DNA of 64,000 bases from Celeribacter sp. HF31. GTDB lineage: Bacteria; Pseudomonadota; Alphaproteobacteria; Rhodobacterales; Rhodobacteraceae. Below, piece by piece: positions 1 to 64,000 of this stretch. The stretch is from the NCBI RefSeq assembly GCF_011806455.1, contig NZ_JAATOT010000004.1, forward strand, positions 124,001 through 188,000, given 5' to 3'. How positions within the stretch are numbered: the first letter of the stretch is position 1; the number at the start of each line of letters is the position of its first letter. The notes beneath the pieces were generated by a model. The model was given only the letters and a program-made list of their open reading frames with translations. It was not told the DNA's origin and did not search any database. A program made the translations under genes and the position numbers.

Positions 1-26
1 TATTAAGCCAAGGTCCGGGTGAGGCC

Positions 27-326
27 TTAGCAATCCTGGTGTTTTTCGTGGTGGTGAATGACTTCCTGAATGATGAATTTCAGGAATTCCTTTGCAAATT
101 CCGGGTCGAGATCCGCCGCAACGGCGAGCTCTTCGAGCCGGGCAATCTGGTTTTCTTCGCGCGCCGGGTCCGACGGCGGAAGATCGTGGGCGGCCTTGAG
201 CTTGCCAACGGCCTGCGTGTGTTTGAACCGCTCGCCCAGCGTGTAGACGAGGATCGCGTCCAGCCGGTCGATGCTTTCGCGATGCTCCTTGAGCACCTCC
301 TGCGCGCGGATTTGGGTCTCGTTCAT
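27..326 (-). CDS. Chorismate mutase, AroQ type
   Basis: This 99-residue all-helical protein should convert chorismate to prephenate, the branch step towards phenylalanine and tyrosine, in the cytoplasm. It has the AroQ pattern of an N-terminal helix with R-x-x-IDRLDAILV (about residues 16-27), a middle GxLKAxHxLPPSDPAREE segment and a C-terminal helix ending in a His-rich tail (HHHEKHQDC). Length is typical of monofunctional AroQ. The start overlaps the stop of the upstream acetyltransferase (ATGA), with GGAGG about 8 nt before it, so it is translationally coupled. It is the last visible gene of the ffh operon; in relatives rpsP and rimM often follow, which would lie outside the window. Confidence 0.92.
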   Translation of the reverse strand: MNETQIRAQEVLKEHRESIDRLDAILVYTLGERFKHTQAVGKLKAAHDLPPSDPAREENQIARLEELAVAADLDPEFAKEFLKFIIQEVIHHHEKHQDC

Positions 327-871
327 GCGTAGGCCTCCATGCCGCCGTCTTGCAGCGCGTCTGGGGTGGGGTGGCGGTAGACCACGGTTTCCGCGAGGCT
401 CTCGCCATCCGGTCGCGCGGCGCTGTCGTCTCGGGTTGCGCCGAGACGTTCCGCCAGAGCAATCGAGCGGGTGTTCATCGGGTCGATGTAGGACACCAAT
501 GTGTCGCGGCCCATTTCGACATAGGCATAATCGCGCGCGGCCTCGGCGGCCTCGAAGGCGTAACCATGCCCTTCGCCCTCAGAGGTCAACATCCATCCGA
601 GTTCCAGTTCTGGGAAGTGATCCGGCTTCAACAAGGCAACCTGACCGACAAAGGTCCCGTCTTCGAGACGTTCCACCCCCCAGGCGCCATGCCCGAACAG
701 CTGCCATTGCGCCACATCGGAGCAAAAGCTGAACCACGCCTGACGGCGTTGGAGCTGCCCCATGTAGCTGGCGCGATCAGAGGAGAAGACATCGGCGTAA
801 GCGTCGAAATCCTCGATCCGATGGCCGCGCAAGCGCAGGCGCTGGGTTTCTATGGTGGGGGCGAGGGTCAT
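323..871 (-). CDS. GNAT family N-acetyltransferase (copy 2 of tandem pair)
   Basis: This is a 182-residue cytoplasmic GNAT acetyltransferase of the RimJ/RimL-like group, opening with TxRLxLRGHRIEDFDAYADVF as these proteins do. A GEGHGYAFEAAEAARDYAY segment matches the acetyl-CoA binding region, and a later SYIDPMNTRSIALAERLGA stretch is the usual C-terminal GNAT motif. The start at 871 is chosen over an upstream start at 910 because AGGAG lies 7 nt before it and the ATG overlaps the stop of the previous gene (ATGA). It is homologous to the neighbour just upstream, so the pair arose by tandem duplication. The acyl acceptor cannot be read from the sequence. Confidence 0.88.
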   Translation of the reverse strand: MTLAPTIETQRLRLRGHRIEDFDAYADVFSSDRASYMGQLQRRQAWFSFCSDVAQWQLFGHGAWGVERLEDGTFVGQVALLKPDHFPELELGWMLTSEGEGHGYAFEAAEAARDYAYVEMGRDTLVSYIDPMNTRSIALAERLGATRDDSAARPDGESLAETVVYRHPTPDALQDGGMEAYA

Positions 872-1392
872 TTTTGCGCTCCTGCTGGGAAATGCCGATA
901 GGCGACACATCCGGGTAAGCAGGCAGGGATGGCCGCCTGTGCGTCGATGACTGCCCCCAAGCGAGTGGCCAGTGCTTTGGATCCAAGGTTTTCAGGGTCA
1001 ATATAGCTGACCACAGTCGACCAGCCGAGACGATCAAACAGATAGGTCAAAACAGCTTTGCAGGCTTCGGCGGCAAAGCCGTGACCCTCATATTCTGTCG
1101 AGGTCAAAAGCCACGACAGTTCCGGTTCAGAGAAGTCACAAGGATGTACGGGACCTGCCATGCCGATGGGTTCGCCCGTCTCTTTGAGGGTGATCGTAAA
1201 AAGCCCGTAGCCCAAGAGCATCCATTGTCCGGCATAGGTTGCCAATCGTCTCCAAGCCTGATCCTCAGGCAGAGGGCCGCCATAAAACCGTGCGCGCTCT
1301 TGTGCGAAGAATTGCGTTATTGCCGCAATGTCATCGCCACAGGGCGCGCGCAGGATCAGACGATCCGTGGTTATGGTGGGGGCCAGCGTCAT
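868..1392 (-). CDS. GNAT family N-acetyltransferase (copy 1 of tandem pair)
   Basis: This 174-residue GNAT-fold acetyltransferase begins MTLAPTITTDRLILRAP, closely matching its downstream neighbour, and shares the EYEGHGFAAEACKAVL acetyl-CoA binding segment and the SYIDPENLGSKALATRLGA C-terminal motif. The start at 1392 is 1 nt after the ffh stop codon (1394-1396), so it is read from the ffh transcript; a longer frame running back to 1542 only overlaps ffh and is not supported. Its stop overlaps the next start. Substrate unknown. Confidence 0.88.
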   Translation of the reverse strand: MTLAPTITTDRLILRAPCGDDIAAITQFFAQERARFYGGPLPEDQAWRRLATYAGQWMLLGYGLFTITLKETGEPIGMAGPVHPCDFSEPELSWLLTSTEYEGHGFAAEACKAVLTYLFDRLGWSTVVSYIDPENLGSKALATRLGAVIDAQAAIPACLPGCVAYRHFPAGAQK

Positions 1393-1393
1393 G

Positions 1394-2908
1394 TTATTTC
1401 TTTTTCCCGAAGCCCGACAGACCCGGCGGCAAGGACGCGCCGCCCAGACCCGGAAGACCACCAAGTCCGCCCATGCCTTTCGGCATCGCGCCACCCAAAG
1501 CTTTGGTTGCCTCGGCCATTTTCGCCGGGTCCATGTCCTCAAGGCCCTGCGGACCGCCTTTGCCCAACATGCCTTTCAAGGCCTGTTTGAACATGCCGCC
1601 CTTCATCTTGCTCATCTTTTTCATCGCATCCGACATCTGGCGGTGCATCTTGATCAGCTGATTGAGCTCAGACACCTCAAGACCCGCGCCTTTGGCGATG
1701 CGTTTCTTGCGCGAGGCTTGCAGGAGTTGCGGGTTGGCGCGCTCTTTCTTGGTCATCGAGTTGATCAGCGCGACCTGACGTTTGAAAACGCTGTCGTCAA
1801 AGCCGCTCTCTTTGATCTGCGAGGCGGCTTTTTTCATGCCCGGCATCATGCCCATGATCGATTCCATGCCGCCCATTTTCTGCATCTGCTCGAGCTGCAT
1901 CTTCATGTCGTTCATGTTGAACCGACCCTTGGCAAAGCGCCGGGCCATCTTTTCGGCCTGTTCGGCCTCGATGGTTTCCTGCGCTTTCTCGACGAGGGCC
2001 ACGATGTCGCCCATGCCAAGGATGCGGCCCGCGACGCGGTCCGGGTGGAACTCTTCGAGCGCGTCCATCTTTTCGCCGAGACCGACGAATTTGATCGGCT
2101 TGCCAGTGACCGCACGCATGGAAAGCGCCGCACCACCGCGACCGTCGCCGTCCATCCGGGTCAGGACGACGCCGGAGATGCCGATGCGGCCGTCAAAGTT
2201 TTCCGCCGTGTGCACGGCGTCCTGACCGGTGAGGCCGTCCACAACGAGAAGGGTTTCACGCGGCGAGGTGATCGCTTTGACCTCCTCGACCTCGGCCATC
2301 AGCGCATCGTCAATGGACAGACGCCCGGCGGTGTCGAGCATATAGACGTCATACCCGGCCATGGCGGCCTGTTGTTTCGCGCGTTTGGCGATGTCGGCGG
2401 GGCTTTGACCCGGCACGATCGGAAGCGTATCGACGCCGATCTGTTCGCCCAAGACTTTGAGCTGGTCCATCGCAGCGGGGCGGTAGACGTCCAAAGACGC
2501 CATCAGCACGCGCTTGCCGTGTTTTTCTTTCAGGCGCTTGGCGAGTTTTGCCGTGGTCGTGGTCTTACCACCCCCTTGCAGGCCGACCATGAGGATCGGA
2601 GCGGGCGGGTTGTCGACCTTGAGAGACCCGATGTCGGCCTCGTCGCCTTGCAACACATGCACCAGCTCGTCGTGCACGATTTTGACGACCTGCTGACCCG
2701 GCGTGACGGATTTGGTCACGGCCTGACCGGTGGCTTTCTCGGTCACCGCCTTGACGAAATCGCGGGCAACCGGCAGCGAGACGTCGGCCTCAAGAAGCGC
2801 GACACGCACTTCGCGCAGCGCGGTTTTCACATCGTCTTCGGACAGGGCACCTTGTTTGGTGAGCTTGTCGAAGACGCCTGAGAGGCGGTCGGACAGATTT
2901 TCAAACAT
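1394..2908 (-). CDS. ffh: Signal recognition particle protein Ffh (SRP54)
   Basis: Ffh is the GTPase that, with 4.5S RNA, binds signal sequences of nascent membrane proteins and delivers ribosomes to FtsY. The 504-residue protein has the N domain (MFENLSDRLSGVFDKL), the G domain with P-loop GLQGGGKTTTTAKLA (about residue 107), DTAGR and the TRMDGDGRGGAALS segment, and a Met-rich M domain (MNDMKMQLEQMQKMGG) that binds RNA and signal peptides. The C-terminus is Gly/Pro/Met-rich, as is common in alphaproteobacteria. Start 2908 is preceded by AAAGGAGAA; the longer frame from 2950 lacks a site. First gene of the ffh-GNAT-GNAT-chorismate mutase operon. Confidence 0.97.
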   Translation of the reverse strand: MFENLSDRLSGVFDKLTKQGALSEDDVKTALREVRVALLEADVSLPVARDFVKAVTEKATGQAVTKSVTPGQQVVKIVHDELVHVLQGDEADIGSLKVDNPPAPILMVGLQGGGKTTTTAKLAKRLKEKHGKRVLMASLDVYRPAAMDQLKVLGEQIGVDTLPIVPGQSPADIAKRAKQQAAMAGYDVYMLDTAGRLSIDDALMAEVEEVKAITSPRETLLVVDGLTGQDAVHTAENFDGRIGISGVVLTRMDGDGRGGAALSMRAVTGKPIKFVGLGEKMDALEEFHPDRVAGRILGMGDIVALVEKAQETIEAEQAEKMARRFAKGRFNMNDMKMQLEQMQKMGGMESIMGMMPGMKKAASQIKESGFDDSVFKRQVALINSMTKKERANPQLLQASRKKRIAKGAGLEVSELNQLIKMHRQMSDAMKKMSKMKGGMFKQALKGMLGKGGPQGLEDMDPAKMAEATKALGGAMPKGMGGLGGLPGLGGASLPPGLSGFGKKK

Positions 2909-3229
2909 GGGCCGTTCTCCTTTAAAGGGGCCGTTGACGATATGCTCCATCTGGGGACGAAGCGGCGAATTTTACACCCCGAGCGCTGCCATCAAACACT
3001 GACAACGCGGCAAATGCACATTTGCCCCCGTGGGCGTATAACGCTGACGGGGGGCGATCCTGGCCTATGGCCTGAGGACCGGAAGATGCACACTTCCGGG
3101 AAATTTGATCCGGTCTCTACGCGCGTGCGTAAGAGGAGTCAAGACAAAGCGCATATGGCCGACTGGATTGCCAAGCCTGTTGCGCTACACTTTTCATACG
3201 CCCGTTTCTACACCCGGTGGGAGGGACAG
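2909..3229. other. Intergenic region with three inverted repeats, divergent promoters
   Basis: This 321-nt stretch separates ffh from a divergent glycosyltransferase gene and must hold both promoters, though no clear -35/-10 pair was identified. It carries GCAAATG-ca-CATTTGC (3010-3025), CCCCCG...CGGGGG around 3026-3053, and CCGGAAG-7-CTTCCGG (3079-3099). Two of them contain ATGCACA. No gene or known RNA family was recognised. Confidence 0.4.
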
Positions 3230-4069
3230 ATGCAAGACCTAAAGCCTGCGATATCTGAACAGGACGGCCTGACCTGCGGTGTGCTCTATGTGGCGGGGGG
3301 CGAGGACTATGTCGATCTGGCGATCCAATCGGCGCGCTCTTTGCGGGACCATGAGCCGGGGATTGCCATCGATCTGGTGACGGACCTGCCGGAAAACCTG
3401 CCCGCCGGGCTGTTTGATCGGGTCACGGCCAGCTACGACATGCATCCGCGCGAGAAACTCCGCGCTATGCCGGCGAGCCGCTTTGAACGCACGCTTTATG
3501 TCGACAGCGATACCCTCTTTGTGGCGCCTCTGGGCGATCTCTTCGGGATTCTCGACCGCTTCGAATGTGCGCTCTGCCATGACGTGCGCCGCGATTGGTC
3601 GCTGATCCGACAGGGCCGCGATCACATCACGCCCTACGCCTTTCCTCAGCACAATTCCGGCGTCTTCCTCTATCGCAACAGCCCCGCGATGCTGGACTTT
3701 CTCAATGACTGGGCGGAGAGATTCTTTGCCGACGACGACATCCATCGCGATCAGATCATCCTCAAGGATCTGCTCTGGGAAAGCGATCTGCGCTATTATG
3801 TCCTGCCGCCGGAGTTCAATCTGCGCCGGGTGACGATGCTCGATGCCTGGGAGCCGTTGGACGCCGTGCCGACGATCCTGCATTCGCATCGGTTTCAGGA
3901 TCACATGCGCGAGCAAGGGGATGAGGCGCGCGGAGATCGGATCGCAACCCTGGAAGCGCTTCTCAAGGTTGAACGCGAAGCATTGGCCGAGGAATGGACC
4001 AAAGAAGAGGCGCTCCCCGAGGCAGCGCGCGTCTGGGCCGAATTAAGAAACCGCTCCGCTGCAAAATAG
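3230..4069 (+). CDS. Putative GT-A glycosyltransferase (GT8-like)
   Basis: The 279-residue protein looks like a cytoplasmic GT-A fold sugar transferase. The region GVLYVAGGEDYVDLAIQSARSLR near residue 17 matches the nucleotide-sugar binding start, and YVDSDTLFV near residue 91 is the metal-binding DxD motif. A later HNSGVFLYRNSP segment is usual in GT8-like enzymes. There is no signal peptide or membrane segment. Start 3230 has GGGAGGGACAG directly upstream; the open frame extends back to 2942 without support. Donor and acceptor are unknown. It has no glycan operon partners here and may act alone. Confidence 0.72.
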   Translation: MQDLKPAISEQDGLTCGVLYVAGGEDYVDLAIQSARSLRDHEPGIAIDLVTDLPENLPAGLFDRVTASYDMHPREKLRAMPASRFERTLYVDSDTLFVAPLGDLFGILDRFECALCHDVRRDWSLIRQGRDHITPYAFPQHNSGVFLYRNSPAMLDFLNDWAERFFADDDIHRDQIILKDLLWESDLRYYVLPPEFNLRRVTMLDAWEPLDAVPTILHSHRFQDHMREQGDEARGDRIATLEALLKVEREALAEEWTKEEALPEAARVWAELRNRSAAK

Positions 4070-4135
4070 CTTGTAATTCCGAACAGGTCTCACGATGATC
4101 GGCGCCAACTGTTCCCCTCTGCACATGAGGCCGCT

Positions 4136-5029
4136 ATGTCCGTCGAAAATTGGGATGAGTTCCGCACCGCGTTTCAGGTTGCAAAAATGGGCACCGTCTC
4201 CGGCGCCGCTCAAGCGCTTGGCGTGCACCACGCCACCGTGATCCGCCATATTGATGCGCTTGAGGGCCGTCTGGGCGTCAAACTCTTTCAACGCCATGCC
4301 CGCGGCTACACGCCGACCGAGGCGGGGATTGACCTTTTGAAAGTGGCGCAGACCACCGACGATCAATTCTCGCAACTCGTCTCCCGGATCAAAGGCCGGG
4401 GCGAAGAGGTGGTCGGAGAGCTGGTCGTCACCTCCCTGCCGGGGATGGGGCCTCTGTTGGCGCCGATTCTGGCCGAGTTCCAACGCGATCACCCAGGGCT
4501 GACCGTGCGCTATCTGGCGGGCGAGCGGGTGTTCCGGCTCGAATATGGCGAGGCCCATATCGCGATCCGGGGCGGTAAGCCGCCGCAGGAACCCGACAAT
4601 GTGGTGCAGCCTTTCTACCGTCAGGCCTTTGGTCTTTACGCCCATCAAAGCTACATCGACGCCTTCGGTGCGCCGCAGGGCGAGGGCGAGGAATTGGCGC
4701 ATGAATTGCGGTTCGTGTCCCTCGATGACGTCAATTCCCGCGCGCCGTTCATGGTCTGGATGAACGATCATGTGCCGTCTGACCGGATCGTGTTCCGCAC
4801 CTCCGATTTGACGGCCATGTCCGATGCGATCCTTGCGGGCGCAGGCGCTGGCTTCCTGCCGACCTGGATGGCGCATGACAATCCCGATCTGGTGCAGATC
4901 ATGTCACCGCAACCCGAATGGGAAAGCCAGAACTGGCTGGTGACCCATGTCGATTTGCACCGCACGCCGAAAGTTCAGTCTTTCCTGACCTTCCTGAAGG
5001 CACGCGCCAAGGAATGGCCCTATTCCTGA
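4136..5029 (+). CDS. LysR family transcriptional regulator
   Basis: This 297-residue regulator has the LysR N-terminal winged helix (WDEFRTAFQVAKMGTVSGAAQALGVHHATVIRHIDALEGRLGVKLFQR, residues 5-54) and a substrate-binding domain that ends in a short C-terminal tail. The helix-turn-helix carries HHATVIRHI, as in LysR proteins that act on single targets. The EamA exporter gene starts about 110 nt downstream on the same strand and may be a target, but no operator is visible. Effector unknown. Confidence 0.9.
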   Translation: MSVENWDEFRTAFQVAKMGTVSGAAQALGVHHATVIRHIDALEGRLGVKLFQRHARGYTPTEAGIDLLKVAQTTDDQFSQLVSRIKGRGEEVVGELVVTSLPGMGPLLAPILAEFQRDHPGLTVRYLAGERVFRLEYGEAHIAIRGGKPPQEPDNVVQPFYRQAFGLYAHQSYIDAFGAPQGEGEELAHELRFVSLDDVNSRAPFMVWMNDHVPSDRIVFRTSDLTAMSDAILAGAGAGFLPTWMAHDNPDLVQIMSPQPEWESQNWLVTHVDLHRTPKVQSFLTFLKARAKEWPYS

Positions 5030-5139
5030 TCTGTGACGGATTATGCGTGCGTGCTGTGCGTAAGCGGCGCATGGACCTTGTCTGGCGCTGTCGCTAAAAC
5101 ACGTGCGATCAATTGAATTTATCAGAGGACGCATCGCCC

Positions 5140-6039
5140 TTGCCTCATTCTGCTGCCGCCAAGGATCGCCGCAACGGGCATCTGGCGATGCTCACCTTCT
5201 CATGCCTCGTCGCCGGGTCCTTTTCCTTGGGCGCCATGGCCGCCAATGAGATTACGCCGCTCGCCTTGAACGGCGTGCGGTTCACCATCGCCACGCTTGT
5301 CATCGGCATCATGACGATGCTCACGGGGGGCATTTCGCGGGAGGCCACCCGTCAGCCGTGGCGCTACCTCATCCTTGGTGGTATTTTCGCGCTTTACTTC
5401 GTGATGATGTTCGTGGGCCTGCAAACTGCGGAACCTGTTTCCGCCTCCGCCGTCTTCACCCTGACCCCTCTCCTGGCGGCAGGCTTCGGCTATCTGATCA
5501 TGCGCCAAATCACCACGCGCCGCATCGCCATCGCGCTTGCCATCGGGGCGGCAGGCGCGCTTTGGGTGATTTTCCGCGCCGATATTCAGGCGTTTCTGGC
5601 CTTTCATGTCGGACGCGGGGAGGCGCTTTATTTCATCGGTGTCGTGGCTCATGCGATTTACACCCCGATGGTGCCGCGCCTGCATCGCGGCGAGCGCACG
5701 CTCGTTTTCACCTTTTTTGTGTTGGCCTCCGCCACGATCGTCATTTTGCTCTTCGGCTGGAAAGACATGCTGGCGACCGACTGGGCGCATCTTCCAGCCA
5801 TCGTCTGGATCGCCTTGGGCTATATCACCATCTTCGCCACCACCATCACCGCCTCTTTGCTGGCCTATGCCTCCGTGCGGCTGGCGGCGGCCAAGGTCAT
5901 GGCCTACACCTATCTTGTGCCGTCCTGGGTGATCATCTGGGAGATCGCTCTGGGCCACGGCACGCCGCCCGCTCTGGTCTTTGGCGGCATCGGCCTGACA
6001 ATCCTGGCGCTCTATCTTTTGCTCAAGCACGAGGCCTGA
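5140..6039 (+). CDS. EamA/DMT family transporter
   Basis: This is an inner-membrane transporter of the drug/metabolite superfamily with about ten hydrophobic helices in two EamA repeats, the first starting near FSCLVAGSFSLGAMA and the second near YFIGVVAHAIYTPMV. The ending ALYLLLKHEA is typical. No ATG fits the 5' end. A TTG at 5140 preceded by AGAGGA with about 9 nt spacing is preferred; TTG at 5113 lacks a site and ATG at 5185 would cut into the first helix. Substrate unknown; small amino-acid-like metabolites are usual in the family. Confidence 0.85.
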   Translation: MPHSAAAKDRRNGHLAMLTFSCLVAGSFSLGAMAANEITPLALNGVRFTIATLVIGIMTMLTGGISREATRQPWRYLILGGIFALYFVMMFVGLQTAEPVSASAVFTLTPLLAAGFGYLIMRQITTRRIAIALAIGAAGALWVIFRADIQAFLAFHVGRGEALYFIGVVAHAIYTPMVPRLHRGERTLVFTFFVLASATIVILLFGWKDMLATDWAHLPAIVWIALGYITIFATTITASLLAYASVRLAAAKVMAYTYLVPSWVIIWEIALGHGTPPALVFGGIGLTILALYLLLKHEA

Positions 6040-6107
6040 TAGCCCCCGACGGGAACAAATTCACATTGCTGTGCGTTGGTCTTTCAAATCAAAAGAGGAA
6101 CACAGTT

Positions 6108-6176
6108 ATGAACAACGTCATCTATCTGGTCGGTCTTATCGTGGTTGTCGGTGCTATCTTGAGCTTTGTCTTCTGA
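6108..6176 (+). CDS. 22-residue single-helix membrane microprotein
   Basis: A 22-codon frame starts with ATG at 6108 after AAAAGAGGAACACAGTT, a strong ribosome binding site, and ends at TGA 6176. The product (MNNVIYLVGLIV... ending LSFVF) is one hydrophobic helix with a short polar N-terminus, so it should sit in the inner membrane. A rho-independent terminator follows about 30 nt later, so it sits at the end of a transcript, perhaps with the EamA gene 68 nt upstream. Short proteins of this look occur in Rhodobacterales, but no function is known to me. Confidence 0.7.
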   Translation: MNNVIYLVGLIVVVGAILSFVF

Positions 6177-6204
6177 GCGCTGAGCGACATCTGAAATCAA
6201 CAAA

Positions 6205-6237
6205 GACGCGCGGCTCCCTTGAGGCCGTGCGTTTTTT
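6205..6237 (+). terminator. Rho-independent terminator after microprotein gene
   Basis: ACGCGCGGC and GCCGTGCGT pair as a 9-bp stem with one G-U, with a loop of about 9 nt, and run into six T residues. It closes the EamA/microprotein transcript and overlaps the stop codon of the convergent arsR-type gene. Confidence 0.8.
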
Positions 6238-6610
6238 ATGCGTCGCCCTCTTGCGACAGCTCGCGTTCAAGAAATCGCTCCAGCCCGTCGAGGTCAATCT
6301 CGTCGAACTGCCCGAAGCCCTGCATCCACACCGACGCCGCGCGCATCGCGTCCGGCTCCAGCTTGCACCATTTCACCCGCCCGCGCTTTTCCTGCGCGAT
6401 CAATCCTGCGCGGGTCAGAATGGTCAGGTGCTTCGACACCGCCGCCAGGGACATCTCGAACGGATCGGCCACATCGGTGACCGCCATGTCATCCTCCAAC
6501 AGCATCGACAGGATGGCCCGACGGGTCGGGTCTCCAAGGGCTGCAAAGATGAGGTCGAGATCGTGAGACATGTCTTGCCGATAGGCGTGCTGGCCGGCTT
6601 GGTCAACCAT
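6236..6610 (-). CDS. ArsR/SmtB family transcriptional regulator
   Basis: A 124-residue winged-helix regulator. The core LDLIFAALGDPTRRAILSML (from about residue 18) and the recognition segment MSLAAVSKHLTILTRAGLI are classic ArsR. The Cys pairs of metal-sensing ArsR proteins are absent (single C in VKWCKLEP), so it fits the group usually paired with SRPBCC/AHSA1 proteins; no such partner is adjacent. The start at 6610 lies inside a perfect inverted repeat (6603-6618), suggesting autorepression; an internal ATG at 6571 is the alternative start. Confidence 0.88.
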   Translation of the reverse strand: MVDQAGQHAYRQDMSHDLDLIFAALGDPTRRAILSMLLEDDMAVTDVADPFEMSLAAVSKHLTILTRAGLIAQEKRGRVKWCKLEPDAMRAASVWMQGFGQFDEIDLDGLERFLERELSQEGDA

Positions 6611-6618
6611 TTGGTTGA
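6603..6618. promoter_or_regulatory. Inverted repeat overlapping the ArsR-type start codon, likely operator
   Basis: TCAACCA-tt-TGGTTGA is a perfect 7-bp inverted repeat that includes the ATG of the ArsR-type gene (read on the minus strand). Palindromes of the form TTCAACC...GGTTGAA at the start of such genes are typical autoregulatory sites. Binding would block both transcription and the start region. Confidence 0.65.
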
Positions 6619-6682
6619 ATAACGAAAACGCGAGCCTTTTGCGCTAACGGCGCTGTTTGCCATGTTCTTGCGTTTCCTTTGT

Positions 6683-6701
6683 TGCAAAAATACTCAATAA
6701 A
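6683..6701 (-). repeat. GAGTATTT intergenic motif, site 1
   Basis: On the minus strand this reads TTTATTGAGTATTTTTGCA. The same core is found at 9497, 15075, 20045, 40559 and 63795, always between genes. It lies between the ArsR-type gene and the atp promoter. Function unknown. Confidence 0.55.
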
Positions 6702-6741
6702 ATCATTGGCTTAATGCGGCATTGAAAGGGGCAATTCCGCG

Positions 6742-6770
6742 TTGACTCTAAACCCGCCCCCGCATAGCTT
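6742..6770 (+). promoter_or_regulatory. Sigma-70-type promoter of the atpIBEF'F operon
   Basis: TTGACT (6742-6747), a 17-bp spacer and TAGCTT (6765-6770) fit a housekeeping promoter. Transcription would start near 6777, about 25 nt before the atpI ATG at 6801. Confidence 0.6.
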
Positions 6771-6800
6771 GCCCGCAACTGACCGTAGGGGGCCATTCAC

Positions 6801-7175
6801 ATGTCCGAACCGCATGATCCCGAGCGTTTGCGCGCTTTGGAAGAGCGGCTGAGCCAGGTGAAAGAGGCGCAAAAGCCCAAAACCTCCCGCGGCGAAGAAC
6901 ACTTTTCTCAGGCGAACATGGCCTGGCGGATGGTGACGGAATTGGTGGCCGGTCTTCTGATCGGCTTCGGTGTGGGATACGGGCTGGATAAGCTTTTGGG
7001 CACAATGCCCCTGTTTCTCGTGCTGTTTATCGGATTTGGCCTCGCGGCCGGCGTCAAGACGATGATGCGCACCGCGCGGGACATTGAAAAACAACAGGTC
7101 GCTGAACTGAACGCGACCGAATATGACAACGCGGAGACGTCCGCAGGTACTGAGAGGGACAAACATGGCGACTGA
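6801..7175 (+). CDS. atpI: ATP synthase protein I
   Basis: AtpI is a small inner-membrane protein that helps assemble the c-ring of F0. The 124-residue product has a charged, helical N-terminus (residues 1-35) and two membrane helices (about [23 protein letters not shown] and [18 protein letters not shown]) with the Gly-rich GFGVGYGLD turn typical of the family. AGGGGG lies before the ATG. It is first in the F0 operon and overlaps atpB by 11 nt. Confidence 0.93.
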
Positions 7176-7920
7176 GGCTCACGGTTCGGAAAGCAGCCTG
7201 GTGTTTCACCCGATGGACCAGTTCAAGGTCACGCCGCTCTTTGGCGACGGGGCAGTGCATTGGTACACCATCACCAACGTGACGCTCTGGATGGCGATCT
7301 CCGTCATCGGCGTTATCCTTCTGCTGGTCGTCGGCTCCCGTGGTCGCGCCATCGTGCCGTCGAAAGGCCAGTCCATCGCGGAACTGACCTACGGCTTCGT
7401 CTACAAGATGATCGAGGATGTGACCGGCAAAGATGCCGTGAAATACTTCCCCTATGTGATGACGCTCTTCATCTTCATCGTCTTCTCGAACATGCTGGGC
7501 CTTTTGCCGCTGTCTTTCACCACGACCTCCCACATCGCCGTCACCGGTGTGTTGGCGCTTCTGGTGTTCCTTTTCGTGACCATCCTCGGTTTCGTGAAGA
7601 ACGGCTCCAAATTCCTCGCCCTCTTCTGGGTCAGCTCCGCACCGATGGCCGTGCGCCCGCTTCTCGCGGTGATCGAGCTGATCTCCTACTTCGTGCGTCC
7701 CGTCAGCCACTCCATCCGTCTTGCGGGTAACATGATGGCCGGTCACGCCGTGATCAAAGTGTTCGCCGGTTTTGCCGCGATCGCCGCGATCTCTCCGGTC
7801 TCCATTCTGGCGATCACCGCCATGTATGGTCTCGAAATTCTCGTGGCCTTTATCCAGGCCTACGTCTTCACCATTCTGACCTGTGTCTATCTGAAAGACG
7901 CGCTGCACCCGGTCCACTAA
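7165..7920 (+). CDS. atpB: ATP synthase F0 subunit a
   Basis: Subunit a forms the proton half-channels beside the c-ring. The 251-residue protein has five to six membrane helices and the essential arginine in [16 protein letters not shown], plus the later helix [19 protein letters not shown]. The start at 7165 follows GAGAGGGACAAAC and lies inside the atpI end; the frame open from 7123 is not used. Typical length for alphaproteobacteria. Confidence 0.96.
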
Positions 7921-7980
7921 GACCGCGCACAAACAGGTTCGAACTCAATCCAGCCAATTCCAACGTAAGGAGATACCACA

Positions 7981-8217
7981 ATGGAAGGCAATATCGCAGA
8001 ACTCGGCAAATACATCGGTGTTGGTCTGACCGCTATCGGCATGGGCGGCGCAGCAATGGGTGTGGGCAACGTGGCAGGTAACTACCTCTCCGGCGCTCTT
8101 CGCAACCCCTCCGCCGCTGCTTCGCAAACCGCGACGCTCTTCATCGGCATGGCCTTCGCAGAAGCTCTGGGGATCTTCTCGTTCCTCGTCGCTCTGCTGC
8201 TGATGTTCGCCGTCTGA
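7981..8217 (+). CDS. atpE: ATP synthase F0 subunit c
   Basis: This 78-residue hairpin protein forms the rotor ring. Helix 1 has the Gly/Ala-rich [18 protein letters not shown], the polar loop is RNPSA, and the proton-carrying glutamate is E61 in [12 protein letters not shown] strong GTAAGGAGATACCACA site precedes the ATG. A perfect 10-bp hairpin follows 22 nt after the stop, which may protect this highly needed message segment. Confidence 0.97.
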
Positions 8218-8239
8218 TCCGACGCTCCATCCTTACGGC

Positions 8240-8267
8240 AGGGTGGGACTTCGTTTAGTCCCACCCT
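8240..8267 (+). promoter_or_regulatory. Intra-operon stem-loop after atpE
   Basis: AGGGTGGGAC and GTCCCACCCT form a perfect 10-bp stem with an 8-nt loop. There is no T-run after it, so it is not a standard terminator. A second small hairpin, TCTCCC-tttc-GGGAGA, lies at 8284-8299 before the next ribosome binding site. The likely role is RNA processing or 3' protection that raises atpE expression relative to the b subunits. Confidence 0.6.
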
Positions 8268-8325
8268 CGCGTAATATAGGGGTCTCTCCCTTTCGGGAGA
8301 CACAGGTCAGAGCCAGGAGGACAAG

Positions 8326-8862
8326 ATGGCAACCGAAACACACGGGGTAGAAGCCGCACACGGCGCCGCAGAAGCCGGCATGCCGCAGCTCGATTTCTCC
8401 ACTTTCCCCAACCAGATTTTCTGGCTTCTGGTCACGCTCGTCGTGATCTATTTCGTGCTGTCCAAGATCGCCCTGCCGCGCATCTCTACGGTGCTCGCCG
8501 AGCGCTCCGGCACGATCATGAATGATATTTCCGCCGCCGAAGAGCTGAAGCTCAAGGCGAAAGAAGCGGAAGAGGCGTATAACGCTGCACTGGCCGAGGC
8601 GAAAGCTCAGGCCCAGCAAATCGCCAATGAAACCCGTGCGGCCATTCAGGCCGATCTCGATGCCGCGACCGCCAAGGCCGATGCAGAGATCTCCGCGAAA
8701 ACCGCCGAATCTGAAAAAGCCATCGCTGAGATCCGCGACGGGGCTTTGGAAAGCGTCAAGGACGTCGCCAAAGATACCGCCAAGGAACTCGTCGCCGCCA
8801 TGGGCTCCTCCGCCGATGCGCGTTCGATCACGGCTGCTGTCACGGCACGGATGAAAGGCTAA
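8326..8862 (+). CDS. ATP synthase F0 subunit b'
   Basis: Phototrophs and alphaproteobacteria build the F0 peripheral stalk from b and b'. This 178-residue protein has a His/Glu-rich N-terminal tail, one membrane helix ([22 protein letters not shown], about residues 28-50) and a long Ala/Glu/Lys coiled coil. [18 protein letters not shown] after the helix is typical of b/b'. CCAGGAGGACAAG precedes the ATG. It is 4 nt from atpF. Confidence 0.94.
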
Positions 8863-8866
8863 GGAC

Positions 8867-9424
8867 ATGAAAAAACTTTCTCTCCTCCTCGCCCTCACCG
8901 CGGCTAGCCCGGCCTTCGCGGCAACCGGTCCGTTCTTCTCGCTGAAGAACACCAACTTCGTCGTGCTCCTGGGCTTTTTGGTCTTCGTCGGCATTCTTCT
9001 CTGGAAGAAAGTCCCCTCGATGATCGGCGGCATGCTCGATCAGCGCGCCGCAGGCATCAAATCCGAACTGGACGAAGCCCGCGCCCTGCGTGAAGAAGCT
9101 CAGTCGATCCTCGCCTCCTACGAGCGCAAACAGCGCGAAGTTCAGGATCAGGCCGACGCCATCGTCGCGCAAGCAAAGAAAGACGCGGAAGCCGCCGCGG
9201 TGAAAGCGAAAGAGGATCTGAAATCCTCCATCGCCCGCCGCCTCGCGGCCGCCGAAGAGCAAATTGGTGCCGCTGAAGCCGCCGCGATCCGCGAAGTCCG
9301 CAACACGGCAATTTCCGTCGCCGTGGCTGCTGCAAGCGATGTGATCGCGAAAAACATGACTGCTGCGGACGCCAACGCTCTGATCGACACCTCGATTGCC
9401 GAAGTTGGTGACAAGCTGCACTAA
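8867..9424 (+). CDS. atpF: ATP synthase F0 subunit b
   Basis: Second peripheral-stalk subunit, 185 residues. It starts with a signal-like segment ([18 protein letters not shown]) that is usual for this subunit in Rhodobacterales, then a membrane helix ([20 protein letters not shown]), and a long charged coiled coil that contacts delta and F1. It closes the operon and is followed by a strong terminator. The F1 genes (atpHAGDC) are not in this window, as expected for the split ATP synthase of alphaproteobacteria. Confidence 0.94.
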
Positions 9425-9467
9425 GTCTTTGTTTGATCTCCTGACCGGATCAGACAGACCCTGATCG

Positions 9468-9496
9468 AAAGCCCCGCCACATCGGCGGGGCTTTTT
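9468..9496 (+). terminator. Terminator of the F0 operon
   Basis: AAAGCCCCGCC and GGCGGGGCTTT form a perfect 11-bp stem with a 5-nt loop and a T-tail. It is followed directly by the GAGTATTT motif at 9497. Confidence 0.92.
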
Positions 9497-9520
9497 GAGT
9501 ATTTGGCCTGCAATGAAGAC
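9492..9520 (+). repeat. GAGTATTT intergenic motif, site 2
   Basis: TTTTTGAGTATTT is followed by a 5-nt variable part and TGCAATGAAGACA. The same arrangement occurs at 15070-15098 with only a few differences. The site lies between the F0 terminator and the GFA gene. Confidence 0.6.
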
Positions 9521-9539
9521 ACGACAGAGGAAACGCATT

Positions 9540-9920
9540 ATGCCGAAGACCTATCAGGGAAGCTGTCATTGTGGCGCCACAGGGTTTGAGGTCACTGCCG
9601 AGATCGACCACATGCGGGTTTGTGATTGTTCCATTTGTCGCAAACGTGGTGCGCTGAATTTTCGGGTGCCGAAAGAGGCGTTGCAGATGTTGACGCCCCT
9701 AGAGGACATGACCGTCTACCGTTGGGGCACGATGACCGGGGCCGATTATTTTTGTCCGCACTGCGGCATTTCTCCGTTCCGTCGTCCCTCGGCCCCGACT
9801 GAAAAAGAACTGGCGGCAGGGGCGACGCGTTTCGAAGGCTGGGCCATCAATCTGCGCTGTTTGGAAGGCGTTGATCTGGAGGCTTTGCCGGTGGTGACCA
9901 TCAAAGGCAGCGCGCTGTGA
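9540..9920 (+). CDS. GFA/CENP-V family zinc protein
   Basis: A 126-residue protein of the glutathione-dependent formaldehyde-activating (GFA, CENP-V/S) family. It has the zinc-binding cysteines in order: CHCG (near residue 8), CDCSIC (near 31) and CPHCG (near 75). GACAGAGGAAACGCATT precedes the ATG at 9540. Many GFA proteins are not formaldehyde enzymes, so the reaction is unknown. Its stop abuts the stop of the convergent GntR gene with no gap. Confidence 0.88.
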   Translation: MPKTYQGSCHCGATGFEVTAEIDHMRVCDCSICRKRGALNFRVPKEALQMLTPLEDMTVYRWGTMTGADYFCPHCGISPFRRPSAPTEKELAAGATRFEGWAINLRCLEGVDLEALPVVTIKGSAL

Positions 9921-10691
9921 TCACCCGCGCGCCTGTTCATGTTCGAATCTGAGCTTTGCGACCTCTTCATTGCGCTCGAACCTCTGCTGATCCAAAAGCG
10001 CCTCTTCGACATAGTCGAGATGCTGCGTGACGGCGGCGCGGGCGGCCTCCGGGTCACGGTCCTGAAGCGCGTCGTGAATGGCGCGGTGTTGCTCCAAAAG
10101 CTGGGCGCGGTTGGTGCGCTGTTTGAACATCACCGAGCGGTTATAGAACACGCCCTCGCGCAACAGATCGAACATAGAGCGCATCATGTGCAGCATGATG
10201 ACGTTATGCGAGGCCTCGATGATCGACAGGTGAAACTCCGCGTCGAGACGGGCCTCTTCGGTCGGATTGCGTTTCGGATGGGCCGCTTCCATCTTTTGAA
10301 AGATCGTGGCGATGACTTTCAGGTCGGTGTCGGAGGCCATCTTTGCGGCGCGCTCGGCGGCCAGCCCCTCCATATCTCGGCGAAAGGCGATGTAGTCGAA
10401 CACTGCCTCGTCATGGCTGCCGAAGAGTTTGACCAACGCCGGCGAGAAGGCCGACCCCAAGACATCGGCCACGAAGATGCCGGCATTGGCGCGGGTCTCC
10501 AACAGGCCCTTGTCGGTCAGTTCCGCCACGGCCTCGCGCACTGAGGGGCGCGACACGCCCAGCCGCTCCGCCAGATCGCGCTCTGAGGGCAGGCGCTCGC
10601 CAGGCCGCAAAATTCCACGCAGGATCAAAAGCTCGACCTGACGTGCAACAGAGGCGCTGAGTTTTTCGGGGGTGACTTTTTGAAAGGGCAT
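9921..10691 (-). CDS. FadR-subfamily GntR regulator, candidate regulator of glcDEF
   Basis: This 256-residue repressor-type protein has an N-terminal GntR winged helix (LPSERDLAERLGVSRPSVREAVAELTDKGLLETR, about residues 33-67) and a helical FCD effector domain with the metal-binding pattern D-x3-H (DAEFHLSII), a later His and EQHRAIHDAL. It resembles the PdhR/LldR/GlcC group. A 19-bp palindrome lies 19 nt upstream of its ATG, and the same palindrome sits 18 nt upstream of glcD at 35.2 kb. Autoregulation and control of glcDEF are inferred from this shared site. Confidence 0.88.
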   Translation of the reverse strand: MPFQKVTPEKLSASVARQVELLILRGILRPGERLPSERDLAERLGVSRPSVREAVAELTDKGLLETRANAGIFVADVLGSAFSPALVKLFGSHDEAVFDYIAFRRDMEGLAAERAAKMASDTDLKVIATIFQKMEAAHPKRNPTEEARLDAEFHLSIIEASHNVIMLHMMRSMFDLLREGVFYNRSVMFKQRTNRAQLLEQHRAIHDALQDRDPEAARAAVTQHLDYVEEALLDQQRFERNEEVAKLRFEHEQARG

Positions 10692-10709
10692 GGGGCTCTC
10701 GTGCTGTGA

Positions 10710-10730
10710 CTGGTCAGATTATATGACCAG
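10710..10730. promoter_or_regulatory. Palindromic operator upstream of the GntR gene
   Basis: TGGTCA-N7-TGACCA, extended to a perfect 7-bp arm on both sides (CTGGTCA and TGACCAG). It lies 19 nt before the GntR start on its 5' side. The spacing and half-sites match the site at 35194-35214 before glcD. Confidence 0.7.
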
Positions 10731-10745
10731 CGCAGGTTCTGAGCC

Positions 10746-10775
10746 ATAAAAAAGGCCGGGACAGGCCCGGCCTTT
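10746..10775 (-). terminator. Terminator of the OmpA-like lipoprotein gene
   Basis: Read on the minus strand, AAAGGCCGGG and CCCGGCCTTT form a perfect 10-bp stem with a 5-nt loop followed by a run of T residues. It lies 20 nt after the lipoprotein stop codon. Confidence 0.9.
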
Positions 10776-10795
10776 CGAAATCTGTATCAGAGCGA

Positions 10796-11446
10796 TCAGG
10801 CCGAGGTCGGCGTGATGACGATCTCGACGCGACGGTTCTGGGCCTTGCCCTCCGGCGTCAGGTTGGTGGCGATCGGTTGGTCTTCGCCACGGCCAAAGGC
10901 ATGCACCCGACCGGTGGCAACGCCATTGCCGGTCAGCACGGTCGCGACCGCCGTCGCACGACGGGTCGACAGCTCTTGGTTATAGCCCGCAGACCCGGTG
11001 TTGTCGGTGTGACCGATGATTTGAACCGTGGTGTTCGGGTAGTCCTGGAGGTTATAGGCCAGCTTGCGTAGGTCGGTTTGCAGCGAGGGCACAACAACGG
11101 CGCTGTCGGTCGCGAACAGGATGTCCTGCGGCATGGTCACGATCAGCTGCGAGCCGGTGTTGACGATTTTCACGTCATCATTGCCAAGATCCTCACGCAG
11201 ATCGGCGGCCTGTTGGTCCAGACGCTGACCGATGGCACCGCCCACGGCCCCACCGATCATGGCGCCCACGGCGACCTTGGCAAGCTTGTCATTGTCACCC
11301 GAGGTGGCGGCGGCGGTGATGCCGCCGAGGGCCGCACCGAGGGCGACGCCTTGCGTGGCTTTGGAATTGGGGTCGTAGCTGTCCATACAGGCGGTCAGGC
11401 CAAAGCTGGCCACGAGAGGGATAGCGATATAAAGCGGGGATTTCAT
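10796..11446 (-). CDS. OmpA-family outer-membrane lipoprotein (YiaD-like)
   Basis: The 216-residue protein has a signal peptide ending in a lipobox (FGLTAC, Cys about residue 20), then a glycine-zipper segment (GVALGAALGGITAAATSG...GAMIGGAVGGAIGQ) and a C-terminal OmpA peptidoglycan-binding domain with GHTDNTGSAGYNQELSTRRA and the closing QNRRVEI. It should be anchored in the outer membrane facing the periplasm and tie it to the wall. The start at 11446 has CAAGGAGGATCCAA just before it; the frame open to 11584 is not used. Confidence 0.92.
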   Translation of the reverse strand: MKSPLYIAIPLVASFGLTACMDSYDPNSKATQGVALGAALGGITAAATSGDNDKLAKVAVGAMIGGAVGGAIGQRLDQQAADLREDLGNDDVKIVNTGSQLIVTMPQDILFATDSAVVVPSLQTDLRKLAYNLQDYPNTTVQIIGHTDNTGSAGYNQELSTRRATAVATVLTGNGVATGRVHAFGRGEDQPIATNLTPEGKAQNRRVEIVITPTSA

Positions 11447-11525
11447 TTGGATCCTCCTTGAAAAACTGCTCTTGACGCTGGTTTTACCTGCGTCTCGCGG
11501 CTCTGGCACGGTGGATTTATCGCAA

Positions 11526-12428
11526 TCACGAAAATGTGGCGGGTTTTCGCTCAGGCGTGAGGGCGTCGGCCTTGAGGCTTTCATAGGCCAAAAGCGCGCG
11601 TTTGACCGGCAGGCCCCAGTGATAGCCGCCCAGGGCCCCGGTTTTGCGCAACACGCGGTGGCAGGGGATGAGCCAGCTCACGGGGTTATGCCCGACGGCT
11701 GTGCCAACGGCGCGCACCGCCTTGGGGTTGCCGATGGCGCGGGCAATGTCGGAATAGGTGGTGACCTGACCGGACGGGATCGACAGGAGTGCTTCCCAGA
11801 CTTTGATCTGAAACGGTCCGCCGATGAGATGCAGCTTGGTGTCTCCGCCGCCAAGAGCGGCCTCGACAAAGGGGCGCACCGCGTCGGAGTTTTTCACGAA
11901 AGAGGCTTTGGGCCAGCGGGAAGACAGGTCGGCAAAGGCATCCTGATCGCGACATTCGGAGGTGAACGCCAGGGCACAAAGCCCGCGCGGCGTGGCCATC
12001 GCGAGGCTACGCCCGAAAGGTGTGTCGAACCAGCCGTAGGAAATCGTCAGGCCATCGCCTTTGCGGGCATATTCGCCGGGGCTCATCGCCTCCCAACGCA
12101 CGAACAAATCGTGCAGGCGTCCGGTGCTGGACATGCCCGTGGCCTCTGTCGTGTCCAAGAGGCTGTGGTTTTGGGTGATGAGGGCCTTGGCATGACCCAG
12201 GGTCAGATATTGCTGAAACCGTTTCGGAGAGACACCGGCCCATTGGCTAAAGAGCTTTTGCAAATGAAAGGGCGACATGCCCAATTCGGCGGCGAGAGTG
12301 TCCAGCGACAGGGGCTGTTCGGACTGGTCGATGATGTCGATGGCCCGGCGCACGACGTTGAAGTGGTAGCGATCTTCAAAAGGCTCGGGCGCTGAGACAG
12401 TCTCGATGTTTTCAGTGTGAGGCGGCAT
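11526..12428 (-). CDS. ada: Ada-like AraC-HTH/methylated-DNA-cysteine methyltransferase fusion
   Basis: This 300-residue fusion has an AraC-type double helix-turn-helix (about residues 28-122, LDTLAAELGMSPFHLQKLFSQW) joined to an O6-alkylguanine-DNA alkyltransferase domain with the suicide-cysteine motif IPCHRVL near residue 265. It lacks the N-terminal zinc domain that accepts methyl groups from phosphotriesters in E. coli Ada, so it would repair O6-methylguanine and may act as a regulator by another signal. GGAG lies about 9 nt before the ATG. Confidence 0.92.
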   Translation of the reverse strand: MPPHTENIETVSAPEPFEDRYHFNVVRRAIDIIDQSEQPLSLDTLAAELGMSPFHLQKLFSQWAGVSPKRFQQYLTLGHAKALITQNHSLLDTTEATGMSSTGRLHDLFVRWEAMSPGEYARKGDGLTISYGWFDTPFGRSLAMATPRGLCALAFTSECRDQDAFADLSSRWPKASFVKNSDAVRPFVEAALGGGDTKLHLIGGPFQIKVWEALLSIPSGQVTTYSDIARAIGNPKAVRAVGTAVGHNPVSWLIPCHRVLRKTGALGGYHWGLPVKRALLAYESLKADALTPERKPATFS

Positions 12429-12517
12429 CGGGCAGGCTCCGGGCAGAGATCAGACAGGCGATCAGATGGGAGAAGCCTAACTTGTCCCATGGGCCTTGCC
12501 GACCCGAAACTTGCGGA

Positions 12518-13204
12518 TTAGGCGGCCATACGCCGCGCCGCGACGGCCGAGCGCGGTTGCAACACGACTGCCTCACCGGGGGCAAGCGTCATCCTCGCCC
12601 GCTGTGCCCGGATCAGAGAGGGGCCGAGCTTGGCCGTGATTTCCGCCCGCGCCAGCGCCCCCAAAGCGACAAGCGTGTCTTCGTCCGGGAACAGGCTTTC
12701 AGTCCAGACACCTTCGGCCAAAAGCATCTGATGGTCGGCCATGACGAGATGGCAATAGGCATAGTCCGAGGCAGGCGGTGTATAGTCGATCTCCGATTCG
12801 GTTGCGAGATCGCCGGAGGGCACCAGCACCTCGCTCTCAAAGAAATGCAATTCGACCTGCGCCGAGCGCAGCAGGACATGATGGCCGGGCGCGAGGATCA
12901 GATCACGCTCCGGCGTGCGTTTGCCAAAGGCGCCAGCGTGGAGGCGCAAGGGCGGCTTTACACCTTCATCCGTCAAGGCGCTGCGACCGACCCAAAGAAG
13001 CGGTTTGTAGCCCTCGTCACGAGTCAGCAACAGATCGCCGGGACGCAGCCATTCGACGGGTTGCGGTCCCTCGCTGGTCTCGATCATGACACCGGGGCCA
13101 AAGCCCGAGAGGCCATAGCTGGACAGTTTGTCCATCTGATAGGTCTCATCCTCTTCTATGAGCGCCGCACCCGCGATCATGCCGTAAGCCGCAAAGGGGT
13201 CCAT
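12518..13204 (-). CDS. Hint-domain protein lacking the catalytic cysteine
   Basis: A 228-residue protein built around a Hint (hedgehog/intein, Hint_2) domain: PGVMIETSEGPQPVEWLRPGDLLLTRDEG near residue 39, a WVGR turn, and DLILAPGHHVLL with the usual block-F-like histidines. Family members normally begin the domain with Cys (CFxPGT); here GFGPGV has Gly, so self-cleavage is unlikely. The start at 13204 is preferred because the next 58 upstream codons do not resemble the family; 13378 is the alternative. No membrane or adhesin modules are attached. Confidence 0.8.
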   Translation of the reverse strand: MDPFAAYGMIAGAALIEEDETYQMDKLSSYGLSGFGPGVMIETSEGPQPVEWLRPGDLLLTRDEGYKPLLWVGRSALTDEGVKPPLRLHAGAFGKRTPERDLILAPGHHVLLRSAQVELHFFESEVLVPSGDLATESEIDYTPPASDYAYCHLVMADHQMLLAEGVWTESLFPDEDTLVALGALARAEITAKLGPSLIRAQRARMTLAPGEAVVLQPRSAVAARRMAA

Positions 13205-13392
13205 TCTGTCGTCCCAATTGAATCTCTGTGGGTTGAGAATGCAGGTCAGAGTTGAAGCGAGGATTAATTCCTGCCCTGTTTTGAGGTAAAAAATGACACG
13301 GATTTTCATCTGATTTTCAGAGGATTTTAGGAAAACCCCATCTATCACAGGAACGACTTGCCCCGATCCCTTCGACAAGGCATTAGAAGCCT

Positions 13393-14040
13393 ATGACCAA
13401 ACAGCTCGATTACCATACGATCCATGAGATTTTCACCCGTTTCCAGGCCGCTGAGCCCGAGCCCAAGGGCGAGCTTGACCATGTGAACGCCTATACCTTG
13501 GTGGTGGCCGTCGCGCTGTCTGCACAGGCGACCGACAAGGGCGTCAACAAGGCGACGAAAGAGCTGTTTAAAATCGCCGACACACCGCAAAAAATGCTCG
13601 ATCTGGGCGAAGAGGGGCTGATCGAGCATATCAAAACCATCGGGCTTTACCGCAACAAGGCGAAGAATGTCATCAAGTTGAGCCAGATTTTGGTCGACGA
13701 CTATGACGGCATCGTGCCCTCGTCGCGCGCCGCATTGGAGAGCCTTCCGGGGGTCGGGCGCAAGACTGCGAATGTCGTGCTGAACATGTGGTGGCATGTG
13801 CCCACGCAAGCGGTGGATACGCATATTTTCCGTTTCGGCAATCGCTCGGGCGTGGCCGTGGGCAAGGATGTGGTGGCGGTCGAACGCGCCATCGAAGACC
13901 ATATTCCTGCCGAATTTCAACAGCATGCGCATCACTGGATGATCCTGCACGGACGCTACACCTGTGTTGCGCGCAAACCGAAATGCAGCGCGTGCCTGAT
14001 CCGCGATCTGTGCATGTTCGAGGAGAAAAACCTTGACTAA
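13393..14040 (+). CDS. nth: Endonuclease III
   Basis: Base-excision glycosylase/AP lyase for oxidised pyrimidines, 215 residues. The helix-hairpin-helix LPGVGRKTANVVL (near residue 118) has the catalytic Lys, VDTHIFR holds the catalytic Asp, and the C-terminal C-x6-C-x2-C-x5-C (CVARKPKCSACLIRDLC) binds the [4Fe-4S] cluster. It is co-transcribed with the adenosine kinase, whose TTG start overlaps its last codons by 8 nt. Confidence 0.97.
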   Translation: MTKQLDYHTIHEIFTRFQAAEPEPKGELDHVNAYTLVVAVALSAQATDKGVNKATKELFKIADTPQKMLDLGEEGLIEHIKTIGLYRNKAKNVIKLSQILVDDYDGIVPSSRAALESLPGVGRKTANVVLNMWWHVPTQAVDTHIFRFGNRSGVAVGKDVVAVERAIEDHIPAEFQQHAHHWMILHGRYTCVARKPKCSACLIRDLCMFEEKNLD

Positions 14041-15019
14041 AACCTATCAGGTTGTCGGCATCGGCAACGCCATCGTCGATGTGATCACCCAGGCCGATGA
14101 CAGTTTTCTGGAACTCATGGGCATCGAGAAAGGCATCATGCAGCTCGTGGAACGCGAGCGGGGCGAGTTGCTTTATGGTGCAATGTCCAACCGGGTGCAG
14201 ACGCCGGGCGGCTCCGTGGCGAACACTCTGGCGGGGCTGGGTACTTTGGGCCTCAAGACCGGCTTTATCGGCCGGGTGCATGACGACGCTCTGGGCCGGT
14301 TTTATGCCGCCGAGATGGAGGCCGATGGCACCGCTTTCGTCAACGCGCCGGTGCCGGGCGGCGAACTTCCGACCTCGCGCTCGATGATTTTTGTCTCGCC
14401 GGATGGGGAGCGCTCGATGAACACCTACCTCGGGATTTCGTCGGAAATTTCCGAAGAGGATGTGTCGGAGGCGGTCGCGGGCGATGCGGAGATCATGTTC
14501 CTCGAAGGCTATCTCTACGACAAGCCCAAAGGCAAATACGCCTTCGACCAAGCCGCGAAGCTGACCAAGGCCGCGGGCGGCAAGGTCGGGATTTCTCTGT
14601 CCGATCCGTTCTGCGTCGACCGTCACCGTGACGATTTCCGGACCTTTGTGAAGGAGCTGGATTTTGTCATCGGCAACGAACACGAATGGGAAAGCCTCTA
14701 CCAGACCGACCTATCGACCGCGCTGGAAACGGCGGCCATGGAATCGGGTCTCGTGGTCTGTACGCGCTCTGGCTCTGACGTGGTTTTGGTGCAGGGCGAT
14801 GAAGAGGCCGTGGTGCCGGTCAATCGCGTGCAACCCGTGGACACCACTGGCGCGGGCGACCAATTCGCCGCCGGTTTCCTATACGGCTACGCGACGGGGC
14901 AGAGCCTTGCGACCTGTGGGCGTATGGGCTGTGTTGCCGCCGCAGAAGTGATTTCCCACATCGGGCCGCGGCCAGAGGCGAATTTGAAAGTCCTGTTCCA
15001 GAAGGAAGGCCTGATTTAA
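14033..15019 (+). CDS. Adenosine kinase (PfkB family)
   Basis: A 328-residue ribokinase-family enzyme, probably phosphorylating adenosine with ATP for purine salvage. It has GGSVANTLAGLGTLG (substrate site, about residue 59) and the PfkB signature VDTTGAGDQFAAGFLYG with the catalytic Asp (about residue 268). It starts with TTG, supported by GAGGAGAAAAACC and the overlap with nth. The PfkB family also has sugar kinases, but the layout matches the alphaproteobacterial adenosine kinase type. Confidence 0.88.
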   Translation: MTKTYQVVGIGNAIVDVITQADDSFLELMGIEKGIMQLVERERGELLYGAMSNRVQTPGGSVANTLAGLGTLGLKTGFIGRVHDDALGRFYAAEMEADGTAFVNAPVPGGELPTSRSMIFVSPDGERSMNTYLGISSEISEEDVSEAVAGDAEIMFLEGYLYDKPKGKYAFDQAAKLTKAAGGKVGISLSDPFCVDRHRDDFRTFVKELDFVIGNEHEWESLYQTDLSTALETAAMESGLVVCTRSGSDVVLVQGDEEAVVPVNRVQPVDTTGAGDQFAAGFLYGYATGQSLATCGRMGCVAAAEVISHIGPRPEANLKVLFQKEGLI

Positions 15020-15043
15020 GGCTTTTCTGATGCTTTGAATGTG

Positions 15044-15074
15044 AAAACGGCGCGAGGAACATCGCTCCGTTTTT
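15044..15074 (+). terminator. Terminator after adenosine kinase
   Basis: AAAACGG/CCGTTTT (7 bp) continues after one mismatch into GCGA/TCGC with a 6-nt loop, followed by a T-run. The GAGTATTT motif follows at 15075. Confidence 0.8.
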
Positions 15075-15098
15075 GAGTATTTGAGCTGCAATGAAGAC
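15070..15098 (+). repeat. GAGTATTT intergenic motif, site 3
   Basis: TTTTTGAGTATTT plus a 5-nt variable part and TGCAATGAAGACA, matching the site at 9492-9520. It sits between the convergent adenosine kinase and polA genes. Confidence 0.6.
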
Positions 15099-15102
15099 AG
15101 GC

Positions 15103-17910
15103 TCAATGTGCTTCGGCCCAATTGTCGCCGATGCCTGCGTCCACTTCGATCGGCACATCAAGTTTCACGGCGGGCTCGGAGGCGGTTTCCATCACGTCCT
15201 TGACCACTTCGATCACCTGATCGCAGGCGTCCTCATCAACCTCAAAGATCAATTCGTCGTGGACCTGCAACAGCATGGTTGCGGGCAGGTCTTTGATCGC
15301 GTCGGGCATGCGGACCATGGCGCGGCGGATGATGTCGGCGGCGGAGCCTTGAATGGGCGCGTTGATGGCCTGACGTTTGGCGAAGCCGGCTTGCGGGCCT
15401 TTGGCGGCGATTTCCGGCGTGTGGATTTTGCGGCCAAAGAGGGTCTCGACGTATTTATGCGCTTTGGCGAATTCCACCGTGTCGTCCATATAGGCGCGGA
15501 TGCCGGGGAAACGTTCGAAATAGCGGTCGATAAAGCCCTGCGCCTCTTTGCGCGGAATGCGCAGGTTGCGGGCGAGGCCGAACCCGGAGATGCCGTAGAT
15601 CACGCCGAAGTTGATCGCCTTGGCCTGGCGGCGGACCATCGGGTCCATGCCTTCGATCGGGACATTGAACATCTCAGACGCCGTCATGGCGTGAATGTCC
15701 AAGCCGTCGCGGAAGGCCTGTTTCAGACTGTCGATGCCGGCGACATGGGCGAGAATGCGCAGCTCGATCTGGGAATAGTCGAGCGAAATCAGTTTCTTGC
15801 CGGGAGCGGCGATAAAGGCCTCGCGGATGCGGCGGCCTTCGTCGGAGCGCACGGGGATGTTTTGCAGGTTGGGGTCAGAGGAGGCCAAACGCCCGGTCAC
15901 AGCGCCGGTTTGAACGTAGGAGGTATGCACGCGACCCGTCTCGGGGTGGATAAAGGTCTGAAGCGCGTCGGTGTAGGTGGATTTGAGTTTCGAGAGCTGC
16001 CGCCAATCCAACACGCGTCCGGGCAGGTCGTGTTCGGTGGCAAGGTCTTCGAGCACGTCGGCGGGGGTGGAATATTTGCCAGTCTTGCCCTTTTTGCCGC
16101 CCTCAAGGCCCATTTTCTCGAAGAGAATCTCGCCAAGCTGCGCGGGGCTTCCGACGTTGAAGGTCTCGCCCGCAAGCTCGTGAATCTCCGCCTCAAGCCC
16201 CGCCATTTTCTGGGCGAAAGCGTTCGACATGCGCGAGAGCACGTCGCGGTCAACGAGAACGCCGGCCATTTCCATCTGCGCCAAAACCGGCGAGAGCGGG
16301 CGCTCCAAGGTCTCATAGACGGTGGTGACGCGCTCAGCGTGCAAACGCGGTTTCAAAACCTGCCACAGCCGCAGCGTGATGTCGGCGTCCTCGGCGGCAT
16401 ATTCGACCGCTTTGCCGATCTCCACCTTGTCAAAAGTGATCGCGGATTTGCCGCTGCCCAAAAGGTCTTTTGTGGGGATCGGCGTGTGGTTCAGATAGCG
16501 CTCGGACAGCGCATCCATACCATGATTGTGGATACCGGCGTTCAGCGCATAGGACAGGAGCATCGTGTCGTCATAGGGCGCGACGCGCACACCGTGACGG
16601 GCAAAAATCTTGGCGTCATATTTCATGTTCTGGCCGATTTTGAGGATGCTGTCGTCCTCAAGCATCGGTTTCAGAGCGTCCAGAACCATGTTTTTCGACA
16701 GCTGCCCATCGACCAAATTGGAGCCGCCGAAGAGATCGTCCTCGCCCAAAGTATGGCCGACCGGGGTGTAACAGGCCTCGCCCGGCTCGACGCACAAGGA
16801 GACGCCAACCAGATCGGCCTGCATCTCGTCGAGCCCGGTCGTTTCGGTGTCGACGGCGACGTAGCCGCGGGCATAGATCGTGTCGATCCAACGCTCCAGC
16901 GCGCCCATGGTCGACACTTTTTCATAAGACGAGGTGTCAAACGGCCTGGCCTCTGGCGCCGCAGGGGCGTCGGGCGATTGGCTGGCAGCGAGGGCAGGGG
17001 CCTCGGGGATCGCAGGAGCCTCGACGCCGAAGCGTTCCGAGACGCGTTTGACGATGGTGCGGAATTCCATTTCCGTGAGGAATGACAAGAGCTTATCCTT
17101 GTCCGGCTCCTGCACCTCAAGGCTATCGAGGCTGAAATCCAACTCCATCTCGCAATCGAGTTTCACCAGATCGCGGGAAACGCGGATCAACTCGGCATTG
17201 TCCTCCAGCGTCTGGCGGCGTTTCGGCTGTTTGATCTCGTCGGTCCGCGACAGCAAGCTTTCAAGATCACCGAATTCGTTGATCAAAAGCGCCGCCGTCT
17301 TGATCCCGATGCCGGGGGCGCCGGGGACGTTGTCGACCGAGTCGCCCGCAAGCGCCTGCACATCGACGACACGCTCTGGGCCGACGCCGAATTTCTCTTC
17401 GACGCCCTCGCGGTCGATGCGTTTGTTTTTCATCGGGTCGAGCATCTCGACGCCGCCGCCGACCAGTTGCATCAGGTCTTTGTCCGAGGAAATGATGGTC
17501 ACACGACCGCCCGCGTCACGCGCCTGATGAGAAAGCGTGCCGATGATGTCGTCGGCCTCAAAGCCGGTGATTTCGATACAGGCGACGTTGAAGGCGCGGG
17601 TGGCCTCGCGCGTCAGCGGGAATTGCGGCACCAGATCTTCGGGTGCGGGCGGGCGATTGGCTTTGTAGGCCGGATAGAGATCGTTGCGAAAGGTCTTGCC
17701 CGAAGCGTCGAAAATCACCGCCGCGTGCGTGGGCGCATCGGCGCCGGTGTTGGCCTCGATATAGCGGTAGAGCATGTTGCAAAACCCGCTGACCGCCCCC
17801 ACGGGCAGACCGTCGGATTTGCGCGTCAGTGGCGGAAGCGCATGATAGGCGCGGAAAATAAACGCCGATCCGTCGATGAGGTGAAGATGGCTGCCCTTGC
17901 CGAATGTCAT
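15103..17910 (-). CDS. polA: DNA polymerase I
   Basis: A 935-residue full-length Pol I for gap filling and primer removal. The N-terminal 5' nuclease starts HLIDGSAFIFRAYHALPPL and contains DIIGTLSHQA and DKDLMQLVGGGV. The 3'-5' exonuclease is intact, with AVDTETTGLDE (Exo I), NMKYDAKIFARHG (Exo II) and YAAEDADITLRLW (Exo III). The polymerase domain has motif A LISLDYSQIELRILAH, the O-helix RRQAKAINFGVIYGI and motif C LLQVHDELIFEV. Single gene, convergent with nth/adenosine kinase. Confidence 0.98.
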   Translation of the reverse strand: MTFGKGSHLHLIDGSAFIFRAYHALPPLTRKSDGLPVGAVSGFCNMLYRYIEANTGADAPTHAAVIFDASGKTFRNDLYPAYKANRPPAPEDLVPQFPLTREATRAFNVACIEITGFEADDIIGTLSHQARDAGGRVTIISSDKDLMQLVGGGVEMLDPMKNKRIDREGVEEKFGVGPERVVDVQALAGDSVDNVPGAPGIGIKTAALLINEFGDLESLLSRTDEIKQPKRRQTLEDNAELIRVSRDLVKLDCEMELDFSLDSLEVQEPDKDKLLSFLTEMEFRTIVKRVSERFGVEAPAIPEAPALAASQSPDAPAAPEARPFDTSSYEKVSTMGALERWIDTIYARGYVAVDTETTGLDEMQADLVGVSLCVEPGEACYTPVGHTLGEDDLFGGSNLVDGQLSKNMVLDALKPMLEDDSILKIGQNMKYDAKIFARHGVRVAPYDDTMLLSYALNAGIHNHGMDALSERYLNHTPIPTKDLLGSGKSAITFDKVEIGKAVEYAAEDADITLRLWQVLKPRLHAERVTTVYETLERPLSPVLAQMEMAGVLVDRDVLSRMSNAFAQKMAGLEAEIHELAGETFNVGSPAQLGEILFEKMGLEGGKKGKTGKYSTPADVLEDLATEHDLPGRVLDWRQLSKLKSTYTDALQTFIHPETGRVHTSYVQTGAVTGRLASSDPNLQNIPVRSDEGRRIREAFIAAPGKKLISLDYSQIELRILAHVAGIDSLKQAFRDGLDIHAMTASEMFNVPIEGMDPMVRRQAKAINFGVIYGISGFGLARNLRIPRKEAQGFIDRYFERFPGIRAYMDDTVEFAKAHKYVETLFGRKIHTPEIAAKGPQAGFAKRQAINAPIQGSAADIIRRAMVRMPDAIKDLPATMLLQVHDELIFEVDEDACDQVIEVVKDVMETASEPAVKLDVPIEVDAGIGDNWAEAH

Positions 17911-18042
17911 GACGCGTCTTTCCCTCTGCTCTTAACCCGTGCTCAAAAGTTGCGTCTTGATAGCACGGAAAGGCGCGCCCCCTGCAAGCAGGTATCGCCA
18001 ATGGGAGCGGTTTATTGGCAAGGCGTCTCCGGTTAAAACGTC

Positions 18043-18075
18043 TCACATCAAATCTGAATCACAGATTTGGTGTGA
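18043..18075. repeat. Long imperfect hairpin upstream of polA
   Basis: TCACATCAAATCTG and CAGATTTGGTGTGA pair as a 14-bp stem with one G-U (mismatch on the other strand) and a 5-nt loop. The core AATCTGA...AGATT resembles hairpin 2 of the 115-bp repeat family. It lies between the polA start and the globin-like gene stop, with the partial repeat copy next to it. Confidence 0.55.
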
Positions 18076-18102
18076 AGCGCGCACAAGGTTTATATGTTGC
18101 AC

Positions 18103-18147
18103 TGCGTTTTTTCTTTTCCTGTTTCAGAGAAAAAGAAAAACGCTTTA
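18103..18147. repeat. Partial, degenerate copy (D) of the 115-bp TIR repeat
   Basis: GCGTTTTTTCTTTT pairs with AAAAGAAAAACGC, and the 3' end GAAAAACGCTTTA is identical to the terminal repeat of the three full copies. Its last three bases (TTA) are the stop codon of the globin-like gene on the minus strand. Read from that gene, the hairpin follows immediately after the stop. Confidence 0.55.
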
Positions 18148-18567
18148 CGCCACAGCGCGTGATTTCGCGCCCTCCAACATGCCTTTGGCGATAAAGTGCA
18201 AGACCGTGCGCCAGGCGTGAGCGTGTTCGATCGTCCAGTCGTCTCCGGTGTGTTCGGCAAAGACGTCAATAATCAACTCGCTGATAAGATCGTAGGTGTC
18301 TTTCCAGCTGCCGTAATTGGCATATTCTCGACCCAGACCATGCAATGTTGCAAACAGGGCGCCGGGATGATCGAGCGACAAAAGCGATAGCTCGATAATA
18401 CTTTCCAAAGTACGGCCCCGGTCGTTGAGCGAGGTATGGTATTGCCCGTCGAATTCCGGCGCCATCGCGGCAAAGCGTTTGTACACCTCTTGCAAGGCGT
18501 CAAGACGCACAGGTGCGAGACGCCGAAAATTATTCCGAACCAAAGTGATTTGTTGGATCGTTAGCAT
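18145..18567 (-). CDS. Globin-like protein with Tyr at the expected proximal His
   Basis: A 140-residue single-domain protein with globin features: it opens MLTIQQITLVRNNF, has EVYKRFAAMAPEFDG (the B/C corner region) and LHGLGREYANYGSWKDTYDLISELI, which aligns with the globin F helix (usual form RRHxxYGV followed by Y). At the position of the heme-binding proximal His this protein appears to have Tyr. It may bind heme differently or not at all. Start 18567 begins the globin pattern; 18582 is the alternative. The stop codon is part of a repeat element. Confidence 0.7.
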   Translation of the reverse strand: MLTIQQITLVRNNFRRLAPVRLDALQEVYKRFAAMAPEFDGQYHTSLNDRGRTLESIIELSLLSLDHPGALFATLHGLGREYANYGSWKDTYDLISELIIDVFAEHTGDDWTIEHAHAWRTVLHFIAKGMLEGAKSRAVA

Positions 18568-18674
18568 GTCCCGACCTCTCAAAAAGCTGATGTCTGAGAG
18601 GTTAGGTGCAAGACTTTAACAAAGGGAAAACGCCAAACGCATTTTCACCTCGTTTCAGAGCCTTGCCGAAAGAT

Positions 18675-18857
18675 TTACGCGTCTTTCAGCTTGGCGCTTT
18701 CATGGATGAATTTCTTGTCGCAATAGCCGCATTCCACATAGCCCGTGTCATGCGGGATCACCAACCAGACGCGCGGATGTCCAAGTGCACCTTCGCCGCC
18801 ATCACAGGCCACTTTCCATGTGGAGACCACTTCGGTTTCCGGCGCTTGAATCGTCAT
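18675..18857 (-). CDS. Small zinc-finger protein (zf-CHCC-like)
   Basis: A 60-residue protein with Cys ([12 protein letters not shown]), His and the C-terminal [13 protein letters not shown] pair, which together give a one-zinc CHCC site. Short proteins of this type are conserved in Rhodobacterales and resemble the C-terminal part of the NDUFS6/complex I zinc subunit. AAGGACAGGACG precedes the ATG at 18857. Role unknown; complex I assembly is a guess from the family. Confidence 0.82.
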
Positions 18858-19072
18858 CGTCCTGTCCTTTTCGCTATCGCATCGGCTCTGTCGCCCGCCG
18901 ACACCAGAGGCCTGTGCGGGTCTGTGCAAGGGGCTTGGCGGTGGACGCGGTTGCCGCAGTCTCGTAGACCGCCTAAGTCAGGGCTGCATGATAGCGATCC
19001 GGGCGGCACGGACAAGGGGCAACCGTGCCCCGATCTGCGACGCAGGCAAAAGGAACAAAAGGAGCGAGACCC

Positions 19073-20023
19073 ATGAGCAACACGCGCAACATGAGCTACG
19101 CACTCGAAATTGAAGCCCTGCGCAAGACCTATGGCGGCGGGGCAGGGCAGCCTGCGAAAGAGGCCTTGAAAGGCGTCGACCTGAAGATTCCGACGGGGTC
19201 GATCTTTGGTCTGTTGGGTCCGAATGGTGCCGGCAAATCGACGATGATCAACATCCTCGCCGGGCTGGTGATCAAAACCTCCGGCAAGGTGAAAATCTGG
19301 GGCTTCGATCAGGATGTGAATCCGCGTCAGTCGCGCGCCGCGATCGGTGTGATGCCGCAGGAGCTGAACCTCGATCCCTTCTTCACCCCGCGCGGCGCCT
19401 TGGAGGTGCAGGCCGGGCTTTACGGCGTGCCGAAACGCGACCGTCGCACAGATGAAATCCTTGATCTCATTGGACTTTCCGACAAGGCCGATGCCTATGC
19501 GCGCACGCTCTCGGGCGGGATGCGGCGGCGTCTTTTGCTGGGCAAAGCGCTGGTACATAACCCGCAAATTCTGGTGCTCGATGAGCCGACCGCAGGTGTC
19601 GACATCGAGCTGCGTCAGATGCTTTGGACCAATGTGCGCAAGCTCAACGAAGAGCGCGGCATGACGATCATTCTCACCACACACTACCTCGAAGAGGCGC
19701 AGGAAATGTGTGACGAGATCGCGATCATCAACCATGGCGCGTTGATCAAGCAGGATACGACGAAAAACCTTCTCGGCCTGATGGATGCAAAGACCCTCGT
19801 GATCGAACCGGACGGTGCCGCACCCGACAGTTTCGCGCTGCCCGAGGGCGTCAAAATGGAACGCCGTCGTGACGGCGCTTTCGTGTTCGATTTCTCGCGC
19901 GGTCAGGCCTCTGTCGGGGCGATTCTCGATGCGGTCAAAACCGCAGGGATCACCATCGGCGACGTGCGCACGATGGAACCGGATCTCGAAGACGTCTTTG
20001 TCGAGCTGACCTCCGGCAAATAA
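19073..20023 (+). CDS. ABC-2-type transporter ATPase
   Basis: A 316-residue ABC ATPase of the ABC-2/drug exporter group. Walker A GPNGAGKST (about residue 55), signature LSGGMRRR, Walker B ILVLDEPT and the H-loop TTHYLEEA are all intact, and a C-terminal extension (residues 235-316) is usual for this group. AAAGGAGCGAGACCC precedes the ATG. No permease is encoded next to it; a terminator follows, so the partner must lie elsewhere. Confidence 0.93.
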   Translation: MSNTRNMSYALEIEALRKTYGGGAGQPAKEALKGVDLKIPTGSIFGLLGPNGAGKSTMINILAGLVIKTSGKVKIWGFDQDVNPRQSRAAIGVMPQELNLDPFFTPRGALEVQAGLYGVPKRDRRTDEILDLIGLSDKADAYARTLSGGMRRRLLLGKALVHNPQILVLDEPTAGVDIELRQMLWTNVRKLNEERGMTIILTTHYLEEAQEMCDEIAIINHGALIKQDTTKNLLGLMDAKTLVIEPDGAAPDSFALPEGVKMERRRDGAFVFDFSRGQASVGAILDAVKTAGITIGDVRTMEPDLEDVFVELTSGK

Positions 20024-20044
20024 CGCCTTTCTTTTTCTTGGTCA

Positions 20045-20052
20045 AAATACTC
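20045..20052 (-). repeat. GAGTATTT intergenic motif, site 4
   Basis: On the minus strand TTATTGAGTATTTTGACCAAGAA. It lies between the ABC ATPase stop and its terminator. Confidence 0.55.
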
Positions 20053-20056
20053 AATA

Positions 20057-20082
20057 AAAAACCCCGCCTTAGGCGGGGTTTT
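20057..20082 (+). terminator. Terminator after ABC ATPase
   Basis: AAAACCCCGCC and GGCGGGGTTTT form a perfect 11-bp stem with a very short loop. The A-run before and T-run after suggest it works for both strands, serving the convergent HIT gene as well. Confidence 0.9.
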
Positions 20083-20103
20083 GTCATTTAAGGATGCAAC
20101 TTA

Positions 20104-20481
20104 TTATTTACAGGTCAGCGGCCCAACGGGCTCGCCGCCCAAGAGATGGACATGAAAATGCGGCACTTCCTGATGTGAGTGCTCGCCCGAGTTGGTCACC
20201 AGACGAAACCCCTGACCGCCCGCAGACTCGGCCACGCCGATCTGTTCGGCCACCTTGGCAACAGAGCGGAAAAAGTCGAGCTGTTCCGCCTCAGAGGCCG
20301 CCTGCACAAAATGGTCGTAACAGCGATAGGGCCCTTTCGGGATCACCAGAATATGCGCCTTTTTCTGCGGCGTGATGTCGGGAAAGGCAATCGTGTGTTC
20401 GCTCTCGAACACGGGAGACGAGGGGATCTCCCCGCGCAGGATTTTGGCAAAGATGTTCTGGTCATCATAGGCGTAGGGCAT
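20104..20481 (-). CDS. HIT family nucleotide hydrolase (HinT-like)
   Basis: A 125-residue histidine-triad protein. It has the N-terminal IFAKILRGEIPSSPVFE segment, the HILVIPKGPY strand and the triad HFHVHLLGG near residue 108. Such proteins hydrolyse nucleoside phosphoramidates such as AMP-lysine. It starts 12 nt after the stop of the GT14-type gene, so the two are probably co-transcribed. The ribosome site before ATG is weak. Confidence 0.92.
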   Translation of the reverse strand: MPYAYDDQNIFAKILRGEIPSSPVFESEHTIAFPDITPQKKAHILVIPKGPYRCYDHFVQAASEAEQLDFFRSVAKVAEQIGVAESAGGQGFRLVTNSGEHSHQEVPHFHVHLLGGEPVGPLTCK

Positions 20482-20493
20482 GGGGGGGCTCGC

Positions 20494-22071
20494 TTAGTCG
20501 GAAAACAGGTAATGCATCGAGACGATCTCGCGCGCTTTATCTTCGGAGATGCCGAGGAAGCGCGCAAGGGGGGGCGCGTTTTCCTCTGGTGTGTTGAACT
20601 GTGAAATCCGGGCGTAGTTCTCAAAATCCGCGTCGCGGATTTGATCGCTTTCATGGGTCATATCGGAGCGGATCGTCGGCAAAAGCCGCGCCAGCGCGTC
20701 GTCCGGCGTGTGATCGCCCGCGAGGCCCGTGCGCTTGGCATGTCCGATCAGATAGTCGTCGGTGAATTCGCACTCGATTTCCAAAAGCCGCGTGCCGGAA
20801 CGGTCGGCATAAAAGTCGCGGATCAGCTCGATCCCCTCGGGGTCGAGGCAGACGATCATCCGATCCGTGTTGAAATAATCGAACAGCATCCGCACCCAGG
20901 CCCGACGGTGTCGCGTGCGTTTCTCGAGGCTTTTCTCGATCCCACCCAGATCGGGCAGGTAGGTGTGTTCCTCGTTGAAGAGGTATTCAAGACAGGGAAT
21001 GTCGGTTTGGTTCTTGATCTCCGCGACCAACCGCTTGGCGACGTGCCATTTCTTGCAGACGATCATCAACAACTCGCGGTCGCGCCCCAGTGAGCTTTCG
21101 GTCTCCCAGAATCTCTGTGCAAACCGCCGCCCGTTGCGCCCGCGTCCCGAGAGGAACTGAAACAGTGACCGGCCTTCGTTCGAGATTTGGAAGTTCACGC
21201 CGGTCGCGGCAAAAAGATCGCCCAGCCGTTTTTTCAACTCTTTGGCATCCGGGGAGATTTTGCGCGCGAAGAGATAGTCCTGCGAAATCAGCAAATCGTA
21301 GTGGTCGTTGTAGAACACCACGGGCATGCCATAGTCGGTGAACATAAGGAACGTCTGCGTGCGGGTGCGGATTTCTTTCTCGGGCACCAGATGGCGGACG
21401 AGCGTCTGGAAAAACGTCTCATCGGGAATCCAACTGGTGCGGAAGAACTTCATCACGTCTTTGCGTTGACGCGTAAATTCGAGAATCCACTCGATGGTCC
21501 GGCGCCGCAGACACCACCACTGCGAGCCGATCATGATCTGAATGTCTTCGGGAATTTCGCGTTTGAGGCCCAGACGCTGTTGCATCTTCAGGCTCTCGTA
21601 GAACAACCATTTGTGCGTGCGCTCGTTGAACCAATGGCGATAGATCAGTCGCTCTTCCTTGATCCCCGTCTTGATCCAGTCGCTTTCGAAAAAGTCGAAA
21701 CTTTCGATAAAATCGACATCCTCGCGGTCGAGGTAGTCATGCATATATTCTGCGGTCTTGATCGACATGCAGTCGCCGGAGAGCATGTAGAAATGCGTGG
21801 CGCGCGGGAAATCGCGCTCGGCCGCCTCGATGGCGTAAAGCGTCGCCTCAACAAGGCTCCACGCCCCCCAACCACATTTGATCCGCTTGGTCGCGAAGGT
21901 CACATTCGGATTGTCGTCGAGCCCCTTCTTGATGGTCTCGAACATCTCCTTGCCGCCGCGCGCATCGAAATGGATCGAGATATAATCCCCGGCCCGCGTC
22001 AGCCGACGGGCCTGGTCGATGATGGCCTCTGGGTCTTTATGGCACAGCAAGATGAAGGCAATTCGTGCCAT
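20494..22071 (-). CDS. GT14-like (core-2/I-branching type) glycosyltransferase with DUF5928-type C-terminus
   Basis: A 525-residue cytoplasmic protein. Its N-terminal half matches the core-2/I-branching beta-1,6-N-acetylglucosaminyltransferase family: MARIAFILLCHKDPEAI, IHFDARGGKEMF, WGAWSLVEATL, FYMLSGDCMSIK and the SQWWCLRRRTIEWIL and IPDETFFQTLV segments. The C-terminal half (from about 300) is a separate module seen with this domain in Rhodobacterales. The start at 22071 begins the conserved domain, though no clear ribosome site is seen; a TTG at 22125 is the alternative. The divergent sulfotransferase suggests a sulfated surface glycan. Confidence 0.8.
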   Translation of the reverse strand: MARIAFILLCHKDPEAIIDQARRLTRAGDYISIHFDARGGKEMFETIKKGLDDNPNVTFATKRIKCGWGAWSLVEATLYAIEAAERDFPRATHFYMLSGDCMSIKTAEYMHDYLDREDVDFIESFDFFESDWIKTGIKEERLIYRHWFNERTHKWLFYESLKMQQRLGLKREIPEDIQIMIGSQWWCLRRRTIEWILEFTRQRKDVMKFFRTSWIPDETFFQTLVRHLVPEKEIRTRTQTFLMFTDYGMPVVFYNDHYDLLISQDYLFARKISPDAKELKKRLGDLFAATGVNFQISNEGRSLFQFLSGRGRNGRRFAQRFWETESSLGRDRELLMIVCKKWHVAKRLVAEIKNQTDIPCLEYLFNEEHTYLPDLGGIEKSLEKRTRHRRAWVRMLFDYFNTDRMIVCLDPEGIELIRDFYADRSGTRLLEIECEFTDDYLIGHAKRTGLAGDHTPDDALARLLPTIRSDMTHESDQIRDADFENYARISQFNTPEENAPPLARFLGISEDKAREIVSMHYLFSD

Positions 22072-22204
22072 ATTGGAAACCGTAACCTCATTTTTGACGT
22101 ATTGTTCGCATATAAGCGTAACCAATCATTGAATAATCAAGGCTAATTTGCTTTTAAAGCGAAAAGGGTCACGGTGAGCGTGACAAAGAGGAGTTGTGGT
22201 AAAT

Positions 22205-23023
22205 ATGGGCTTTCCCGGAACCTGGATGACCGAAAGCGAAAGTGTGGTCTATCGTGTCGTCCCCAAATGTGCCTGCTCGACCATCGGGCAAATCATGTTC
22301 TATTCCGATCATGGCGAATTTTTCGATGGCGACATCCACGACAGCAAGGATCGCATGCACAAATGGGCGCAAGAGGAAAGCCAGCCTCTGATCGAAGCCA
22401 ATGTGCAGAGCCACAAAAGCTACGCCTTCACTTGTGTGCGAAACCCATACACCCGTGTTTTGTCGAGCTTTTTCGACAAAATTTGCGGCATTCAGCGCAA
22501 CGGCAAACGCTATCGCGGCAATCTCGTGCCGCAGCTCATCCAGAAATACGGCATCGAGGTCGGCGGCCCGGACGGCAAGGATGATTTCGATCAGATCGCG
22601 AGCTTTCGGCGGTTTTTGTTGTTCGTGCGCGACACCATCCGTTGGCGCCGCCCGATGGATCCGGACATCCACTGGTCGGCGATGTCCGGCCATGTCTCGA
22701 CCTTCATCGTGAACGGCGGTACCTACGACAAGATTTTCTTTACCGAGAAATTCAACGAAGGCATGCAGGACGTGCTCGATCACATCGAGACGCCCCATGC
22801 CGTCGATCTGACGCAAATCCCGCGGTTCAACGAATCCGAAGGCCACGGCCCGAAGCGTCTGCATCCGGTTGAGGACTATTTCGACGATCTCTCGATGCAT
22901 TTGATGTGGGAAATCTACAAGCGTGATTTCCAGCTCTTCAAATATGATTTCGAGAATCCGGGCAACAAAATGCCGCTGGGCGAGGTCGATCTGGCGGAGG
23001 TGCACGCCAAACTGGGCGACTGA
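22205..23023 (+). CDS. Sulfotransferase family 2 protein
   Basis: A 272-residue PAPS-dependent sulfotransferase, probably acting on carbohydrate. VVPKCACSTI (about residue 18) is the 5'-phosphosulfate loop and CVRNPYTRVLSSFFDK (about residue 80) the 3'-phosphate site. The family is common in glycan-modifying enzymes. The ATG at 22205 lies 11 nt after GAGGAG; a GTG at 22196 is too close to that site. It is divergent from the GT14-like gene and ends in a strong bidirectional terminator. Confidence 0.88.
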   Translation: MGFPGTWMTESESVVYRVVPKCACSTIGQIMFYSDHGEFFDGDIHDSKDRMHKWAQEESQPLIEANVQSHKSYAFTCVRNPYTRVLSSFFDKICGIQRNGKRYRGNLVPQLIQKYGIEVGGPDGKDDFDQIASFRRFLLFVRDTIRWRRPMDPDIHWSAMSGHVSTFIVNGGTYDKIFFTEKFNEGMQDVLDHIETPHAVDLTQIPRFNESEGHGPKRLHPVEDYFDDLSMHLMWEIYKRDFQLFKYDFENPGNKMPLGEVDLAEVHAKLGD

Positions 23024-23046
23024 TTTTTACCTCATGATCGGAATAG

Positions 23047-23083
23047 AAAAAATGCCGCGGGAGTTTCCTCCGCGGCATTTTTT
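23047..23083. terminator. Bidirectional terminator between sulfotransferase and secreted protein copy 1
   Basis: AAAAAATGCCGCGG and CCGCGGCATTTTTT form a perfect 14-bp stem with a 9-nt loop and T-runs on both strands. A closely related hairpin ends copy 2 of the secreted protein unit at 43635-43672. Confidence 0.93.
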
Positions 23084-23121
23084 CCGTTCGCACCAATCAG
23101 ATCAGAACGAACTGGACCACC

Positions 23122-23195
23122 CGTTCACGCCTGTCTCAAAAATCGAGGGGACAGTTTTTGAGAGACAAAGCACACGCAAAGGTGTGCGGGGGCGC
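23122..23195. repeat. Roughly 70-bp insertion specific to copy 1, with two hairpins
   Basis: In copy 2 the stop codon is followed directly by CGGGTGGTCCAGTTCG. In copy 1 the same sequence resumes only after about 70 extra bases, which contain TCTCAAAAA...TTTTTGAGA and GCACAC...GTGTGC. It is therefore an insertion in copy 1 or a deletion in copy 2. Confidence 0.6.
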
Positions 23196-23537
23196 TTATT
23201 GGATGTTGTTCACGTTGGTTTGGGCCAGATCGGCACCGTTGGCGCCGACGAGCACGAACTCGATGTTGGAGCGCGGTGAGGACGACAGGCTGACTTTCAC
23301 GTCGGTGTTGGCGCCGGCTTTGACGTCGGTGGAGCCAAGAAGAGCCACGCGCTCACCGCCGTGCACGGAGTAAACTTCGAGCGTTGCGGGTGCGTCGGCG
23401 CGGACGAGCTCGACGTTTGCGGTGGTTTTCGAGGAGGCCTGGTTGCCCGGGATGATGTAGTTCGGGCCAGCGAAAGCGGCGGAACCGGCAACGGCAACGA
23501 TGGCAGCGGCAGCGAGGGTTTTGAAAGAGTTGGTCAT
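23196..23537 (-). CDS. Small secreted protein, copy 1
   Basis: A 113-residue protein with a clear signal peptide (cut after SAAFA, about residue 23), leaving a mature protein of about 90 residues rich in Val, Ala, Ser and Asn, predicted mostly strand. There is no Cys, lipobox or known enzymatic motif. A YIIPGNQASSKTTANVELVRA start and SVHGGERVALLGSTDVKAGANTDVKVSL middle are the recognisable features. Copy 2 at 43249 differs by about three residues, and its upstream and downstream sequences are duplicated too. Function unknown. Confidence 0.88.
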   Translation of the reverse strand: MTNSFKTLAAAAIVAVAGSAAFAGPNYIIPGNQASSKTTANVELVRADAPATLEVYSVHGGERVALLGSTDVKAGANTDVKVSLSSSPRSNIEFVLVGANGADLAQTNVNNIQ

Positions 23538-23661
23538 GGTTTTGGTCCTTTATAAGTGTTTCGTGTGTGACACGTCAGTTGTGGAAGACGCCGTATGTTC
23601 GTTTTTGCGTCTTTCTATGGGAATGAATGTAGGCTTCCGTCATGGATGTGTAAATAGGAAC
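23196..23661 (-). repeat. Inverted duplication, unit 1 (with 43125-43590)
   Basis: From GTTCCTATTTACACA through the start codon and the whole reading frame, this segment is almost identical to unit 2 at 43125-43590, in opposite orientation. Both leaders can form AAGACGC...GCGTCTT. The related terminators extend the unit to 23047. The two copies are about 19.5 kb apart. Confidence 0.9.
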
Positions 23662-24048
23662 GAATAATAGGTTTATAAACATTGTAATGTGCGTTTATGC
23701 AGATCACATTTTTGGGATAATTTTGTAAATTGGCGTGATTTTGTGTGAAGTCACCTGAGATACCGCAGTTTTCGACTCGTTTTTATGCGTTGTTTATTTT
23801 TGAACATAAATTTGGGGTCTTGGCGGGATTTCAGTGTGCAAATGTATACAGCTGCGCTTTTATTGGGGAAATCATCGTGTTTCTTTGTGCATATGCGCGG
23901 ACCTTGAACCCGGCTGATCCGAAAATGGCCTGTCTGTCGGGGAAGACTCGGGGGGTCACGAGAAACTCAGGCACGCGTCGGTGCGACTTATACGCAGCCC
24001 CCTTCACTTTCCGCTGGCATTGGTCGCGCGTTGAGGCAGGATGTCCGC
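23538..24048. other. Divergent intergenic region of secreted protein copy 1 and cation exporter
   Basis: About 510 nt. The first 125 nt are the duplicated leader of the secreted protein. Beyond that it is A+T-rich, with motifs such as AATGTTTATAAAC and TTTATGTTCAAAAA that have weak matches upstream of copy 2, so it probably holds the promoter. The open frame across 23745-24059 shows no coding character. Nothing else was recognised. Confidence 0.5.
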
Positions 24049-24978
24049 ATGTCACATGATCATCACCACGGGCCTCACAGCCATCACCATCACCACATCG
24101 ATCCGAACGCCGGAGACGCCCGAGTCGCGGGCGCCATCGCGGTCAATCTTTTCCTGACACTGGCGCAAATCGTCGGCGGCGTCGTCTCGGGCTCCATGGC
24201 GCTGATCGCCGATGCAATTCACAATCTGTCCGATGCCATCGCCCTCGTGATCGCCTTTGGTGCGCGCAAAATCGCTCGCAAGCCGCGCGATGACACCATG
24301 ACCTTTGGCTACGGGCGTGCCGAAGTGGTCGCCGCCATGGTCAACTACACCTCGCTGATCATCATCTCCGTCTATCTCTTCGCCGAAGGAGTCTCTCGCC
24401 TGTTCAACCCGCCGGAGATTGCGGGGTGGACCGTGGTGATCGTGGCGCTCATTGCCTTGGTCGTCGATCTGGTGACGGCAGCGCTGACCTATTCGATGTC
24501 GAAAGACAGCCTCAACATCCGGGCCGCTTTCCTTCACAATCTCGCCGATGCCGCGACCTCTGTGGCGGTCATCGTCGCGGGGGTGGTCATTCTGATCTGG
24601 GATTGGCGGCTGATCGACCCGCTTCTGACCATCGCCATTGCACTCTATATACTCTGGCAGTCTTTCGCAGAAATCCGTCCGGTGATCCGCATTCTGATGC
24701 TCGGCGCGCCAACGGACACCAAGGCGGACGACGTGGCCGCAGCCATGGCGGAAATCGAGGGTGTCGAGGATGTGCACCATATTCATCTGTGGCAAATCGA
24801 CGAACGCCGCACCTCGGTCGAGGCGCATGTGGTGATTTCGGGTGAGGCGACGCCTGTTTTGACCGAACTGAAAAGCGTGCTGCGCGAGCGGTTCTCCATC
24901 GCACATTCCACGCTGGAGGTCGAAGCGCCCGGCGCGGGCTGTGCCGGAGAGGTCGCGGGGACGCAGCCCTTAGCTTAA
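24049..24978 (+). CDS. Cation diffusion facilitator (zinc-type exporter)
   Basis: An inner-membrane divalent metal/proton antiporter of 309 residues. The N-terminus is His-rich (MSHDHHHGPHSHHHHHID), then six membrane helices with the metal-site pattern DAIHNLSD (helix 2, about residue 54) and HNLADA (helix 5), followed by a cytoplasmic domain with HHIHLWQID. The HxxxD/DxxxD-like layout suggests Zn or Co export. Start 24049 is supported by a GGCAGGA site; a TTG at 24031 is unlikely. It overlaps the convergent hyi-like gene by 9 nt. Confidence 0.93.
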   Translation: MSHDHHHGPHSHHHHHIDPNAGDARVAGAIAVNLFLTLAQIVGGVVSGSMALIADAIHNLSDAIALVIAFGARKIARKPRDDTMTFGYGRAEVVAAMVNYTSLIIISVYLFAEGVSRLFNPPEIAGWTVVIVALIALVVDLVTAALTYSMSKDSLNIRAAFLHNLADAATSVAVIVAGVVILIWDWRLIDPLLTIAIALYILWQSFAEIRPVIRILMLGAPTDTKADDVAAAMAEIEGVEDVHHIHLWQIDERRTSVEAHVVISGEATPVLTELKSVLRERFSIAHSTLEVEAPGAGCAGEVAGTQPLA

Positions 24979-25737
24979 CGCCTGCGCTTGGCGGAACCAG
25001 TCAAGCCCGTCTTCGGTCCGTTTCTTTGGCGTATATTCCGCGGAAATCCAGCCCGTGTAGCCGCTCTCATCCACGCGCCGGAAAAACTCCGGAAAATCGA
25101 TCAGGCCTTTGATCGGCTCATGCCGGTCGGGCGGCCCAGCGATCTGGATGTGCCGCACATAGGGCGCGTATGCGTCCCAGGCCGCCATGGCATCGCCGGT
25201 GATGATCTGGGCGTGATAAGCGTCGAATTGCAGCCCGAGGTTCAACTCCGCCACCTCGTTGAGAATCTCGACAGCCTGGTCGAAGTCACTGAGGAAATAG
25301 CCCGGCATGTCGCCCTCATTGATCGGCTCGATCGTGAGGCTCATGTTGGGGGCAACTTGGGCCGCCCATTTCAAATTGCGTTTGTAGGTCTCAAGCGCCA
25401 CCACGCCTTTCGCCTTACCCGCCATGATGTGCATATGCGCGGCGCCCAGGAATTCCGCATAGCGAAGCGCGCGTTTGAAGTCGCGTTTGAACCGATCTTC
25501 CAGCCCCGGCACAGCGGCAAAGCCCCGTTCGCCGCCGGTGTAATTCGGCGGCGGCACGTTGATCAGCACCATCTTGAGGTTCAGATCGGCCATGCGCTTC
25601 GCGACCTCTGAGGCCGGTTCGTCATAGGGAAACAGGACCTCAACCGCCTTGAATCCACAGGCCTTCGCCTCAGCAAAGCGTTCGAGGAAGGGGTATTCCT
25701 TGAAGAGAAACGACAGGTTGGCGGCGAATTTGGGCAT
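24970..25737 (-). CDS. Hydroxypyruvate isomerase-like TIM-barrel protein
   Basis: A 255-residue sugar-isomerase-type TIM barrel (Hyi/OtnI family). Evidence: MPKFAANLSFLFKEYPFLERF at the start, FPYDEPASEVAKRM, IMAGKAKG, the metal-binding TIEPINEGDMPGYFLSD with Glu and Asp, LQFDAYHAQI with Asp and His, HIQIAGPPDRHEP and the final Glu in GWISAEYTPKK. It should interconvert hydroxypyruvate and tartronate semialdehyde or a related sugar acid, which would fit glyoxylate metabolism with glcDEF. Confidence 0.9.
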   Translation of the reverse strand: MPKFAANLSFLFKEYPFLERFAEAKACGFKAVEVLFPYDEPASEVAKRMADLNLKMVLINVPPPNYTGGERGFAAVPGLEDRFKRDFKRALRYAEFLGAAHMHIMAGKAKGVVALETYKRNLKWAAQVAPNMSLTIEPINEGDMPGYFLSDFDQAVEILNEVAELNLGLQFDAYHAQIITGDAMAAWDAYAPYVRHIQIAGPPDRHEPIKGLIDFPEFFRRVDESGYTGWISAEYTPKKRTEDGLDWFRQAQALS

Positions 25738-25751
25738 CAGTTCCGGGTGGT

Positions 25752-26315
25752 TCAGGCGAGATCAGTCGCTTTGGCGATTTCGAAAAACGTGTCCGCAGAC
25801 CAGACGCCAAAAACATCCTCGCCGTCAATCTCCTCCGTGACACCATGGTCAACAAGTCGGAAAAAGCTTTTGCGATCGATCAGCGCCTCAAGCCCCGCGC
25901 GCACCTCGACATAGGGGGCGGGCTCTCCGTCACGCGTCTCGACCCGGATCGGATGATCCGCATCCGCCGTCACCGTATCGCCGACCGAGGTCTGAAAGGT
26001 CAGCTTTTGCGCGGGGCCGTCCCCCTCTACCTCGAAATCCACCGCCAGAAACGGCGCGTCATCGACGGTGATTCCCACTTTTTCGACGGGCGTGACGAGG
26101 AAATACTTGTCGCCCTCGCGTTTCAACACGGTCGAAAACAGCCGCACCAAAGGCGCGCGCCCGATGGGGGTGCCAAGGTAGAACCACGTCCCATCCCGCG
26201 CGATCCGCATGTCGAGATCGCCACAAAACGGCGGGTTCCACTTGTCCACCGGCGGCAATCCGCGCCCCTTGGCGGCTTTTACGGCGCTCGCGATGCTTTC
26301 TGCGGAAACGGACAT
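25752..26315 (-). CDS. DUF1285 family protein
   Basis: A 187-residue cytoplasmic protein of the DUF1285 family, recognisable from PPVDKWNPPFCGDLDMRIARDGTWFYLGTPIGRAPLVRLFSTVLKRE and the later VEKVGITVDDAPFLAV. AGAGGAG lies before the ATG at 26315; the longer frame to 26411 is unsupported. Its partner across the divergent region is the MoxR operon, a pairing that recurs in Rhodobacterales. Biochemical role unknown. Confidence 0.9.
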   Translation of the reverse strand: MSVSAESIASAVKAAKGRGLPPVDKWNPPFCGDLDMRIARDGTWFYLGTPIGRAPLVRLFSTVLKREGDKYFLVTPVEKVGITVDDAPFLAVDFEVEGDGPAQKLTFQTSVGDTVTADADHPIRVETRDGEPAPYVEVRAGLEALIDRKSFFRLVDHGVTEEIDGEDVFGVWSADTFFEIAKATDLA

Positions 26316-26425
26316 GGAAAATCTCCTCTTAAACCTTTTGTCATTTGTGCTTTGCACCTGACACGTTTCTAATAGTGGCATGGTTCGACCCGCTAAGTAA
26401 GTGCTTGGCAAGTGAGGAGTATGTG

Positions 26426-27426
<1,001 letters not shown>

Positions 27427-27430
<4 letters not shown>

Positions 27431-28323
27431 CCCAGCCCAGCGCCCATAAAGGCCCCAACCACAAGGGCCTGCGCGCGCGCGCAGAAACCCTCAGCGCCCC
27501 CTTGCCACCTTTGCAGGCCCGCGCAGAACAGCTCGCGCGCACGCTTTTGATGGGCGGCCACGGGCGGCGGCAATCCGGGATGGGCGACGAGTTTTGGCAA
27601 TATCGCCCCGCGCAGGCGGGCGATCCGGGGCGCGCGATTGATTGGCGCCGCTCGGGCCGCTCCGACGGGCATTATGTGCGCGAAAAGGAATGGCAGGCGG
27701 CGCAATCGGTGCACCTCTGGGTCGATCTCTCGGCTTCGATGGGATTTTCATCCGACAAAAACGTGCCGCAGAAATCTGACCGCGCGGCGCTCTTGGCAAT
27801 GGCCGTGTCGATCCTCCTGATGAAAGGCGGCGAACGGGTCGCGCTGGCCTCTCTTGGCACGCCACCCCGGATCGGCTCGTTGCAACTCCGGCGCATTGCC
27901 GAAGGGCTGGCGCAGAGCACGGAGGCCGATTACGGCGCACCCGACGCGACGCTGTTTCTCCCCAACGCTCGCGCCGTCTTCCTGTCCGATTTCTTAGGCC
28001 CCATCGAAGCCGTCGAAGCGGCCGTCGCTGCCGCCTCGGATCGCGGCATTTCCGGCATGCTCTACCAAATTCTCGACCCTGCCGAAGAGGCCTTCCCCTA
28101 TCGCGGGCGGACGGTGTTTACCTCGATGTCCGGCGGCATCATGCATGAAACGCTCCGCGCCTCTGACCTGAAAACCCGCTATCTCGAGCGGCTGGCCGAA
28201 CGCAAAGATCGCCTCAGCCAGATCGCGCATCATGCCGGTTGGCGCTTTGCCACGCATCACACGGATCACTCCGATCTCACCGCGCTCTTGTGGCTTTACG
28301 AGGCTTTGGAGGGCCCGCGCTGA
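27427..28323 (+). CDS. DUF58 protein (vWA-like)
   Basis: A 298-residue cytoplasmic protein. The DUF58 signature GDEFWQYRPAQAGDPGRAIDWRRSGRSD (about residues 55-82) is followed by a vWA-like segment HLWVDLSASMGF with a MIDAS-like D-x-S-x-S. It starts with GTG overlapping the MoxR stop. Family members work with MoxR ATPases. There is no membrane segment. Confidence 0.93.
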
Positions 28324-31079
28324 TGTGGATTTTAGGCCCCATCGGATTCACCGCGCCTTGGGTTTTGCTTGGGCTTTTGGCCCTGCCGATCCTTTGGCTC
28401 TTGCTGCGCGCCGTGCCGCCCGCGCCGATCAGACGCCGTTTTCCGGGCGTGGCGCTTTTGCTGGGTCTCAAGGACGAAGAGGTCGAGGCGGATCGCACGC
28501 CTTGGTGGCTGCTCCTGTTGCGCATGGTGGCAGTGGCGGCGCTGATCCTCGCCTTTGCGGGTCCGGTTCTGAACCCGCGTGTCGAGCGTGGCGGCTCCTC
28601 CGATCCGTTGTTGGTTCTGCTGGATGCAAGCTGGGCCTCCGCGCCCGATTGGTCGCAGCGCATGGGGCGCGTGGAACAGGCACTCGATGAGGCCGAAGCC
28701 GACGGGCGCACGGTCTGTATTCTGCCTGCCACCGACCTGCCGACCGAAGGCTGTACATTCCTTGCACCCGCCGATTGGCGTCCGCGTCTGGCCGGGATCA
28801 CGCCCGCACCTTTTGCGCCTGACATGGAGGCCCTGAGCGGCGTGATTTCCGTGATGCCGACGGCTGTCGAGACGCTCTGGCTGTCGGACGGTTTGGCGCG
28901 GGCCGGACGCGAAGATGTGCTGGCCGATCTCGAAAGCTTCGGCCCTGTGTCCGTTTTCGAAACTGCTCGTGATGTGATGGCACTCGGGCCGCTGGAGCTC
29001 ACGGACACGGGGATTTCCGTCCCCGTGCTGCGCGCCGATGCGGGTGGGGAGCGCGATGTGGTGATCCTGGCGCATGGCCCCGATCCCGCCGGCGTGCCGC
29101 GTGTGCTGGACCGGCGTGAGGTCACTTTGCCGAGCGGAGAAACCCGCGTCACAGTGCCATTCGACCTGCCGCCGGAACTCCGCGCGCGGGTCACGCGATT
29201 TGAGATCGAAGGCCAAACCTCCGCAGGCGCCAAACGCCTCACCGACGACAGCCTCAAACGCCGCGAGGTCGGGCTGGTCGTGGTGCGTGAAGGCGGCGAA
29301 GGGCTTCAGCTTTTGTCACAACTCCACTACCTGCGTGCGGCTCTGGCGGACAAAGCCGATGTGATCGAGGGCGCTTTGCCCGATCTGATCATGGCCAATC
29401 CCGATGTGATTGTCTTGGCCGATGTCGCGCAGCTTTCGGGTGGCGAAGTGGCCGATTTGTTGGACTGGTTGAACGACGGCGGCATGTTGTTGCGCTTTGC
29501 CGGCCCCAATCTGGCAGGCTCCGATGTGGCGCGCGACGAGGACGATCCGCTGATGCCCGTGCGGCTGCGCGCCGGAGGGCGGACGCTGGGCGGTGCGATG
29601 AGTTGGGGCGAGCCGAAACGCCTGCGCCCCTTTGCCGAGACCTCGCCCTTTTACGGTCTGCCGGTGCCCGAAGACGTTGAGATCAACGCCCAGGTCATGG
29701 CCCAGCCCGACCCGGAGCTGGCCAACCGCGTGATCGCCACGTTGGAAGACGGCACGCCTTTGGTCACCCGCAAGCCCATGGGCCAGGGGCAGGTCGTGCT
29801 GTTCCACGTCACCGCGAATGCCGAGTGGTCCACGCTGCCCTTGTCTGGACTGTTCGTTGAGATGCTCGACCGTCTCGCTGTGACCTCGCGGGCGGCGGTT
29901 TTGGAGGTGGATGATCTGGCGGGGCAAAGCCTTCAGCCGGTGCGGGTGATGGATGGCTTCGGTCGTCTCAATGAGGCCGCCGCCATGCCGCCTGTCGCGG
30001 GCGAAGAGTTTGTGACGGCACATGCGACCAAAGCCACGCCGCCGGGGCTTTATCAGGGCCGCGACAGCCTGCGGGCGCTCAATGTGATGGCCGAAGGCGA
30101 TACGCTTGCGCAGATGCGCTGGCCGTCTGATGTCACGCTTTTGGGTGTCGAAGCCGGGCGCGAACGCCCCCTTGCGCCGTTTCTTTTGACGCTGGCTCTG
30201 GCGCTTTTGGGTGCCGACCTTTTGGCCTCGCTTTGGCTCTCAGGCCGCCTTTTCGGCGCGCGGGCGCTGCCGGTTCTGCTCTGCGCGATGCTGATCGCCC
30301 CGGTTGCCAAAGCCCAAGAGTTGGACGATGATTTCGCCCTTCGCGCCTCGTCTGAACTGGCGCTGGCCTATGTCGAAACCGGCGATGCCGCTCTGGATCG
30401 CATCTCCGAGGCCGGTCTTGCCGGTCTCTCCGACGTCTTGACCATGCGCACCTCCGTCGAGCCTGCGCCGCCCATCGGAATCAATCTGGAAACCGATCCT
30501 CTGGGCTTTTTCCCGATGCTCTACTGGCCGGTGACGGCGAGCCAGCCGACGCCCTCGGCGACCGCTTATACCAAACTCAACGCCTATCTGCGCACCGGCG
30601 GCGTGATCCTTTTTGACACGCGCGATGCCGATGTCGCGGGCTTCGGCGCGGCGACGCCAAACGGCACGAAACTGCAAGCTTTGGCCGCTTCCCTCGACAT
30701 CCCCGCCCTCGAACAAATTCCCGAGGATCACGTGCTCAATCGCGCCTTCTACCTCTTGCGCGAATTCCCGGGACGTCACGCCGATGGCACGCTTTGGGTC
30801 GAGGCCGCCCCCGACAGTGAACAGGCCGAGGGCATGCCGTTTCGCAACCTCAACGACAATGTGACGCCGGTGATCATCGGCGGTGGCGATTGGGCCTCGG
30901 CCTGGGCCTTGGATGAGACCGGCTTTCCGCTCTTGCCGGTTGGGCGTGGTCTGTCAGGTGAGCGCCAACGCGAGCTGTCTTATCGGTTCGGCGTCAATCT
31001 GGTGATCTACGTGCTGACCGGCAATTACAAATCCGATCAGGTCCATGTGCCTGCGCTGCTCGACAGGTTGGGCCAATGA
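28323..31079 (+). CDS. BatA/DUF4159 membrane protein with degenerate vWA domain
   Basis: A 918-residue inner-membrane protein. Two N-terminal helices (FTAPWVLLGLLALPILWLLL and a second near residue 65) frame a BatA-like stretch, then a vWA-like domain where LLDASWAS replaces the usual DxSxS. A further helix pair occurs near residues 620-660. The C-terminal DUF4159 domain has GFFPMLYWPV, GGVILFDTRDAD and LREFPGRHADGTLWVE. The start overlaps the previous stop (TGATG). Role in the cell envelope is inferred from Bat operons. Confidence 0.9.
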   Translation: MWILGPIGFTAPWVLLGLLALPILWLLLRAVPPAPIRRRFPGVALLLGLKDEEVEADRTPWWLLLLRMVAVAALILAFAGPVLNPRVERGGSSDPLLVLLDASWASAPDWSQRMGRVEQALDEAEADGRTVCILPATDLPTEGCTFLAPADWRPRLAGITPAPFAPDMEALSGVISVMPTAVETLWLSDGLARAGREDVLADLESFGPVSVFETARDVMALGPLELTDTGISVPVLRADAGGERDVVILAHGPDPAGVPRVLDRREVTLPSGETRVTVPFDLPPELRARVTRFEIEGQTSAGAKRLTDDSLKRREVGLVVVREGGEGLQLLSQLHYLRAALADKADVIEGALPDLIMANPDVIVLADVAQLSGGEVADLLDWLNDGGMLLRFAGPNLAGSDVARDEDDPLMPVRLRAGGRTLGGAMSWGEPKRLRPFAETSPFYGLPVPEDVEINAQVMAQPDPELANRVIATLEDGTPLVTRKPMGQGQVVLFHVTANAEWSTLPLSGLFVEMLDRLAVTSRAAVLEVDDLAGQSLQPVRVMDGFGRLNEAAAMPPVAGEEFVTAHATKATPPGLYQGRDSLRALNVMAEGDTLAQMRWPSDVTLLGVEAGRERPLAPFLLTLALALLGADLLASLWLSGRLFGARALPVLLCAMLIAPVAKAQELDDDFALRASSELALAYVETGDAALDRISEAGLAGLSDVLTMRTSVEPAPPIGINLETDPLGFFPMLYWPVTASQPTPSATAYTKLNAYLRTGGVILFDTRDADVAGFGAATPNGTKLQALAASLDIPALEQIPEDHVLNRAFYLLREFPGRHADGTLWVEAAPDSEQAEGMPFRNLNDNVTPVIIGGGDWASAWALDETGFPLLPVGRGLSGERQRELSYRFGVNLVIYVLTGNYKSDQVHVPALLDRLGQ

Positions 31080-33139
31080 TCCGCGATCTCACCTTTTCCC
31101 CGCTCATCCCCCTGCCTGTGCTGGCCGTTTTTGCGGGCATCGCCTTTGTTCTCATCATCTTCGCCGCTTGGCGTGGATTGTCAGGCTGGGCCTTGCGGGC
31201 GCTGGCTGCTTTGGGCGTTTTGGCGGCCTTGTCGGGGCCGTCGCTCAAACAGGAAATGCGCGATCCGCTGACCGACATCGTGTTCCTCGTCGTCGATGAA
31301 AGCGCCTCGCAAGACCTCTCGACCCGGCCCGATCAAATTGAGGCGGCACGCGCCACTCTGGAGGCCCGTATCACCGCCATGCCCAACACAGAGCTGCGCG
31401 AGATTACGCTGCGCGATGCCCCGGACAATCGCGGCACGCTGTTGATGAGCGCGCTCGCGGAAGCCATGGCCGACGAGCCACGCGGGCGGTTGGCCGGGGC
31501 TGTTCTGCTCTCTGACGGCCAGTTGCACGATGTCGACCTTGCCCCCGATTTTCCCGCACCGGTGCATCTCATGCTCACAGGCGAGCCGCAGGATTGGGAC
31601 CGTCGACTGGTCATTGAGAGCGCGCCGAGTTTTGCGATCCTGGACGAGGAGGTCGTGCTGAAACTCCGTGTCGAGGATCAAGGCGCGGTGCCGAATGAAG
31701 ACGCGACCAGCCCGCTTTTGGTCTCCATCGATGGCGAGACGCCGCAGAGGTTTACCATCCCCGTTGGCCGCTCCATCGAAGTGCCGTTGATGCTGCCCCA
31801 TGGCGGCATGAATGTGATCCAATTCACCCTGCCCGAAGCGGACGGAGAGCTGACCACGCGCAACAATTCCGCCATGGTGCAGATCAACGGCGTGCGCGAC
31901 CGTTTGCGCGTTTTGCTGGTTTCCGGCGAGCCACACAATGGCGAACGCACTTGGCGCAACCTGTTGAAATCCGACCCTTCCGTCGATCTCGTGCACTTCA
32001 CCATTTTGCGCCCGCCCTCGAAACAGGACGGTGTGCCGGTGACCGAACTGTCGCTGATCGCTTTCCCGACGCGGGAGCTGTTCATGGAGAAGGTCGAGGA
32101 TTTCGACCTGATCATTTTCGACCGCTACAAATTGCGTGGCATCCTGCCCGCCTCTTACCTCGACAACATCGCACGCTATGTGGAAAACGGCGGCGCAGTG
32201 CTGTTCGCCGCAGGGCCGGATTTTGCCTCCGCCGACAGTATCTATCGCTCGCCTTTGGCGCGGGTCATTCCGGTCTCCCCCACCGGCCGGGTGATCGAGG
32301 ATCCTTACCTGCCGCGCCTCACCGATCTGGGCGCGCGCCACCCGGTGACCGAGGGTTTGGGCGGGCTGCGCTTTGCGGAAGACGAGCCGGCTTGGGGGCG
32401 GTGGTTCCGTCAGGTCGAGCTTGAGCCCAATGAACAGGGCGAAACGGTGATGTCCGGTCTCGATGGGCGGCCTTTGTTGGTGCTCGACCGGGTGGGCGAG
32501 GGCCGCGTGGCGGTGCTTGGTTCCGATCATGCGTGGCTTTGGACGCGGGGCGTCGAGGGCGGCGGGCCGCAGCTTGAACTGCTGCGGCGTCTGGCCCATT
32601 GGATGATGAAAGAACCGGAGCTTGAGGAAGAGGCGCTGACCGCCACGGCCGAGGGCAACACGCTGACAATCACCCGCCGCAGCCTCACCGAAGGTTCGCG
32701 GTCGGTGACCGTCGAGGCACCCGATGGCACTGTGTCCGTCGTGCCGATGGAAGAGACCGCGCCGGGCCGCTATGTGACCGAAGTCACCGGTGGCGAGATG
32801 GGGCTTTATCGCCTGTCCGAAGGCGATCAGACCGCCGTCATGGTGCTTGGCCCTTCCGCGCCACGGGAGTTCGAAGAGACGATTGCCTCGGGCGACAAGC
32901 TCGCCTCCGTGATCCGCGCCTCGGGTGGCGGCACCTTTGCGCTCTCGGGTGGCGTGCCGCGTCTGCGTCTGGTCGAAGAGGGCCGCGTCGCCGCAGGTCG
33001 CGGATGGTTCGGCATCACCCCGCGTGAGGCTTATGTGACGCAATCGACCCGACTGTCGCCTCTGTTGCCCGGCTGGGTCTGGCTGGTGATTTTGGCAGGG
33101 CTGTCGGTGGCGGCGTGGCTGAGAGAAGGGCGGCGGTGA
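31076..33139 (+). CDS. Membrane vWA/glutamine amidotransferase-like protein of the MoxR operon
   Basis: A 687-residue protein with two N-terminal helices (PLPVLAVFAGIAFVLIIFAAW and ALRALAALGVLAALSG), a vWA-like domain whose VVDESASQDLS is a degenerate MIDAS, beta-rich periplasmic segments, and a class I amidotransferase-like fold (RLRVLLVSGEPHNGERTW...FDLIIFDRY...YVENGGAVLFAAGPDF). A C-terminal helix (GWVWLVILAGLSVAAWL) anchors it. ATGA overlap with the previous gene makes it the last member of the operon. Biochemical activity unknown. Confidence 0.88.
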   Translation: MIRDLTFSPLIPLPVLAVFAGIAFVLIIFAAWRGLSGWALRALAALGVLAALSGPSLKQEMRDPLTDIVFLVVDESASQDLSTRPDQIEAARATLEARITAMPNTELREITLRDAPDNRGTLLMSALAEAMADEPRGRLAGAVLLSDGQLHDVDLAPDFPAPVHLMLTGEPQDWDRRLVIESAPSFAILDEEVVLKLRVEDQGAVPNEDATSPLLVSIDGETPQRFTIPVGRSIEVPLMLPHGGMNVIQFTLPEADGELTTRNNSAMVQINGVRDRLRVLLVSGEPHNGERTWRNLLKSDPSVDLVHFTILRPPSKQDGVPVTELSLIAFPTRELFMEKVEDFDLIIFDRYKLRGILPASYLDNIARYVENGGAVLFAAGPDFASADSIYRSPLARVIPVSPTGRVIEDPYLPRLTDLGARHPVTEGLGGLRFAEDEPAWGRWFRQVELEPNEQGETVMSGLDGRPLLVLDRVGEGRVAVLGSDHAWLWTRGVEGGGPQLELLRRLAHWMMKEPELEEEALTATAEGNTLTITRRSLTEGSRSVTVEAPDGTVSVVPMEETAPGRYVTEVTGGEMGLYRLSEGDQTAVMVLGPSAPREFEETIASGDKLASVIRASGGGTFALSGGVPRLRLVEEGRVAAGRGWFGITPREAYVTQSTRLSPLLPGWVWLVILAGLSVAAWLREGRR

Positions 33140-33169
33140 GGCCGCCCTTTTGGGGCTTGCCCCCAAAGA

Positions 33170-33739
33170 TCACACCAGAGCAGGTTTCGCTTTTTCCCAT
33201 GCAAAGGCCTGCATCGCCGGATCGACCGGGGTCTGGGCGATGGCGTTGGTGTAATTCGACATCACCTTTTGCGCCGTCCCAACCAGCACTTCGAGGATTT
33301 GCCGCTTGGTATAGCCTGCGTCGAGAAAGGCTTGCATCTGATCTTGCGTGACCTTGCCGCGCTGGCGCACGATCTGAAGCGTGAAGGTTCTGAGCGCCTC
33401 AAGATGCGCCGTCGGCAGCGGGGTTTCATCGCGCAGGGCATTGGTGATGGCGTCATCCACCTTCATCATCTTCGCGATACCGGTATGGCCGGGCACGCAG
33501 TAATGGCATTCGTGTTCGACATTGATGGTCTGCCAGATCACGGTCAGCTCATCCTTGTCAAACGTCGTCTCGGTCATAAATGTATGGTGGAGCTGCCAAT
33601 AGGATTTCGCGAGCGCCGGTGCTTCTGCCATGACGGCGATGAGGCCGGAGACGCGACCGAAGGCGGATTTCACCTCCTCCATCGTGGCGCGGCTTTCTTC
33701 GGGGGCGGAGTCAATCGTGTGGGCGGTAAAGTCGATCAT
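33170..33739 (-). CDS. Carboxymuconolactone decarboxylase (AhpD-like) family protein
   Basis: A 189-residue all-helical AhpD/CMD-fold protein. The redox motif NVEHECHYCVPGHTGIA (about residues 73-89) gives E-x-x-C-x-x-C-x3-H, as in alkylhydroperoxidase-type members. It is divergent from a TetR regulator, with one operator copy 19 nt before its ATG, so it is probably induced when TetR releases. The substrate is unknown; peroxide or electrophile response is the usual context. Confidence 0.9.
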   Translation of the reverse strand: MIDFTAHTIDSAPEESRATMEEVKSAFGRVSGLIAVMAEAPALAKSYWQLHHTFMTETTFDKDELTVIWQTINVEHECHYCVPGHTGIAKMMKVDDAITNALRDETPLPTAHLEALRTFTLQIVRQRGKVTQDQMQAFLDAGYTKRQILEVLVGTAQKVMSNYTNAIAQTPVDPAMQAFAWEKAKPALV

Positions 33740-33757
33740 GGTCGGTCCTTTTGATTC

Positions 33758-33773
33758 TTGAGCGATTGCTCAA
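33758..33773. promoter_or_regulatory. TetR operator copy 1
   Basis: TTGAGCGATTGCTCAA, a near-perfect palindrome with TTGAG/CTCAA arms. It lies directly upstream of the CMD-family gene. Same half-sites as the copies at 33800 and 33824. Confidence 0.75.
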
Positions 33774-33799
33774 TTATAGATGGCCTGACATTAGTTTAC

Positions 33800-33815
33800 T
33801 TGAGCGATCACTCAA
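33800..33815. promoter_or_regulatory. TetR operator copy 2
   Basis: TTGAGCGATCACTCAA. It sits 42 bp (centre to centre) from copy 1, between the divergent promoters. Confidence 0.75.
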
Positions 33816-33823
33816 TATATATT

Positions 33824-33839
33824 TTGAGCGATCACTCAA
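33824..33839. promoter_or_regulatory. TetR operator copy 3
   Basis: TTGAGCGATCACTCAA, identical to copy 2 and 24 bp from it. It lies 15 nt before the tetR-type start codon, so it can mediate autorepression. Confidence 0.75.
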
Positions 33840-33853
33840 ATTTGAGGCGAAAG

Positions 33854-34456
33854 ATGGCGAGACAGGCGACATATGACCGCGACAAGGTGCTGAAATCCGC
33901 GATGGACCTGTTCTGGGCCAAGGGGTTTCATGCCACCTCGCTGAAAGATCTGGAGAACGCGCTCGACATGCGGCCCGGCTCGATCTACGCCGCTTTCGGA
34001 TCGAAAGAGGGGCTCTATGCCGAGGCGCTCAGGCTCTATTCGGGGCGCACGCAGGCGGGGCTTGCAGAGGTCATGGCGGAGGGCGGTTCAAAGCTCAAAG
34101 GGATCGCCGATTACATCCGCTTGTTGGGCGGACAGAGGCGGACTGAAGTGCCGTCGCGGGCCTGTATGTTGGTCAAAACCATTCTTGAAATGCCCGATGA
34201 CGACCCGAACCTGCGGGGTCTCGCCGAAGATTTGATCGACCAAATGGAAACGGCCCTAACCGAGGTTCTGCGTCAGGCGCAGGCGGAAGGCGAACTGCCC
34301 GCAAGCACCGATCCGGTGCGGCTCGCAGGGCAGATTCAGACACAGCTGATCGGCTTGCGCGCCTATGCGCAGCGGATGCACGCGGAGGATCGCGTCGCGC
34401 AGGTCGCCGAAGACATCGCGCAGGGCATTGAAGCCTTCTCCGTCAAAGCGGCTTAA
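33854..34456 (+). CDS. TetR family transcriptional regulator
   Basis: A 200-residue repressor. The N-terminal helix-turn-helix is RDKVLKSAMDLFWAKGFHATSLKDLENALDMRPGSIYAAFGSKEGLYAEAL (residues 8-58), of the type that pairs with oxidoreductase or peroxide-response genes; a Cys is present in SRACMLVKTILEM, which could be redox-sensitive. TTGAGGCGAAAG precedes the ATG at 33854; a frame from 33758 would include operator sequence. Three operator palindromes lie upstream. Its stop overlaps that of the convergent DUF599 gene. Confidence 0.92.
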   Translation: MARQATYDRDKVLKSAMDLFWAKGFHATSLKDLENALDMRPGSIYAAFGSKEGLYAEALRLYSGRTQAGLAEVMAEGGSKLKGIADYIRLLGGQRRTEVPSRACMLVKTILEMPDDDPNLRGLAEDLIDQMETALTEVLRQAQAEGELPASTDPVRLAGQIQTQLIGLRAYAQRMHAEDRVAQVAEDIAQGIEAFSVKAA

Positions 34457-35172
34457 ACTTCTTCGCGCATCAAAATCCGCCGCGAGGTCGAGGCGAATTC
34501 GCGGCGCAGCATGATGAAAATGACCAAACTGCCACCGACCAAAAGCCCGACCGGACCCAACAGCCACGACAACGCGCCGAGCGCGAAATAGATGCCTCGA
34601 ATGCCTGCGTTGAACGCGCGCGCGGCGGTGATGTTCAACTCGCCCGCCTTGTGCGCGCGCGGCAGGGCCTGAGGGTCGGCCTCGTCATTGCTGACCGAGG
34701 CCATGACCACGCCGCAATAGCCGAACAGCCGGTTCGACCAGATGAATTTCAAGAATGCGTTGGTGATAAAAAACAGCGCCAAAAGGATTTTCACCTCCCA
34801 GATGATTTTCGGCGCATCAATCGCCAGATCGCGCGCCACGCCGCTCAACCTCTCGGCATTCGAGATTGCCGCCAAACCGCCACCGATGGCGATGAGACAG
34901 GCAGAGGCAAGAAAGCTCGTACCTTCGCGCAGGGTCGCAAGCACGGTCGCATCGAAAATCCGGGGTTTGCGGGTGATCATATGCACCATCCACTCGCGTC
35001 GATAATCGGCGACCAGCACGGAGGTCGAGACGCGTTTTTTCGGTGGATTCTCGATCACATAGCCCAAAATGCCCCAGGCCGCGATCAGGTAGATCACGGC
35101 GAGGCCATCGAGCAGGGAGAAATATCGAAGCTGATCAAAGAGTTCCATGGGCGCAGCATTACGCAAACCCAT
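34453..35172 (-). CDS. DUF599 family membrane protein
   Basis: A 239-residue inner-membrane protein with four to five hydrophobic helices (YFSLLDGLAVIYLIAAWGILGYVI, FLASACLIAIGGGLAAI, IIWEVKILLALFFITNAFLKFIW, ALGALSWLLGPVGLLVGGSLVIFIML) and the DUF599 pattern WMVHMITRKPRIFDATVLATL and FNAGIRGIYFALGALSW. The start is uncertain: 35172 and 35148 are both possible and neither has a strong ribosome site. It is divergent from glcD. Function unknown. Confidence 0.85.
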   Translation of the reverse strand: MGLRNAAPMELFDQLRYFSLLDGLAVIYLIAAWGILGYVIENPPKKRVSTSVLVADYRREWMVHMITRKPRIFDATVLATLREGTSFLASACLIAIGGGLAAISNAERLSGVARDLAIDAPKIIWEVKILLALFFITNAFLKFIWSNRLFGYCGVVMASVSNDEADPQALPRAHKAGELNITAARAFNAGIRGIYFALGALSWLLGPVGLLVGGSLVIFIMLRREFASTSRRILMREEV

Positions 35173-35193
35173 CGCGCTTGTCACATCTAAAAA

Positions 35194-35214
35194 TTGGTTA
35201 TAAAAATTGACCAA
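35194..35214. promoter_or_regulatory. GntR-type operator upstream of glcDEF
   Basis: TGGTTA-N7-TGACCA, with ATTGGTTA and TGACCAAT as extended arms. The half-site spacing equals that of the palindrome before the GntR gene at 10710. It lies 18 nt before the glcD start. Confidence 0.68.
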
Positions 35215-35231
35215 TAAAGGGAGGACGCGCC

Positions 35232-36668
35232 ATGGATATGCCCGCGCCAAAGCCGGAGATTCTCAGCCGCAAGTCGGAACTGGCCGCACGCCTGCGGGCG
35301 GTTTTGGCCAAGCATGCGCTGATTGAAGCCCCCGAAGAGCTCAAGGCCTATGAATGCGATGCGCTGACGGCCTATCGCTGTCCGCCGCTTTTGGCGGTGC
35401 TGCCGGAGACCACGGAAGAGGTCTCGAAAGTCATGGCGATTTGTCACGAGATGGGCGTGCCGGTGGTGCCGCGCGGTGCCGGGACGTCGCTGGCCGGGGG
35501 CGCTTTGCCGTCGGAAGATGCCGTGATCTTGGGCGTCGCGCGCCTGCGCGATGTGGTGGAGATCAACACCTCTGACCGCTACATCCGCGTGCAGACCGGC
35601 ATGACCAACCTCGCCGTCACGGCGGCGGTGGAAGACGAGGGGTTTTTCTACGCCCCCGACCCGTCGAGCCAATTGGCCTGCGCCATTGCGGGCAATATCG
35701 CGATGAATTCCGGCGGCGCGCATTGTCTCAAATACGGGGTGACGACGAACAACCTGTTGGGTGTCACCATGGTGATGGCCGACGGCGAAGTCATCGAGAT
35801 CGGCGGCGCCGAAATGGACGCGGGCGGTCTCGATATTTTAGGTCTGATCTGCGGCTCCGAGGGGCAGCTGGGTGTGGTGACCGAAGCCACCCTGCGCATC
35901 CTGCCGAAACCCGAAGGCGCGCGGCCTGTGCTCTTTGGCTTCGACAGCAACGAAGTCGCGGGGGCCTGTGTTGCGGACATCATCCGCTCGGGGCTGATCC
36001 CCGTTGCGATCGAATTCATGGACCGGCCGATCATTCGCGCAACCGAAGAGTTCGCGGGTGCGGGCTACCCGGATTGCGAGGCGCTTTTGATTGTCGAGGT
36101 CGAAGGTTCGGACCAGGAGATCGACGACCAACTGGCACGGATCGTCGAGATCGCCAAGCGGCACAATCCGGTGGCGATCCGGGAAAGCCAAAGTGCGGAA
36201 GAAAGCACGCGGATTTGGTTGGGCCGAAAATCCGCCTTTGGCGCGATGGGGCAACGGGGCGACTATATTTGCCTCGATGGCACGATCCCAGTGGGGGAAC
36301 TGCCCGCTGTGCTCAAACGTATCGCGGAACTCGGCGCGGAACACGGTCATATGGTCGGAAATGTGTTCCACGCGGGCGATGGCAATATGCATCCGCTCAT
36401 TCTTTATAACGCCAACGAACCGGGACAGTTGGAGAGCGCCGAACGGTTGGGCGCGGAGATTTTGAAGCTTTGCGTCGATGCAGGGGGCTGTCTCACCGGG
36501 GAGCATGGCGTGGGCGTCGAGAAACGCGAGTTGATGACGCATCAGTTTGCGCCCGCCGATCTTGAGGCGCAGATGGCGGTGAAGGATGTGTTCGATCCGA
36601 AATGGATTTTGAACCCGGCGAAGGTGTTTCCGCTGGATGTCAGCGCGCACCGGAGGGGAGCGGCATGA
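35232..36668 (+). CDS. glcD: Glycolate oxidase subunit GlcD
   Basis: A 478-residue FAD-linked oxidase subunit that oxidises glycolate to glyoxylate. The FAD-binding PCMH domain includes VPRGAGTSLAGGALP (about residue 80), DPSSQLACAIAGNIAMNSGG and GSEGQLGVVTEATLRIL. The C-terminal part has HVFHAGDGNMHPLI-type and LTGEHGVGVEK motifs. AAAGGGAGGACGCGCC precedes the ATG. First gene of the glcDEF operon; the GntR operator suggests induction by a two-carbon acid. Confidence 0.96.
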   Translation: MDMPAPKPEILSRKSELAARLRAVLAKHALIEAPEELKAYECDALTAYRCPPLLAVLPETTEEVSKVMAICHEMGVPVVPRGAGTSLAGGALPSEDAVILGVARLRDVVEINTSDRYIRVQTGMTNLAVTAAVEDEGFFYAPDPSSQLACAIAGNIAMNSGGAHCLKYGVTTNNLLGVTMVMADGEVIEIGGAEMDAGGLDILGLICGSEGQLGVVTEATLRILPKPEGARPVLFGFDSNEVAGACVADIIRSGLIPVAIEFMDRPIIRATEEFAGAGYPDCEALLIVEVEGSDQEIDDQLARIVEIAKRHNPVAIRESQSAEESTRIWLGRKSAFGAMGQRGDYICLDGTIPVGELPAVLKRIAELGAEHGHMVGNVFHAGDGNMHPLILYNANEPGQLESAERLGAEILKLCVDAGGCLTGEHGVGVEKRELMTHQFAPADLEAQMAVKDVFDPKWILNPAKVFPLDVSAHRRGAA

Positions 36669-37774
36669 GTATTTTGACAGCAAAGGAAACTGCGAAAAAC
36701 GAAACCGATTTGGTTGAGATCATCAGCGGTTCCGCGTCGATTGTCATCGAAGGCGGCGGGACGCGGCGGATTGGCGTGACCGAGGGAGAGCCCCTGTCCA
36801 CGCGGGGGCTGAGCGGTGTGACGCTTTATGAGCCGGGGACGCTGACGCTTGTGGCGCAGGCGGGGACGCCTTTGAGTGAGATTGACGTGCTTTTGGCCGC
36901 TGAAAACCAAAGGTTGGCGTTTGAGGTTCCTGATTTCCGTGGGCTTTTAGGGCGTGCGGGAGAGAGCACCCTCGGCGGCGTCGTGGCCACGAATGCCTCC
37001 GGGCCGCGGCGTGTGGCGGTGGGCGCCTGTCGCGATTTTTGTCTTGGGGTGCGCTTTGTCGATGGTCGCGGAGCGGTGGTGAAAAACGGCGGTCGGGTGA
37101 TGAAGAACGTCACCGGGCTCGACCTTGTGAAGCTTATGGCCGGGAGCCATGGGACGCTGGGCGTGATGACGGAGGTGAGCCTCAAGGTGCAACCTTTGCC
37201 TGAGACCACGGTGACGCTGGCGGTTCCGGGATGTGATGCGGGGGAGGCGATTGCGATCCTGTCCCAGATGTTGGGCCAACCCTATGATTTGACCGGGGCT
37301 GCGTGGCAAAACGGTGAGGTTTTGCTGCGGCTTGAAGGGTTCGAGACCTCGCTGCGCTATCGTGTCGAGCGATTGAGGGCGCTCTTGCAGCATGATGTTG
37401 TGGAGCATTGGGGCTTAGAAGCCTGTGACCCGATCTGGCGCGGCATTCGGGATGTGACGGCGTTTCATGGTCGGTCGGGGGATGTCTGGTCTGTGTCCAT
37501 CAAACCTTCTGAGGCAGTCAGGGTGCTTGAGGCCGTTCAGCCCGAGGACGTGATGTTCGATTGGGGCGGCAACCGGCTTTGGCTTTTGACCAAGACGGGC
37601 ACGGATGTGCGGGAGAAGATGCCTTCTGGGCATGCCACTCTTATGCGAGCTTCCGAAGAGACCAAGCGACGTCTGGGCGTATTCCCTCCACAATCCCCCG
37701 CACTCGAACGGATCAGCGCAGGCTTGAGGCAAAGATTTGATCCTGAAGGCAAATTCAACAGAGGCATGCGCTGA
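36665..37774 (+). CDS. glcE: Glycolate oxidase subunit GlcE
   Basis: A 369-residue FAD-binding subunit of glycolate oxidase. It has the shorter PCMH-type domain (RAGESTLGGVVATNASGPRRVAVGACRDFCLG, GGRVMKNVTGLDLVKLMAGSHGTLGVM) and the C-terminal FDPEGKFNRGMR. The start overlaps the glcD stop (ATGA). It probably joins GlcD and the iron-sulfur subunit GlcF in a membrane-associated complex. Confidence 0.95.
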   Translation: MSILTAKETAKNETDLVEIISGSASIVIEGGGTRRIGVTEGEPLSTRGLSGVTLYEPGTLTLVAQAGTPLSEIDVLLAAENQRLAFEVPDFRGLLGRAGESTLGGVVATNASGPRRVAVGACRDFCLGVRFVDGRGAVVKNGGRVMKNVTGLDLVKLMAGSHGTLGVMTEVSLKVQPLPETTVTLAVPGCDAGEAIAILSQMLGQPYDLTGAAWQNGEVLLRLEGFETSLRYRVERLRALLQHDVVEHWGLEACDPIWRGIRDVTAFHGRSGDVWSVSIKPSEAVRVLEAVQPEDVMFDWGGNRLWLLTKTGTDVREKMPSGHATLMRASEETKRRLGVFPPQSPALERISAGLRQRFDPEGKFNRGMR

Positions 37775-39066
37775 TGCAGACGAATTTTACGCCGGAGCAG
37801 CTCACCGATCCCGGGATCAAACGCGCCAATGAAATCCTGCGCGCCTGTGTGCATTGCGGGTTCTGTACCGCGACCTGTCCGACCTATGCAGTGCTGGGCG
37901 ACGAATTGGATAGCCCACGCGGGCGGATTTATCTGATCAAGGATATGTTGGAAAATGATCGGCCTGCGGATGCCAAGATCGTCAAACATCTGGATCGCTG
38001 CCTGTCCTGTCTGGCTTGTATGACGACCTGTCCGTCAGGGGTGCATTACATGCATCTGATCGACCATGCGCGGGTGCATGTCGAGAAGACCTACAAACGT
38101 CCCGTGATGGATCGGTTCCTGCGCTGGACGCTGGCGAAAATCCTGCCCTATCCGGGGCGGTTTCGGGTGGCTTTGCTGGGGGCGAAGATCGCGAAACCTC
38201 TGCGTCATCTGATGCCCGACCCACGGCTGAAAGCGATGCTCGAGATGGCGCCCGCTCGCATTCCGGCCCCGTCGCGCAATGACGATGCGCAGGTGTTTCC
38301 GGCCAAAGGCGCACGCAAGATGCGCGTCGCTTTGATGACCGGCTGCGCGCAAAAGGCGTTGGACACGGACATCAACGATGCAACCATCCGGCTTTTGACG
38401 CGGTTGGGATGTGAGGTCGTGGTAGCAAAGGGCGCGGGCTGTTGCGGGGCGCTCACCCATCACATGGGCAAGGAGGCAGAGTCGCATGGAGCGGCCGCCA
38501 AAAACATCCGCGCCTGGATGCGAGAGATCGAGGGGGACGGGCTGGATGCCATCTTGATCAACACCTCGGGCTGTGGCACGACGGTGAAAGATTACGGCCA
38601 TATGTTCCGCAGCTCTGAGCTGGCCGATGAGGCCGCACAGGTCGCCGCGCTGGCCAAGGATGTCTCCGAAGTCTTGATGCTGCTCGACCTGCCGGAAGGC
38701 CAACAGGACCTCAAAGTCGCTTATCACGCCGCCTGTTCGCTGCAACACGGGCAACAGATCAAGACCCATCCGAAAACCCTCCTGAAACGCGTCGGTTTCG
38801 AGGTGGTCGAGCCACAGGACAGCCATCTCTGTTGTGGCTCGGCGGGCACCTACAACCTGTTGCAGCCCGAGCTGTCAAAAAACCTGAAGGACAGGAAAAT
38901 CAAAACCTTATCGGCGAAGACCCCAGATGTGGTGGCCGCGGGCAATATCGGCTGCATCATGCAGATCGGATCGGGCATGGAGGTGCCTGTGGTGCACACA
39001 GTCGAATTGCTCGATTGGGCAACAGGTGGCCCAAAACCGCCCAAATTGTTCTCGAATCGGTCATAA
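37774..39066 (+). CDS. glcF: Glycolate oxidase iron-sulfur subunit GlcF
   Basis: A 430-residue electron-transfer subunit. It has two [4Fe-4S] motifs, CVHCGFCTATCP (Cys 25, 28, 31, 35) and CLSCLACMTTCP (near residue 75), and two CCG-type motifs (GCCGALTHHMG and CCGSAGTYN) that bind further redox centres. Electrons pass from GlcD/E to quinone. The start overlaps the glcE stop (TGATG). Last gene of the operon. Confidence 0.95.
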   Translation: MQTNFTPEQLTDPGIKRANEILRACVHCGFCTATCPTYAVLGDELDSPRGRIYLIKDMLENDRPADAKIVKHLDRCLSCLACMTTCPSGVHYMHLIDHARVHVEKTYKRPVMDRFLRWTLAKILPYPGRFRVALLGAKIAKPLRHLMPDPRLKAMLEMAPARIPAPSRNDDAQVFPAKGARKMRVALMTGCAQKALDTDINDATIRLLTRLGCEVVVAKGAGCCGALTHHMGKEAESHGAAAKNIRAWMREIEGDGLDAILINTSGCGTTVKDYGHMFRSSELADEAAQVAALAKDVSEVLMLLDLPEGQQDLKVAYHAACSLQHGQQIKTHPKTLLKRVGFEVVEPQDSHLCCGSAGTYNLLQPELSKNLKDRKIKTLSAKTPDVVAAGNIGCIMQIGSGMEVPVVHTVELLDWATGGPKPPKLFSNRS

Positions 39067-39119
39067 TCCCGCCTTGAACCCTCTATAGCTCTAGGGGGGA
39101 ACAGGACTTGAGGACCGCC

Positions 39120-39920
39120 ATGAAAAAATTGCTGACCATCTTCTTTATCCTCCTCATGGCAGGACAGGCGCAGGCGGACAGCAAGCTCAAGGCCTTTCAA
39201 ACCGGCGATGACAGCCGCGGTTGGGAAGCCGTCGGGCGTCTCGATTTCGCCGGGCGCAGTTTCTGCACCGGGGCGCTGATCACCGAAACGCTGGTCCTCA
39301 CCGCCGCGCATTGCATGTTCGACATCTACGATCACAAACCGCACAAGCCCAAAGACATCACGTTCAAGGCCGGTTGGCGCAATGGCCAAGCGCAGGCTTA
39401 CCGCGCTGCCAAGGCGATCTACGTGCATCCGGAGTTTGCGCTCAATTCCGGCGACCTTCATGACCGTCTGGTGCATGACGTTGCGTTGATCGAGTTGGAC
39501 CGCCCGGTGCGCATCACCTCTGTGCGGCCGTTCGCAATCTCGGCGCGTCCGGAAAAGGGCCAGGCTGTGGGGGTTGTCTCTTATGCCCATGACCGCGCGG
39601 AAACGCCGTCCTTGCAAGAAGTCTGCCATGTGATGGCGCGTCAGGGCGGTGTGCTTGTGACCTCATGCGAAGTGGATTTCGGCTCCTCCGGCGCACCGAT
39701 TTTCGATATGTCCGGCCCCACGCCGCGCATCGTGTCCGTGGTCTCCGCCAAGGCGCAATTCCGGGGCGGGCGTGTGTCTGTTGGCACCTCTCTCGATGGC
39801 GCCCTGTCTGATCTCTTGCAAATGGCCTCCACCGGGAAAAGCCATTTCCAAAAGGCCAGCACTGAGCCCTTGCCCGCATTGTCCCAGACAGAATTCGTTG
39901 TGGGCGTCACAGGTCACTGA
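39120..39920 (+). CDS. Secreted trypsin-like serine protease
   Basis: A 266-residue S1-type protease. The signal peptide (MKKLLTIFFILLMAGQAQA) is followed by a chymotrypsin fold with the full triad: His in LTAAHC, Asp in VHDVALIEL and Ser in DFGSSGAPIF. Two Cys pairs are possible (CTG/AHC; EVCH/TSCE). GAGGA lies 7 nt before the ATG at 39120; the TTG at 39108 is not needed. Periplasmic or exported. Single gene. Confidence 0.9.
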   Translation: MKKLLTIFFILLMAGQAQADSKLKAFQTGDDSRGWEAVGRLDFAGRSFCTGALITETLVLTAAHCMFDIYDHKPHKPKDITFKAGWRNGQAQAYRAAKAIYVHPEFALNSGDLHDRLVHDVALIELDRPVRITSVRPFAISARPEKGQAVGVVSYAHDRAETPSLQEVCHVMARQGGVLVTSCEVDFGSSGAPIFDMSGPTPRIVSVVSAKAQFRGGRVSVGTSLDGALSDLLQMASTGKSHFQKASTEPLPALSQTEFVVGVTGH

Positions 39921-39941
39921 CCGCGCGGGGCTTTGCCCCCT

Positions 39942-39970
39942 CTTGAAACCGCAAATCCCGATCCCCAGAT
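39942..39970 (+). promoter_or_regulatory. Sigma-32 (RpoH) type heat-shock promoter of the Hsp20 gene
   Basis: CTTGAAA (39942-39948), a 14-bp spacer and CCCCAGAT (39963-39970) match the heat-shock consensus CTTGAAA-N(11-16)-CCCCATnT closely. It lies about 95 nt before the Hsp20 start. Confidence 0.75.
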
Positions 39971-40063
39971 TCCTGATGTCGGACGCCTCTTTTGGGTCCG
40001 GCATTTCGCCTGTCCGCGCGTCGGAAGGCATCACATTTTGGAATCGCTCACTGGAGGATACCC

Positions 40064-40543
40064 ATGCGTAACTTTGATCTTGCACCGCTCTACCGTGCCA
40101 CCGTCGGCTTCGACCAAATCGCCGATCTGATGGACCGCGTTCTGACCCAAGAGGTCAGCCAACCCAGCTACCCGCCCTATAACATCGAGAAAACCTCCGA
40201 CGACGCCTGGCGCATTTCGCTGGCCGTGGCCGGGTTTTCGACCGAAGACATCGCCATCGAACAGCGTGAAAACGCGCTGGTGATCACCGCGCGCAAAGCC
40301 GACAGCGACGAAGATAAGGCCAAGACCTATCTTCATCGCGGCATCGCCACCCGTGCGTTCGAGCGCCGCTTTACGCTCGCTGAACATGTGCGCGTCACCG
40401 GCGCGTCCCATGAAAACGGCATGCTGCATATCGACCTGAAACGCGAAGTGCCCGAAGCTCTGAAACCGCGCCGGATCGAGATCGCCGGGCCGAACACGGT
40501 CGAAACCAAGGTGATCGAGAGCGATCCGACCACCGAGGTCTGA
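40064..40543 (+). CDS. Small heat-shock protein Hsp20 (IbpA-like)
   Basis: A 159-residue alpha-crystallin-domain chaperone that holds unfolded proteins. It begins MRNFDLAPLYRATVGFDQIADLMDRV, as IbpA proteins do, then YPPYNIEKTSDDAWRISLAVAGF, the GIATRAFERRFTLAEHVRV strand and a C-terminal extension. CACTGGAGGATACCC precedes the ATG. Heat-shock control is supported by a sigma-32-type promoter 94 nt upstream. Confidence 0.95.
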   Translation: MRNFDLAPLYRATVGFDQIADLMDRVLTQEVSQPSYPPYNIEKTSDDAWRISLAVAGFSTEDIAIEQRENALVITARKADSDEDKAKTYLHRGIATRAFERRFTLAEHVRVTGASHENGMLHIDLKREVPEALKPRRIEIAGPNTVETKVIESDPTTEV

Positions 40544-40558
40544 TCTTTTTCTTGGCAA

Positions 40559-40566
40559 AAATACTC
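40559..40566 (-). repeat. GAGTATTT intergenic motif, site 5
   Basis: On the minus strand TGTGAGTATTTTTGCCAAGAA. It lies between the Hsp20 stop and its terminator, the same position relative to the gene as site 4. Confidence 0.55.
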
Positions 40567-40574
40567 ACATAAAA

Positions 40575-40597
40575 ACGCCCGCCGATTTGGCGGGCGT
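40575..40597. terminator. Terminator after Hsp20 gene
   Basis: ACGCCCGCC and GGCGGGCGT form a perfect 9-bp stem with a 5-nt loop. The A-rich 5' side suggests it also serves the convergent phytase-like gene. Confidence 0.8.
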
Positions 40598-40619
40598 CTC
40601 TCGTTTATAAAGCGTCAGC

Positions 40620-42788
40620 TTACTCGACAGACCCGATGGACCAAAAGAAGGTCTCGCCCGAGCTGTCATCCACACCGTCGTTGTCGGTGGAAACGAACAT
40701 CTCGCCCTCAGGGGTGATCGCGAGGCCCTCGACCTTATCGACCACATAGCCGCCGAAGGATTTCAGATCCGGGATCAGGTCGCGGACCTCTTCCTTGGTG
40801 ACCAACGGAAGCTCACCGCCCAAAGGCGCAGGCACCATCTCAGAGGCCGGGATGCGGTAGATTTTCTTGGTCACGGCGTTGGCACCGATCTGGTTGTCGC
40901 GCTCGATGACGTAGAAGTAATCGCCATGGGCGACGATCTCCGACAGGCCGACCCAGCCCGTGTCCGGCGCGGCTTTGGGATAGGAGACGGCACCCCATTC
41001 CTTGGTCTCAAGGTTATAGGCGACGAGTTTCACGGTGTTCTTCGCGTCATCGCCCCATTCGCGCTGCACAGCCATCCAAAGCGTGTCACCGACCTTGGTG
41101 ATGCCTTCGAAGCCAAAGCGTTTTTCAACGGCGCTCAACTCTGCGGGGATGCCGATCTCGCCTTTGTTGGTTTCGATCAGGCCATCGGCGTTGACGTGGT
41201 AGATCGCATGCGGGATCAGGCGCTCGGTGCGGCCTTCGGAGGCAACATAGAACCCACCTTTGCCGTCGAGCGTGATGCCTTCCATATCGAGTTTCTGCGC
41301 CGCGTCGCCATTGGCACGATGCACACGGATCACATCCACGATACGGGCCGGTTTGCTCGACGGATCGATTTTGAAGATGGAGGGCTGGAAGCCATAGAAG
41401 CTGTCGTTGACGGCGTAGATCATGCCGTCCTCACCCGCGACCATGCCGGAGATTGCGCCCCAACCGATCAACTCATCCGCGCCCTCGGAGGTCAGCGTCG
41501 GATACATCGCCTCGCCCTCGGCGCGTTCGAAGATCATGACATGGGCGCGCACGCCACCGTCTTCGATAAGGTCGGTTTCGTTGGCGGAGATCAACAGGTT
41601 GCGCTCCGGGATCGCGACATAGCCTTCCGGCCCGATGCCCGACGGCAGGATTTGCTCCAGCACAGGGGCAGAGAGGTCAGACACGTTGTAGACGCCCACG
41701 GCAGAGCCGCGCTCGGAGCCGACGAAGACATAGGGCGTGCCGTCGAACACGGCGGTTTCGATGCTCTCCGGCTCGACACCTTTGGCGTCGGAGCGTTTGT
41801 CCGGGTAGTGACCGATCTGAATCAGCGCATGTTCAAAAGAGGCACCGCTCTCAAAGACGACAGAGCCGTCCTTGTTGAAAATGGTCCAGCCGCGCGAGCC
41901 GCCGTCCATGTCGCCTTCGTTGGCGATGGCAAAATGGTCGTCGTCGATCCATTTCACCGCATCGGGTTCGCGTTTGCGGCCCAGTTGTTCGCCGGTGAAA
42001 TCAAGCGAGGCGCGCTCGTCCACGGTGTCGATCTCGGTCAGATCCACGGTGCCTGCGGAGAAATGGTTCAGGACTTCGCCGTCTTTGGAGATCACCATCA
42101 GGTGGTTGTTTTCCTGAAGCGTCATGACGGTTTCGCCCATGGAATTGATGTCGACGAACTCCGGCTCCGGGTCTTCCGGCGAAATCTCGGTCAGGCCGGT
42201 CACTTCGACGGTTTTCACGTCAGAGCAACCGCTCTCAGTGACGGAAACCATATCCAGAAAGCCCGCCGGCATCTGGCCGGTGCGGCCGTCGCCCAGGTCC
42301 TCGTCTCGCTCGTTCTCGATCGCCACGGATACAAAAGAGCCGTCTTTCGACACGGCGATCGAGTCGGGCTGACCGCCCAGATCGCACGACCCGATGATCT
42401 CTTTCTTGGCCATATCCACCACAACGAGCTGGCCGGAGGTGTTGACGTAATCCTCAGAGGTGTTCACGCCGACATAGGCGGTCATGCCGCGCACAGCCAC
42501 GGAGGTCGGCTCGCCCGGCATCTCGATATTGCCAAGCGCCTTGGGGGCTTTCGGGTCGGTGATGTCGATGAGGCCGACGACGCCCAGCGGGCTGTCGGTA
42601 TAGATCAGCGTCATGCCGTCTTCCGAGGCGGCGATGATCTCGGCGGAGGTTTCGCGCGCGTGGTCCTCGCCCTCGGCCATATTGTCCGGCGTGGCGAAAG
42701 AGGCGATGCGGTTGAAGGTCATATCGGCAGATGCCCCGGTCGCACAAAGCGCCAGAGCAGAAGCCGCAAGCAGCAGGTTCTTTTTCAT
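40620..42788 (-). CDS. Secreted esterase-like/phytase-like beta-propeller protein
   Basis: A 722-residue exported protein. The signal peptide MKKNLLLAASALALCATGASA is followed by a choice-of-anchor/beta-propeller N-terminal half (ASEDGMTLIYTDSPLGVVGLIDITDPKAPKALG repeats, about residues 30-390), and an esterase-like activity of phytase domain in the C-terminal half (VAGEDGMIYAVNDSFYGFQPSIFKIDP, LDMEGITLDGKGGFYVASEGRTERL). GAGGGA lies 6 nt before the ATG at 42788. A PHO-box-like repeat upstream suggests a phosphate-starvation gene. Substrate unknown. Confidence 0.85.
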   Translation of the reverse strand: MKKNLLLAASALALCATGASADMTFNRIASFATPDNMAEGEDHARETSAEIIAASEDGMTLIYTDSPLGVVGLIDITDPKAPKALGNIEMPGEPTSVAVRGMTAYVGVNTSEDYVNTSGQLVVVDMAKKEIIGSCDLGGQPDSIAVSKDGSFVSVAIENERDEDLGDGRTGQMPAGFLDMVSVTESGCSDVKTVEVTGLTEISPEDPEPEFVDINSMGETVMTLQENNHLMVISKDGEVLNHFSAGTVDLTEIDTVDERASLDFTGEQLGRKREPDAVKWIDDDHFAIANEGDMDGGSRGWTIFNKDGSVVFESGASFEHALIQIGHYPDKRSDAKGVEPESIETAVFDGTPYVFVGSERGSAVGVYNVSDLSAPVLEQILPSGIGPEGYVAIPERNLLISANETDLIEDGGVRAHVMIFERAEGEAMYPTLTSEGADELIGWGAISGMVAGEDGMIYAVNDSFYGFQPSIFKIDPSSKPARIVDVIRVHRANGDAAQKLDMEGITLDGKGGFYVASEGRTERLIPHAIYHVNADGLIETNKGEIGIPAELSAVEKRFGFEGITKVGDTLWMAVQREWGDDAKNTVKLVAYNLETKEWGAVSYPKAAPDTGWVGLSEIVAHGDYFYVIERDNQIGANAVTKKIYRIPASEMVPAPLGGELPLVTKEEVRDLIPDLKSFGGYVVDKVEGLAITPEGEMFVSTDNDGVDDSSGETFFWSIGSVE

Positions 42789-43248
42789 GAGACGTCCCTC
42801 GTCAGTATCTGTGCGGGCGGTGTGACGAAGGGAAATGTCGCCGGGGTGACGGTTTTGTATCCGTTTTGTAACGGCATATTTTTGCGGGTGTTTCTGGCGA
42901 GACCATGCCCCGCTTAGCCGTGCCCAGCAGGCCGAGCTCTCAGCATTTACGGTCGAAATTCCCTGACACTCCGAACTTATGTTCAAAAAGGAACAGTGTG
43001 GAGAATTATGAGGATGGAGAGGCATCACGCCACTGTTTGTGCATGAAATGTGAAAAAGTTCCCGAGATCACGACATTTGTGATGTTCAAATATAAACATT
43101 ATATCGGTCAAGTCTTGTATATATGTTCCTATTTACACACCTGTGACGGAAGCCTACATTCATTCTCATAGAAAGACGCAAAAACGAACACACAGCGTCT
43201 TCCACAACTGACGTGTCACACACGAAACACTTATAAAGGACCAAAACC
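42789..43248. other. Divergent intergenic region of phytase-like and secreted protein copy 2 genes
   Basis: About 460 nt. The left part (42845-42872) holds a PHO-box-like triple repeat for the minus-strand gene. The middle is A+T-rich with TTATGTTCAAAAA and ATGTTCAAATATAAACATTATA, which resemble sequences upstream of secreted protein copy 1. The right 124 nt (from 43125) are the duplicated leader. Confidence 0.5.
42845..42872 (-). promoter_or_regulatory. PHO-box-like direct repeat upstream of the phytase-like gene
   Basis: On the minus strand GTTACA-N5-GATACA-N5-GTCACC, three 6-mers spaced at exactly 11 bp, as in PhoB sites. It lies 57 nt before the start codon. Confidence 0.5.
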
Positions 43249-43590
43249 ATGACCAACTCTTTCAAAACCCTCGCTGCCGCTGCCATCGTTGCCGTTGCCG
43301 GTTCCGCCGCTTTCGCTGGCCCGAACTACATCATCCCGGGCAACCAGGCCTCCTCGAAAACCACCGCAAACGTCGAGCTCGTCCGCGCCGACGCACCCGC
43401 AACGCTCGAAGTTTACTCCGTGCACGGCGGTGAGCGCGTGGCTCTTCTTGGCTCCACCGACGTCAAAGCCGGCGCCAACACCGACGTGAAAGTCAGCCTG
43501 TCCACCGCGCCGCGCTCCAACATCGAGTTCGTGCTCGTGGGCGCCAACGGTGCTGATCTGGCCGAAACCAACGTGAACAACATCCAATAA
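43125..43590 (+). repeat. Inverted duplication, unit 2 (with 23196-23661)
   Basis: Nearly identical to the segment at 23196-23661 in opposite orientation, covering leader and reading frame. Downstream homology continues to about 43614 and to the terminator at 43635-43672. Confidence 0.9.
43249..43590 (+). CDS. Small secreted protein, copy 2
   Basis: A 113-residue exported protein, identical to copy 1 except for about three residues near the C-terminus (SLSTAPRS for SLSSSPRS, LAETN for LAQTN). The signal peptide is identical. It is preceded by the same leader (ACTTATAAAGGACCAAAACC before ATG) and followed by a related terminator, without the 70-bp insertion of copy 1. High conservation over the reading frame and leader suggests a recent duplication or gene conversion. 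Confidence 0.88.
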   Translation: MTNSFKTLAAAAIVAVAGSAAFAGPNYIIPGNQASSKTTANVELVRADAPATLEVYSVHGGERVALLGSTDVKAGANTDVKVSLSTAPRSNIEFVLVGANGADLAETNVNNIQ

Positions 43591-43634
43591 CGGGTGGTCC
43601 AGTTCGCTCTGAACAATGTGCTCAGGGTGGATGG

Positions 43635-43672
43635 AAAAATGCCGCGGGAGGAAACTCCTGCGGCATTTTTTT
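43635..43672 (+). terminator. Terminator of secreted protein copy 2
   Basis: AAAAATGCCGC and GCGGCATTTTT pair, and after one mismatch the stem continues with GGAG/CTCC around a GAAA tetraloop. Followed by a T-run. Sister to the terminator at 23047-23083. Confidence 0.9.
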
Positions 43673-43786
43673 CTGTCTCAAAGGTCCAAGGCATAACCGG
43701 GTCAATCACATTTAAAATGTTGCAAATCCTTTTTGTGGATTTCCCCAATCAAATGTGTGACATCGGGGCGCTGAATGGAGAATGTC

Positions 43787-45043
43787 ATGAGTCTGCCAGA
43801 GAATTCCGCCGAGACGACTTTAGAGAAAACAAGCGCGCGTCTGACCGAACTGTTCGCCCATCGGACCGAAAGGATGCGGGCGTCCGAAATCCGCGAGCTT
43901 CTTAAACTTCTCGATCAGCCGGACATTATTTCCTTTGCGGGCGGCATTCCCGACCCGGCCTATTTCCCGCGCGAAGCCTTTGCCGAGGCGATGACCAAGG
44001 CTTTGAGCGAACAGGCGGCGGCGGTCGCATTGCAATATTCCACGTCCGAGGGCTATACGCCGCTTCGCGACTGGATCGTCGGCTATATGGCGCGCCACGG
44101 TGTGACCTGTACCCGCGACAACATCCTGATCACGGCAGGCTCGCAGCAGGCCCTGGATTATCTGGGCAAGATTTTCCTCAATGCGAATGATACCGCGCTT
44201 GTGACCTGGCCGACCTACATGGGCGCGCTGGGGGCGTTCAACGCCTATGAGCCGCGCTACGACCGGATCGATCCGCAGACCAACCGGCCCACCGAAGACG
44301 TGCTGGCCGACGCGAAAGCCGCAGGCGGCGAAGTCAAATTCGCCTACCTGTCGACCGATTTCGCCAACCCCACCGGCGTGACCCTGACCGAGGAGCAGCG
44401 CCGCACCGTATTGGCGCGCGCCGAGGCGCTGGGCTGCGCGGTGATCGAGGACGCGGCCTATCAGGAGCTGCGCTACCGCGGCGAAGAGATCAAGCCGATC
44501 CTGGCACTTGAAATCGAAGAAAAGGGCGATATCGACGCCTGTCGCACGATCTACCTCGGCTCTTTCTCGAAAACCTTGGCGCCGGGGCTGCGCGTCGGCT
44601 GGGCCGTGGCGGCGAAGCCGGTGATCAGCCAGATGGTGCTCACCAAACAAGCCGCCGATCTTCAGACCGCGACGATCAACCAGATCGCGGTGAGCGAAGT
44701 GGCGCATGGCGTGTTCGAGGATCACGTGGCGACGCTGCGCGAGGTTTACGGCGTGCGGCTGGACGCGATGCTGAGCGCGCTCAAACGTCATATGCCCGAA
44801 GGCGTCGAGTGGACCAAACCGGATGGCGGGATGTTCGTCTGGGTGACCCTGCCGCGGGGCATGGATGGGGCGGAGCTTTTGAAAGAGGCGCTCAAAGCCA
44901 ATGTCGCTTTTGTGCCGGGTGGGGCGTTCTATGCCGATGGCTCGAACCGCAACACGCTGCGGCTCAACTTCTCGATGTCGGCGGCGGCGAAGATCGAAGA
45001 GGGCATTGCGCGTCTGGGGGATGTCATCCGCACTCAACTCTGA
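43787..45043 (+). CDS. PLP-dependent aminotransferase, class I (2-aminoadipate/aromatic type)
   Basis: A 418-residue fold-type I aminotransferase. It has FAGGIPDPAYFP (about residue 48), ITAGSQQALDYLGKIFLN, the Asn/Asp pair STDFANPTGVT...EDAAYQELRY and the PLP lysine in SFSKTLAPGLRVGW. The pattern is that of the MocR-type catalytic domain without a DNA-binding part, as in LysN or KAT-type enzymes. Start 43787 has GGAG about 8 nt before it; the ATG at 43775 overlaps that site. Amino donor unknown. Confidence 0.9.
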   Translation: MSLPENSAETTLEKTSARLTELFAHRTERMRASEIRELLKLLDQPDIISFAGGIPDPAYFPREAFAEAMTKALSEQAAAVALQYSTSEGYTPLRDWIVGYMARHGVTCTRDNILITAGSQQALDYLGKIFLNANDTALVTWPTYMGALGAFNAYEPRYDRIDPQTNRPTEDVLADAKAAGGEVKFAYLSTDFANPTGVTLTEEQRRTVLARAEALGCAVIEDAAYQELRYRGEEIKPILALEIEEKGDIDACRTIYLGSFSKTLAPGLRVGWAVAAKPVISQMVLTKQAADLQTATINQIAVSEVAHGVFEDHVATLREVYGVRLDAMLSALKRHMPEGVEWTKPDGGMFVWVTLPRGMDGAELLKEALKANVAFVPGGAFYADGSNRNTLRLNFSMSAAAKIEEGIARLGDVIRTQL

Positions 45044-45058
45044 GATCGTCGGAAATAG

Positions 45059-45089
45059 AAAAAGAGGGGCGAGACGGCCCCTCTTTTTA
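45059..45089 (+). terminator. Terminator after aminotransferase
   Basis: AAAAGAGGGGC and GCCCCTCTTTT form a perfect 11-bp stem with a 6-nt loop and flanking A and T runs. Confidence 0.9.
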
Positions 45090-45108
45090 TGTCTGAACTA
45101 AGGTCGAT

Positions 45109-45223
45109 TAAAGCGTTTTTCAAAAAACTTGAGGCACTCAATTTTTGAAAAACGCAGCAAGATCAATTCAGTGTCGCAACGTTTTTCGCTCAATCTGATT
45201 CAGATTAAACGAAAAACGCTTTA
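45109..45223. repeat. 115-bp TIR repeat, copy A
   Basis: Ends in perfect 13-bp inverted repeats, TAAAGCGTTTTTC and GAAAAACGCTTTA. Hairpin 1 pairs GCGTTTTTCAAAAA (45113-45126) with TTTTTGAAAAACGC (45142-45155) around TTGAG-gca-CTCAA. Hairpin 2 pairs CGTTTTTCG (45180-45188) with CGAAAAACG (45210-45218) around AATCTGA-t-TCAGATT. Its last three bases are the stop codon of the minus-strand gene starting at 45784. Same orientation as copies B and C. Confidence 0.85.
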
Positions 45224-45784
45224 GTAGCCGAAGCGGCCCAAGGCGCGGTAGTCGATGCTCTCCAAAAGCGGCAGAACCACATCGCGCGGTTCGCCCGAGG
45301 CCTGAACCAAAACGCGACCCTCAACCAAGGCGGTGAGATCGCCCTCATTTTCGAGGAATTTCTCGCGCCCCACGCGCACGGTTTTCATGCCCATGGCGCC
45401 TGCGTTGGAAATCATGCCGCCCATCATGGCGATCATCGGACTGTCCACCACGATGGAAATGGTGAAACTGTCGCCCGTCTCATTGGTGTAGCTTTGCGCC
45501 GCCGCCGTGCCGCCGCCCATCATGGCAAAACCGGCCACGGTGTCGGTGTCTTCTTCTGCGGTCCAGCCTTCGGGAGCGGCGGGCAGGAAATCGGCCAAGG
45601 CGCCGGTCTGCATTTCTTGCAACAATTGTTTGGCGTAATCCAACTCTTCGAGCGCATAGGTGACGTCGCCGTCTTCATAGGCTTTGAGCGCGCTTTGCAG
45701 CGTGTCGGTGACGTCATCCGCCATGGCGCCTGTCGCCACGAAAAGGCCAAAGCCGGTGCCGAGTAGAACAGTTTTAAGTGTCAT
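45221..45784 (-). CDS. Hypothetical periplasmic protein
   Basis: A 187-residue protein with a signal peptide (MTLKTVLLGTGFGLFVATGAMA) and a soluble domain. An alpha-helical part (DVTDTLQSALKAYEDGDVTYALEELDYAKQLLQEM) is followed by an Met/Gly-rich strand part (GGMISNAGAMGMKTVRVGREKF). GGAGGGGACCTC precedes the ATG at 45784. The stop codon is part of repeat copy A, so its transcript ends in a hairpin. No family recognised beyond resemblance to small proteins of unknown function in the group. Confidence 0.8.
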   Translation of the reverse strand: MTLKTVLLGTGFGLFVATGAMADDVTDTLQSALKAYEDGDVTYALEELDYAKQLLQEMQTGALADFLPAAPEGWTAEEDTDTVAGFAMMGGGTAAAQSYTNETGDSFTISIVVDSPMIAMMGGMISNAGAMGMKTVRVGREKFLENEGDLTALVEGRVLVQASGEPRDVVLPLLESIDYRALGRFGY

Positions 45785-45935
45785 GAGGTCCCCTCCGATG
45801 ATGATAAGATCATAGAAAACCGGCCCGACGTCTGTCACAAGGGGAAGAATAGAGATCGGACCTCATCGCTGATGAGGCGCATTTAAGACGTATGATTTTA
45901 TGGTGTTAGGCCAGCTCATATTTGGAGGCAAAGGC

Positions 45936-46322
45936 ATGATCGACATGGGTGTGATAAGCGGCATTGCCCTTCCGGTGGGGCTGATCGGTGTGGCGGCTCT
46001 GGCCTTGCCTCTGGCGCTGACCCCGCGTGGCACCCGCTCGCAAAAACGTCTGCTGGTCTCAGTTCTACTGAGCGCTTTGGGGCTCTTCGTGTTGGGCGGG
46101 GCTTTGTTCGCCTTTCTCTACGAGGTCGATGGCGTGCCGGTCATTCAGACAATACGTTCAGCCCCCGGAGAGATGTTCGGCTTTCTCGCCCGTCGTGCCG
46201 CTCTGGCCAGCCTGATCTGGTTGCCGCTTTTGGGCCTCGCTTGGCTTAGCCTCGCGCGTCGCGTCGAACAGATCAAATCCGACGAGGCCATGCGCCACGA
46301 TCTGCCCGATCAAGAGACATAA
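45936..46322 (+). CDS. Hypothetical three-helix membrane protein
   Basis: A 128-residue inner-membrane protein with three hydrophobic helices (GVISGIALPVGLIGVAALALPLAL, RLLVSVLLSALGLFVLGGALFAFLY, RRAALASLIWLPLLGLAWLSLARR) and a charged C-terminus. TTTGGAGGCAAAGGC precedes ATG 45936; an ATG at 45900 gives 12 more residues. No family recognised. It lies between repeat copies A and B. Confidence 0.72.
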   Translation: MIDMGVISGIALPVGLIGVAALALPLALTPRGTRSQKRLLVSVLLSALGLFVLGGALFAFLYEVDGVPVIQTIRSAPGEMFGFLARRAALASLIWLPLLGLAWLSLARRVEQIKSDEAMRHDLPDQET

Positions 46323-46359
46323 CCCGATCAAATCCCTCGCGCTTGCGCGGCAGTGCAGC

Positions 46360-46474
46360 TAAAGCGTTTGTCAAAAAACATGAGGCACTCAATTTTTGAG
46401 AAACGCAGCAATATCTATTCAGCGTTGCAAGGTTTTTCGCTCAATCTGATTTAGATTAAACGAAAAACGCTTTA
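46360..46474. repeat. 115-bp TIR repeat, copy B
   Basis: TAAAGCGTTTGTC at the left and GAAAAACGCTTTA at the right, with the same two hairpins as copy A and one mismatch in the TIR pair. It lies between two plus-strand membrane protein genes and does not overlap a stop codon. Confidence 0.85.
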
Positions 46475-46521
46475 AGCTGAATACAACGGCCGGACGACCC
46501 CGGCGCGACAGGGGACACCCC

Positions 46522-46788
46522 ATGCTGGGCTTTTTGCGGTTTCTGATCATCGGCTTTGTCGTCATGACCCTGTTCTATGGGCTTTTGTCGATCTACGTCC
46601 GCTCGCTCACCCGCGAACGTCTTGAAGAAGATTGGGAAAAAGAGGGTTCCATTGGCGAGAGGGACGCTTATGTGGAGGAGGGGATCAAAGCCTATGAGCG
46701 CTCTTTCCGTCCGAAACTGTTGCTCTTGGTCTATATCCTGCCGCTGATCGTCTTTGCCGCGATCTTTTATGTGACGAATTTTCTGTGA
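46522..46788 (+). CDS. Hypothetical two-helix membrane protein
   Basis: An 88-residue inner-membrane protein. Helix 1 is FLRFLIIGFVVMTLFYGLLSIYV, a charged loop (RERLEEDWEKEGSIGERDAYVEEGIKAYE) follows, and helix 2 is KLLLLVYILPLIVFAAIFYVTNFL. Its stop is 10 nt before the DUF1523 gene, so the two probably work together. GACAGGGGACACCCC precedes the ATG. Function unknown. Confidence 0.82.
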   Translation: MLGFLRFLIIGFVVMTLFYGLLSIYVRSLTRERLEEDWEKEGSIGERDAYVEEGIKAYERSFRPKLLLLVYILPLIVFAAIFYVTNFL

Positions 46789-46798
46789 GGCCCCGCCG

Positions 46799-47434
46799 AT
46801 GCGCTATGTGAAATGGACCCTGATCGCCCTGATCGTTCTGATTGTCGGAGGGTTTGCGCATTACACCCTGCCGCAGCATGACATCGTGCGGATCGTGAAC
46901 ACCTATGAGGAACGTCAGGATCTGTCCGGCTGGACCACGATGTTCTGGCAGGCGCCTGACAATGGCTCGACGACCGGCGATCAAACCCGTGATGTGCAGT
47001 TCATTCAGGCCGTGCGTCCGAACGGCAAGAGCATCGTCTATCGCAACGAAGACACCGGCTGGGGCTGGCCGCCCTACTTCAAATTCGACACGGCGAACCT
47101 TTATACCGAGGCCAATGATGCAATCTCGACCAAGGCGGCCCCCGAATGGGTTGCCGTCACCCACTATGGTTGGCGCTCTGAGCTTTTGTCGATCTTCCCC
47201 AATGCGATGGGGATCAAACCGGTCGCGGGCCCGGATGTGACCATCATCCCCTGGGCCAATATCATCATCCTGACGGTCCTGTTCCTCTTTGTGGTGACCC
47301 TTTACCGTATGTGGCAACAATTCCGCCAACGTGCCATCGAACCGCTGGTCGATGATGTCGAAGACGTGCTTGAGCTGGCCGATGAGAAAAAGGACAGCGC
47401 GGTCGATAAGGTCAAAGGCTGGTTCAAACGATAA
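46799..47434 (+). CDS. DUF1523 family membrane protein
   Basis: A 211-residue protein of the DUF1523 family. An N-terminal helix (YVKWTLIALIVLIVGGFAHYTLP) leads to a periplasmic part with DIVRIVNTYEER, NGKSIVYRNEDTGWGWPPYFKFDTANL and VAVTHYGWRSELLSIFPNA, and a second helix (IIILTVLFLFVVTLYRMW) ends in a cytoplasmic coiled tail. Conserved in Rhodobacterales; role unknown. Confidence 0.9.
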   Translation: MRYVKWTLIALIVLIVGGFAHYTLPQHDIVRIVNTYEERQDLSGWTTMFWQAPDNGSTTGDQTRDVQFIQAVRPNGKSIVYRNEDTGWGWPPYFKFDTANLYTEANDAISTKAAPEWVAVTHYGWRSELLSIFPNAMGIKPVAGPDVTIIPWANIIILTVLFLFVVTLYRMWQQFRQRAIEPLVDDVEDVLELADEKKDSAVDKVKGWFKR

Positions 47435-47462
47435 AAAAAGGGGCCTCGGAGAGCCCCTTTTT
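47435..47462. terminator. Terminator between DUF1523 and ALDH16 genes
   Basis: AAAAAGGGGC and GCCCCTTTTT form a perfect 10-bp stem with an 8-nt loop. Both strands have T-runs, so it can end the convergent transcripts. Confidence 0.9.
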
Positions 47463-47473
47463 CATGTCCTGTT

Positions 47474-49804
47474 TTATTCCCCGTAGGGCACCCAGATCGT
47501 TTTGACCTCGGTCGCCTGCGCCAACCAGTCCCGCGCGGGATAGGCTCGGCTCAGCCCGTTGTTGACCCAGGAACGTTTCAAATTCCCGGCGCTCTCTTTT
47601 TCGATCACAGCGGAAATCTCGGCGGAGGAGAAACTCCACACAGCTTCCACATCCATATGCCCGGCCATGGTTTTCGCCAGCTCCTTATGCGGCCCGGTCA
47701 GGATGTTGACGACACCTGCGGGCACGTCGGACGTGTCGAGCACCTGATAGAAATCGGTCGCAGCCAAAGGATAGGCCTCAGACGCCACGGCAATGACCCG
47801 GTTGCCCATGGCAATCGCGGGTGCGATCACCTCGATCAGCCCGGCAAGGGGCCGGTCATCACAAAACGCGCCGATCACGCCGACGGGTTCGTTCATCGCC
47901 AAAGCCACACCGCGCATCGGCACAGGTTTCGCCGCCCCGTCGAGCTTGTCGCACCACGCGGCATAGGTGAAGAGCGTGTCGATCGCCTCCGCCACTTCGG
48001 CCTGGGCCTTCGCCTCAGTCGTTCCGGTCAGATCGCGGATGCGGGTGGCGAATTCATCGGCGCGGGCCGAGAGGTTTTCGCCGATGAAATACATCACCTG
48101 CGCCCGGTTGTGGGCGGTTGCTTTCGCCCAGCCCTTGGCACCTTGCGCGGCCTCGACGGCGTTGCGAATGTCCTTGCGGCTGGCAATCGAGCTATGGCCC
48201 AAGAGCTTGCCTTTCGGGGCGTAGATCGCCTGAGAATAGCCGCCATCGGGCCGCGCCTGTTTGCCGCCGATGTAGAGCTTTGCGGTGCGATCCAGCCCCA
48301 GAACCTCGACGTCATCCGGCTTCACATGCGCTTTTGCGGGCTTCACGGGCGTCGCTTTGCCTTTGGGTTTGGTATAGGCCATCAGACCTTCCCAACCGCC
48401 CTCGCGCCCAAAACCGCTTTCGCGCACACCGCCAAATCCGGCGCTCGCGTCAAACATGTTCGACCCGTTGACCCAGACGACACCGGCCACGAGTTTCGGC
48501 GCAATATCCAATGCCAGATTGACGTTCTCGGTCCAGAGTGACGCCGCCAAGCCATAGCGCGTGTTGTTCGCCACCTGCACCGCCTCGGCGGGCGTGCGGA
48601 AGGTGGTAGACACAAGCACCGGCCCAAAGATTTCTTCCTGCATCAAGAGCGACGAGGGCTCCAGCCCCGACACCAAGGTCGGCGGGTAGAAACAGCCCTC
48701 CGGCGCTTTCACAGGTTGATGCACGGTGCCCTCGGATCCGCCCTTGGCCACGAGGCTTTTGATCCTCTCCAACTGCACTGGGTCCACGATGGCACCGACA
48801 TCAATGCTCTTGTCCAAAGGATTGCCGATGCGCAGATTGGCCATGCGGGCCACAAGCCGCGCGTGGAAATCCTCGGCAATGCCTTCTTGAACGAGCAAAC
48901 GCGACCCCGCGCAGCAGACCTGCCCTTGGTTGAAGAAAATCGCATCGACCAGGCCTTCGATGGCGCTGTCGATGTCGGCATCCTCAAAGACGATGTAGGG
49001 CGATTTGCCGCCGAGTTCGAGTGTCAGAGATTTACCCGAGCCAGCGGTCGCCTCGCGAATGCGCCGTCCCACTGCGGTCGATCCGGTGAACGCAATTTTG
49101 TCCACGCCGGGATGCGTGACGATCATTTCGCCCACCGCGCCGTCGCCGGTCACAATATTGACGACGCCTTTCGGTACGCCTGCTTCCTGACAAATCTGCG
49201 CAAACAGCAAAGCGGTGAGCGAGGTATATTCCGCCGGCTTCAACACCACCGTATTGCCCATTGCAATCGCGGGCGCCACCTTCCACGCCAGCATCAAAAG
49301 CGGGAAGTTCCACGGGATGATCTGGCCGCAAACGCCAAGCGCCTCGCGCCCCGGAAGCTCTTCGTCCATGAGCTGCGCCATACCCGCGTGGTAATAGAAA
49401 TGCCGCGCGACCAGAGCCACGTCGATGTCACGGCTCTCGCGGATCGGTTTGCCGTTATCCAAGGTCTCCAACACGGCAAAGAGCCGCGCGTGTTTCTGCA
49501 CCAGTCGCGCCAGCGCATAAAGCACCTTGGCCCGCGCTTTGCTGTCCTTCGCCCATTTGCTCTGCGCCTTGCGGGCGGCAGTCACGGCGGCATCGACATC
49601 GGCCTCTGTCGCCCGAGTCAGATGCGCCAAAACCTCGCCCGTCGCGGGGTTCTTGGCCTCAAAAACCGCGCCCGGCTCCGTCATCGTCCCATTGATGAAC
49701 AGCCCGAACCGATCGCCGCCATCCACCAGCCACGCCAGAGCTTCCGCCGCGCTTTCGGGCGCTGTGCCATAGTCCATTGTGTCGAAAATCTCTTTGACTG
49801 TCAT
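47474..49804 (-). CDS. Two-domain aldehyde dehydrogenase, ALDH16 family
   Basis: A 776-residue enzyme with two ALDH domains. The first (about 30-490) is complete: PWNFPLLMLAWK, the catalytic Glu in LELGGKSP and the catalytic Cys in FFNQGQVCCAGSRL (about C297). The second domain (about 510-776) keeps the fold (IAPAIAMGNRVIAVASE, AGVVNILTGPHKELAKTMAGH) but lacks the catalytic Cys and Glu. This matches ALDH16, whose second domain is structural. With deoC it would oxidise acetaldehyde or other aldehydes. Start 49804 overlaps the upstream gene. Confidence 0.92.
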   Translation of the reverse strand: MTVKEIFDTMDYGTAPESAAEALAWLVDGGDRFGLFINGTMTEPGAVFEAKNPATGEVLAHLTRATEADVDAAVTAARKAQSKWAKDSKARAKVLYALARLVQKHARLFAVLETLDNGKPIRESRDIDVALVARHFYYHAGMAQLMDEELPGREALGVCGQIIPWNFPLLMLAWKVAPAIAMGNTVVLKPAEYTSLTALLFAQICQEAGVPKGVVNIVTGDGAVGEMIVTHPGVDKIAFTGSTAVGRRIREATAGSGKSLTLELGGKSPYIVFEDADIDSAIEGLVDAIFFNQGQVCCAGSRLLVQEGIAEDFHARLVARMANLRIGNPLDKSIDVGAIVDPVQLERIKSLVAKGGSEGTVHQPVKAPEGCFYPPTLVSGLEPSSLLMQEEIFGPVLVSTTFRTPAEAVQVANNTRYGLAASLWTENVNLALDIAPKLVAGVVWVNGSNMFDASAGFGGVRESGFGREGGWEGLMAYTKPKGKATPVKPAKAHVKPDDVEVLGLDRTAKLYIGGKQARPDGGYSQAIYAPKGKLLGHSSIASRKDIRNAVEAAQGAKGWAKATAHNRAQVMYFIGENLSARADEFATRIRDLTGTTEAKAQAEVAEAIDTLFTYAAWCDKLDGAAKPVPMRGVALAMNEPVGVIGAFCDDRPLAGLIEVIAPAIAMGNRVIAVASEAYPLAATDFYQVLDTSDVPAGVVNILTGPHKELAKTMAGHMDVEAVWSFSSAEISAVIEKESAGNLKRSWVNNGLSRAYPARDWLAQATEVKTIWVPYGE

Positions 49805-50067
49805 AGCGAAGCTGCCCCCATGCCTTTCGCTGTAAGTTCCCACGGCTCTGATGTGGTGTTTTCTTTCATGTAACCTTGTTTACGAAGTTGGGTCGCCCCC
49901 CAACGCATCTCGTATTGCCACTTGAGAAGCCTAGTTCGGTTTGTTCGCAAGTCAGCTTCGTGATGCGTCCATATGTGGTCTGCGACATCAATCAAGTATG
50001 CTTTTCCACCCAAAGCTTTCAAAGCTTCAAAGACCCATAAACGAAGATCATCTCGTGAAACACTCAT
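49801..50067 (-). CDS. Small winged-helix protein, Mrr-N-like, inserted in deoC operon
   Basis: An 88-residue protein. The sequence RLWVFEALKALGGKAYLIDVADHIWTHHEADL...RWGATQLRKQGYMKEN...WELTAKG has the pattern of the winged-helix domain seen at the N-terminus of Mrr-type restriction proteins, here without a nuclease. It starts after GAGGAACTAGGCA and its stop overlaps the ALDH16 start (ATGA). Its A+T content and codon use differ clearly from both neighbours, which suggests transfer into the deoC-ALDH16 operon. Confidence 0.78.
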   Translation of the reverse strand: MSVSRDDLRLWVFEALKALGGKAYLIDVADHIWTHHEADLRTNRTRLLKWQYEMRWGATQLRKQGYMKENTTSEPWELTAKGMGAASL

Positions 50068-50082
50068 TGCCTAGTTCCTCGC

Positions 50083-51096
50083 TCACCCAATCGCATGCCG
50101 CCACGCGGCAGAATACTGCCCGGTCACATGGTGTTCCAACTGCCGCTCAATGTCGCCCAACAAAGACGAGGCGCCAAAGCGGAACAGATGCGGCGAGAGC
50201 CAGTGATCGCCCAGTTCTTCCTTGATCAGCGACAGGTAGACCAACGCATCCTTCGCCTTGGAAATCCCGCCCGCGGGTTTGTAGCCGATGCGATAGCCGG
50301 TGCGGGCGTGATAGTCGCGGATCGCGCGGATCATGACCAAAGAGACGGGCAGGGTGGCGTTGACGCTTTCCTTGCCGGTCGAGGTCTTGATGAAATCCGC
50401 GCCTGCCATCATGCAAACCTGCGACGCCTTCGCGACATTGCGCAGCGACCCCAATTCGCCGGTCGCCAGAATGGCCTTCACATGCGCCTCGCCACAGGTG
50501 GCGCGGAACGCGCGCATCTCATCGTAAAGCGCCTGCCAATTGCCGGTCAGGACGTGGCGGCGGGAGATCACGATGTCGATCTCTTTTGCGCCTGCCTTGA
50601 CGCTTTCCTCGATCTCTTTCACGCGCAGATGATAGGGCGAGAGACCCGCCGGAAACCCTGTCGAGACGGCGGCGACCGGGATGCCCGTGCCGTCCAGCGC
50701 CTCGACCGCCGTTTCGACCATATCGTGATAGACACAGACCGCGCCGGTGGTGATTGCGGGCATGCCCAAAGCGTCCAGGATGTCGGCGCGCACCGGATGG
50801 GCGGCTTTGGCGCAAAGACGTCGCACGCGCCCCGCCGTGTCATCGCCCGCCAAAGTGGTGAGGTCGATCATGGTGATTGCTTTCAACAACCATGCCGCCT
50901 GATGATCTTTCTTCACAGACCGACGTCCGGGCAGGGTGGCACAGCGTCGCTCGACAGCGGAGGTGTTCACGCGCTGGCGTTCCACGATGTCCAGATCCAG
51001 CTCCATGCCGGGATTGCGCGGTTCATGCACCTGCGGCAATTGTGCAGTACTTGTCGCGAGGCTTGTGGCCTCAGCGGTCCTATCGGGTGTGCTCAT
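50083..51096 (-). CDS. deoC: Deoxyribose-phosphate aldolase
   Basis: Cleaves 2-deoxyribose-5-phosphate into acetaldehyde and glyceraldehyde-3-phosphate. The 337-residue class I aldolase belongs to the longer DeoC type with an N-terminal extension (residues 1-75). Key residues are in EIDIVISRRHVLTG, HVKAILATGELG and the Schiff-base lysine in FIKTSTGKE; KPAGGISKAKDAL is the phosphate loop. GGAG lies 7 nt before the ATG at 51096. It is upstream of the wHTH gene and ALDH16 in one operon. Confidence 0.95.
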   Translation of the reverse strand: MSTPDRTAEATSLATSTAQLPQVHEPRNPGMELDLDIVERQRVNTSAVERRCATLPGRRSVKKDHQAAWLLKAITMIDLTTLAGDDTAGRVRRLCAKAAHPVRADILDALGMPAITTGAVCVYHDMVETAVEALDGTGIPVAAVSTGFPAGLSPYHLRVKEIEESVKAGAKEIDIVISRRHVLTGNWQALYDEMRAFRATCGEAHVKAILATGELGSLRNVAKASQVCMMAGADFIKTSTGKESVNATLPVSLVMIRAIRDYHARTGYRIGYKPAGGISKAKDALVYLSLIKEELGDHWLSPHLFRFGASSLLGDIERQLEHHVTGQYSAAWRHAIG

Positions 51097-51167
51097 CTGC
51101 AAGCTCCGTTTCAACTTATGTGCAAGCTCGCATGGTCCGAGGGATTTGGCAATCATTGACCGTTTGG

Positions 51168-52010
51168 TCAAACCGGCTGCACCACACCCTTTTGATGTTT
51201 CACGCGGTACTGACGCGGCGTCATGCCGAAGCGCGCACGGAACAGGCGGTGAAAATGGCTCATGTTGTGAATGCCGATCTCATCGGCGATTTCCGACAGA
51301 GAATCCGGCGTGCCCTTGAGCTGGCGCGCGGCGAACTCCATGCGCAGCGCGTTGATGTAATCCGACGGTGTTTGTCGCAGATGCATTTGCATCGTGCGGG
51401 CGACATGGGCATGGGCTTTGCCGCATTGCGCGACGAGGCCCGAGGCGCCTTCGCGGAACACCGACGGGTCTTCTGCGCGGATCAAAGCCTCGCTCAGCCA
51501 AGAGGGCATGGCAGCCGTGTCATCGCGCGCCTCAAGTGCCAGTTCGGCGACCAGAGGCAAGAGAAATGCCTCAAGATAGAGCGCGCTGCGCGGGGCGGCC
51601 TCAAGGGCTTTGGCGGCAGTGGACAGCCGAGACAAATGGCGCATGTCGCGGTGGATTTGCACGGGAAGCGAGCCGGGAGCGGGGAAATACTGTGCCACCT
51701 CAGGGAAGCGGTCGGTCAATTCCTTGATCCGTTTGCGCTTGAGGATGATGTTGACGATATGGCTCTCGTCGCCGACACCCTGAAGCGCATGGGGGTAACC
51801 CGGCGCGAGAAACACCAGATCGCCCTCGGTCAGCTTCACCTGAGAGGTCTCAGTGACCAGCCGCGCGCGCCCGTTGTGCAGCCAGAACAGCTCATAATAA
51901 TCCTGATCGTGCAGCGCCTTAGGGCGCGCACGCGATAGGACGGAGCGGGAGAAGTGGAACTGTTCTCCTTTGCTCAAAATGTCTGACTGCAGCAATTGGG
52001 TTATATCCAT
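51168..52010 (-). CDS. AraC family transcriptional regulator (cupin type)
   Basis: A 280-residue activator-type regulator. A cupin sensor domain (ALHDQDYYELFWLHNGRARLVTE, about residues 32-55, and PGYPHALQGVGDESHIVNIIL) precedes two AraC helix-turn-helices with the second LSEIADEIGIHNMSHFHRLFRARFGMTPRQYR. It lies 71 nt upstream of deoC on the same strand and divergent from rpe. It may control deoC, but no operator was recognised. Confidence 0.92.
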   Translation of the reverse strand: MDITQLLQSDILSKGEQFHFSRSVLSRARPKALHDQDYYELFWLHNGRARLVTETSQVKLTEGDLVFLAPGYPHALQGVGDESHIVNIILKRKRIKELTDRFPEVAQYFPAPGSLPVQIHRDMRHLSRLSTAAKALEAAPRSALYLEAFLLPLVAELALEARDDTAAMPSWLSEALIRAEDPSVFREGASGLVAQCGKAHAHVARTMQMHLRQTPSDYINALRMEFAARQLKGTPDSLSEIADEIGIHNMSHFHRLFRARFGMTPRQYRVKHQKGVVQPV

Positions 52011-52239
52011 GACGTAAAGTTAGCACATGTTCGCGGATGATTCGTGACCTTTCCTTTATTTTTGAACAGGAAATCAGCGCCGTGAGAGGATTTGCTGCAT
52101 TCGCGAGCAAGGCTGGCGAGAAGTCGCCGGTCAGAGGCTCGGAACTCGGCCTATCCGTGCCGAAACAGAGGAAAGGTGACAGGGGCGGGCAAACGGGGTA
52201 GATGCAGCGCGAAGACTGCCAGTTTGAGGAATCGCCACC

Positions 52240-52938
52240 ATGTCCAGCCAAAGCTTTGAGCGCTCGATCAAGATCGCCCCGTCCATCCTTGCCGCCGATT
52301 TCGCGAATTTCGGCCAGGAGATCGAAGCCGTCGAGGCCCAGGGCGCCGATTGGATTCACGTCGATGTCATGGACGGGCATTTCGTGCCGAACCTGACCTT
52401 TGGCCCGGCGATGTGCAAGGCAATCCGCCCGCATATCAAGACGGTGATGGACGTGCACCTGATGATCGCGCCTGTCGATCCCTATATCGAGGCCTTCGCC
52501 GAGGCCGGCGCCGACATCATCACTGCACATGTCGAAGCGGGTCCGCATATTCACCGCACCATGCAGGCGATCCGCGCGAATGGCGCGAAAGCGGGCGTGG
52601 CACTCAACCCCGGCACGCCGGCGGAAAGTGTCGAGTACCTGTTGGATATGGTCGATCTGATCTGTGTGATGACCGTGAACCCCGGTTTTGGCGGCCAGAA
52701 ATTCATTCACTCCCAGATCGAGAAAATCAAACAGCTGCGGGAGATGATCGGCGATCGTCCGATCCACATCGAAATCGACGGTGGCGTCGACCCGAGCACG
52801 GCGCCTCTGGTGGCGGCTGCGGGCGCCGATGCACTGGTCGCGGGCTCTGCCGTGTTCAAAGGCGGCTCTGTCGTGAACCCGATCCCCTACGGCGACAACA
52901 TCCGCGCCATTCGTGCTGCGGCAGAGGCCGCGCGCTGA
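52240..52938 (+). CDS. rpe: Ribulose-phosphate 3-epimerase
   Basis: Interconverts ribulose-5-phosphate and xylulose-5-phosphate in the pentose phosphate and Calvin routes. The 232-residue TIM barrel has [33 protein letters not shown] with the catalytic Asp, [21 protein letters not shown] and the second catalytic Asp in [27 protein letters not shown] precedes the ATG. Confidence 0.97.
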
Positions 52939-52944
52939 GACGTT

Positions 52945-53865
52945 TTATTCTGGCTGGGTGACAGGCAGGAGGAGGGTGACGCCCTCTTCCTGCGCCAACG
53001 CATCGAGGTCTTCCTCGTAATGCGCGGTCAGGACCTCGATGTCTTCAGGCCCCCAACCGGGGATGTCGCAACGCGGGGCCAGTGCCTCCTCGCGACCATA
53101 TTTGTCCATGAACACCATGATCGCGCGCTCATATTGCGCCGGCGTCTCGGGGGCCTGACTGATCAGATAGGTTTTCAACCGCTCGAAGCCTTCCTCCAAA
53201 AGCAAGGGTTTCAGAGGCAGGATGCGACCCGCCACAGGCTCCTCCGGGGGCAGGTGAAACAGGTGCCGCATCACGGTGGGCCAGATCAGCGGCGCGTCCT
53301 CTTCGGCCCAGATCAGGAGCGGCACATCGGGCACAGCCGCGCGCAAGGCCTCCACCGTGTCGCGCCAGCGCAGGCCCGCCGGGTCGACCTGATCCACGAA
53401 GGTGCTCAGCAGGCGCGGCGCGGTGCCCGATGCAAAGCTGTTGCTCATGAAAACCGCCGGATTGATCAGCGCCATGCTGATCTGTAGCTCCGCGCCGGAA
53501 AACAGCTCGGCCACAGCCGCGACGCGCTCTCCTATGCCGGGGTAAAGCATTTCGCCATCCACGGACTCACGCAGCGGCGCCGCCCAGCGGTCGTCAGCCA
53601 GAAACAAATGCTGCGCGCCGGATTGGCCCAAGAGCGCACGGCGCACCTCATCCTCTTCTTCGGCAATCGGCGGCAAGCCGTCGAGGTTTTCGAGCATCTT
53701 GGAAATCACGCTCCAGGCGTGGCGCTTTGCGGGGACATGCACGCCATGCGCCTTGAGCCGCGCCCGGTTGGCGGAGACGGAGCGTTGCAGGTAGCCGTCG
53801 GCGGTGAAATGCACCCCGATATGCAGCGTCACACGCGGTTTTTCGGTCTCTTTGGCGTCGCTCAA
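52945..53865 (-). CDS. Degenerate sulfotransferase-like protein, glycan cluster
   Basis: A 306-residue protein. VTLHIGVHFTADGYLQRSVSANRARLKAHGVHVP matches the start of P-loop sulfotransferase-like proteins (LHIGxHKTGTTxIQ), but the phosphosulfate loop reads HFTADG in place of HKTGTT, so PAPS binding is doubtful. The TTG start overlaps the upstream stop (TTGA) and is preceded by GGGGAG, supporting coupling. Last gene of a three-gene minus-strand glycan operon. The role may be structural or a different transfer reaction. Confidence 0.7.
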   Translation of the reverse strand: MSDAKETEKPRVTLHIGVHFTADGYLQRSVSANRARLKAHGVHVPAKRHAWSVISKMLENLDGLPPIAEEEDEVRRALLGQSGAQHLFLADDRWAAPLRESVDGEMLYPGIGERVAAVAELFSGAELQISMALINPAVFMSNSFASGTAPRLLSTFVDQVDPAGLRWRDTVEALRAAVPDVPLLIWAEEDAPLIWPTVMRHLFHLPPEEPVAGRILPLKPLLLEEGFERLKTYLISQAPETPAQYERAIMVFMDKYGREEALAPRCDIPGWGPEDIEVLTAHYEEDLDALAQEEGVTLLLPVTQPE

Positions 53866-56087
53866 TGTGCCGTCTCCCCGCGTTCTACGGTGAAAAAGAA
53901 TTTCTCTTCGCCCGCGCGCTCCAGCACTTCGTCGGGCACGCATTCCGGGCCGGTGAGAAACACATTCGCGCCGAAATGGCGGTGCATGCGGCTGAGTTTC
54001 TCCATCCGCGGGCCGGTCAGTTCGGCGTAGAATTTGCTGTAGTTTTCCGTCGCCCGCAGCTCTTTGATCTTGTCTTTGTGGGCTTTGACACAGGCCTCAT
54101 GCTGGGCGCGAATGTCGGGATCGGCCAGCAACCGGTCGAATTCTTCTTGCAGCTTTGGGATCATCCGCTGGATCGAGCGCTCTTCCTCGAAGTTGTTGTT
54201 CATACGGAACCAGTACGCCAAGCCTTGGTCGCGGTCCACGTGGTTCACCCGCCCCCGGTCGCGTTTCACGAGGAAACTCTCCGCCGAGCGCACGGCGTAG
54301 TGATTGAGCTGCACCACGTCATAGCCGTAGGTCGAGGCGTTCGACCGCCAGGCGTTGCGATATTCGCCCTCGGGCATGGGTTTGGCGGAGCCATTGTACC
54401 AGCGGATCTTGTCCCATATCTGCGGCTTGAGGCCTTTGGGCCGGTGCACGCCGAGTTTCTTGAATAAGCCGACGTTTTTAAAGAGCGTTTTAAACCCCCA
54501 GGCCTGATGCGGTTTGTTGGCAAACTCGGGTGCGCAGCGAAAGAATTGCTCGATCAAAAACCGGTCTTCGTACGCATGCACGTCGTTGTTGCCAAAGAGC
54601 CGCCAGGTGCAGGAAATCAGGTTCGCATCCGGCACCACATCAAAGAGCGCGGTCATCGTGCCATCGCCCACCTTGATGTCGATGAACTCGTCCACATCCA
54701 TCGAAATCGCCCAGTCGCTTTCCATCACGACGGGTTCTTTTTCGGCCTGCTGAAGCGCATGGTGTTGCGGTTTCAACCCTGTGCCGTGGAATTTGTTGTC
54801 GCGGTGCTGGACGTAGCCTTTGTCTTGCAAGAGATCGAGGAAGGTGTCGGTGCCGTCGGTGCAATCGTTGGTGTAGACCAGAAAGCCCTCGATTCCAATG
54901 GCGCGGTGATAAGCCAGCCATTCAAGGATGAAGGGCCCCTCGTTTTTCATGCAGGTCACGATGGCGACGGAATTGTCGCCCTTGGGCGGTTGTTCCACCT
55001 CTTCATGCGGCATGAGGATCGGTTTGTGATCCCATTCGGCTTCCGACATTTTGATCAGCGGTGCATGTTCGATCAGCGAGGCCTTGGGCACAATCTTTGA
55101 AACAGTGGGCGCGCGGTGTCTGAGCGCCATGAAGCGGTAGAACGGATAGGCCACCTCCGGGTCTACCCCGCCGATCCGCACCAGTCGGAACACCGCCTGA
55201 TCGTCAAGCGCAGCCATCGCGGCGCACCAGCGGCCTCGACGTTTCTTGGCATCGAACTGGACACAGATGTGATCGGCAAAGCGCACCGGATCGTCGTCGC
55301 GCACCCGCCAAGGGTAACATTGCTGGCCGACGAGTTGCACCACGCCGCCCTTCGCGGTCTGCGCCAGATCGAACATGGTACCGCGGGGATCTGGTGGCAC
55401 GAGGTCATAGACCTCGATATTGGCCACCGCCCGGGCCTCGGGCAGAAAGAGGTGCCTGAGCATCTCGTAGATCAACACATCGCCCAAAGGCGCGGACCAC
55501 GGCGCGGGCTTTGGCACCTCCATCCGGTCCTTGCCCGGCGCACCGGGCGTGACGAAGGGGTGGTGTTCAGGCGCGTTGTCGGATTGCCCCAAAGGCACAT
55601 CGCAATCGACCAGAAGCACGGCGAGATCGTCGAAATTTTTCAGGCCGCTTTCCAGTGCTTCGGCAAATGCCTCATCCGTGCCGGGGGCCGCACGATCCAG
55701 AATGACCGCGCCTGTCAGGCCCTGGTGTTTGACGTGATAGGCGAGCCAGTCCAGCACCGTGTCCGCCGTCTCGCCATTGCGCGTGGCCAGCGCCACATTG
55801 CGCCCGGCCATCATCGCGGGTTGTGGCGCTTTGGGCGTGATCTCTACCATTTCGCTGTCGAAAAACGCCTGAATGCCGCCTTCGGGGATGCGCCCTGTGA
55901 GCCATGGGGCATCGCCCACGCTGCGGGTCTCGGCCGCATCCAAAAGCTTTTCGGCCACGATGGGGCTCACCTCAGAGCCTTTGGTGAAAAACAGATGCGC
56001 GCTGGCGTTACCCGTCTGAACGGCGGCCAAAAGCACCGCCATGCCAAGATCGCGCGACTGGATGTGATGTCTGTCAAACTGTGCCAT
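53862..56087 (-). CDS. Glycosyltransferase with tandem GT2/GT92-like domains, N-terminal copy degenerate
   Basis: A 741-residue cytoplasmic protein with two related halves. The C-terminal half (from about 373) is a complete GT-A enzyme: VAIVTCMKNEGPFILEWLAYHRAIGIEGF, TNDCTDGT, and the metal site MDVDEFID (about 463). The N-terminal half (about 95-330) repeats the first motif as NVALATRNGETADTVLDWLAYHVKHQGLTGA and then DRAAPGTDE, but no DxD is present. It starts 2 nt after the upstream gene stop. It probably adds sugars to a surface polymer. Confidence 0.85.
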   Translation of the reverse strand: MAQFDRHHIQSRDLGMAVLLAAVQTGNASAHLFFTKGSEVSPIVAEKLLDAAETRSVGDAPWLTGRIPEGGIQAFFDSEMVEITPKAPQPAMMAGRNVALATRNGETADTVLDWLAYHVKHQGLTGAVILDRAAPGTDEAFAEALESGLKNFDDLAVLLVDCDVPLGQSDNAPEHHPFVTPGAPGKDRMEVPKPAPWSAPLGDVLIYEMLRHLFLPEARAVANIEVYDLVPPDPRGTMFDLAQTAKGGVVQLVGQQCYPWRVRDDDPVRFADHICVQFDAKKRRGRWCAAMAALDDQAVFRLVRIGGVDPEVAYPFYRFMALRHRAPTVSKIVPKASLIEHAPLIKMSEAEWDHKPILMPHEEVEQPPKGDNSVAIVTCMKNEGPFILEWLAYHRAIGIEGFLVYTNDCTDGTDTFLDLLQDKGYVQHRDNKFHGTGLKPQHHALQQAEKEPVVMESDWAISMDVDEFIDIKVGDGTMTALFDVVPDANLISCTWRLFGNNDVHAYEDRFLIEQFFRCAPEFANKPHQAWGFKTLFKNVGLFKKLGVHRPKGLKPQIWDKIRWYNGSAKPMPEGEYRNAWRSNASTYGYDVVQLNHYAVRSAESFLVKRDRGRVNHVDRDQGLAYWFRMNNNFEEERSIQRMIPKLQEEFDRLLADPDIRAQHEACVKAHKDKIKELRATENYSKFYAELTGPRMEKLSRMHRHFGANVFLTGPECVPDEVLERAGEEKFFFTVERGETAH

Positions 56088-56088
56088 G

Positions 56089-57114
56089 TCAGGCCTGTCT
56101 GTCCTCGGTTCTGTCCTCAGTCTTCAGCGCCTTGAGCCGCGCCAGATGCGCCGCCAATTGGGTCGGGCCGGGGGCGACCGAGCTTCCCATGAGCGTCAGT
56201 TGCCACATCAGTTCGACCACATCGCGCCGCAATGTCAGGCGTTTAAGCGCCCCGCGGTGATAGCCCACCGTCTCCGCATGAAGATCGTCGACCTCCGACA
56301 GCGCGGCACGGGCTGTTGCGGCAGCCTCTCGCATCGGCGCGATGCGTGTATCTTCGACCGTGTTAAAATTCCGTTCCGCCCAATAGCCTGCGCCCACGGG
56401 TTTTTCCATATGGTTTGGCAGGCCGCGCTGGGATTTGAGGAGGAATTCCTCAATGGAGCGCGTGGAATAGTGATTGAGCCAGGCGCGCTCGCCTTTTGAG
56501 GTCAGGCCAAAGAGGTTGATCCGTGATTGCTGCGCGGCGAAATCCGGCGCCATGGGGCGGCCTGCGGCAGTGACCCAGCGCGCCTCTTTGCCTTTCGGGC
56601 GATGGACGCCGAGGCCTTTGAACGCCTTGGGCCGGTGCAGGGTCTTGAAGAAATGCGCCAAGGGCAGGGGGATGTCGTCGGGGGCCGCCAGGGTGAACCG
56701 CTCCGTCACCGGGCGGTCGTCCCATGTGCCAAGCCCACTGTTGCCAAACAGATGCCATCTGAGCGGCATGGCGTCGGCCTCTTCGGGCAGAAGCTCCACC
56801 AGAGGCGCTTCGAGCACGAGATATTCATCGACATCGAAAAACATCGCCAGATCGGCTTCTTTGTATAGCGGGTGCTTGGACAGCATTTTCATTGCCTGCC
56901 ATTGCACGGCCTTCTCGCCCTCGGGCACGAAGGGCAGGTGGGTGATGACCCCTGCGGCGTCCAGCGCATCGAGCAGCCGGTCCGTGCCATCCGAACAATC
57001 GTGCGAGGCGATGAGGAACTGCGTAAACCCCGCCGCCTTGTGATGGGCGATCCAATCCAGAAGCCAAGGCCCCTCGTCGCGGATGCATGTGATCGCGAGT
57101 GTGTTCAAACCCAA
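56089..57114 (-). CDS. Glycosyltransferase family 2/92-like
   Basis: A 341-residue GT-A enzyme. LAITCIRDEGPWLLDWIAHHKAAGFTQFLIASHDCSDGTDRLL (residues 6-48) is the donor-binding start and FFDVDEYLVLE (about residues 92-101) the metal-binding motif. TLHRPKAFKGLGVHRPKGK and WLNHYSTRSIEEFLLKSQRG match GT92-like proteins and the neighbouring 741-residue enzyme. It opens the three-gene glycan operon. Confidence 0.9.
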   Translation of the reverse strand: MGLNTLAITCIRDEGPWLLDWIAHHKAAGFTQFLIASHDCSDGTDRLLDALDAAGVITHLPFVPEGEKAVQWQAMKMLSKHPLYKEADLAMFFDVDEYLVLEAPLVELLPEEADAMPLRWHLFGNSGLGTWDDRPVTERFTLAAPDDIPLPLAHFFKTLHRPKAFKGLGVHRPKGKEARWVTAAGRPMAPDFAAQQSRINLFGLTSKGERAWLNHYSTRSIEEFLLKSQRGLPNHMEKPVGAGYWAERNFNTVEDTRIAPMREAAATARAALSEVDDLHAETVGYHRGALKRLTLRRDVVELMWQLTLMGSSVAPGPTQLAAHLARLKALKTEDRTEDRQA

Positions 57115-57320
57115 CCTGTCCTCATACGCGTCTCAAGCGGCCTTCGCGCTTGATTTCGTTGCAAAAGGGGTCTCACATGGCCCAGTATGAGTCAAGTTTG
57201 CCGGGCCGTCTCTCATGGCCTTTTGGTCGCGGGTCGGGTAACGATCCGGGCCAGAACGGCAGGCGTCGGGCTGAGATTAAAAGATGCTAAGAGTAAGAGA
57301 TAGAGCAGGTATCAGGCGAA

Positions 57321-58325
57321 ATGGATAAACTACCCGAGATCGCGTCGCTTTGGATCGGCGGCAAGTTGAGCTGGCTGGAACAGCTTTGCCTGAAAAGCTT
57401 TGCCGATCAGGGCCATCACATCACGCTCTATTCCTACGAGCCGATCCCCAATGTGCCGCCGGGGGTGCATGTCGCAGATGCCGCCGAGATCTATCCCGGC
57501 GAGCGGATGCTGCGCCACGCGCGGACCGGGAGCCCGGCGATCCATGCCGATATGTGGCGGCTCAACCTGTTGAAAAAGACCGACAAGATTTGGGTCGATG
57601 CGGATATGTATTGCTACAAGCCCTTCGACTACAGCTCGCCTTATGTTTTCGGGTGGGAAAAGCCGGGGCTGGTGTGCAACGCGGTTCTGGGGCTGCCGTC
57701 GGACAGCAAAACCCTGAACGGATTGCTGGAGTTTTTCGAGGACGAATATGCCATCGCGCCCTGGCTCAAACCCGAACAGATCGCCGAGCTTGAGGCCGAA
57801 CGCGACGCGGGCACGCCGGTGCATATGACGGAGCAGACCTGGGGCTTTACCGGGCCCTCGTCGGTCACGCATTTCCTGATCGAGACCGGAGAGATCGAAC
57901 ACGCGCAGCCCGAACCCGCCTTTTATCCGGTGAGTTTCAAGGAGCGAAACCACCTGATCCTCAGCCGTTTCAAACCCGAAGAGCGTTTCACTGAGGACAC
58001 GCGCGGGGTGCATTTCTGGGCGCGTCGGATGAAGCCGCGTTTGGAGGAAAAGGAAAACAACACGCCCCGGCGCGGGTCCTTTATGGATGAGCTGATCAAG
58101 AAACATGCCATCGACCCGGCGGCGGCGCCGATCCCGGCCAAAAAGGCCAATGCGAACGCCAAGGCCCCGGTGGACGACCCGGCGTTTCAGGCGCAGATCG
58201 GGCTTGAGGCGCTCAAGGGCGAGTTGTCGATGGACAAGATTTGCCGCGCGTTTCTGGTGGACAAGAAGTTCGTCAAGGAATGCCGCGAGGTGATCGAACA
58301 AAAGGCGGCCACGCTGTTCGAATGA
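57321..58325 (+). CDS. Glycosyltransferase, GT32/capsule-type
   Basis: A 334-residue protein. SLWIGGKLSWLEQLCLKSFADQGHHITLYSYEP, then AIHADMWRLNLLKKTDKIWVDADMYCYKPF with the DxD motif, place it in the GT32-like group used for capsule and other surface glycans. A long helical C-terminal tail (Lys/Ala-rich, about residues 260-334) is unusual. It is divergent from the three-gene glycan operon, and repeat copy C starts 13 nt after its stop. Confidence 0.85.
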   Translation: MDKLPEIASLWIGGKLSWLEQLCLKSFADQGHHITLYSYEPIPNVPPGVHVADAAEIYPGERMLRHARTGSPAIHADMWRLNLLKKTDKIWVDADMYCYKPFDYSSPYVFGWEKPGLVCNAVLGLPSDSKTLNGLLEFFEDEYAIAPWLKPEQIAELEAERDAGTPVHMTEQTWGFTGPSSVTHFLIETGEIEHAQPEPAFYPVSFKERNHLILSRFKPEERFTEDTRGVHFWARRMKPRLEEKENNTPRRGSFMDELIKKHAIDPAAAPIPAKKANANAKAPVDDPAFQAQIGLEALKGELSMDKICRAFLVDKKFVKECREVIEQKAATLFE

Positions 58326-58338
58326 CGCAAAAGGCGGC

Positions 58339-58454
58339 TAAAGCGTTTCTCAAAAAAACCTGAGTCACTCAATTTTTGAGAAATGCTGCAATATCAATTC
58401 AGTGTGGCAACGTTTTTCGCTCAATCTGATTCAGATTAAACGAAAAACGCTTTA
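58339..58454. repeat. 115-bp TIR repeat, copy C
   Basis: TAAAGCGTTTCTC at the left and GAAAAACGCTTTA at the right, with both hairpins conserved. It starts 13 nt after the GT32-like stop, and its last three bases are the stop codon of the convergent AbrB-type gene. Same orientation as A and B. Confidence 0.85.
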
Positions 58455-59543
58455 GTATTTGAGCCGCTCCGCCAACCGGGTCAGCAAAGAGGGGGCGACA
58501 GCCACAAGGATCACGATCCGCACAAGGTGGTGGATCGAGATATAAGCCACCTCCGCATGCATCGCCAAAGCCACCAGAGACATCTCCGTCAGCCCGCCGG
58601 GTGCATAGGCCAAGAGCACCTGTTCGACGGTCTGGCCGAACATGCCGTGCAACAGCACCGCAAAACCCAAGGACAACCCCATGGTGATCAGGGTGCCGCC
58701 CAGCGTGAGCAACAGGGTTTCGCCCACCAGTTTGGGTTTGGCGCCACGAAAGCGACAGCCCATGGTGGTGCCAAGGACAATCTGCGCGATGATCACGATG
58801 AGACCCGGTGGCGAGGAATGCGTCAGCCCTGTCATATGCACAGCGCCTGACAAAAGCATCGGCCCCAAAAGCCCCGGCGCGGGGAATTTGAGTTTGGTCC
58901 CGATCCAATTGCCCAGAACTGCACAGGCCAAAAGGATCGCGCCGCTCATCAGAGTGAGGCTCTCCCCCTCGGCATGAAGCGGCACGCCACGCACCTCAAG
59001 CCCGAGCACCACGCGAAACCACAACGCGATGATCGAGATCGTCACCACGATCCGCCCGGCATGGGCCAGAATGATCCGCTTTTCATCGCCGCCCAAAGCG
59101 CCGCCGATCACCGTCATCTCATTGAGCCCGCCGGGCATGGCGGAGAAGAACGCGGTCACCGGATCGAGGAGCCCTATCTTGATGTAGAACGGCACGACCA
59201 GAATGGCGGCAAGTACGAGATAGACCGCCAGCCCGGCCAGCGAGAGGCCCCATTGGCTCAGGTGGTGAAAAGTGTCCGAGTCGAAGCTTGAGCCTAACAT
59301 GACGCCGATCACCGGGATCACGAGGGGGCGAAACCGCCCCGAGGTCTCAAGCGGCGCACCGGCCATGACGCAGACGAAAATCACCAACATCGAGCCCAGC
59401 ATCCACGGCAGGGGCAGCCCGGCGAGGTAAAACCCGGTGCCGCCCAATGCGCCGAGAACCAGCGTCAGACTGTTGCGAAACGCGCGTGTCTTGTCCAAGG
59501 GTGCTGTCAAAATCCGATCCCGAGCCTGTCGTTGCGTCACCAT
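58452..59543 (-). CDS. AbrB family (putative ammonia monooxygenase-type) transporter
   Basis: A 363-residue inner-membrane protein made of two repeated AbrB_dom units, each with a [25 protein letters not shown] loop (first near residue 45, second near residue 250), about ten helices, [13 protein letters not shown] and [13 protein letters not shown]. These paired GG loops are the family mark. The database name ammonia monooxygenase is historical and not functional. Start 59543 has only a weak ribosome site; GTG 59591 is the alternative. The stop codon is the end of repeat copy C. Confidence 0.85.
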
Positions 59544-59666
59544 AGCGAGGCTGTCCGCAGGGGCAAGGCGGTGAGATTTGGGATTTTGCACAGGTCTTGC
59601 GCAACCGGGGCTTGGCGCTGCCTATGGTTTCGGCTTTGCTCCGCGGTTTTTCTTAGATTTGGGTCC

Positions 59667-59710
59667 GTCACAAAAGTTTTTCAGACCTGTCACAGAAGGG
59701 TTTCAGACCC
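59667..59710 (+). promoter_or_regulatory. Tandem 22-bp repeat, PHO-box-like, upstream of phnC
   Basis: Two direct copies, GTCACAAAAGTTTTTCAGAC at 59667 and GTCACAGAAGGGTTTCAGAC at 59689, spaced exactly 22 bp (two helical turns). The GTCACA and TTTCAG words resemble PhoB half-sites. It lies 38 nt before the phnC start. Confidence 0.6.
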
Positions 59711-59747
59711 TGTGCTTTATCCCCGCCGAACGAGCGAGGGGACAGAC

Positions 59748-60572
59748 ATGCTTGATGTGAAACATCTGACGAAACGGTTTGGCGCAAACACCGCCGTGGA
59801 CAATGTCAGTTTCACTGTGGATCGGTCGATGATGATCGGCATCATCGGGCGTTCGGGCGCGGGCAAGTCGACCTTTCTGCGCATGATGAATCGTCTGACC
59901 GACGCCTCCGAAGGCGAATTGAATTTCGAGGGCCGCAATGTCCTGTCGCTCACCGGCAAAGAGAAGCGTGACTGGCAATCCGATTGCGCGATGATTTTCC
60001 AACAGTTCAACCTCGTGCCGCGTATGGATGTTGTGTCCAACGTTTTGCATGGCACCTTGGGTCGTCGTTCCACGCTTGCGACCATGTTCAATCTCTATCC
60101 CGAAGAGGATATTCACAAGGCGATCGACATTCTCGGTCGCCTTGGCATTTCCGAACATGCCACCAAACGCGCCGAGGCTCTTTCTGGTGGCCAGCAACAA
60201 CGCGTCGCCATCGCGCGCGCCCTGATGCAGGACCCGAAAGTCATTCTGGCCGACGAACCCATTGCGTCCTTGGACCCGATGAACGCGCAAACCGTGATGG
60301 AGGCGCTCCGCCGTATCCATGACGAAGACGGTCGCATGGTCATCGCCAACCTTCACACGCTCGACACCGCGCGGCGCTATTGTGACCGGATCATCGGCAT
60401 GCGCGACGGGCGCGTGGTCTTTGACGGCACGCCTGCGCAACTGACCACAGGGGTGGCGCGCGACATCTACGGCGCCGGTGCCGATTTTTCCGAAGCCGCC
60501 ACATCCACCGAAATTCGCGATCATGACGCTTTGGAAAAGGCCGAGATTCGAGCCGCCGAAGTCGCGATCTAA
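59748..60572 (+). CDS. phnC: Phosphonate ABC transporter ATPase PhnC
   Basis: The 274-residue ATPase of the phosphonate/phosphate-ester uptake system. Walker [10 protein letters not shown] (about residue 36), Q-loop [19 protein letters not shown], signature [15 protein letters not shown] and Walker [13 protein letters not shown] are intact. [19 protein letters not shown] is a PhnC mark. The ATG at 59748 follows GAGCGAGGGGACAGAC. First gene of the phn operon. Confidence 0.97.
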
Positions 60573-60627
60573 CGACCTTTCATCCCCGCATACGAAAAAC
60601 CGCGGGAATAACCAACTGGAGACAGAG

Positions 60628-61533
60628 ATGAAGAAACTGCTTGCTGCCGTTCTGGCCACCACTGCCCTCACGGGCGCTGCTCAGGCTCAGGAGATCACCG
60701 AATTCAACATCGGCATTCTGGGCGGCGAAAACGCCCAGGACCGTCTGAACGCCTACCAGTGCCTTGGCGATTACACCGAAGAAGCCCTCGGCGTTCCAGT
60801 GAAAATGTTCGCCCCTGCAGACTACAACGGCGTGATGCAGGGCCTTCTGGGCGGCACCATCGACATGGCCTGGCTCGGCGCCTCATCCTACGCCGGTGTC
60901 TACATCCAGGACCCCGACGCCGTGGAGCCGGTGCTCATCAAGATCAACCTCGATGGCTCTTACGGCTACCACTCCATCGGCTTTGCCCGCAAAGACAGCG
61001 GCATCACTTCGCTGGACGATATGGAAGGCAAGGTCTTCGGCTTCGGTGATCCGAACTCCACCTCCGGCTACCTGATCCCCTCCATCGAGATCCCGACCTA
61101 CAAAGACGGCATCACCATGGAAAGCGGCGACTATTTCGGTGAAGTGAAATTCACCGGCGGTCATGAGCAAACCATCGTGGCCGTGAACAATGGCGACATC
61201 GACGCTGGTGTGACCTGGGCCGATGGCCAAGGCGCTTGGGAAGACGGTTACAACAACGGCGCGCTGCGCAAAGCCTCTGACGCGGGCATCGTGGACATGA
61301 ACGACCTCGTGGAAATCTGGCGCTCCAAGCCGATCCCGGAAGGCCCGATCGTGCTGCGCAAAGCGCTGCCGGACGATGTCAAAGCGATCATGACGAAACT
61401 CGTCGACGAGCTGCATGAAAATGACCCCGATTGCGCCTATGGCGTGGCGGCCGGCGACAGCCTCGGCTTCGACCCGATCACCCACGCGGCCTACGAATCC
61501 ATCGTCGCGGCGCGTCTGGCGAAATCTAACTAA
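60628..61533 (+). CDS. phnD: Phosphonate ABC transporter substrate-binding protein PhnD
   Basis: A 301-residue periplasmic protein. The signal peptide MKKLLAAVLATTALTGAAQA is followed by the PhnD domain: NIGILGGENAQDRL, GTIDMAWLGASSYAGVY, GKVFGFGDPNSTSGYLIPS (about residue 138) and VNNGDIDAGVTWADG. CTGGAGACAGAG precedes the ATG. A hairpin with a T-rich tail lies between phnD and phnE and may lower permease expression relative to PhnD. Confidence 0.96.
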   Translation: MKKLLAAVLATTALTGAAQAQEITEFNIGILGGENAQDRLNAYQCLGDYTEEALGVPVKMFAPADYNGVMQGLLGGTIDMAWLGASSYAGVYIQDPDAVEPVLIKINLDGSYGYHSIGFARKDSGITSLDDMEGKVFGFGDPNSTSGYLIPSIEIPTYKDGITMESGDYFGEVKFTGGHEQTIVAVNNGDIDAGVTWADGQGAWEDGYNNGALRKASDAGIVDMNDLVEIWRSKPIPEGPIVLRKALPDDVKAIMTKLVDELHENDPDCAYGVAAGDSLGFDPITHAAYESIVAARLAKSN

Positions 61534-61548
61534 GCGCCTTTGATACAA

Positions 61549-61578
61549 GACCTCGCGTGGCTCACGCGGGGTCTTTCC
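61549..61578 (+). terminator. Partial terminator (attenuator) between phnD and phnE
   Basis: GACCTCGCGTG and CACGCGGGGTC form an 11-bp stem with one G-U, a 3-nt loop and a T-rich tail (TTTCCTTTT). In binding-protein operons such structures give more of the soluble protein than of the permeases. Confidence 0.65.
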
Positions 61579-61610
61579 TTTTGACGACTTCCCGACAGGA
61601 CTGACCCCAC

Positions 61611-62474
61611 ATGGCCGATCTGACAGCGGCGTCTTTGGACGTCACGCGCGCGCATTACATGGCGCTCACCCGCCAACGCCGTCTCTATGGCGGGATCATG
61701 CTTTTGGTCTTTGTCCTTTTGCTGGCCGCCGGGTTTGGCATCGCCAACGAGCGCAACGCCGGGGGCTTTCTGCCCGGTCTGCCGCATATTTTCGACTTTC
61801 CCGCCGATGTGGTCGCCGAGGCCTGGGAAAAACGTGCGAACCTGCCGGGGCATCTTATCGATGCTTTGCCCGCGCTGATCGAGACCATCAATATCGCCGC
61901 CGTGGCGACCCTGACCGGGGCTTTGGGTGCGATCATTTTGTCGATGCTCTCGACCCACGGTCTCGCGCCTTGGCCGCGCCTCATCCCCGTGTTTCGTCGC
62001 ATGATGGACCTGATGCGCGCCATGCCTGAGATCGTGATCGCGCTGGTGCTGATCTTCATCCTGGGCGGGGGACCTGTGCCCGCCGCCATCGCCATCGCCT
62101 TTCACACCGTTGGCGCGTTGGGCAAGCTCTTCTCAGAGGTCAATGAAAACGCCGATCTCAAACCGCTCGAAGGCCTCGCCTCCGTCGGCGCCACCTGGCC
62201 GCAGCGGATGCTGCTGGGGCTCGTGCCGCAGGTCGCGCCGAACTGGTTTTCCTATGCTTTGCTGCGCTTTGAAATCAACATCCGGGCCTCCGCGATCTTG
62301 GGCTTCGTCGGTGCGGGCGGCATTGGCTATGAGCTGAAGAATGCGATCTCCTGGGGGCAAGGCAAATTCGATGAAGCCGCCGCCGTCTTCATCCTCCTGT
62401 TTCTGACCATCGTGTTTTTCGACCAACTGTCCTCATATGTGCGCAACCGCATGACCTACGGAGCCACCAAATGA
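61611..62474 (+). CDS. phnE: Phosphonate ABC transporter permease PhnE (first)
   Basis: A 287-residue inner-membrane permease. The BPD_transp_1 domain has about six helices (first YGGIMLLVFVLLLAAGFGIAN) and the EAA-like loop VGATWPQRMLLGLVPQVAPNWF near residue 190. It overlaps the second permease gene by 4 nt (ATGA). Confidence 0.95.
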   Translation: MADLTAASLDVTRAHYMALTRQRRLYGGIMLLVFVLLLAAGFGIANERNAGGFLPGLPHIFDFPADVVAEAWEKRANLPGHLIDALPALIETINIAAVATLTGALGAIILSMLSTHGLAPWPRLIPVFRRMMDLMRAMPEIVIALVLIFILGGGPVPAAIAIAFHTVGALGKLFSEVNENADLKPLEGLASVGATWPQRMLLGLVPQVAPNWFSYALLRFEINIRASAILGFVGAGGIGYELKNAISWGQGKFDEAAAVFILLFLTIVFFDQLSSYVRNRMTYGATK

Positions 62475-63796
62475 GCCTCGCCACTGCCTCCTCTTCCGTC
62501 GACATGCGCGCGACGGCCACGGCTCTGATCGCCCGCAAACGGCTGCTCACCTTTGCCGTGCCTTTGGCGATCCTCGCCTATTTTGTCTATATTTTCTTCG
62601 CCTTCGACATCCTCGGCCTGCGCGAGCGGGCGCGTTTGGACAATGCCATCGCGCTGGTCTCCGACACTTACAGCTACAAGACCCATGTCGAGCGCAACAA
62701 CCGCAGAGGCGAGATCGAGGTTGCGGTCGAGGGCGAGCGCAAAGGCACCTATGACGCCACAAATTACCCCTCTTGGGTGACGGTCGGTGAGGACGCGGCG
62801 ACGATCCGTCTCGACGATGGGGGAACCATCGAGATCAATGGCGACATCGTGCGCTTTGAGGTGCCGGGGTTTGGCCTGATCGAGGCGACGCAATCGCGCG
62901 CGGACGGTGTGACGATAAACCTCGACACCTCCGATCTGCCCGACTGGATTTCCTATTCCAACACCCGCCTGTCCGTCACCACGAAGGCCGCGCGCCTGTC
63001 CCTGACCAAGGCCCGCACCGAGGTTTTCGTTTATGAGTTCGGGTGGGAGCTGTTCTGGTTCACGCTGGAAAGCCCCTATTACGGCCATAGCTTCTCTGAG
63101 ATCGCCTTTGGCGACCGGATCGACCCGACGCGTTCGAACCTTGCGGGTGCGTGGCAGGATTTCTGGACCAACGCGATCTGGCGTCATGGCGACGTGGCCT
63201 GGGCCCTGTTCGAAACCGTGCTCATGGCCTTCCTCGGAACCTTCGGCGCGGCCATCATTGCCCTGCCTCTCGCCTTCCTCGCCGCCCGCAATTTCGCGCC
63301 CCTCGTGGCGATCCGCATGGCGGCGCGGCGGCTGTTCGACTTCCTGCGCGGTGTCGATGGGCTGATCTGGACGATTCTTCTGTCGCGCGCCTTCGGGCCG
63401 GGGCCGATGACCGGCGCCCTGGCGATCCTTTTCACCGACACCGGTTCTTTCGGCAAGCTCTTCTCCGAAGCGCTGGAGAACGTTGACAGCAAACAGATCG
63501 AAGGCGTTGCCTCCACCGGCGCCAAACCGCTGCAACGCTACCGCTTCGGCGTCATCCCGCAAATTGTGCCGGTGCTCCTGTCGCAAGTGCTCTACTTCCT
63601 CGAATCCAACACCCGCTCCGCCACCATCATCGGTGCCATTACGGGCGGCGGCATCGGGCTTTTGCTGACGCAGGCGATGATCACCCAGAAGGATTGGGAA
63701 GAGGTGTCCTATTACATCATCCTCATCGTGCTTCTGGTGATGGCGATGGACAGCTTTTCGGGCTGGCTGCGGCGCAAGTTGATCAAGGGCGAGTGA
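62471..63796 (+). CDS. phnE: Phosphonate ABC transporter permease PhnE (second, long form)
   Basis: A 441-residue permease. Between helix 1 (LLTFAVPLAILAYFVYIFFAF) and the permease core there is a periplasmic insertion of roughly 170 residues (about 55-225), beta-rich (EIEVAVEGERKGTYDATNYPSW...). The core has GALAILFTDTGSFGKLFSEALENVDSKQIEGVASTGAKPL, the EAA-like loop. The long form is usual for the second PhnE in alphaproteobacteria. Its stop codon overlaps the GAGTATTT motif. Confidence 0.93.
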   Translation: MSLATASSSVDMRATATALIARKRLLTFAVPLAILAYFVYIFFAFDILGLRERARLDNAIALVSDTYSYKTHVERNNRRGEIEVAVEGERKGTYDATNYPSWVTVGEDAATIRLDDGGTIEINGDIVRFEVPGFGLIEATQSRADGVTINLDTSDLPDWISYSNTRLSVTTKAARLSLTKARTEVFVYEFGWELFWFTLESPYYGHSFSEIAFGDRIDPTRSNLAGAWQDFWTNAIWRHGDVAWALFETVLMAFLGTFGAAIIALPLAFLAARNFAPLVAIRMAARRLFDFLRGVDGLIWTILLSRAFGPGPMTGALAILFTDTGSFGKLFSEALENVDSKQIEGVASTGAKPLQRYRFGVIPQIVPVLLSQVLYFLESNTRSATIIGAITGGGIGLLLTQAMITQKDWEEVSYYIILIVLLVMAMDSFSGWLRRKLIKGE

Positions 63797-63853
63797 GTAT
63801 TTGTCCCTGCAATGAAGGCAGCCCTTGCCCTTTTCATTGCAGCGGCAATACTC
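63795..63853. repeat. GAGTATTT motif, site 6, doubled into an inverted repeat
   Basis: GAGTATT (63795-63801) pairs with AATACTC (63847-63853), and CTGCAATGAA (63807-63816) pairs with TTCATTGCAG (63833-63842), so the region can form a long hairpin. The first G follows the T of the phnE stop codon. It is the same motif family as at 9497 and 15075. Confidence 0.65.
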
Positions 63854-63890
63854 CCGCCGGAGGCGACACAAGATTTCTGACAGGTGACAC

Positions 63891-64000
63891 ATGCCGAAAC
63901 TGAGCGCGACCGAGCCCTTTGTTCACGAGGGCGCAGAGGTGCATAACGCCACCTTTGGCGCCTATTGCGAGGTGGGCAAGGGCGCGCGGGTGTTGAATTC
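63891..64000 (+). CDS. Hexapeptide acetyltransferase of phosphonate metabolism (partial)
   Basis: The first 36 codons of a frame that runs off the window. It begins MPKLSATEPFVHEGAEVHNA and continues with FGAYCEVGKGARVLN, the left-handed beta-helix repeat (I/V-G-x-G-x) of hexapeptide transferases. Such a gene often follows phnE in phn clusters (phosphonate metabolism hexapeptide family). AGGTGA precedes the ATG at 63891. Confidence 0.75.
   Translation, partial: MPKLSATEPFVHEGAEVHNATFGAYCEVGKGARVLN

Follow-up and report, generated by a model that had tools for sequence, protein, structure and literature searches.

Double-hairpin repeats of Celeribacter and other Rhodobacterales as probable IS630-type MITEs often lodged at stop codons

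The closest known counterparts of the repeat family described here are the CIR repeats of Caulobacter and the RUP element of pneumococcus. CIR (CcrM-associated intergenic repeats) are ~110 bp long, lie between genes, terminate in TA and consist of two long stem-loops with a linker between them, with a GANTC sequence at or near a terminal loop; their mechanism of mobility is described as needing more information (PMC2229807). Among the MITEs treated in this 2007 review, an insertion sequence (IS) with similar ends was known for RUP alone (PMC2229807). ERIC elements at gene 3' ends in Yersinia alter the transcript level (PMC2229807, PMC10969869), and IS711, whose target is YTAR, has a preference for the Bru-RS1/2 repeats (PMC2266754). 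Open-licence papers on MITEs of Rhodobacteraceae, Roseobacter, and Rhodobacter and on repeats of Celeribacter include, among the matches listed, none whose title or abstract describes the present family, which is weak evidence that no description exists. The family very probably consists of IS630-type MITEs that use TA as their target, often lodge at stop codons, are mobilised in trans by IS630-family (Tc1/mariner-like) transposases, and carry hairpins that presumably serve the element.

The window, that is, the whole analysed stretch of 64,000 nucleotides from Celeribacter sp. HF31, carries four copies of the family (Table 1). Copies A, B, and C can be aligned over 115–116 bases, have TAAAGCG and CGCTTTA as their ends, and form two hairpins each, as the original prediction from the sequence had proposed. 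Their folds have z-scores between −4.2 and −5.5 for the + strand and between −5.9 and −6.9 for the − strand, and in each of the six folds none of 200 shuffled sequences was as stable. Paired stem differences had also been noticed, and they are real: what separates the consensus of one main variant from that of the other is column 11 (T/C) together with its pairing partner, column 41 (A/G), and two unpaired positions in the spacer. Copy D, formerly taken for a degenerate 45-bp partial copy (18103–18147), turned out to be a whole type II element. Type II elements, collected by an exact-end scan and from single ends in the own genome and in a sister species, resemble type I in length and ends but have different stems. 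No Rfam 15 covariance model matched at the elements, either in the window or at six element loci (0 at E up to 1). The sole Rfam match in the window, at 3017–3068 (− strand), is the ffh sRNA (RF01793), which scores 58.5 bits (gathering score, 35).

Table 1. Copies of the repeat family in the window and their parts
Feature	Coordinates	Strand	Description
Copy A	45109..45223	+	type I element, variant IA, 115 bp; AAGCG..CGCTT unit (111 bp) plus TA at each end
Copy A, hairpin 1	45113..45155	+	outer arm is an IS630-type end, inner arm its complement; from fold and covariation
Copy A, hairpin 2	45179..45219	-	best fold on the - strand; loop with GATTC (GANTC)
Stop codon TAA of gene 45221-45838 (-)	45221..45223	-	provided by the end of copy A; G007 and G001, empty here, have a native TAA
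Copy B	46360..46474	+	type I element, 115 bp; also present at the orthologous site of G007, empty (single TA) in G001 and G017
Copy C	58339..58454	+	type I element, 116 bp; final 3 bases serve gene 58452-59591 (-) as stop codon
Copy D	18034..18147	-	whole element of type II, 114 bp; reaches into the stop codon of gene 18145-18582 (-)

The own genome (G000) is a 96%-complete draft of 3.6 Mb in 13 contigs. The whole-genome search suggested along with the original prediction did yield further copies: with copy A as the query and 40 of 46 candidates scored, 30 near full-length copies with 88–100% identity and two weaker ones were found. The common orientation seen in the window is not maintained genome-wide, since 13 of the 30 are forward and 17 reverse. 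In the sister species G007, the scored candidates include 15 copies with 100% identity (one over positions 3–115 only) and six with 99%, which shows that multiplication was recent. Copy A was found in seven of 20 genomes of the genus (the own genome included; in G015, only part of it); 21 genomes from other genera yielded no match. The end pattern TAAAGCGTTTYTC has 51 matches in the own genome and 83 in G007, versus 0 and 0 for the reversed pattern, and is thus not a matter of chance.

A gapped form of the end pattern, applied to one genome per species (84,980 species), detected at least 113 stretches; among the matches listed, 76 of the 80 titled stretches come from Rhodobacterales (Celeribacter, Roseovarius, Aliiroseovarius, Pelagivirga, Roseicyclus, and others). 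The element set comprises 108 elements from these stretches, four from the window, and two of type II, 114 in all, of which 106 are distinct and 96 of these form alignment A2 (copy D begins there at 18033, one base too long; the pairing, GANTC, and stop-codon counts use 18034). Locus L141 yielded no element, and L077, L105, L128, L147, and L187, which lack the family layout, were left out of all counts other than that of Y-TA-R at MITE flanks. The elements are mostly 113–117 bp long. With a covariance model, the family was detected in 16 of the 20 genomes of the genus (E up to 0.001, both strands counted, 150 candidates scored per genome) and in at least 24 of 394 genomes of the bacterial family (E up to 1e-6, nine candidates scored per genome). 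Among 385 genomes of the class, the model found elements of 101–104 bases in six genomes from three other alphaproteobacterial families (L382–L398). Of the readable ones, 11 in number, nine have TA at both ends and all have GANTC at a distance of 22 bases from an end, and most fold as two hairpins.

One element of 101–104 bases has relatives on plasmids of Agrobacterium, Martelella, and Nitratireductor. No plasmid match was obtained for copy A; another member of the family matches 10 plasmids of Roseovarius and Aliiroseovarius. Viral contigs were considered as carriers and rejected, as none of five pattern matches has the GAAACGC/GCGTTTC inner arms when inspected by eye. Additional types, in which the ends are altered (TAAAGCGTCACGCC, TAAAGCGTCCTGCC, and others), occur at L266, L270, L272, L282, L285, L286, and L288; by eye they have complementary inner arms, and their ends resemble those of the ISs of L201 and L202.

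The manner of insertion is apparent from orthologous sites. Site A is occupied in the own genome; G007 and G001 lack the element there and have a single TA (..AAT-TA-GTAGCC.. in G007); in G017, G004, and G015 a TGA stop is found instead. The empty counterparts of site B likewise have a single TA (..CAGC-TA-AGCT..). A single TA in the empty relatives and a TA at each end of the element indicate an inserted unit with TA duplication, and the comparison with the empty sites delimits this unit as AAGCG..CGCTT (111 bases) between two TA. At the flanks of the MITEs, Y-TA-R fits 189 of the 218 bases of 109 sites; at those of IS630-family ISs, it fits all 28 bases of 14 ISs. At the orthologous site of copy C in G001 (L303), TAAAGCGTTTTC, a dozen bases resembling an element end and perhaps a remnant, is followed by host sequence.

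TA duplication at the empty sites contradicts the view of these repeats as REPIN (REP doublets) that depend on a RAYT tyrosine transposase for their spread, a view for which an inverted hairpin pair, an intergenic location, and tens of copies might speak. A Y1_Tnp match does occur in the element-bearing relatives G016 and, partially, G004; there is none in the own genome or in G007, both of which are rich in window-type copies, and the element ends resemble IS630 ends. Without a Y1 (RAYT-type) transposase in these two genomes, the original reading as a REP-like structural repeat finds no support, and REPIN can hardly be the correct description.

IS630-family ISs with similar ends are present in relatives. 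G004 has a 1100-base IS630-family element (L039) with the ends TAAAGCGTTTCGGCTTTAACCTGAGACATA and TAGAGCGTTTCGGCCTGAACCTGAATCG, whose transposase pieces match DDE_3 and the NCBI IS630 model; its relatives occur in 44 of 394 genomes of the bacterial family (E up to 1e-30). From 30 such loci, 15 had an inverted end pair and 13 were used (L211 and L218 were left out), giving, together with L039, 14 ISs with 28 ends. Twelve of the 13 relatives are 1054–1064 bases long (typically ~1056 bp). When each of the 28 IS ends is compared with its best MITE end, 19 to 26 of 27 bases are identical, the ISs of L213, L214, and L217 reaching only 19–21. Many MITEs resemble the ISs in having one end like CTGAGACA and the other like CTGAATCA, a difference that is not independent evidence because it was used for setting the MITE orientation (ambiguous in 16 of 106). 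The transposase of L039 (1387–2427, − strand) consists of two pieces in one frame split by a single stop; in several of its relatives (L196–L205), the two longest stop-free stretches are in different frames, which might represent programmed frameshifting; the transposase of L197 has two overlapping reading frames.

Copy number, near-identity of copies, single-TA empty sites, and IS630-family ISs with similar ends support the MITE reading of the original prediction. A transposase with matching ends, proposed there as something to look for, was found in relatives but not in the own genome: DDE_3 has no match in the draft G000 or in G007, G001, G016, or G017 and is present in G004. An IS630 resident in the window's genome was therefore rejected as the partner. 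Exact end pairs at IS distance were not seen in the own genome or G007, except for ends of two neighbouring elements; single ends fetched from these two genomes mostly belong to elements of type I or II in which the opposite end is altered, and a few are solo or broken. The co-occurrence of ISs and MITEs in the same genomes is weak (five of 24 MITE genomes, Fisher p = 0.12), and MITE ends track the subfamilies of IS ends no better than column-shuffled ends do (22.8 versus 22.4 of 27). In G048, a genome of the bacterial family, about ten end pairs TAAAGCRTCGAGC lie at IS distance (an IS630 relative), with a few unpaired ends and no pair at MITE distance.

The location of the elements relative to genes was analyzed with a simple ORF scorer rather than annotation. 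Of 34 elements in the own genome, 21 lie between co-directional, 11 between convergent, and 2 between divergent genes; none is inside a gene. The intergenic location originally described is nearly right, with the qualification that copies A, C, and D share exactly three bases with the adjoining gene, namely its stop codon. The TAA at the element end is the stop codon of a neighbour in 19 of the 34 elements, whereas stop codons account for 12–22% of the non-coding TA or YTAR sites of this genome (p from 2e-5 to 6e-10). Among the loci of the repeat family at large, 30 of 101 elements are at stop codons (four on both sides) against 6–11.5% expected, and two of 101 are inside genes; in G004, the count at stop codons is seven of 20. 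Twelve of 20 young copies in G007 are seemingly at stop codons, but five of these are inside copies of one repeated frame, which reduces the count to seven of 16 independent sites.

In those five G007 copies (L342, L344, L345, L351, and L354), the type I element interrupts a transposase-like frame, with HTH domains before it and an rve core after it. The interrupted frames are 97–99.8% alike over ~1660 bases, one of them only as far as the end of the element. The element seems here to be transported by another mobile element.

Because gene truncation could mimic placement at a stop codon, 14 of the 19 stop-codon sites of the own genome were checked against four relatives (copy A was compared separately, and L016, L070, L072, and L076 were left out). 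At 12 of the 14, TAA, TAG, or TGA stands exactly at the site in at least one of the four relatives; at L007 and L028, TGA is the only stop found in relatives without the element. At L005 and L013, the stop of the relatives lies a few codons off. Insertion into the TA of a stop codon is presumably tolerated because the stop is rebuilt by the element end. Alternatively, the elements may have a true preference for stop codons as targets.

The elements also lie preferentially toward gene 3' ends: element sides facing 3' ends outnumber those facing 5' ends by 43 to 25 in the own genome and by 127 to 71 in the family, and convergent settings outnumber divergent ones by 11 to 2 and by 39 to 11, respectively. 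This bias, the enrichment at stop codons, and the fact that five of the 14 tested sites are filled in a relative too would fit domesticated 3'-end RNA elements, maintained by the host, in which the first hairpin after the stop protects or ends the mRNA of the neighbour. The 3' bias is, however, equally expected from tolerated insertion, and RUP, SPRITE, and IS elements of pneumococcus are likewise biased toward convergent genes (PMC3049150). By eye, no U-run follows the hairpins of copies A–C. The elements may plausibly serve the host at mRNA 3' ends.

An inner arm complementary to the outer one distinguishes the MITE ends from the IS ends. The complement reaches 8 or more of 10 bases at 192 of 212 MITE ends (mean 8.9) and at none of the 28 IS ends, where the best 10-base complement is 4–7 (mean 5.2). 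In 98 elements (eight of 106 were unparsed), the outer and inner arms pair at 75.9% and 74.2% in the two hairpins, compared with 46.1% and 43.6% after shuffling of partners (highest of 1000 shuffles, 51.7% and 49.7%); pairing between the two outer arms, at 51.4%, does not exceed what shuffling gives (mean 48.7%, highest 52.7%). Among 77 dissimilar elements, arm pairing is 78.5% Watson-Crick versus 47.6% in shuffles (144 of 154 ends, 10 dropped). In 41 type I copies, changes affect 76 of 2778 stem positions versus 70 of 1599 positions in loops and spacer (p = 0.005; this and the other p-values are optimistic because the copies are related). Selection on folding, as suggested in the original prediction, is supported as a statistical pattern, the covariation of arms. 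The pattern may stem from selection or from mutation, concern RNA or DNA, and benefit the host or the element.

The mismatches between arms, read from the outer end, are G.T in 120 cases and A.C in 30. The G.T share is 80% versus 67% in shuffles (p = 0.0004 if mismatches are independent), and part of this excess stems from base composition. It is present at both ends and hence on opposite strands, a pattern that a strand-symmetric cruciform fails to explain; a single strand, taken from its outer end inward, accounts for it. The inward course of the G.T excess from each outer end and the smaller number of changes in stems would also be compatible with 3'-end RNA elements. Arm pairing is nevertheless scarcely higher at ends facing gene 3' ends (78.3%, 155 ends) than at those facing 5' ends (76.3%, 84 ends), with 82.3% at 55 stop-codon ends (ends over 200 bases from a gene were left out). 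This near-equality favors a cause at the level of the element, namely selection in transposition or for persistence, and maintenance of the family by the host as 3'-end RNA elements appears unlikely.

The main rival to such element-level selection is mutational. Template switching between the arms of a quasi-palindrome during replication could copy one arm onto the other, and would produce compensatory changes within a hairpin and none between the outer arms, as observed, with an effect scarcely dependent on neighbouring genes. By itself, it would not favor G.T over A.C, and it leaves the absence of inner arms in the ISs unexplained. Template switching as the origin of the matching arms is possible, although we consider it rather doubtful.

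The GANTC sequence raises the question of a function in methylation. Of its 79 occurrences, 69 stand at a distance of 22 bases from the nearer end of the element, and it recurs in the readable elements of the other alphaproteobacterial families, and the CIR repeats share the layout (PMC2229807). The repeats might accordingly be methylation-linked regulatory sites like CIR, the GANTC near the loop being their working part and mobility incidental. On the other hand, GANTC is found in only 73 of 143 elements (30 of the 77 dissimilar ones, compared with 35% of shuffled ones) and is absent from copy B. Moreover, 13 of the 14 ISs have GANTC in exactly one end, and the GANTC of the MITEs may thus be inherited from a transposon end. 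This regulatory reading is improbable.

For IS630-type MITEs, the following course of events can be proposed. An IS630-family transposase, supplied in trans, would move the elements by cut-and-paste; the supplying enzyme has no match in this genome. Insertion takes place at Y-TA-R with duplication of TA, and where the target is a stop codon, the TAA at the element end restores the stop. Each end hairpin would be retained for the benefit of the element itself, in transposition or persistence, rather than for a host function, and it would presumably act in a single-stranded state, RNA or DNA, read from the outer end. An aid of hairpins to transposition, if true, would to our knowledge be new for the IS630/Tc1/mariner group. 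The stop codon appears to represent a harmless landing site, remade by the TAA end of the element, and parent-type ISs without inner arms offer a clean natural test of the importance of the MITE hairpins. A much broader proposal is that the family, the 101–104-bp elements, and perhaps CIR form one alphaproteobacteria-wide class of double-hairpin, TA-ended MITEs spread by IS630 transposases, which dock at stops by virtue of the TAA end and transpose by way of a single-stranded hairpin at each end, dispensable for the parent IS, perhaps with timing by CcrM methylation of the GANTC in one end; this is speculative and would probably not hold as a whole. A candidate transposon partner is suggested for alphaproteobacterial intergenic repeats, the mobility of which was formerly open in the 2007 review (PMC2229807).

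Compared by description only, CIR and the present family are alike in a length of ~110 bp, TA ends, two linked stem-loops, a position between genes, and an alphaproteobacterial host. They differ in that the account of CIR in PMC2229807 lists no terminal inverted repeat, whereas the family has clear terminal repeats, a TA duplication, and an IS630 counterpart. RUP, again by description, is similar to the family as a 107-bp MITE with a TA target, ends like those of IS630-Spn1, and enrichment between convergent genes (PMC2229807, PMC3049150). It also resides inside other ISs, as five of 20 G007 copies reside inside one rve-type transposase frame. The host of RUP belongs to a different phylum, and stop-codon targets are not mentioned for RUP in the relevant parts of PMC2229807 and PMC3049150. 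The Bru-RS1/2 repeats of Brucella are, like the family, palindromic repeats of alphaproteobacteria, a likeness by description that provides a lead only (PMC2266754). ERIC and Correia elements share with the family the nature of TA-ended MITEs with folding transcripts (PMC2229807, PMC10969869), but fold end to end and occur in other taxa (PMC2229807). In the usual fold of bacterial repeats, the 5' end pairs with the 3' end (PMC2229807), whereas in the present family the partner of each end is the inner arm of the same hairpin.
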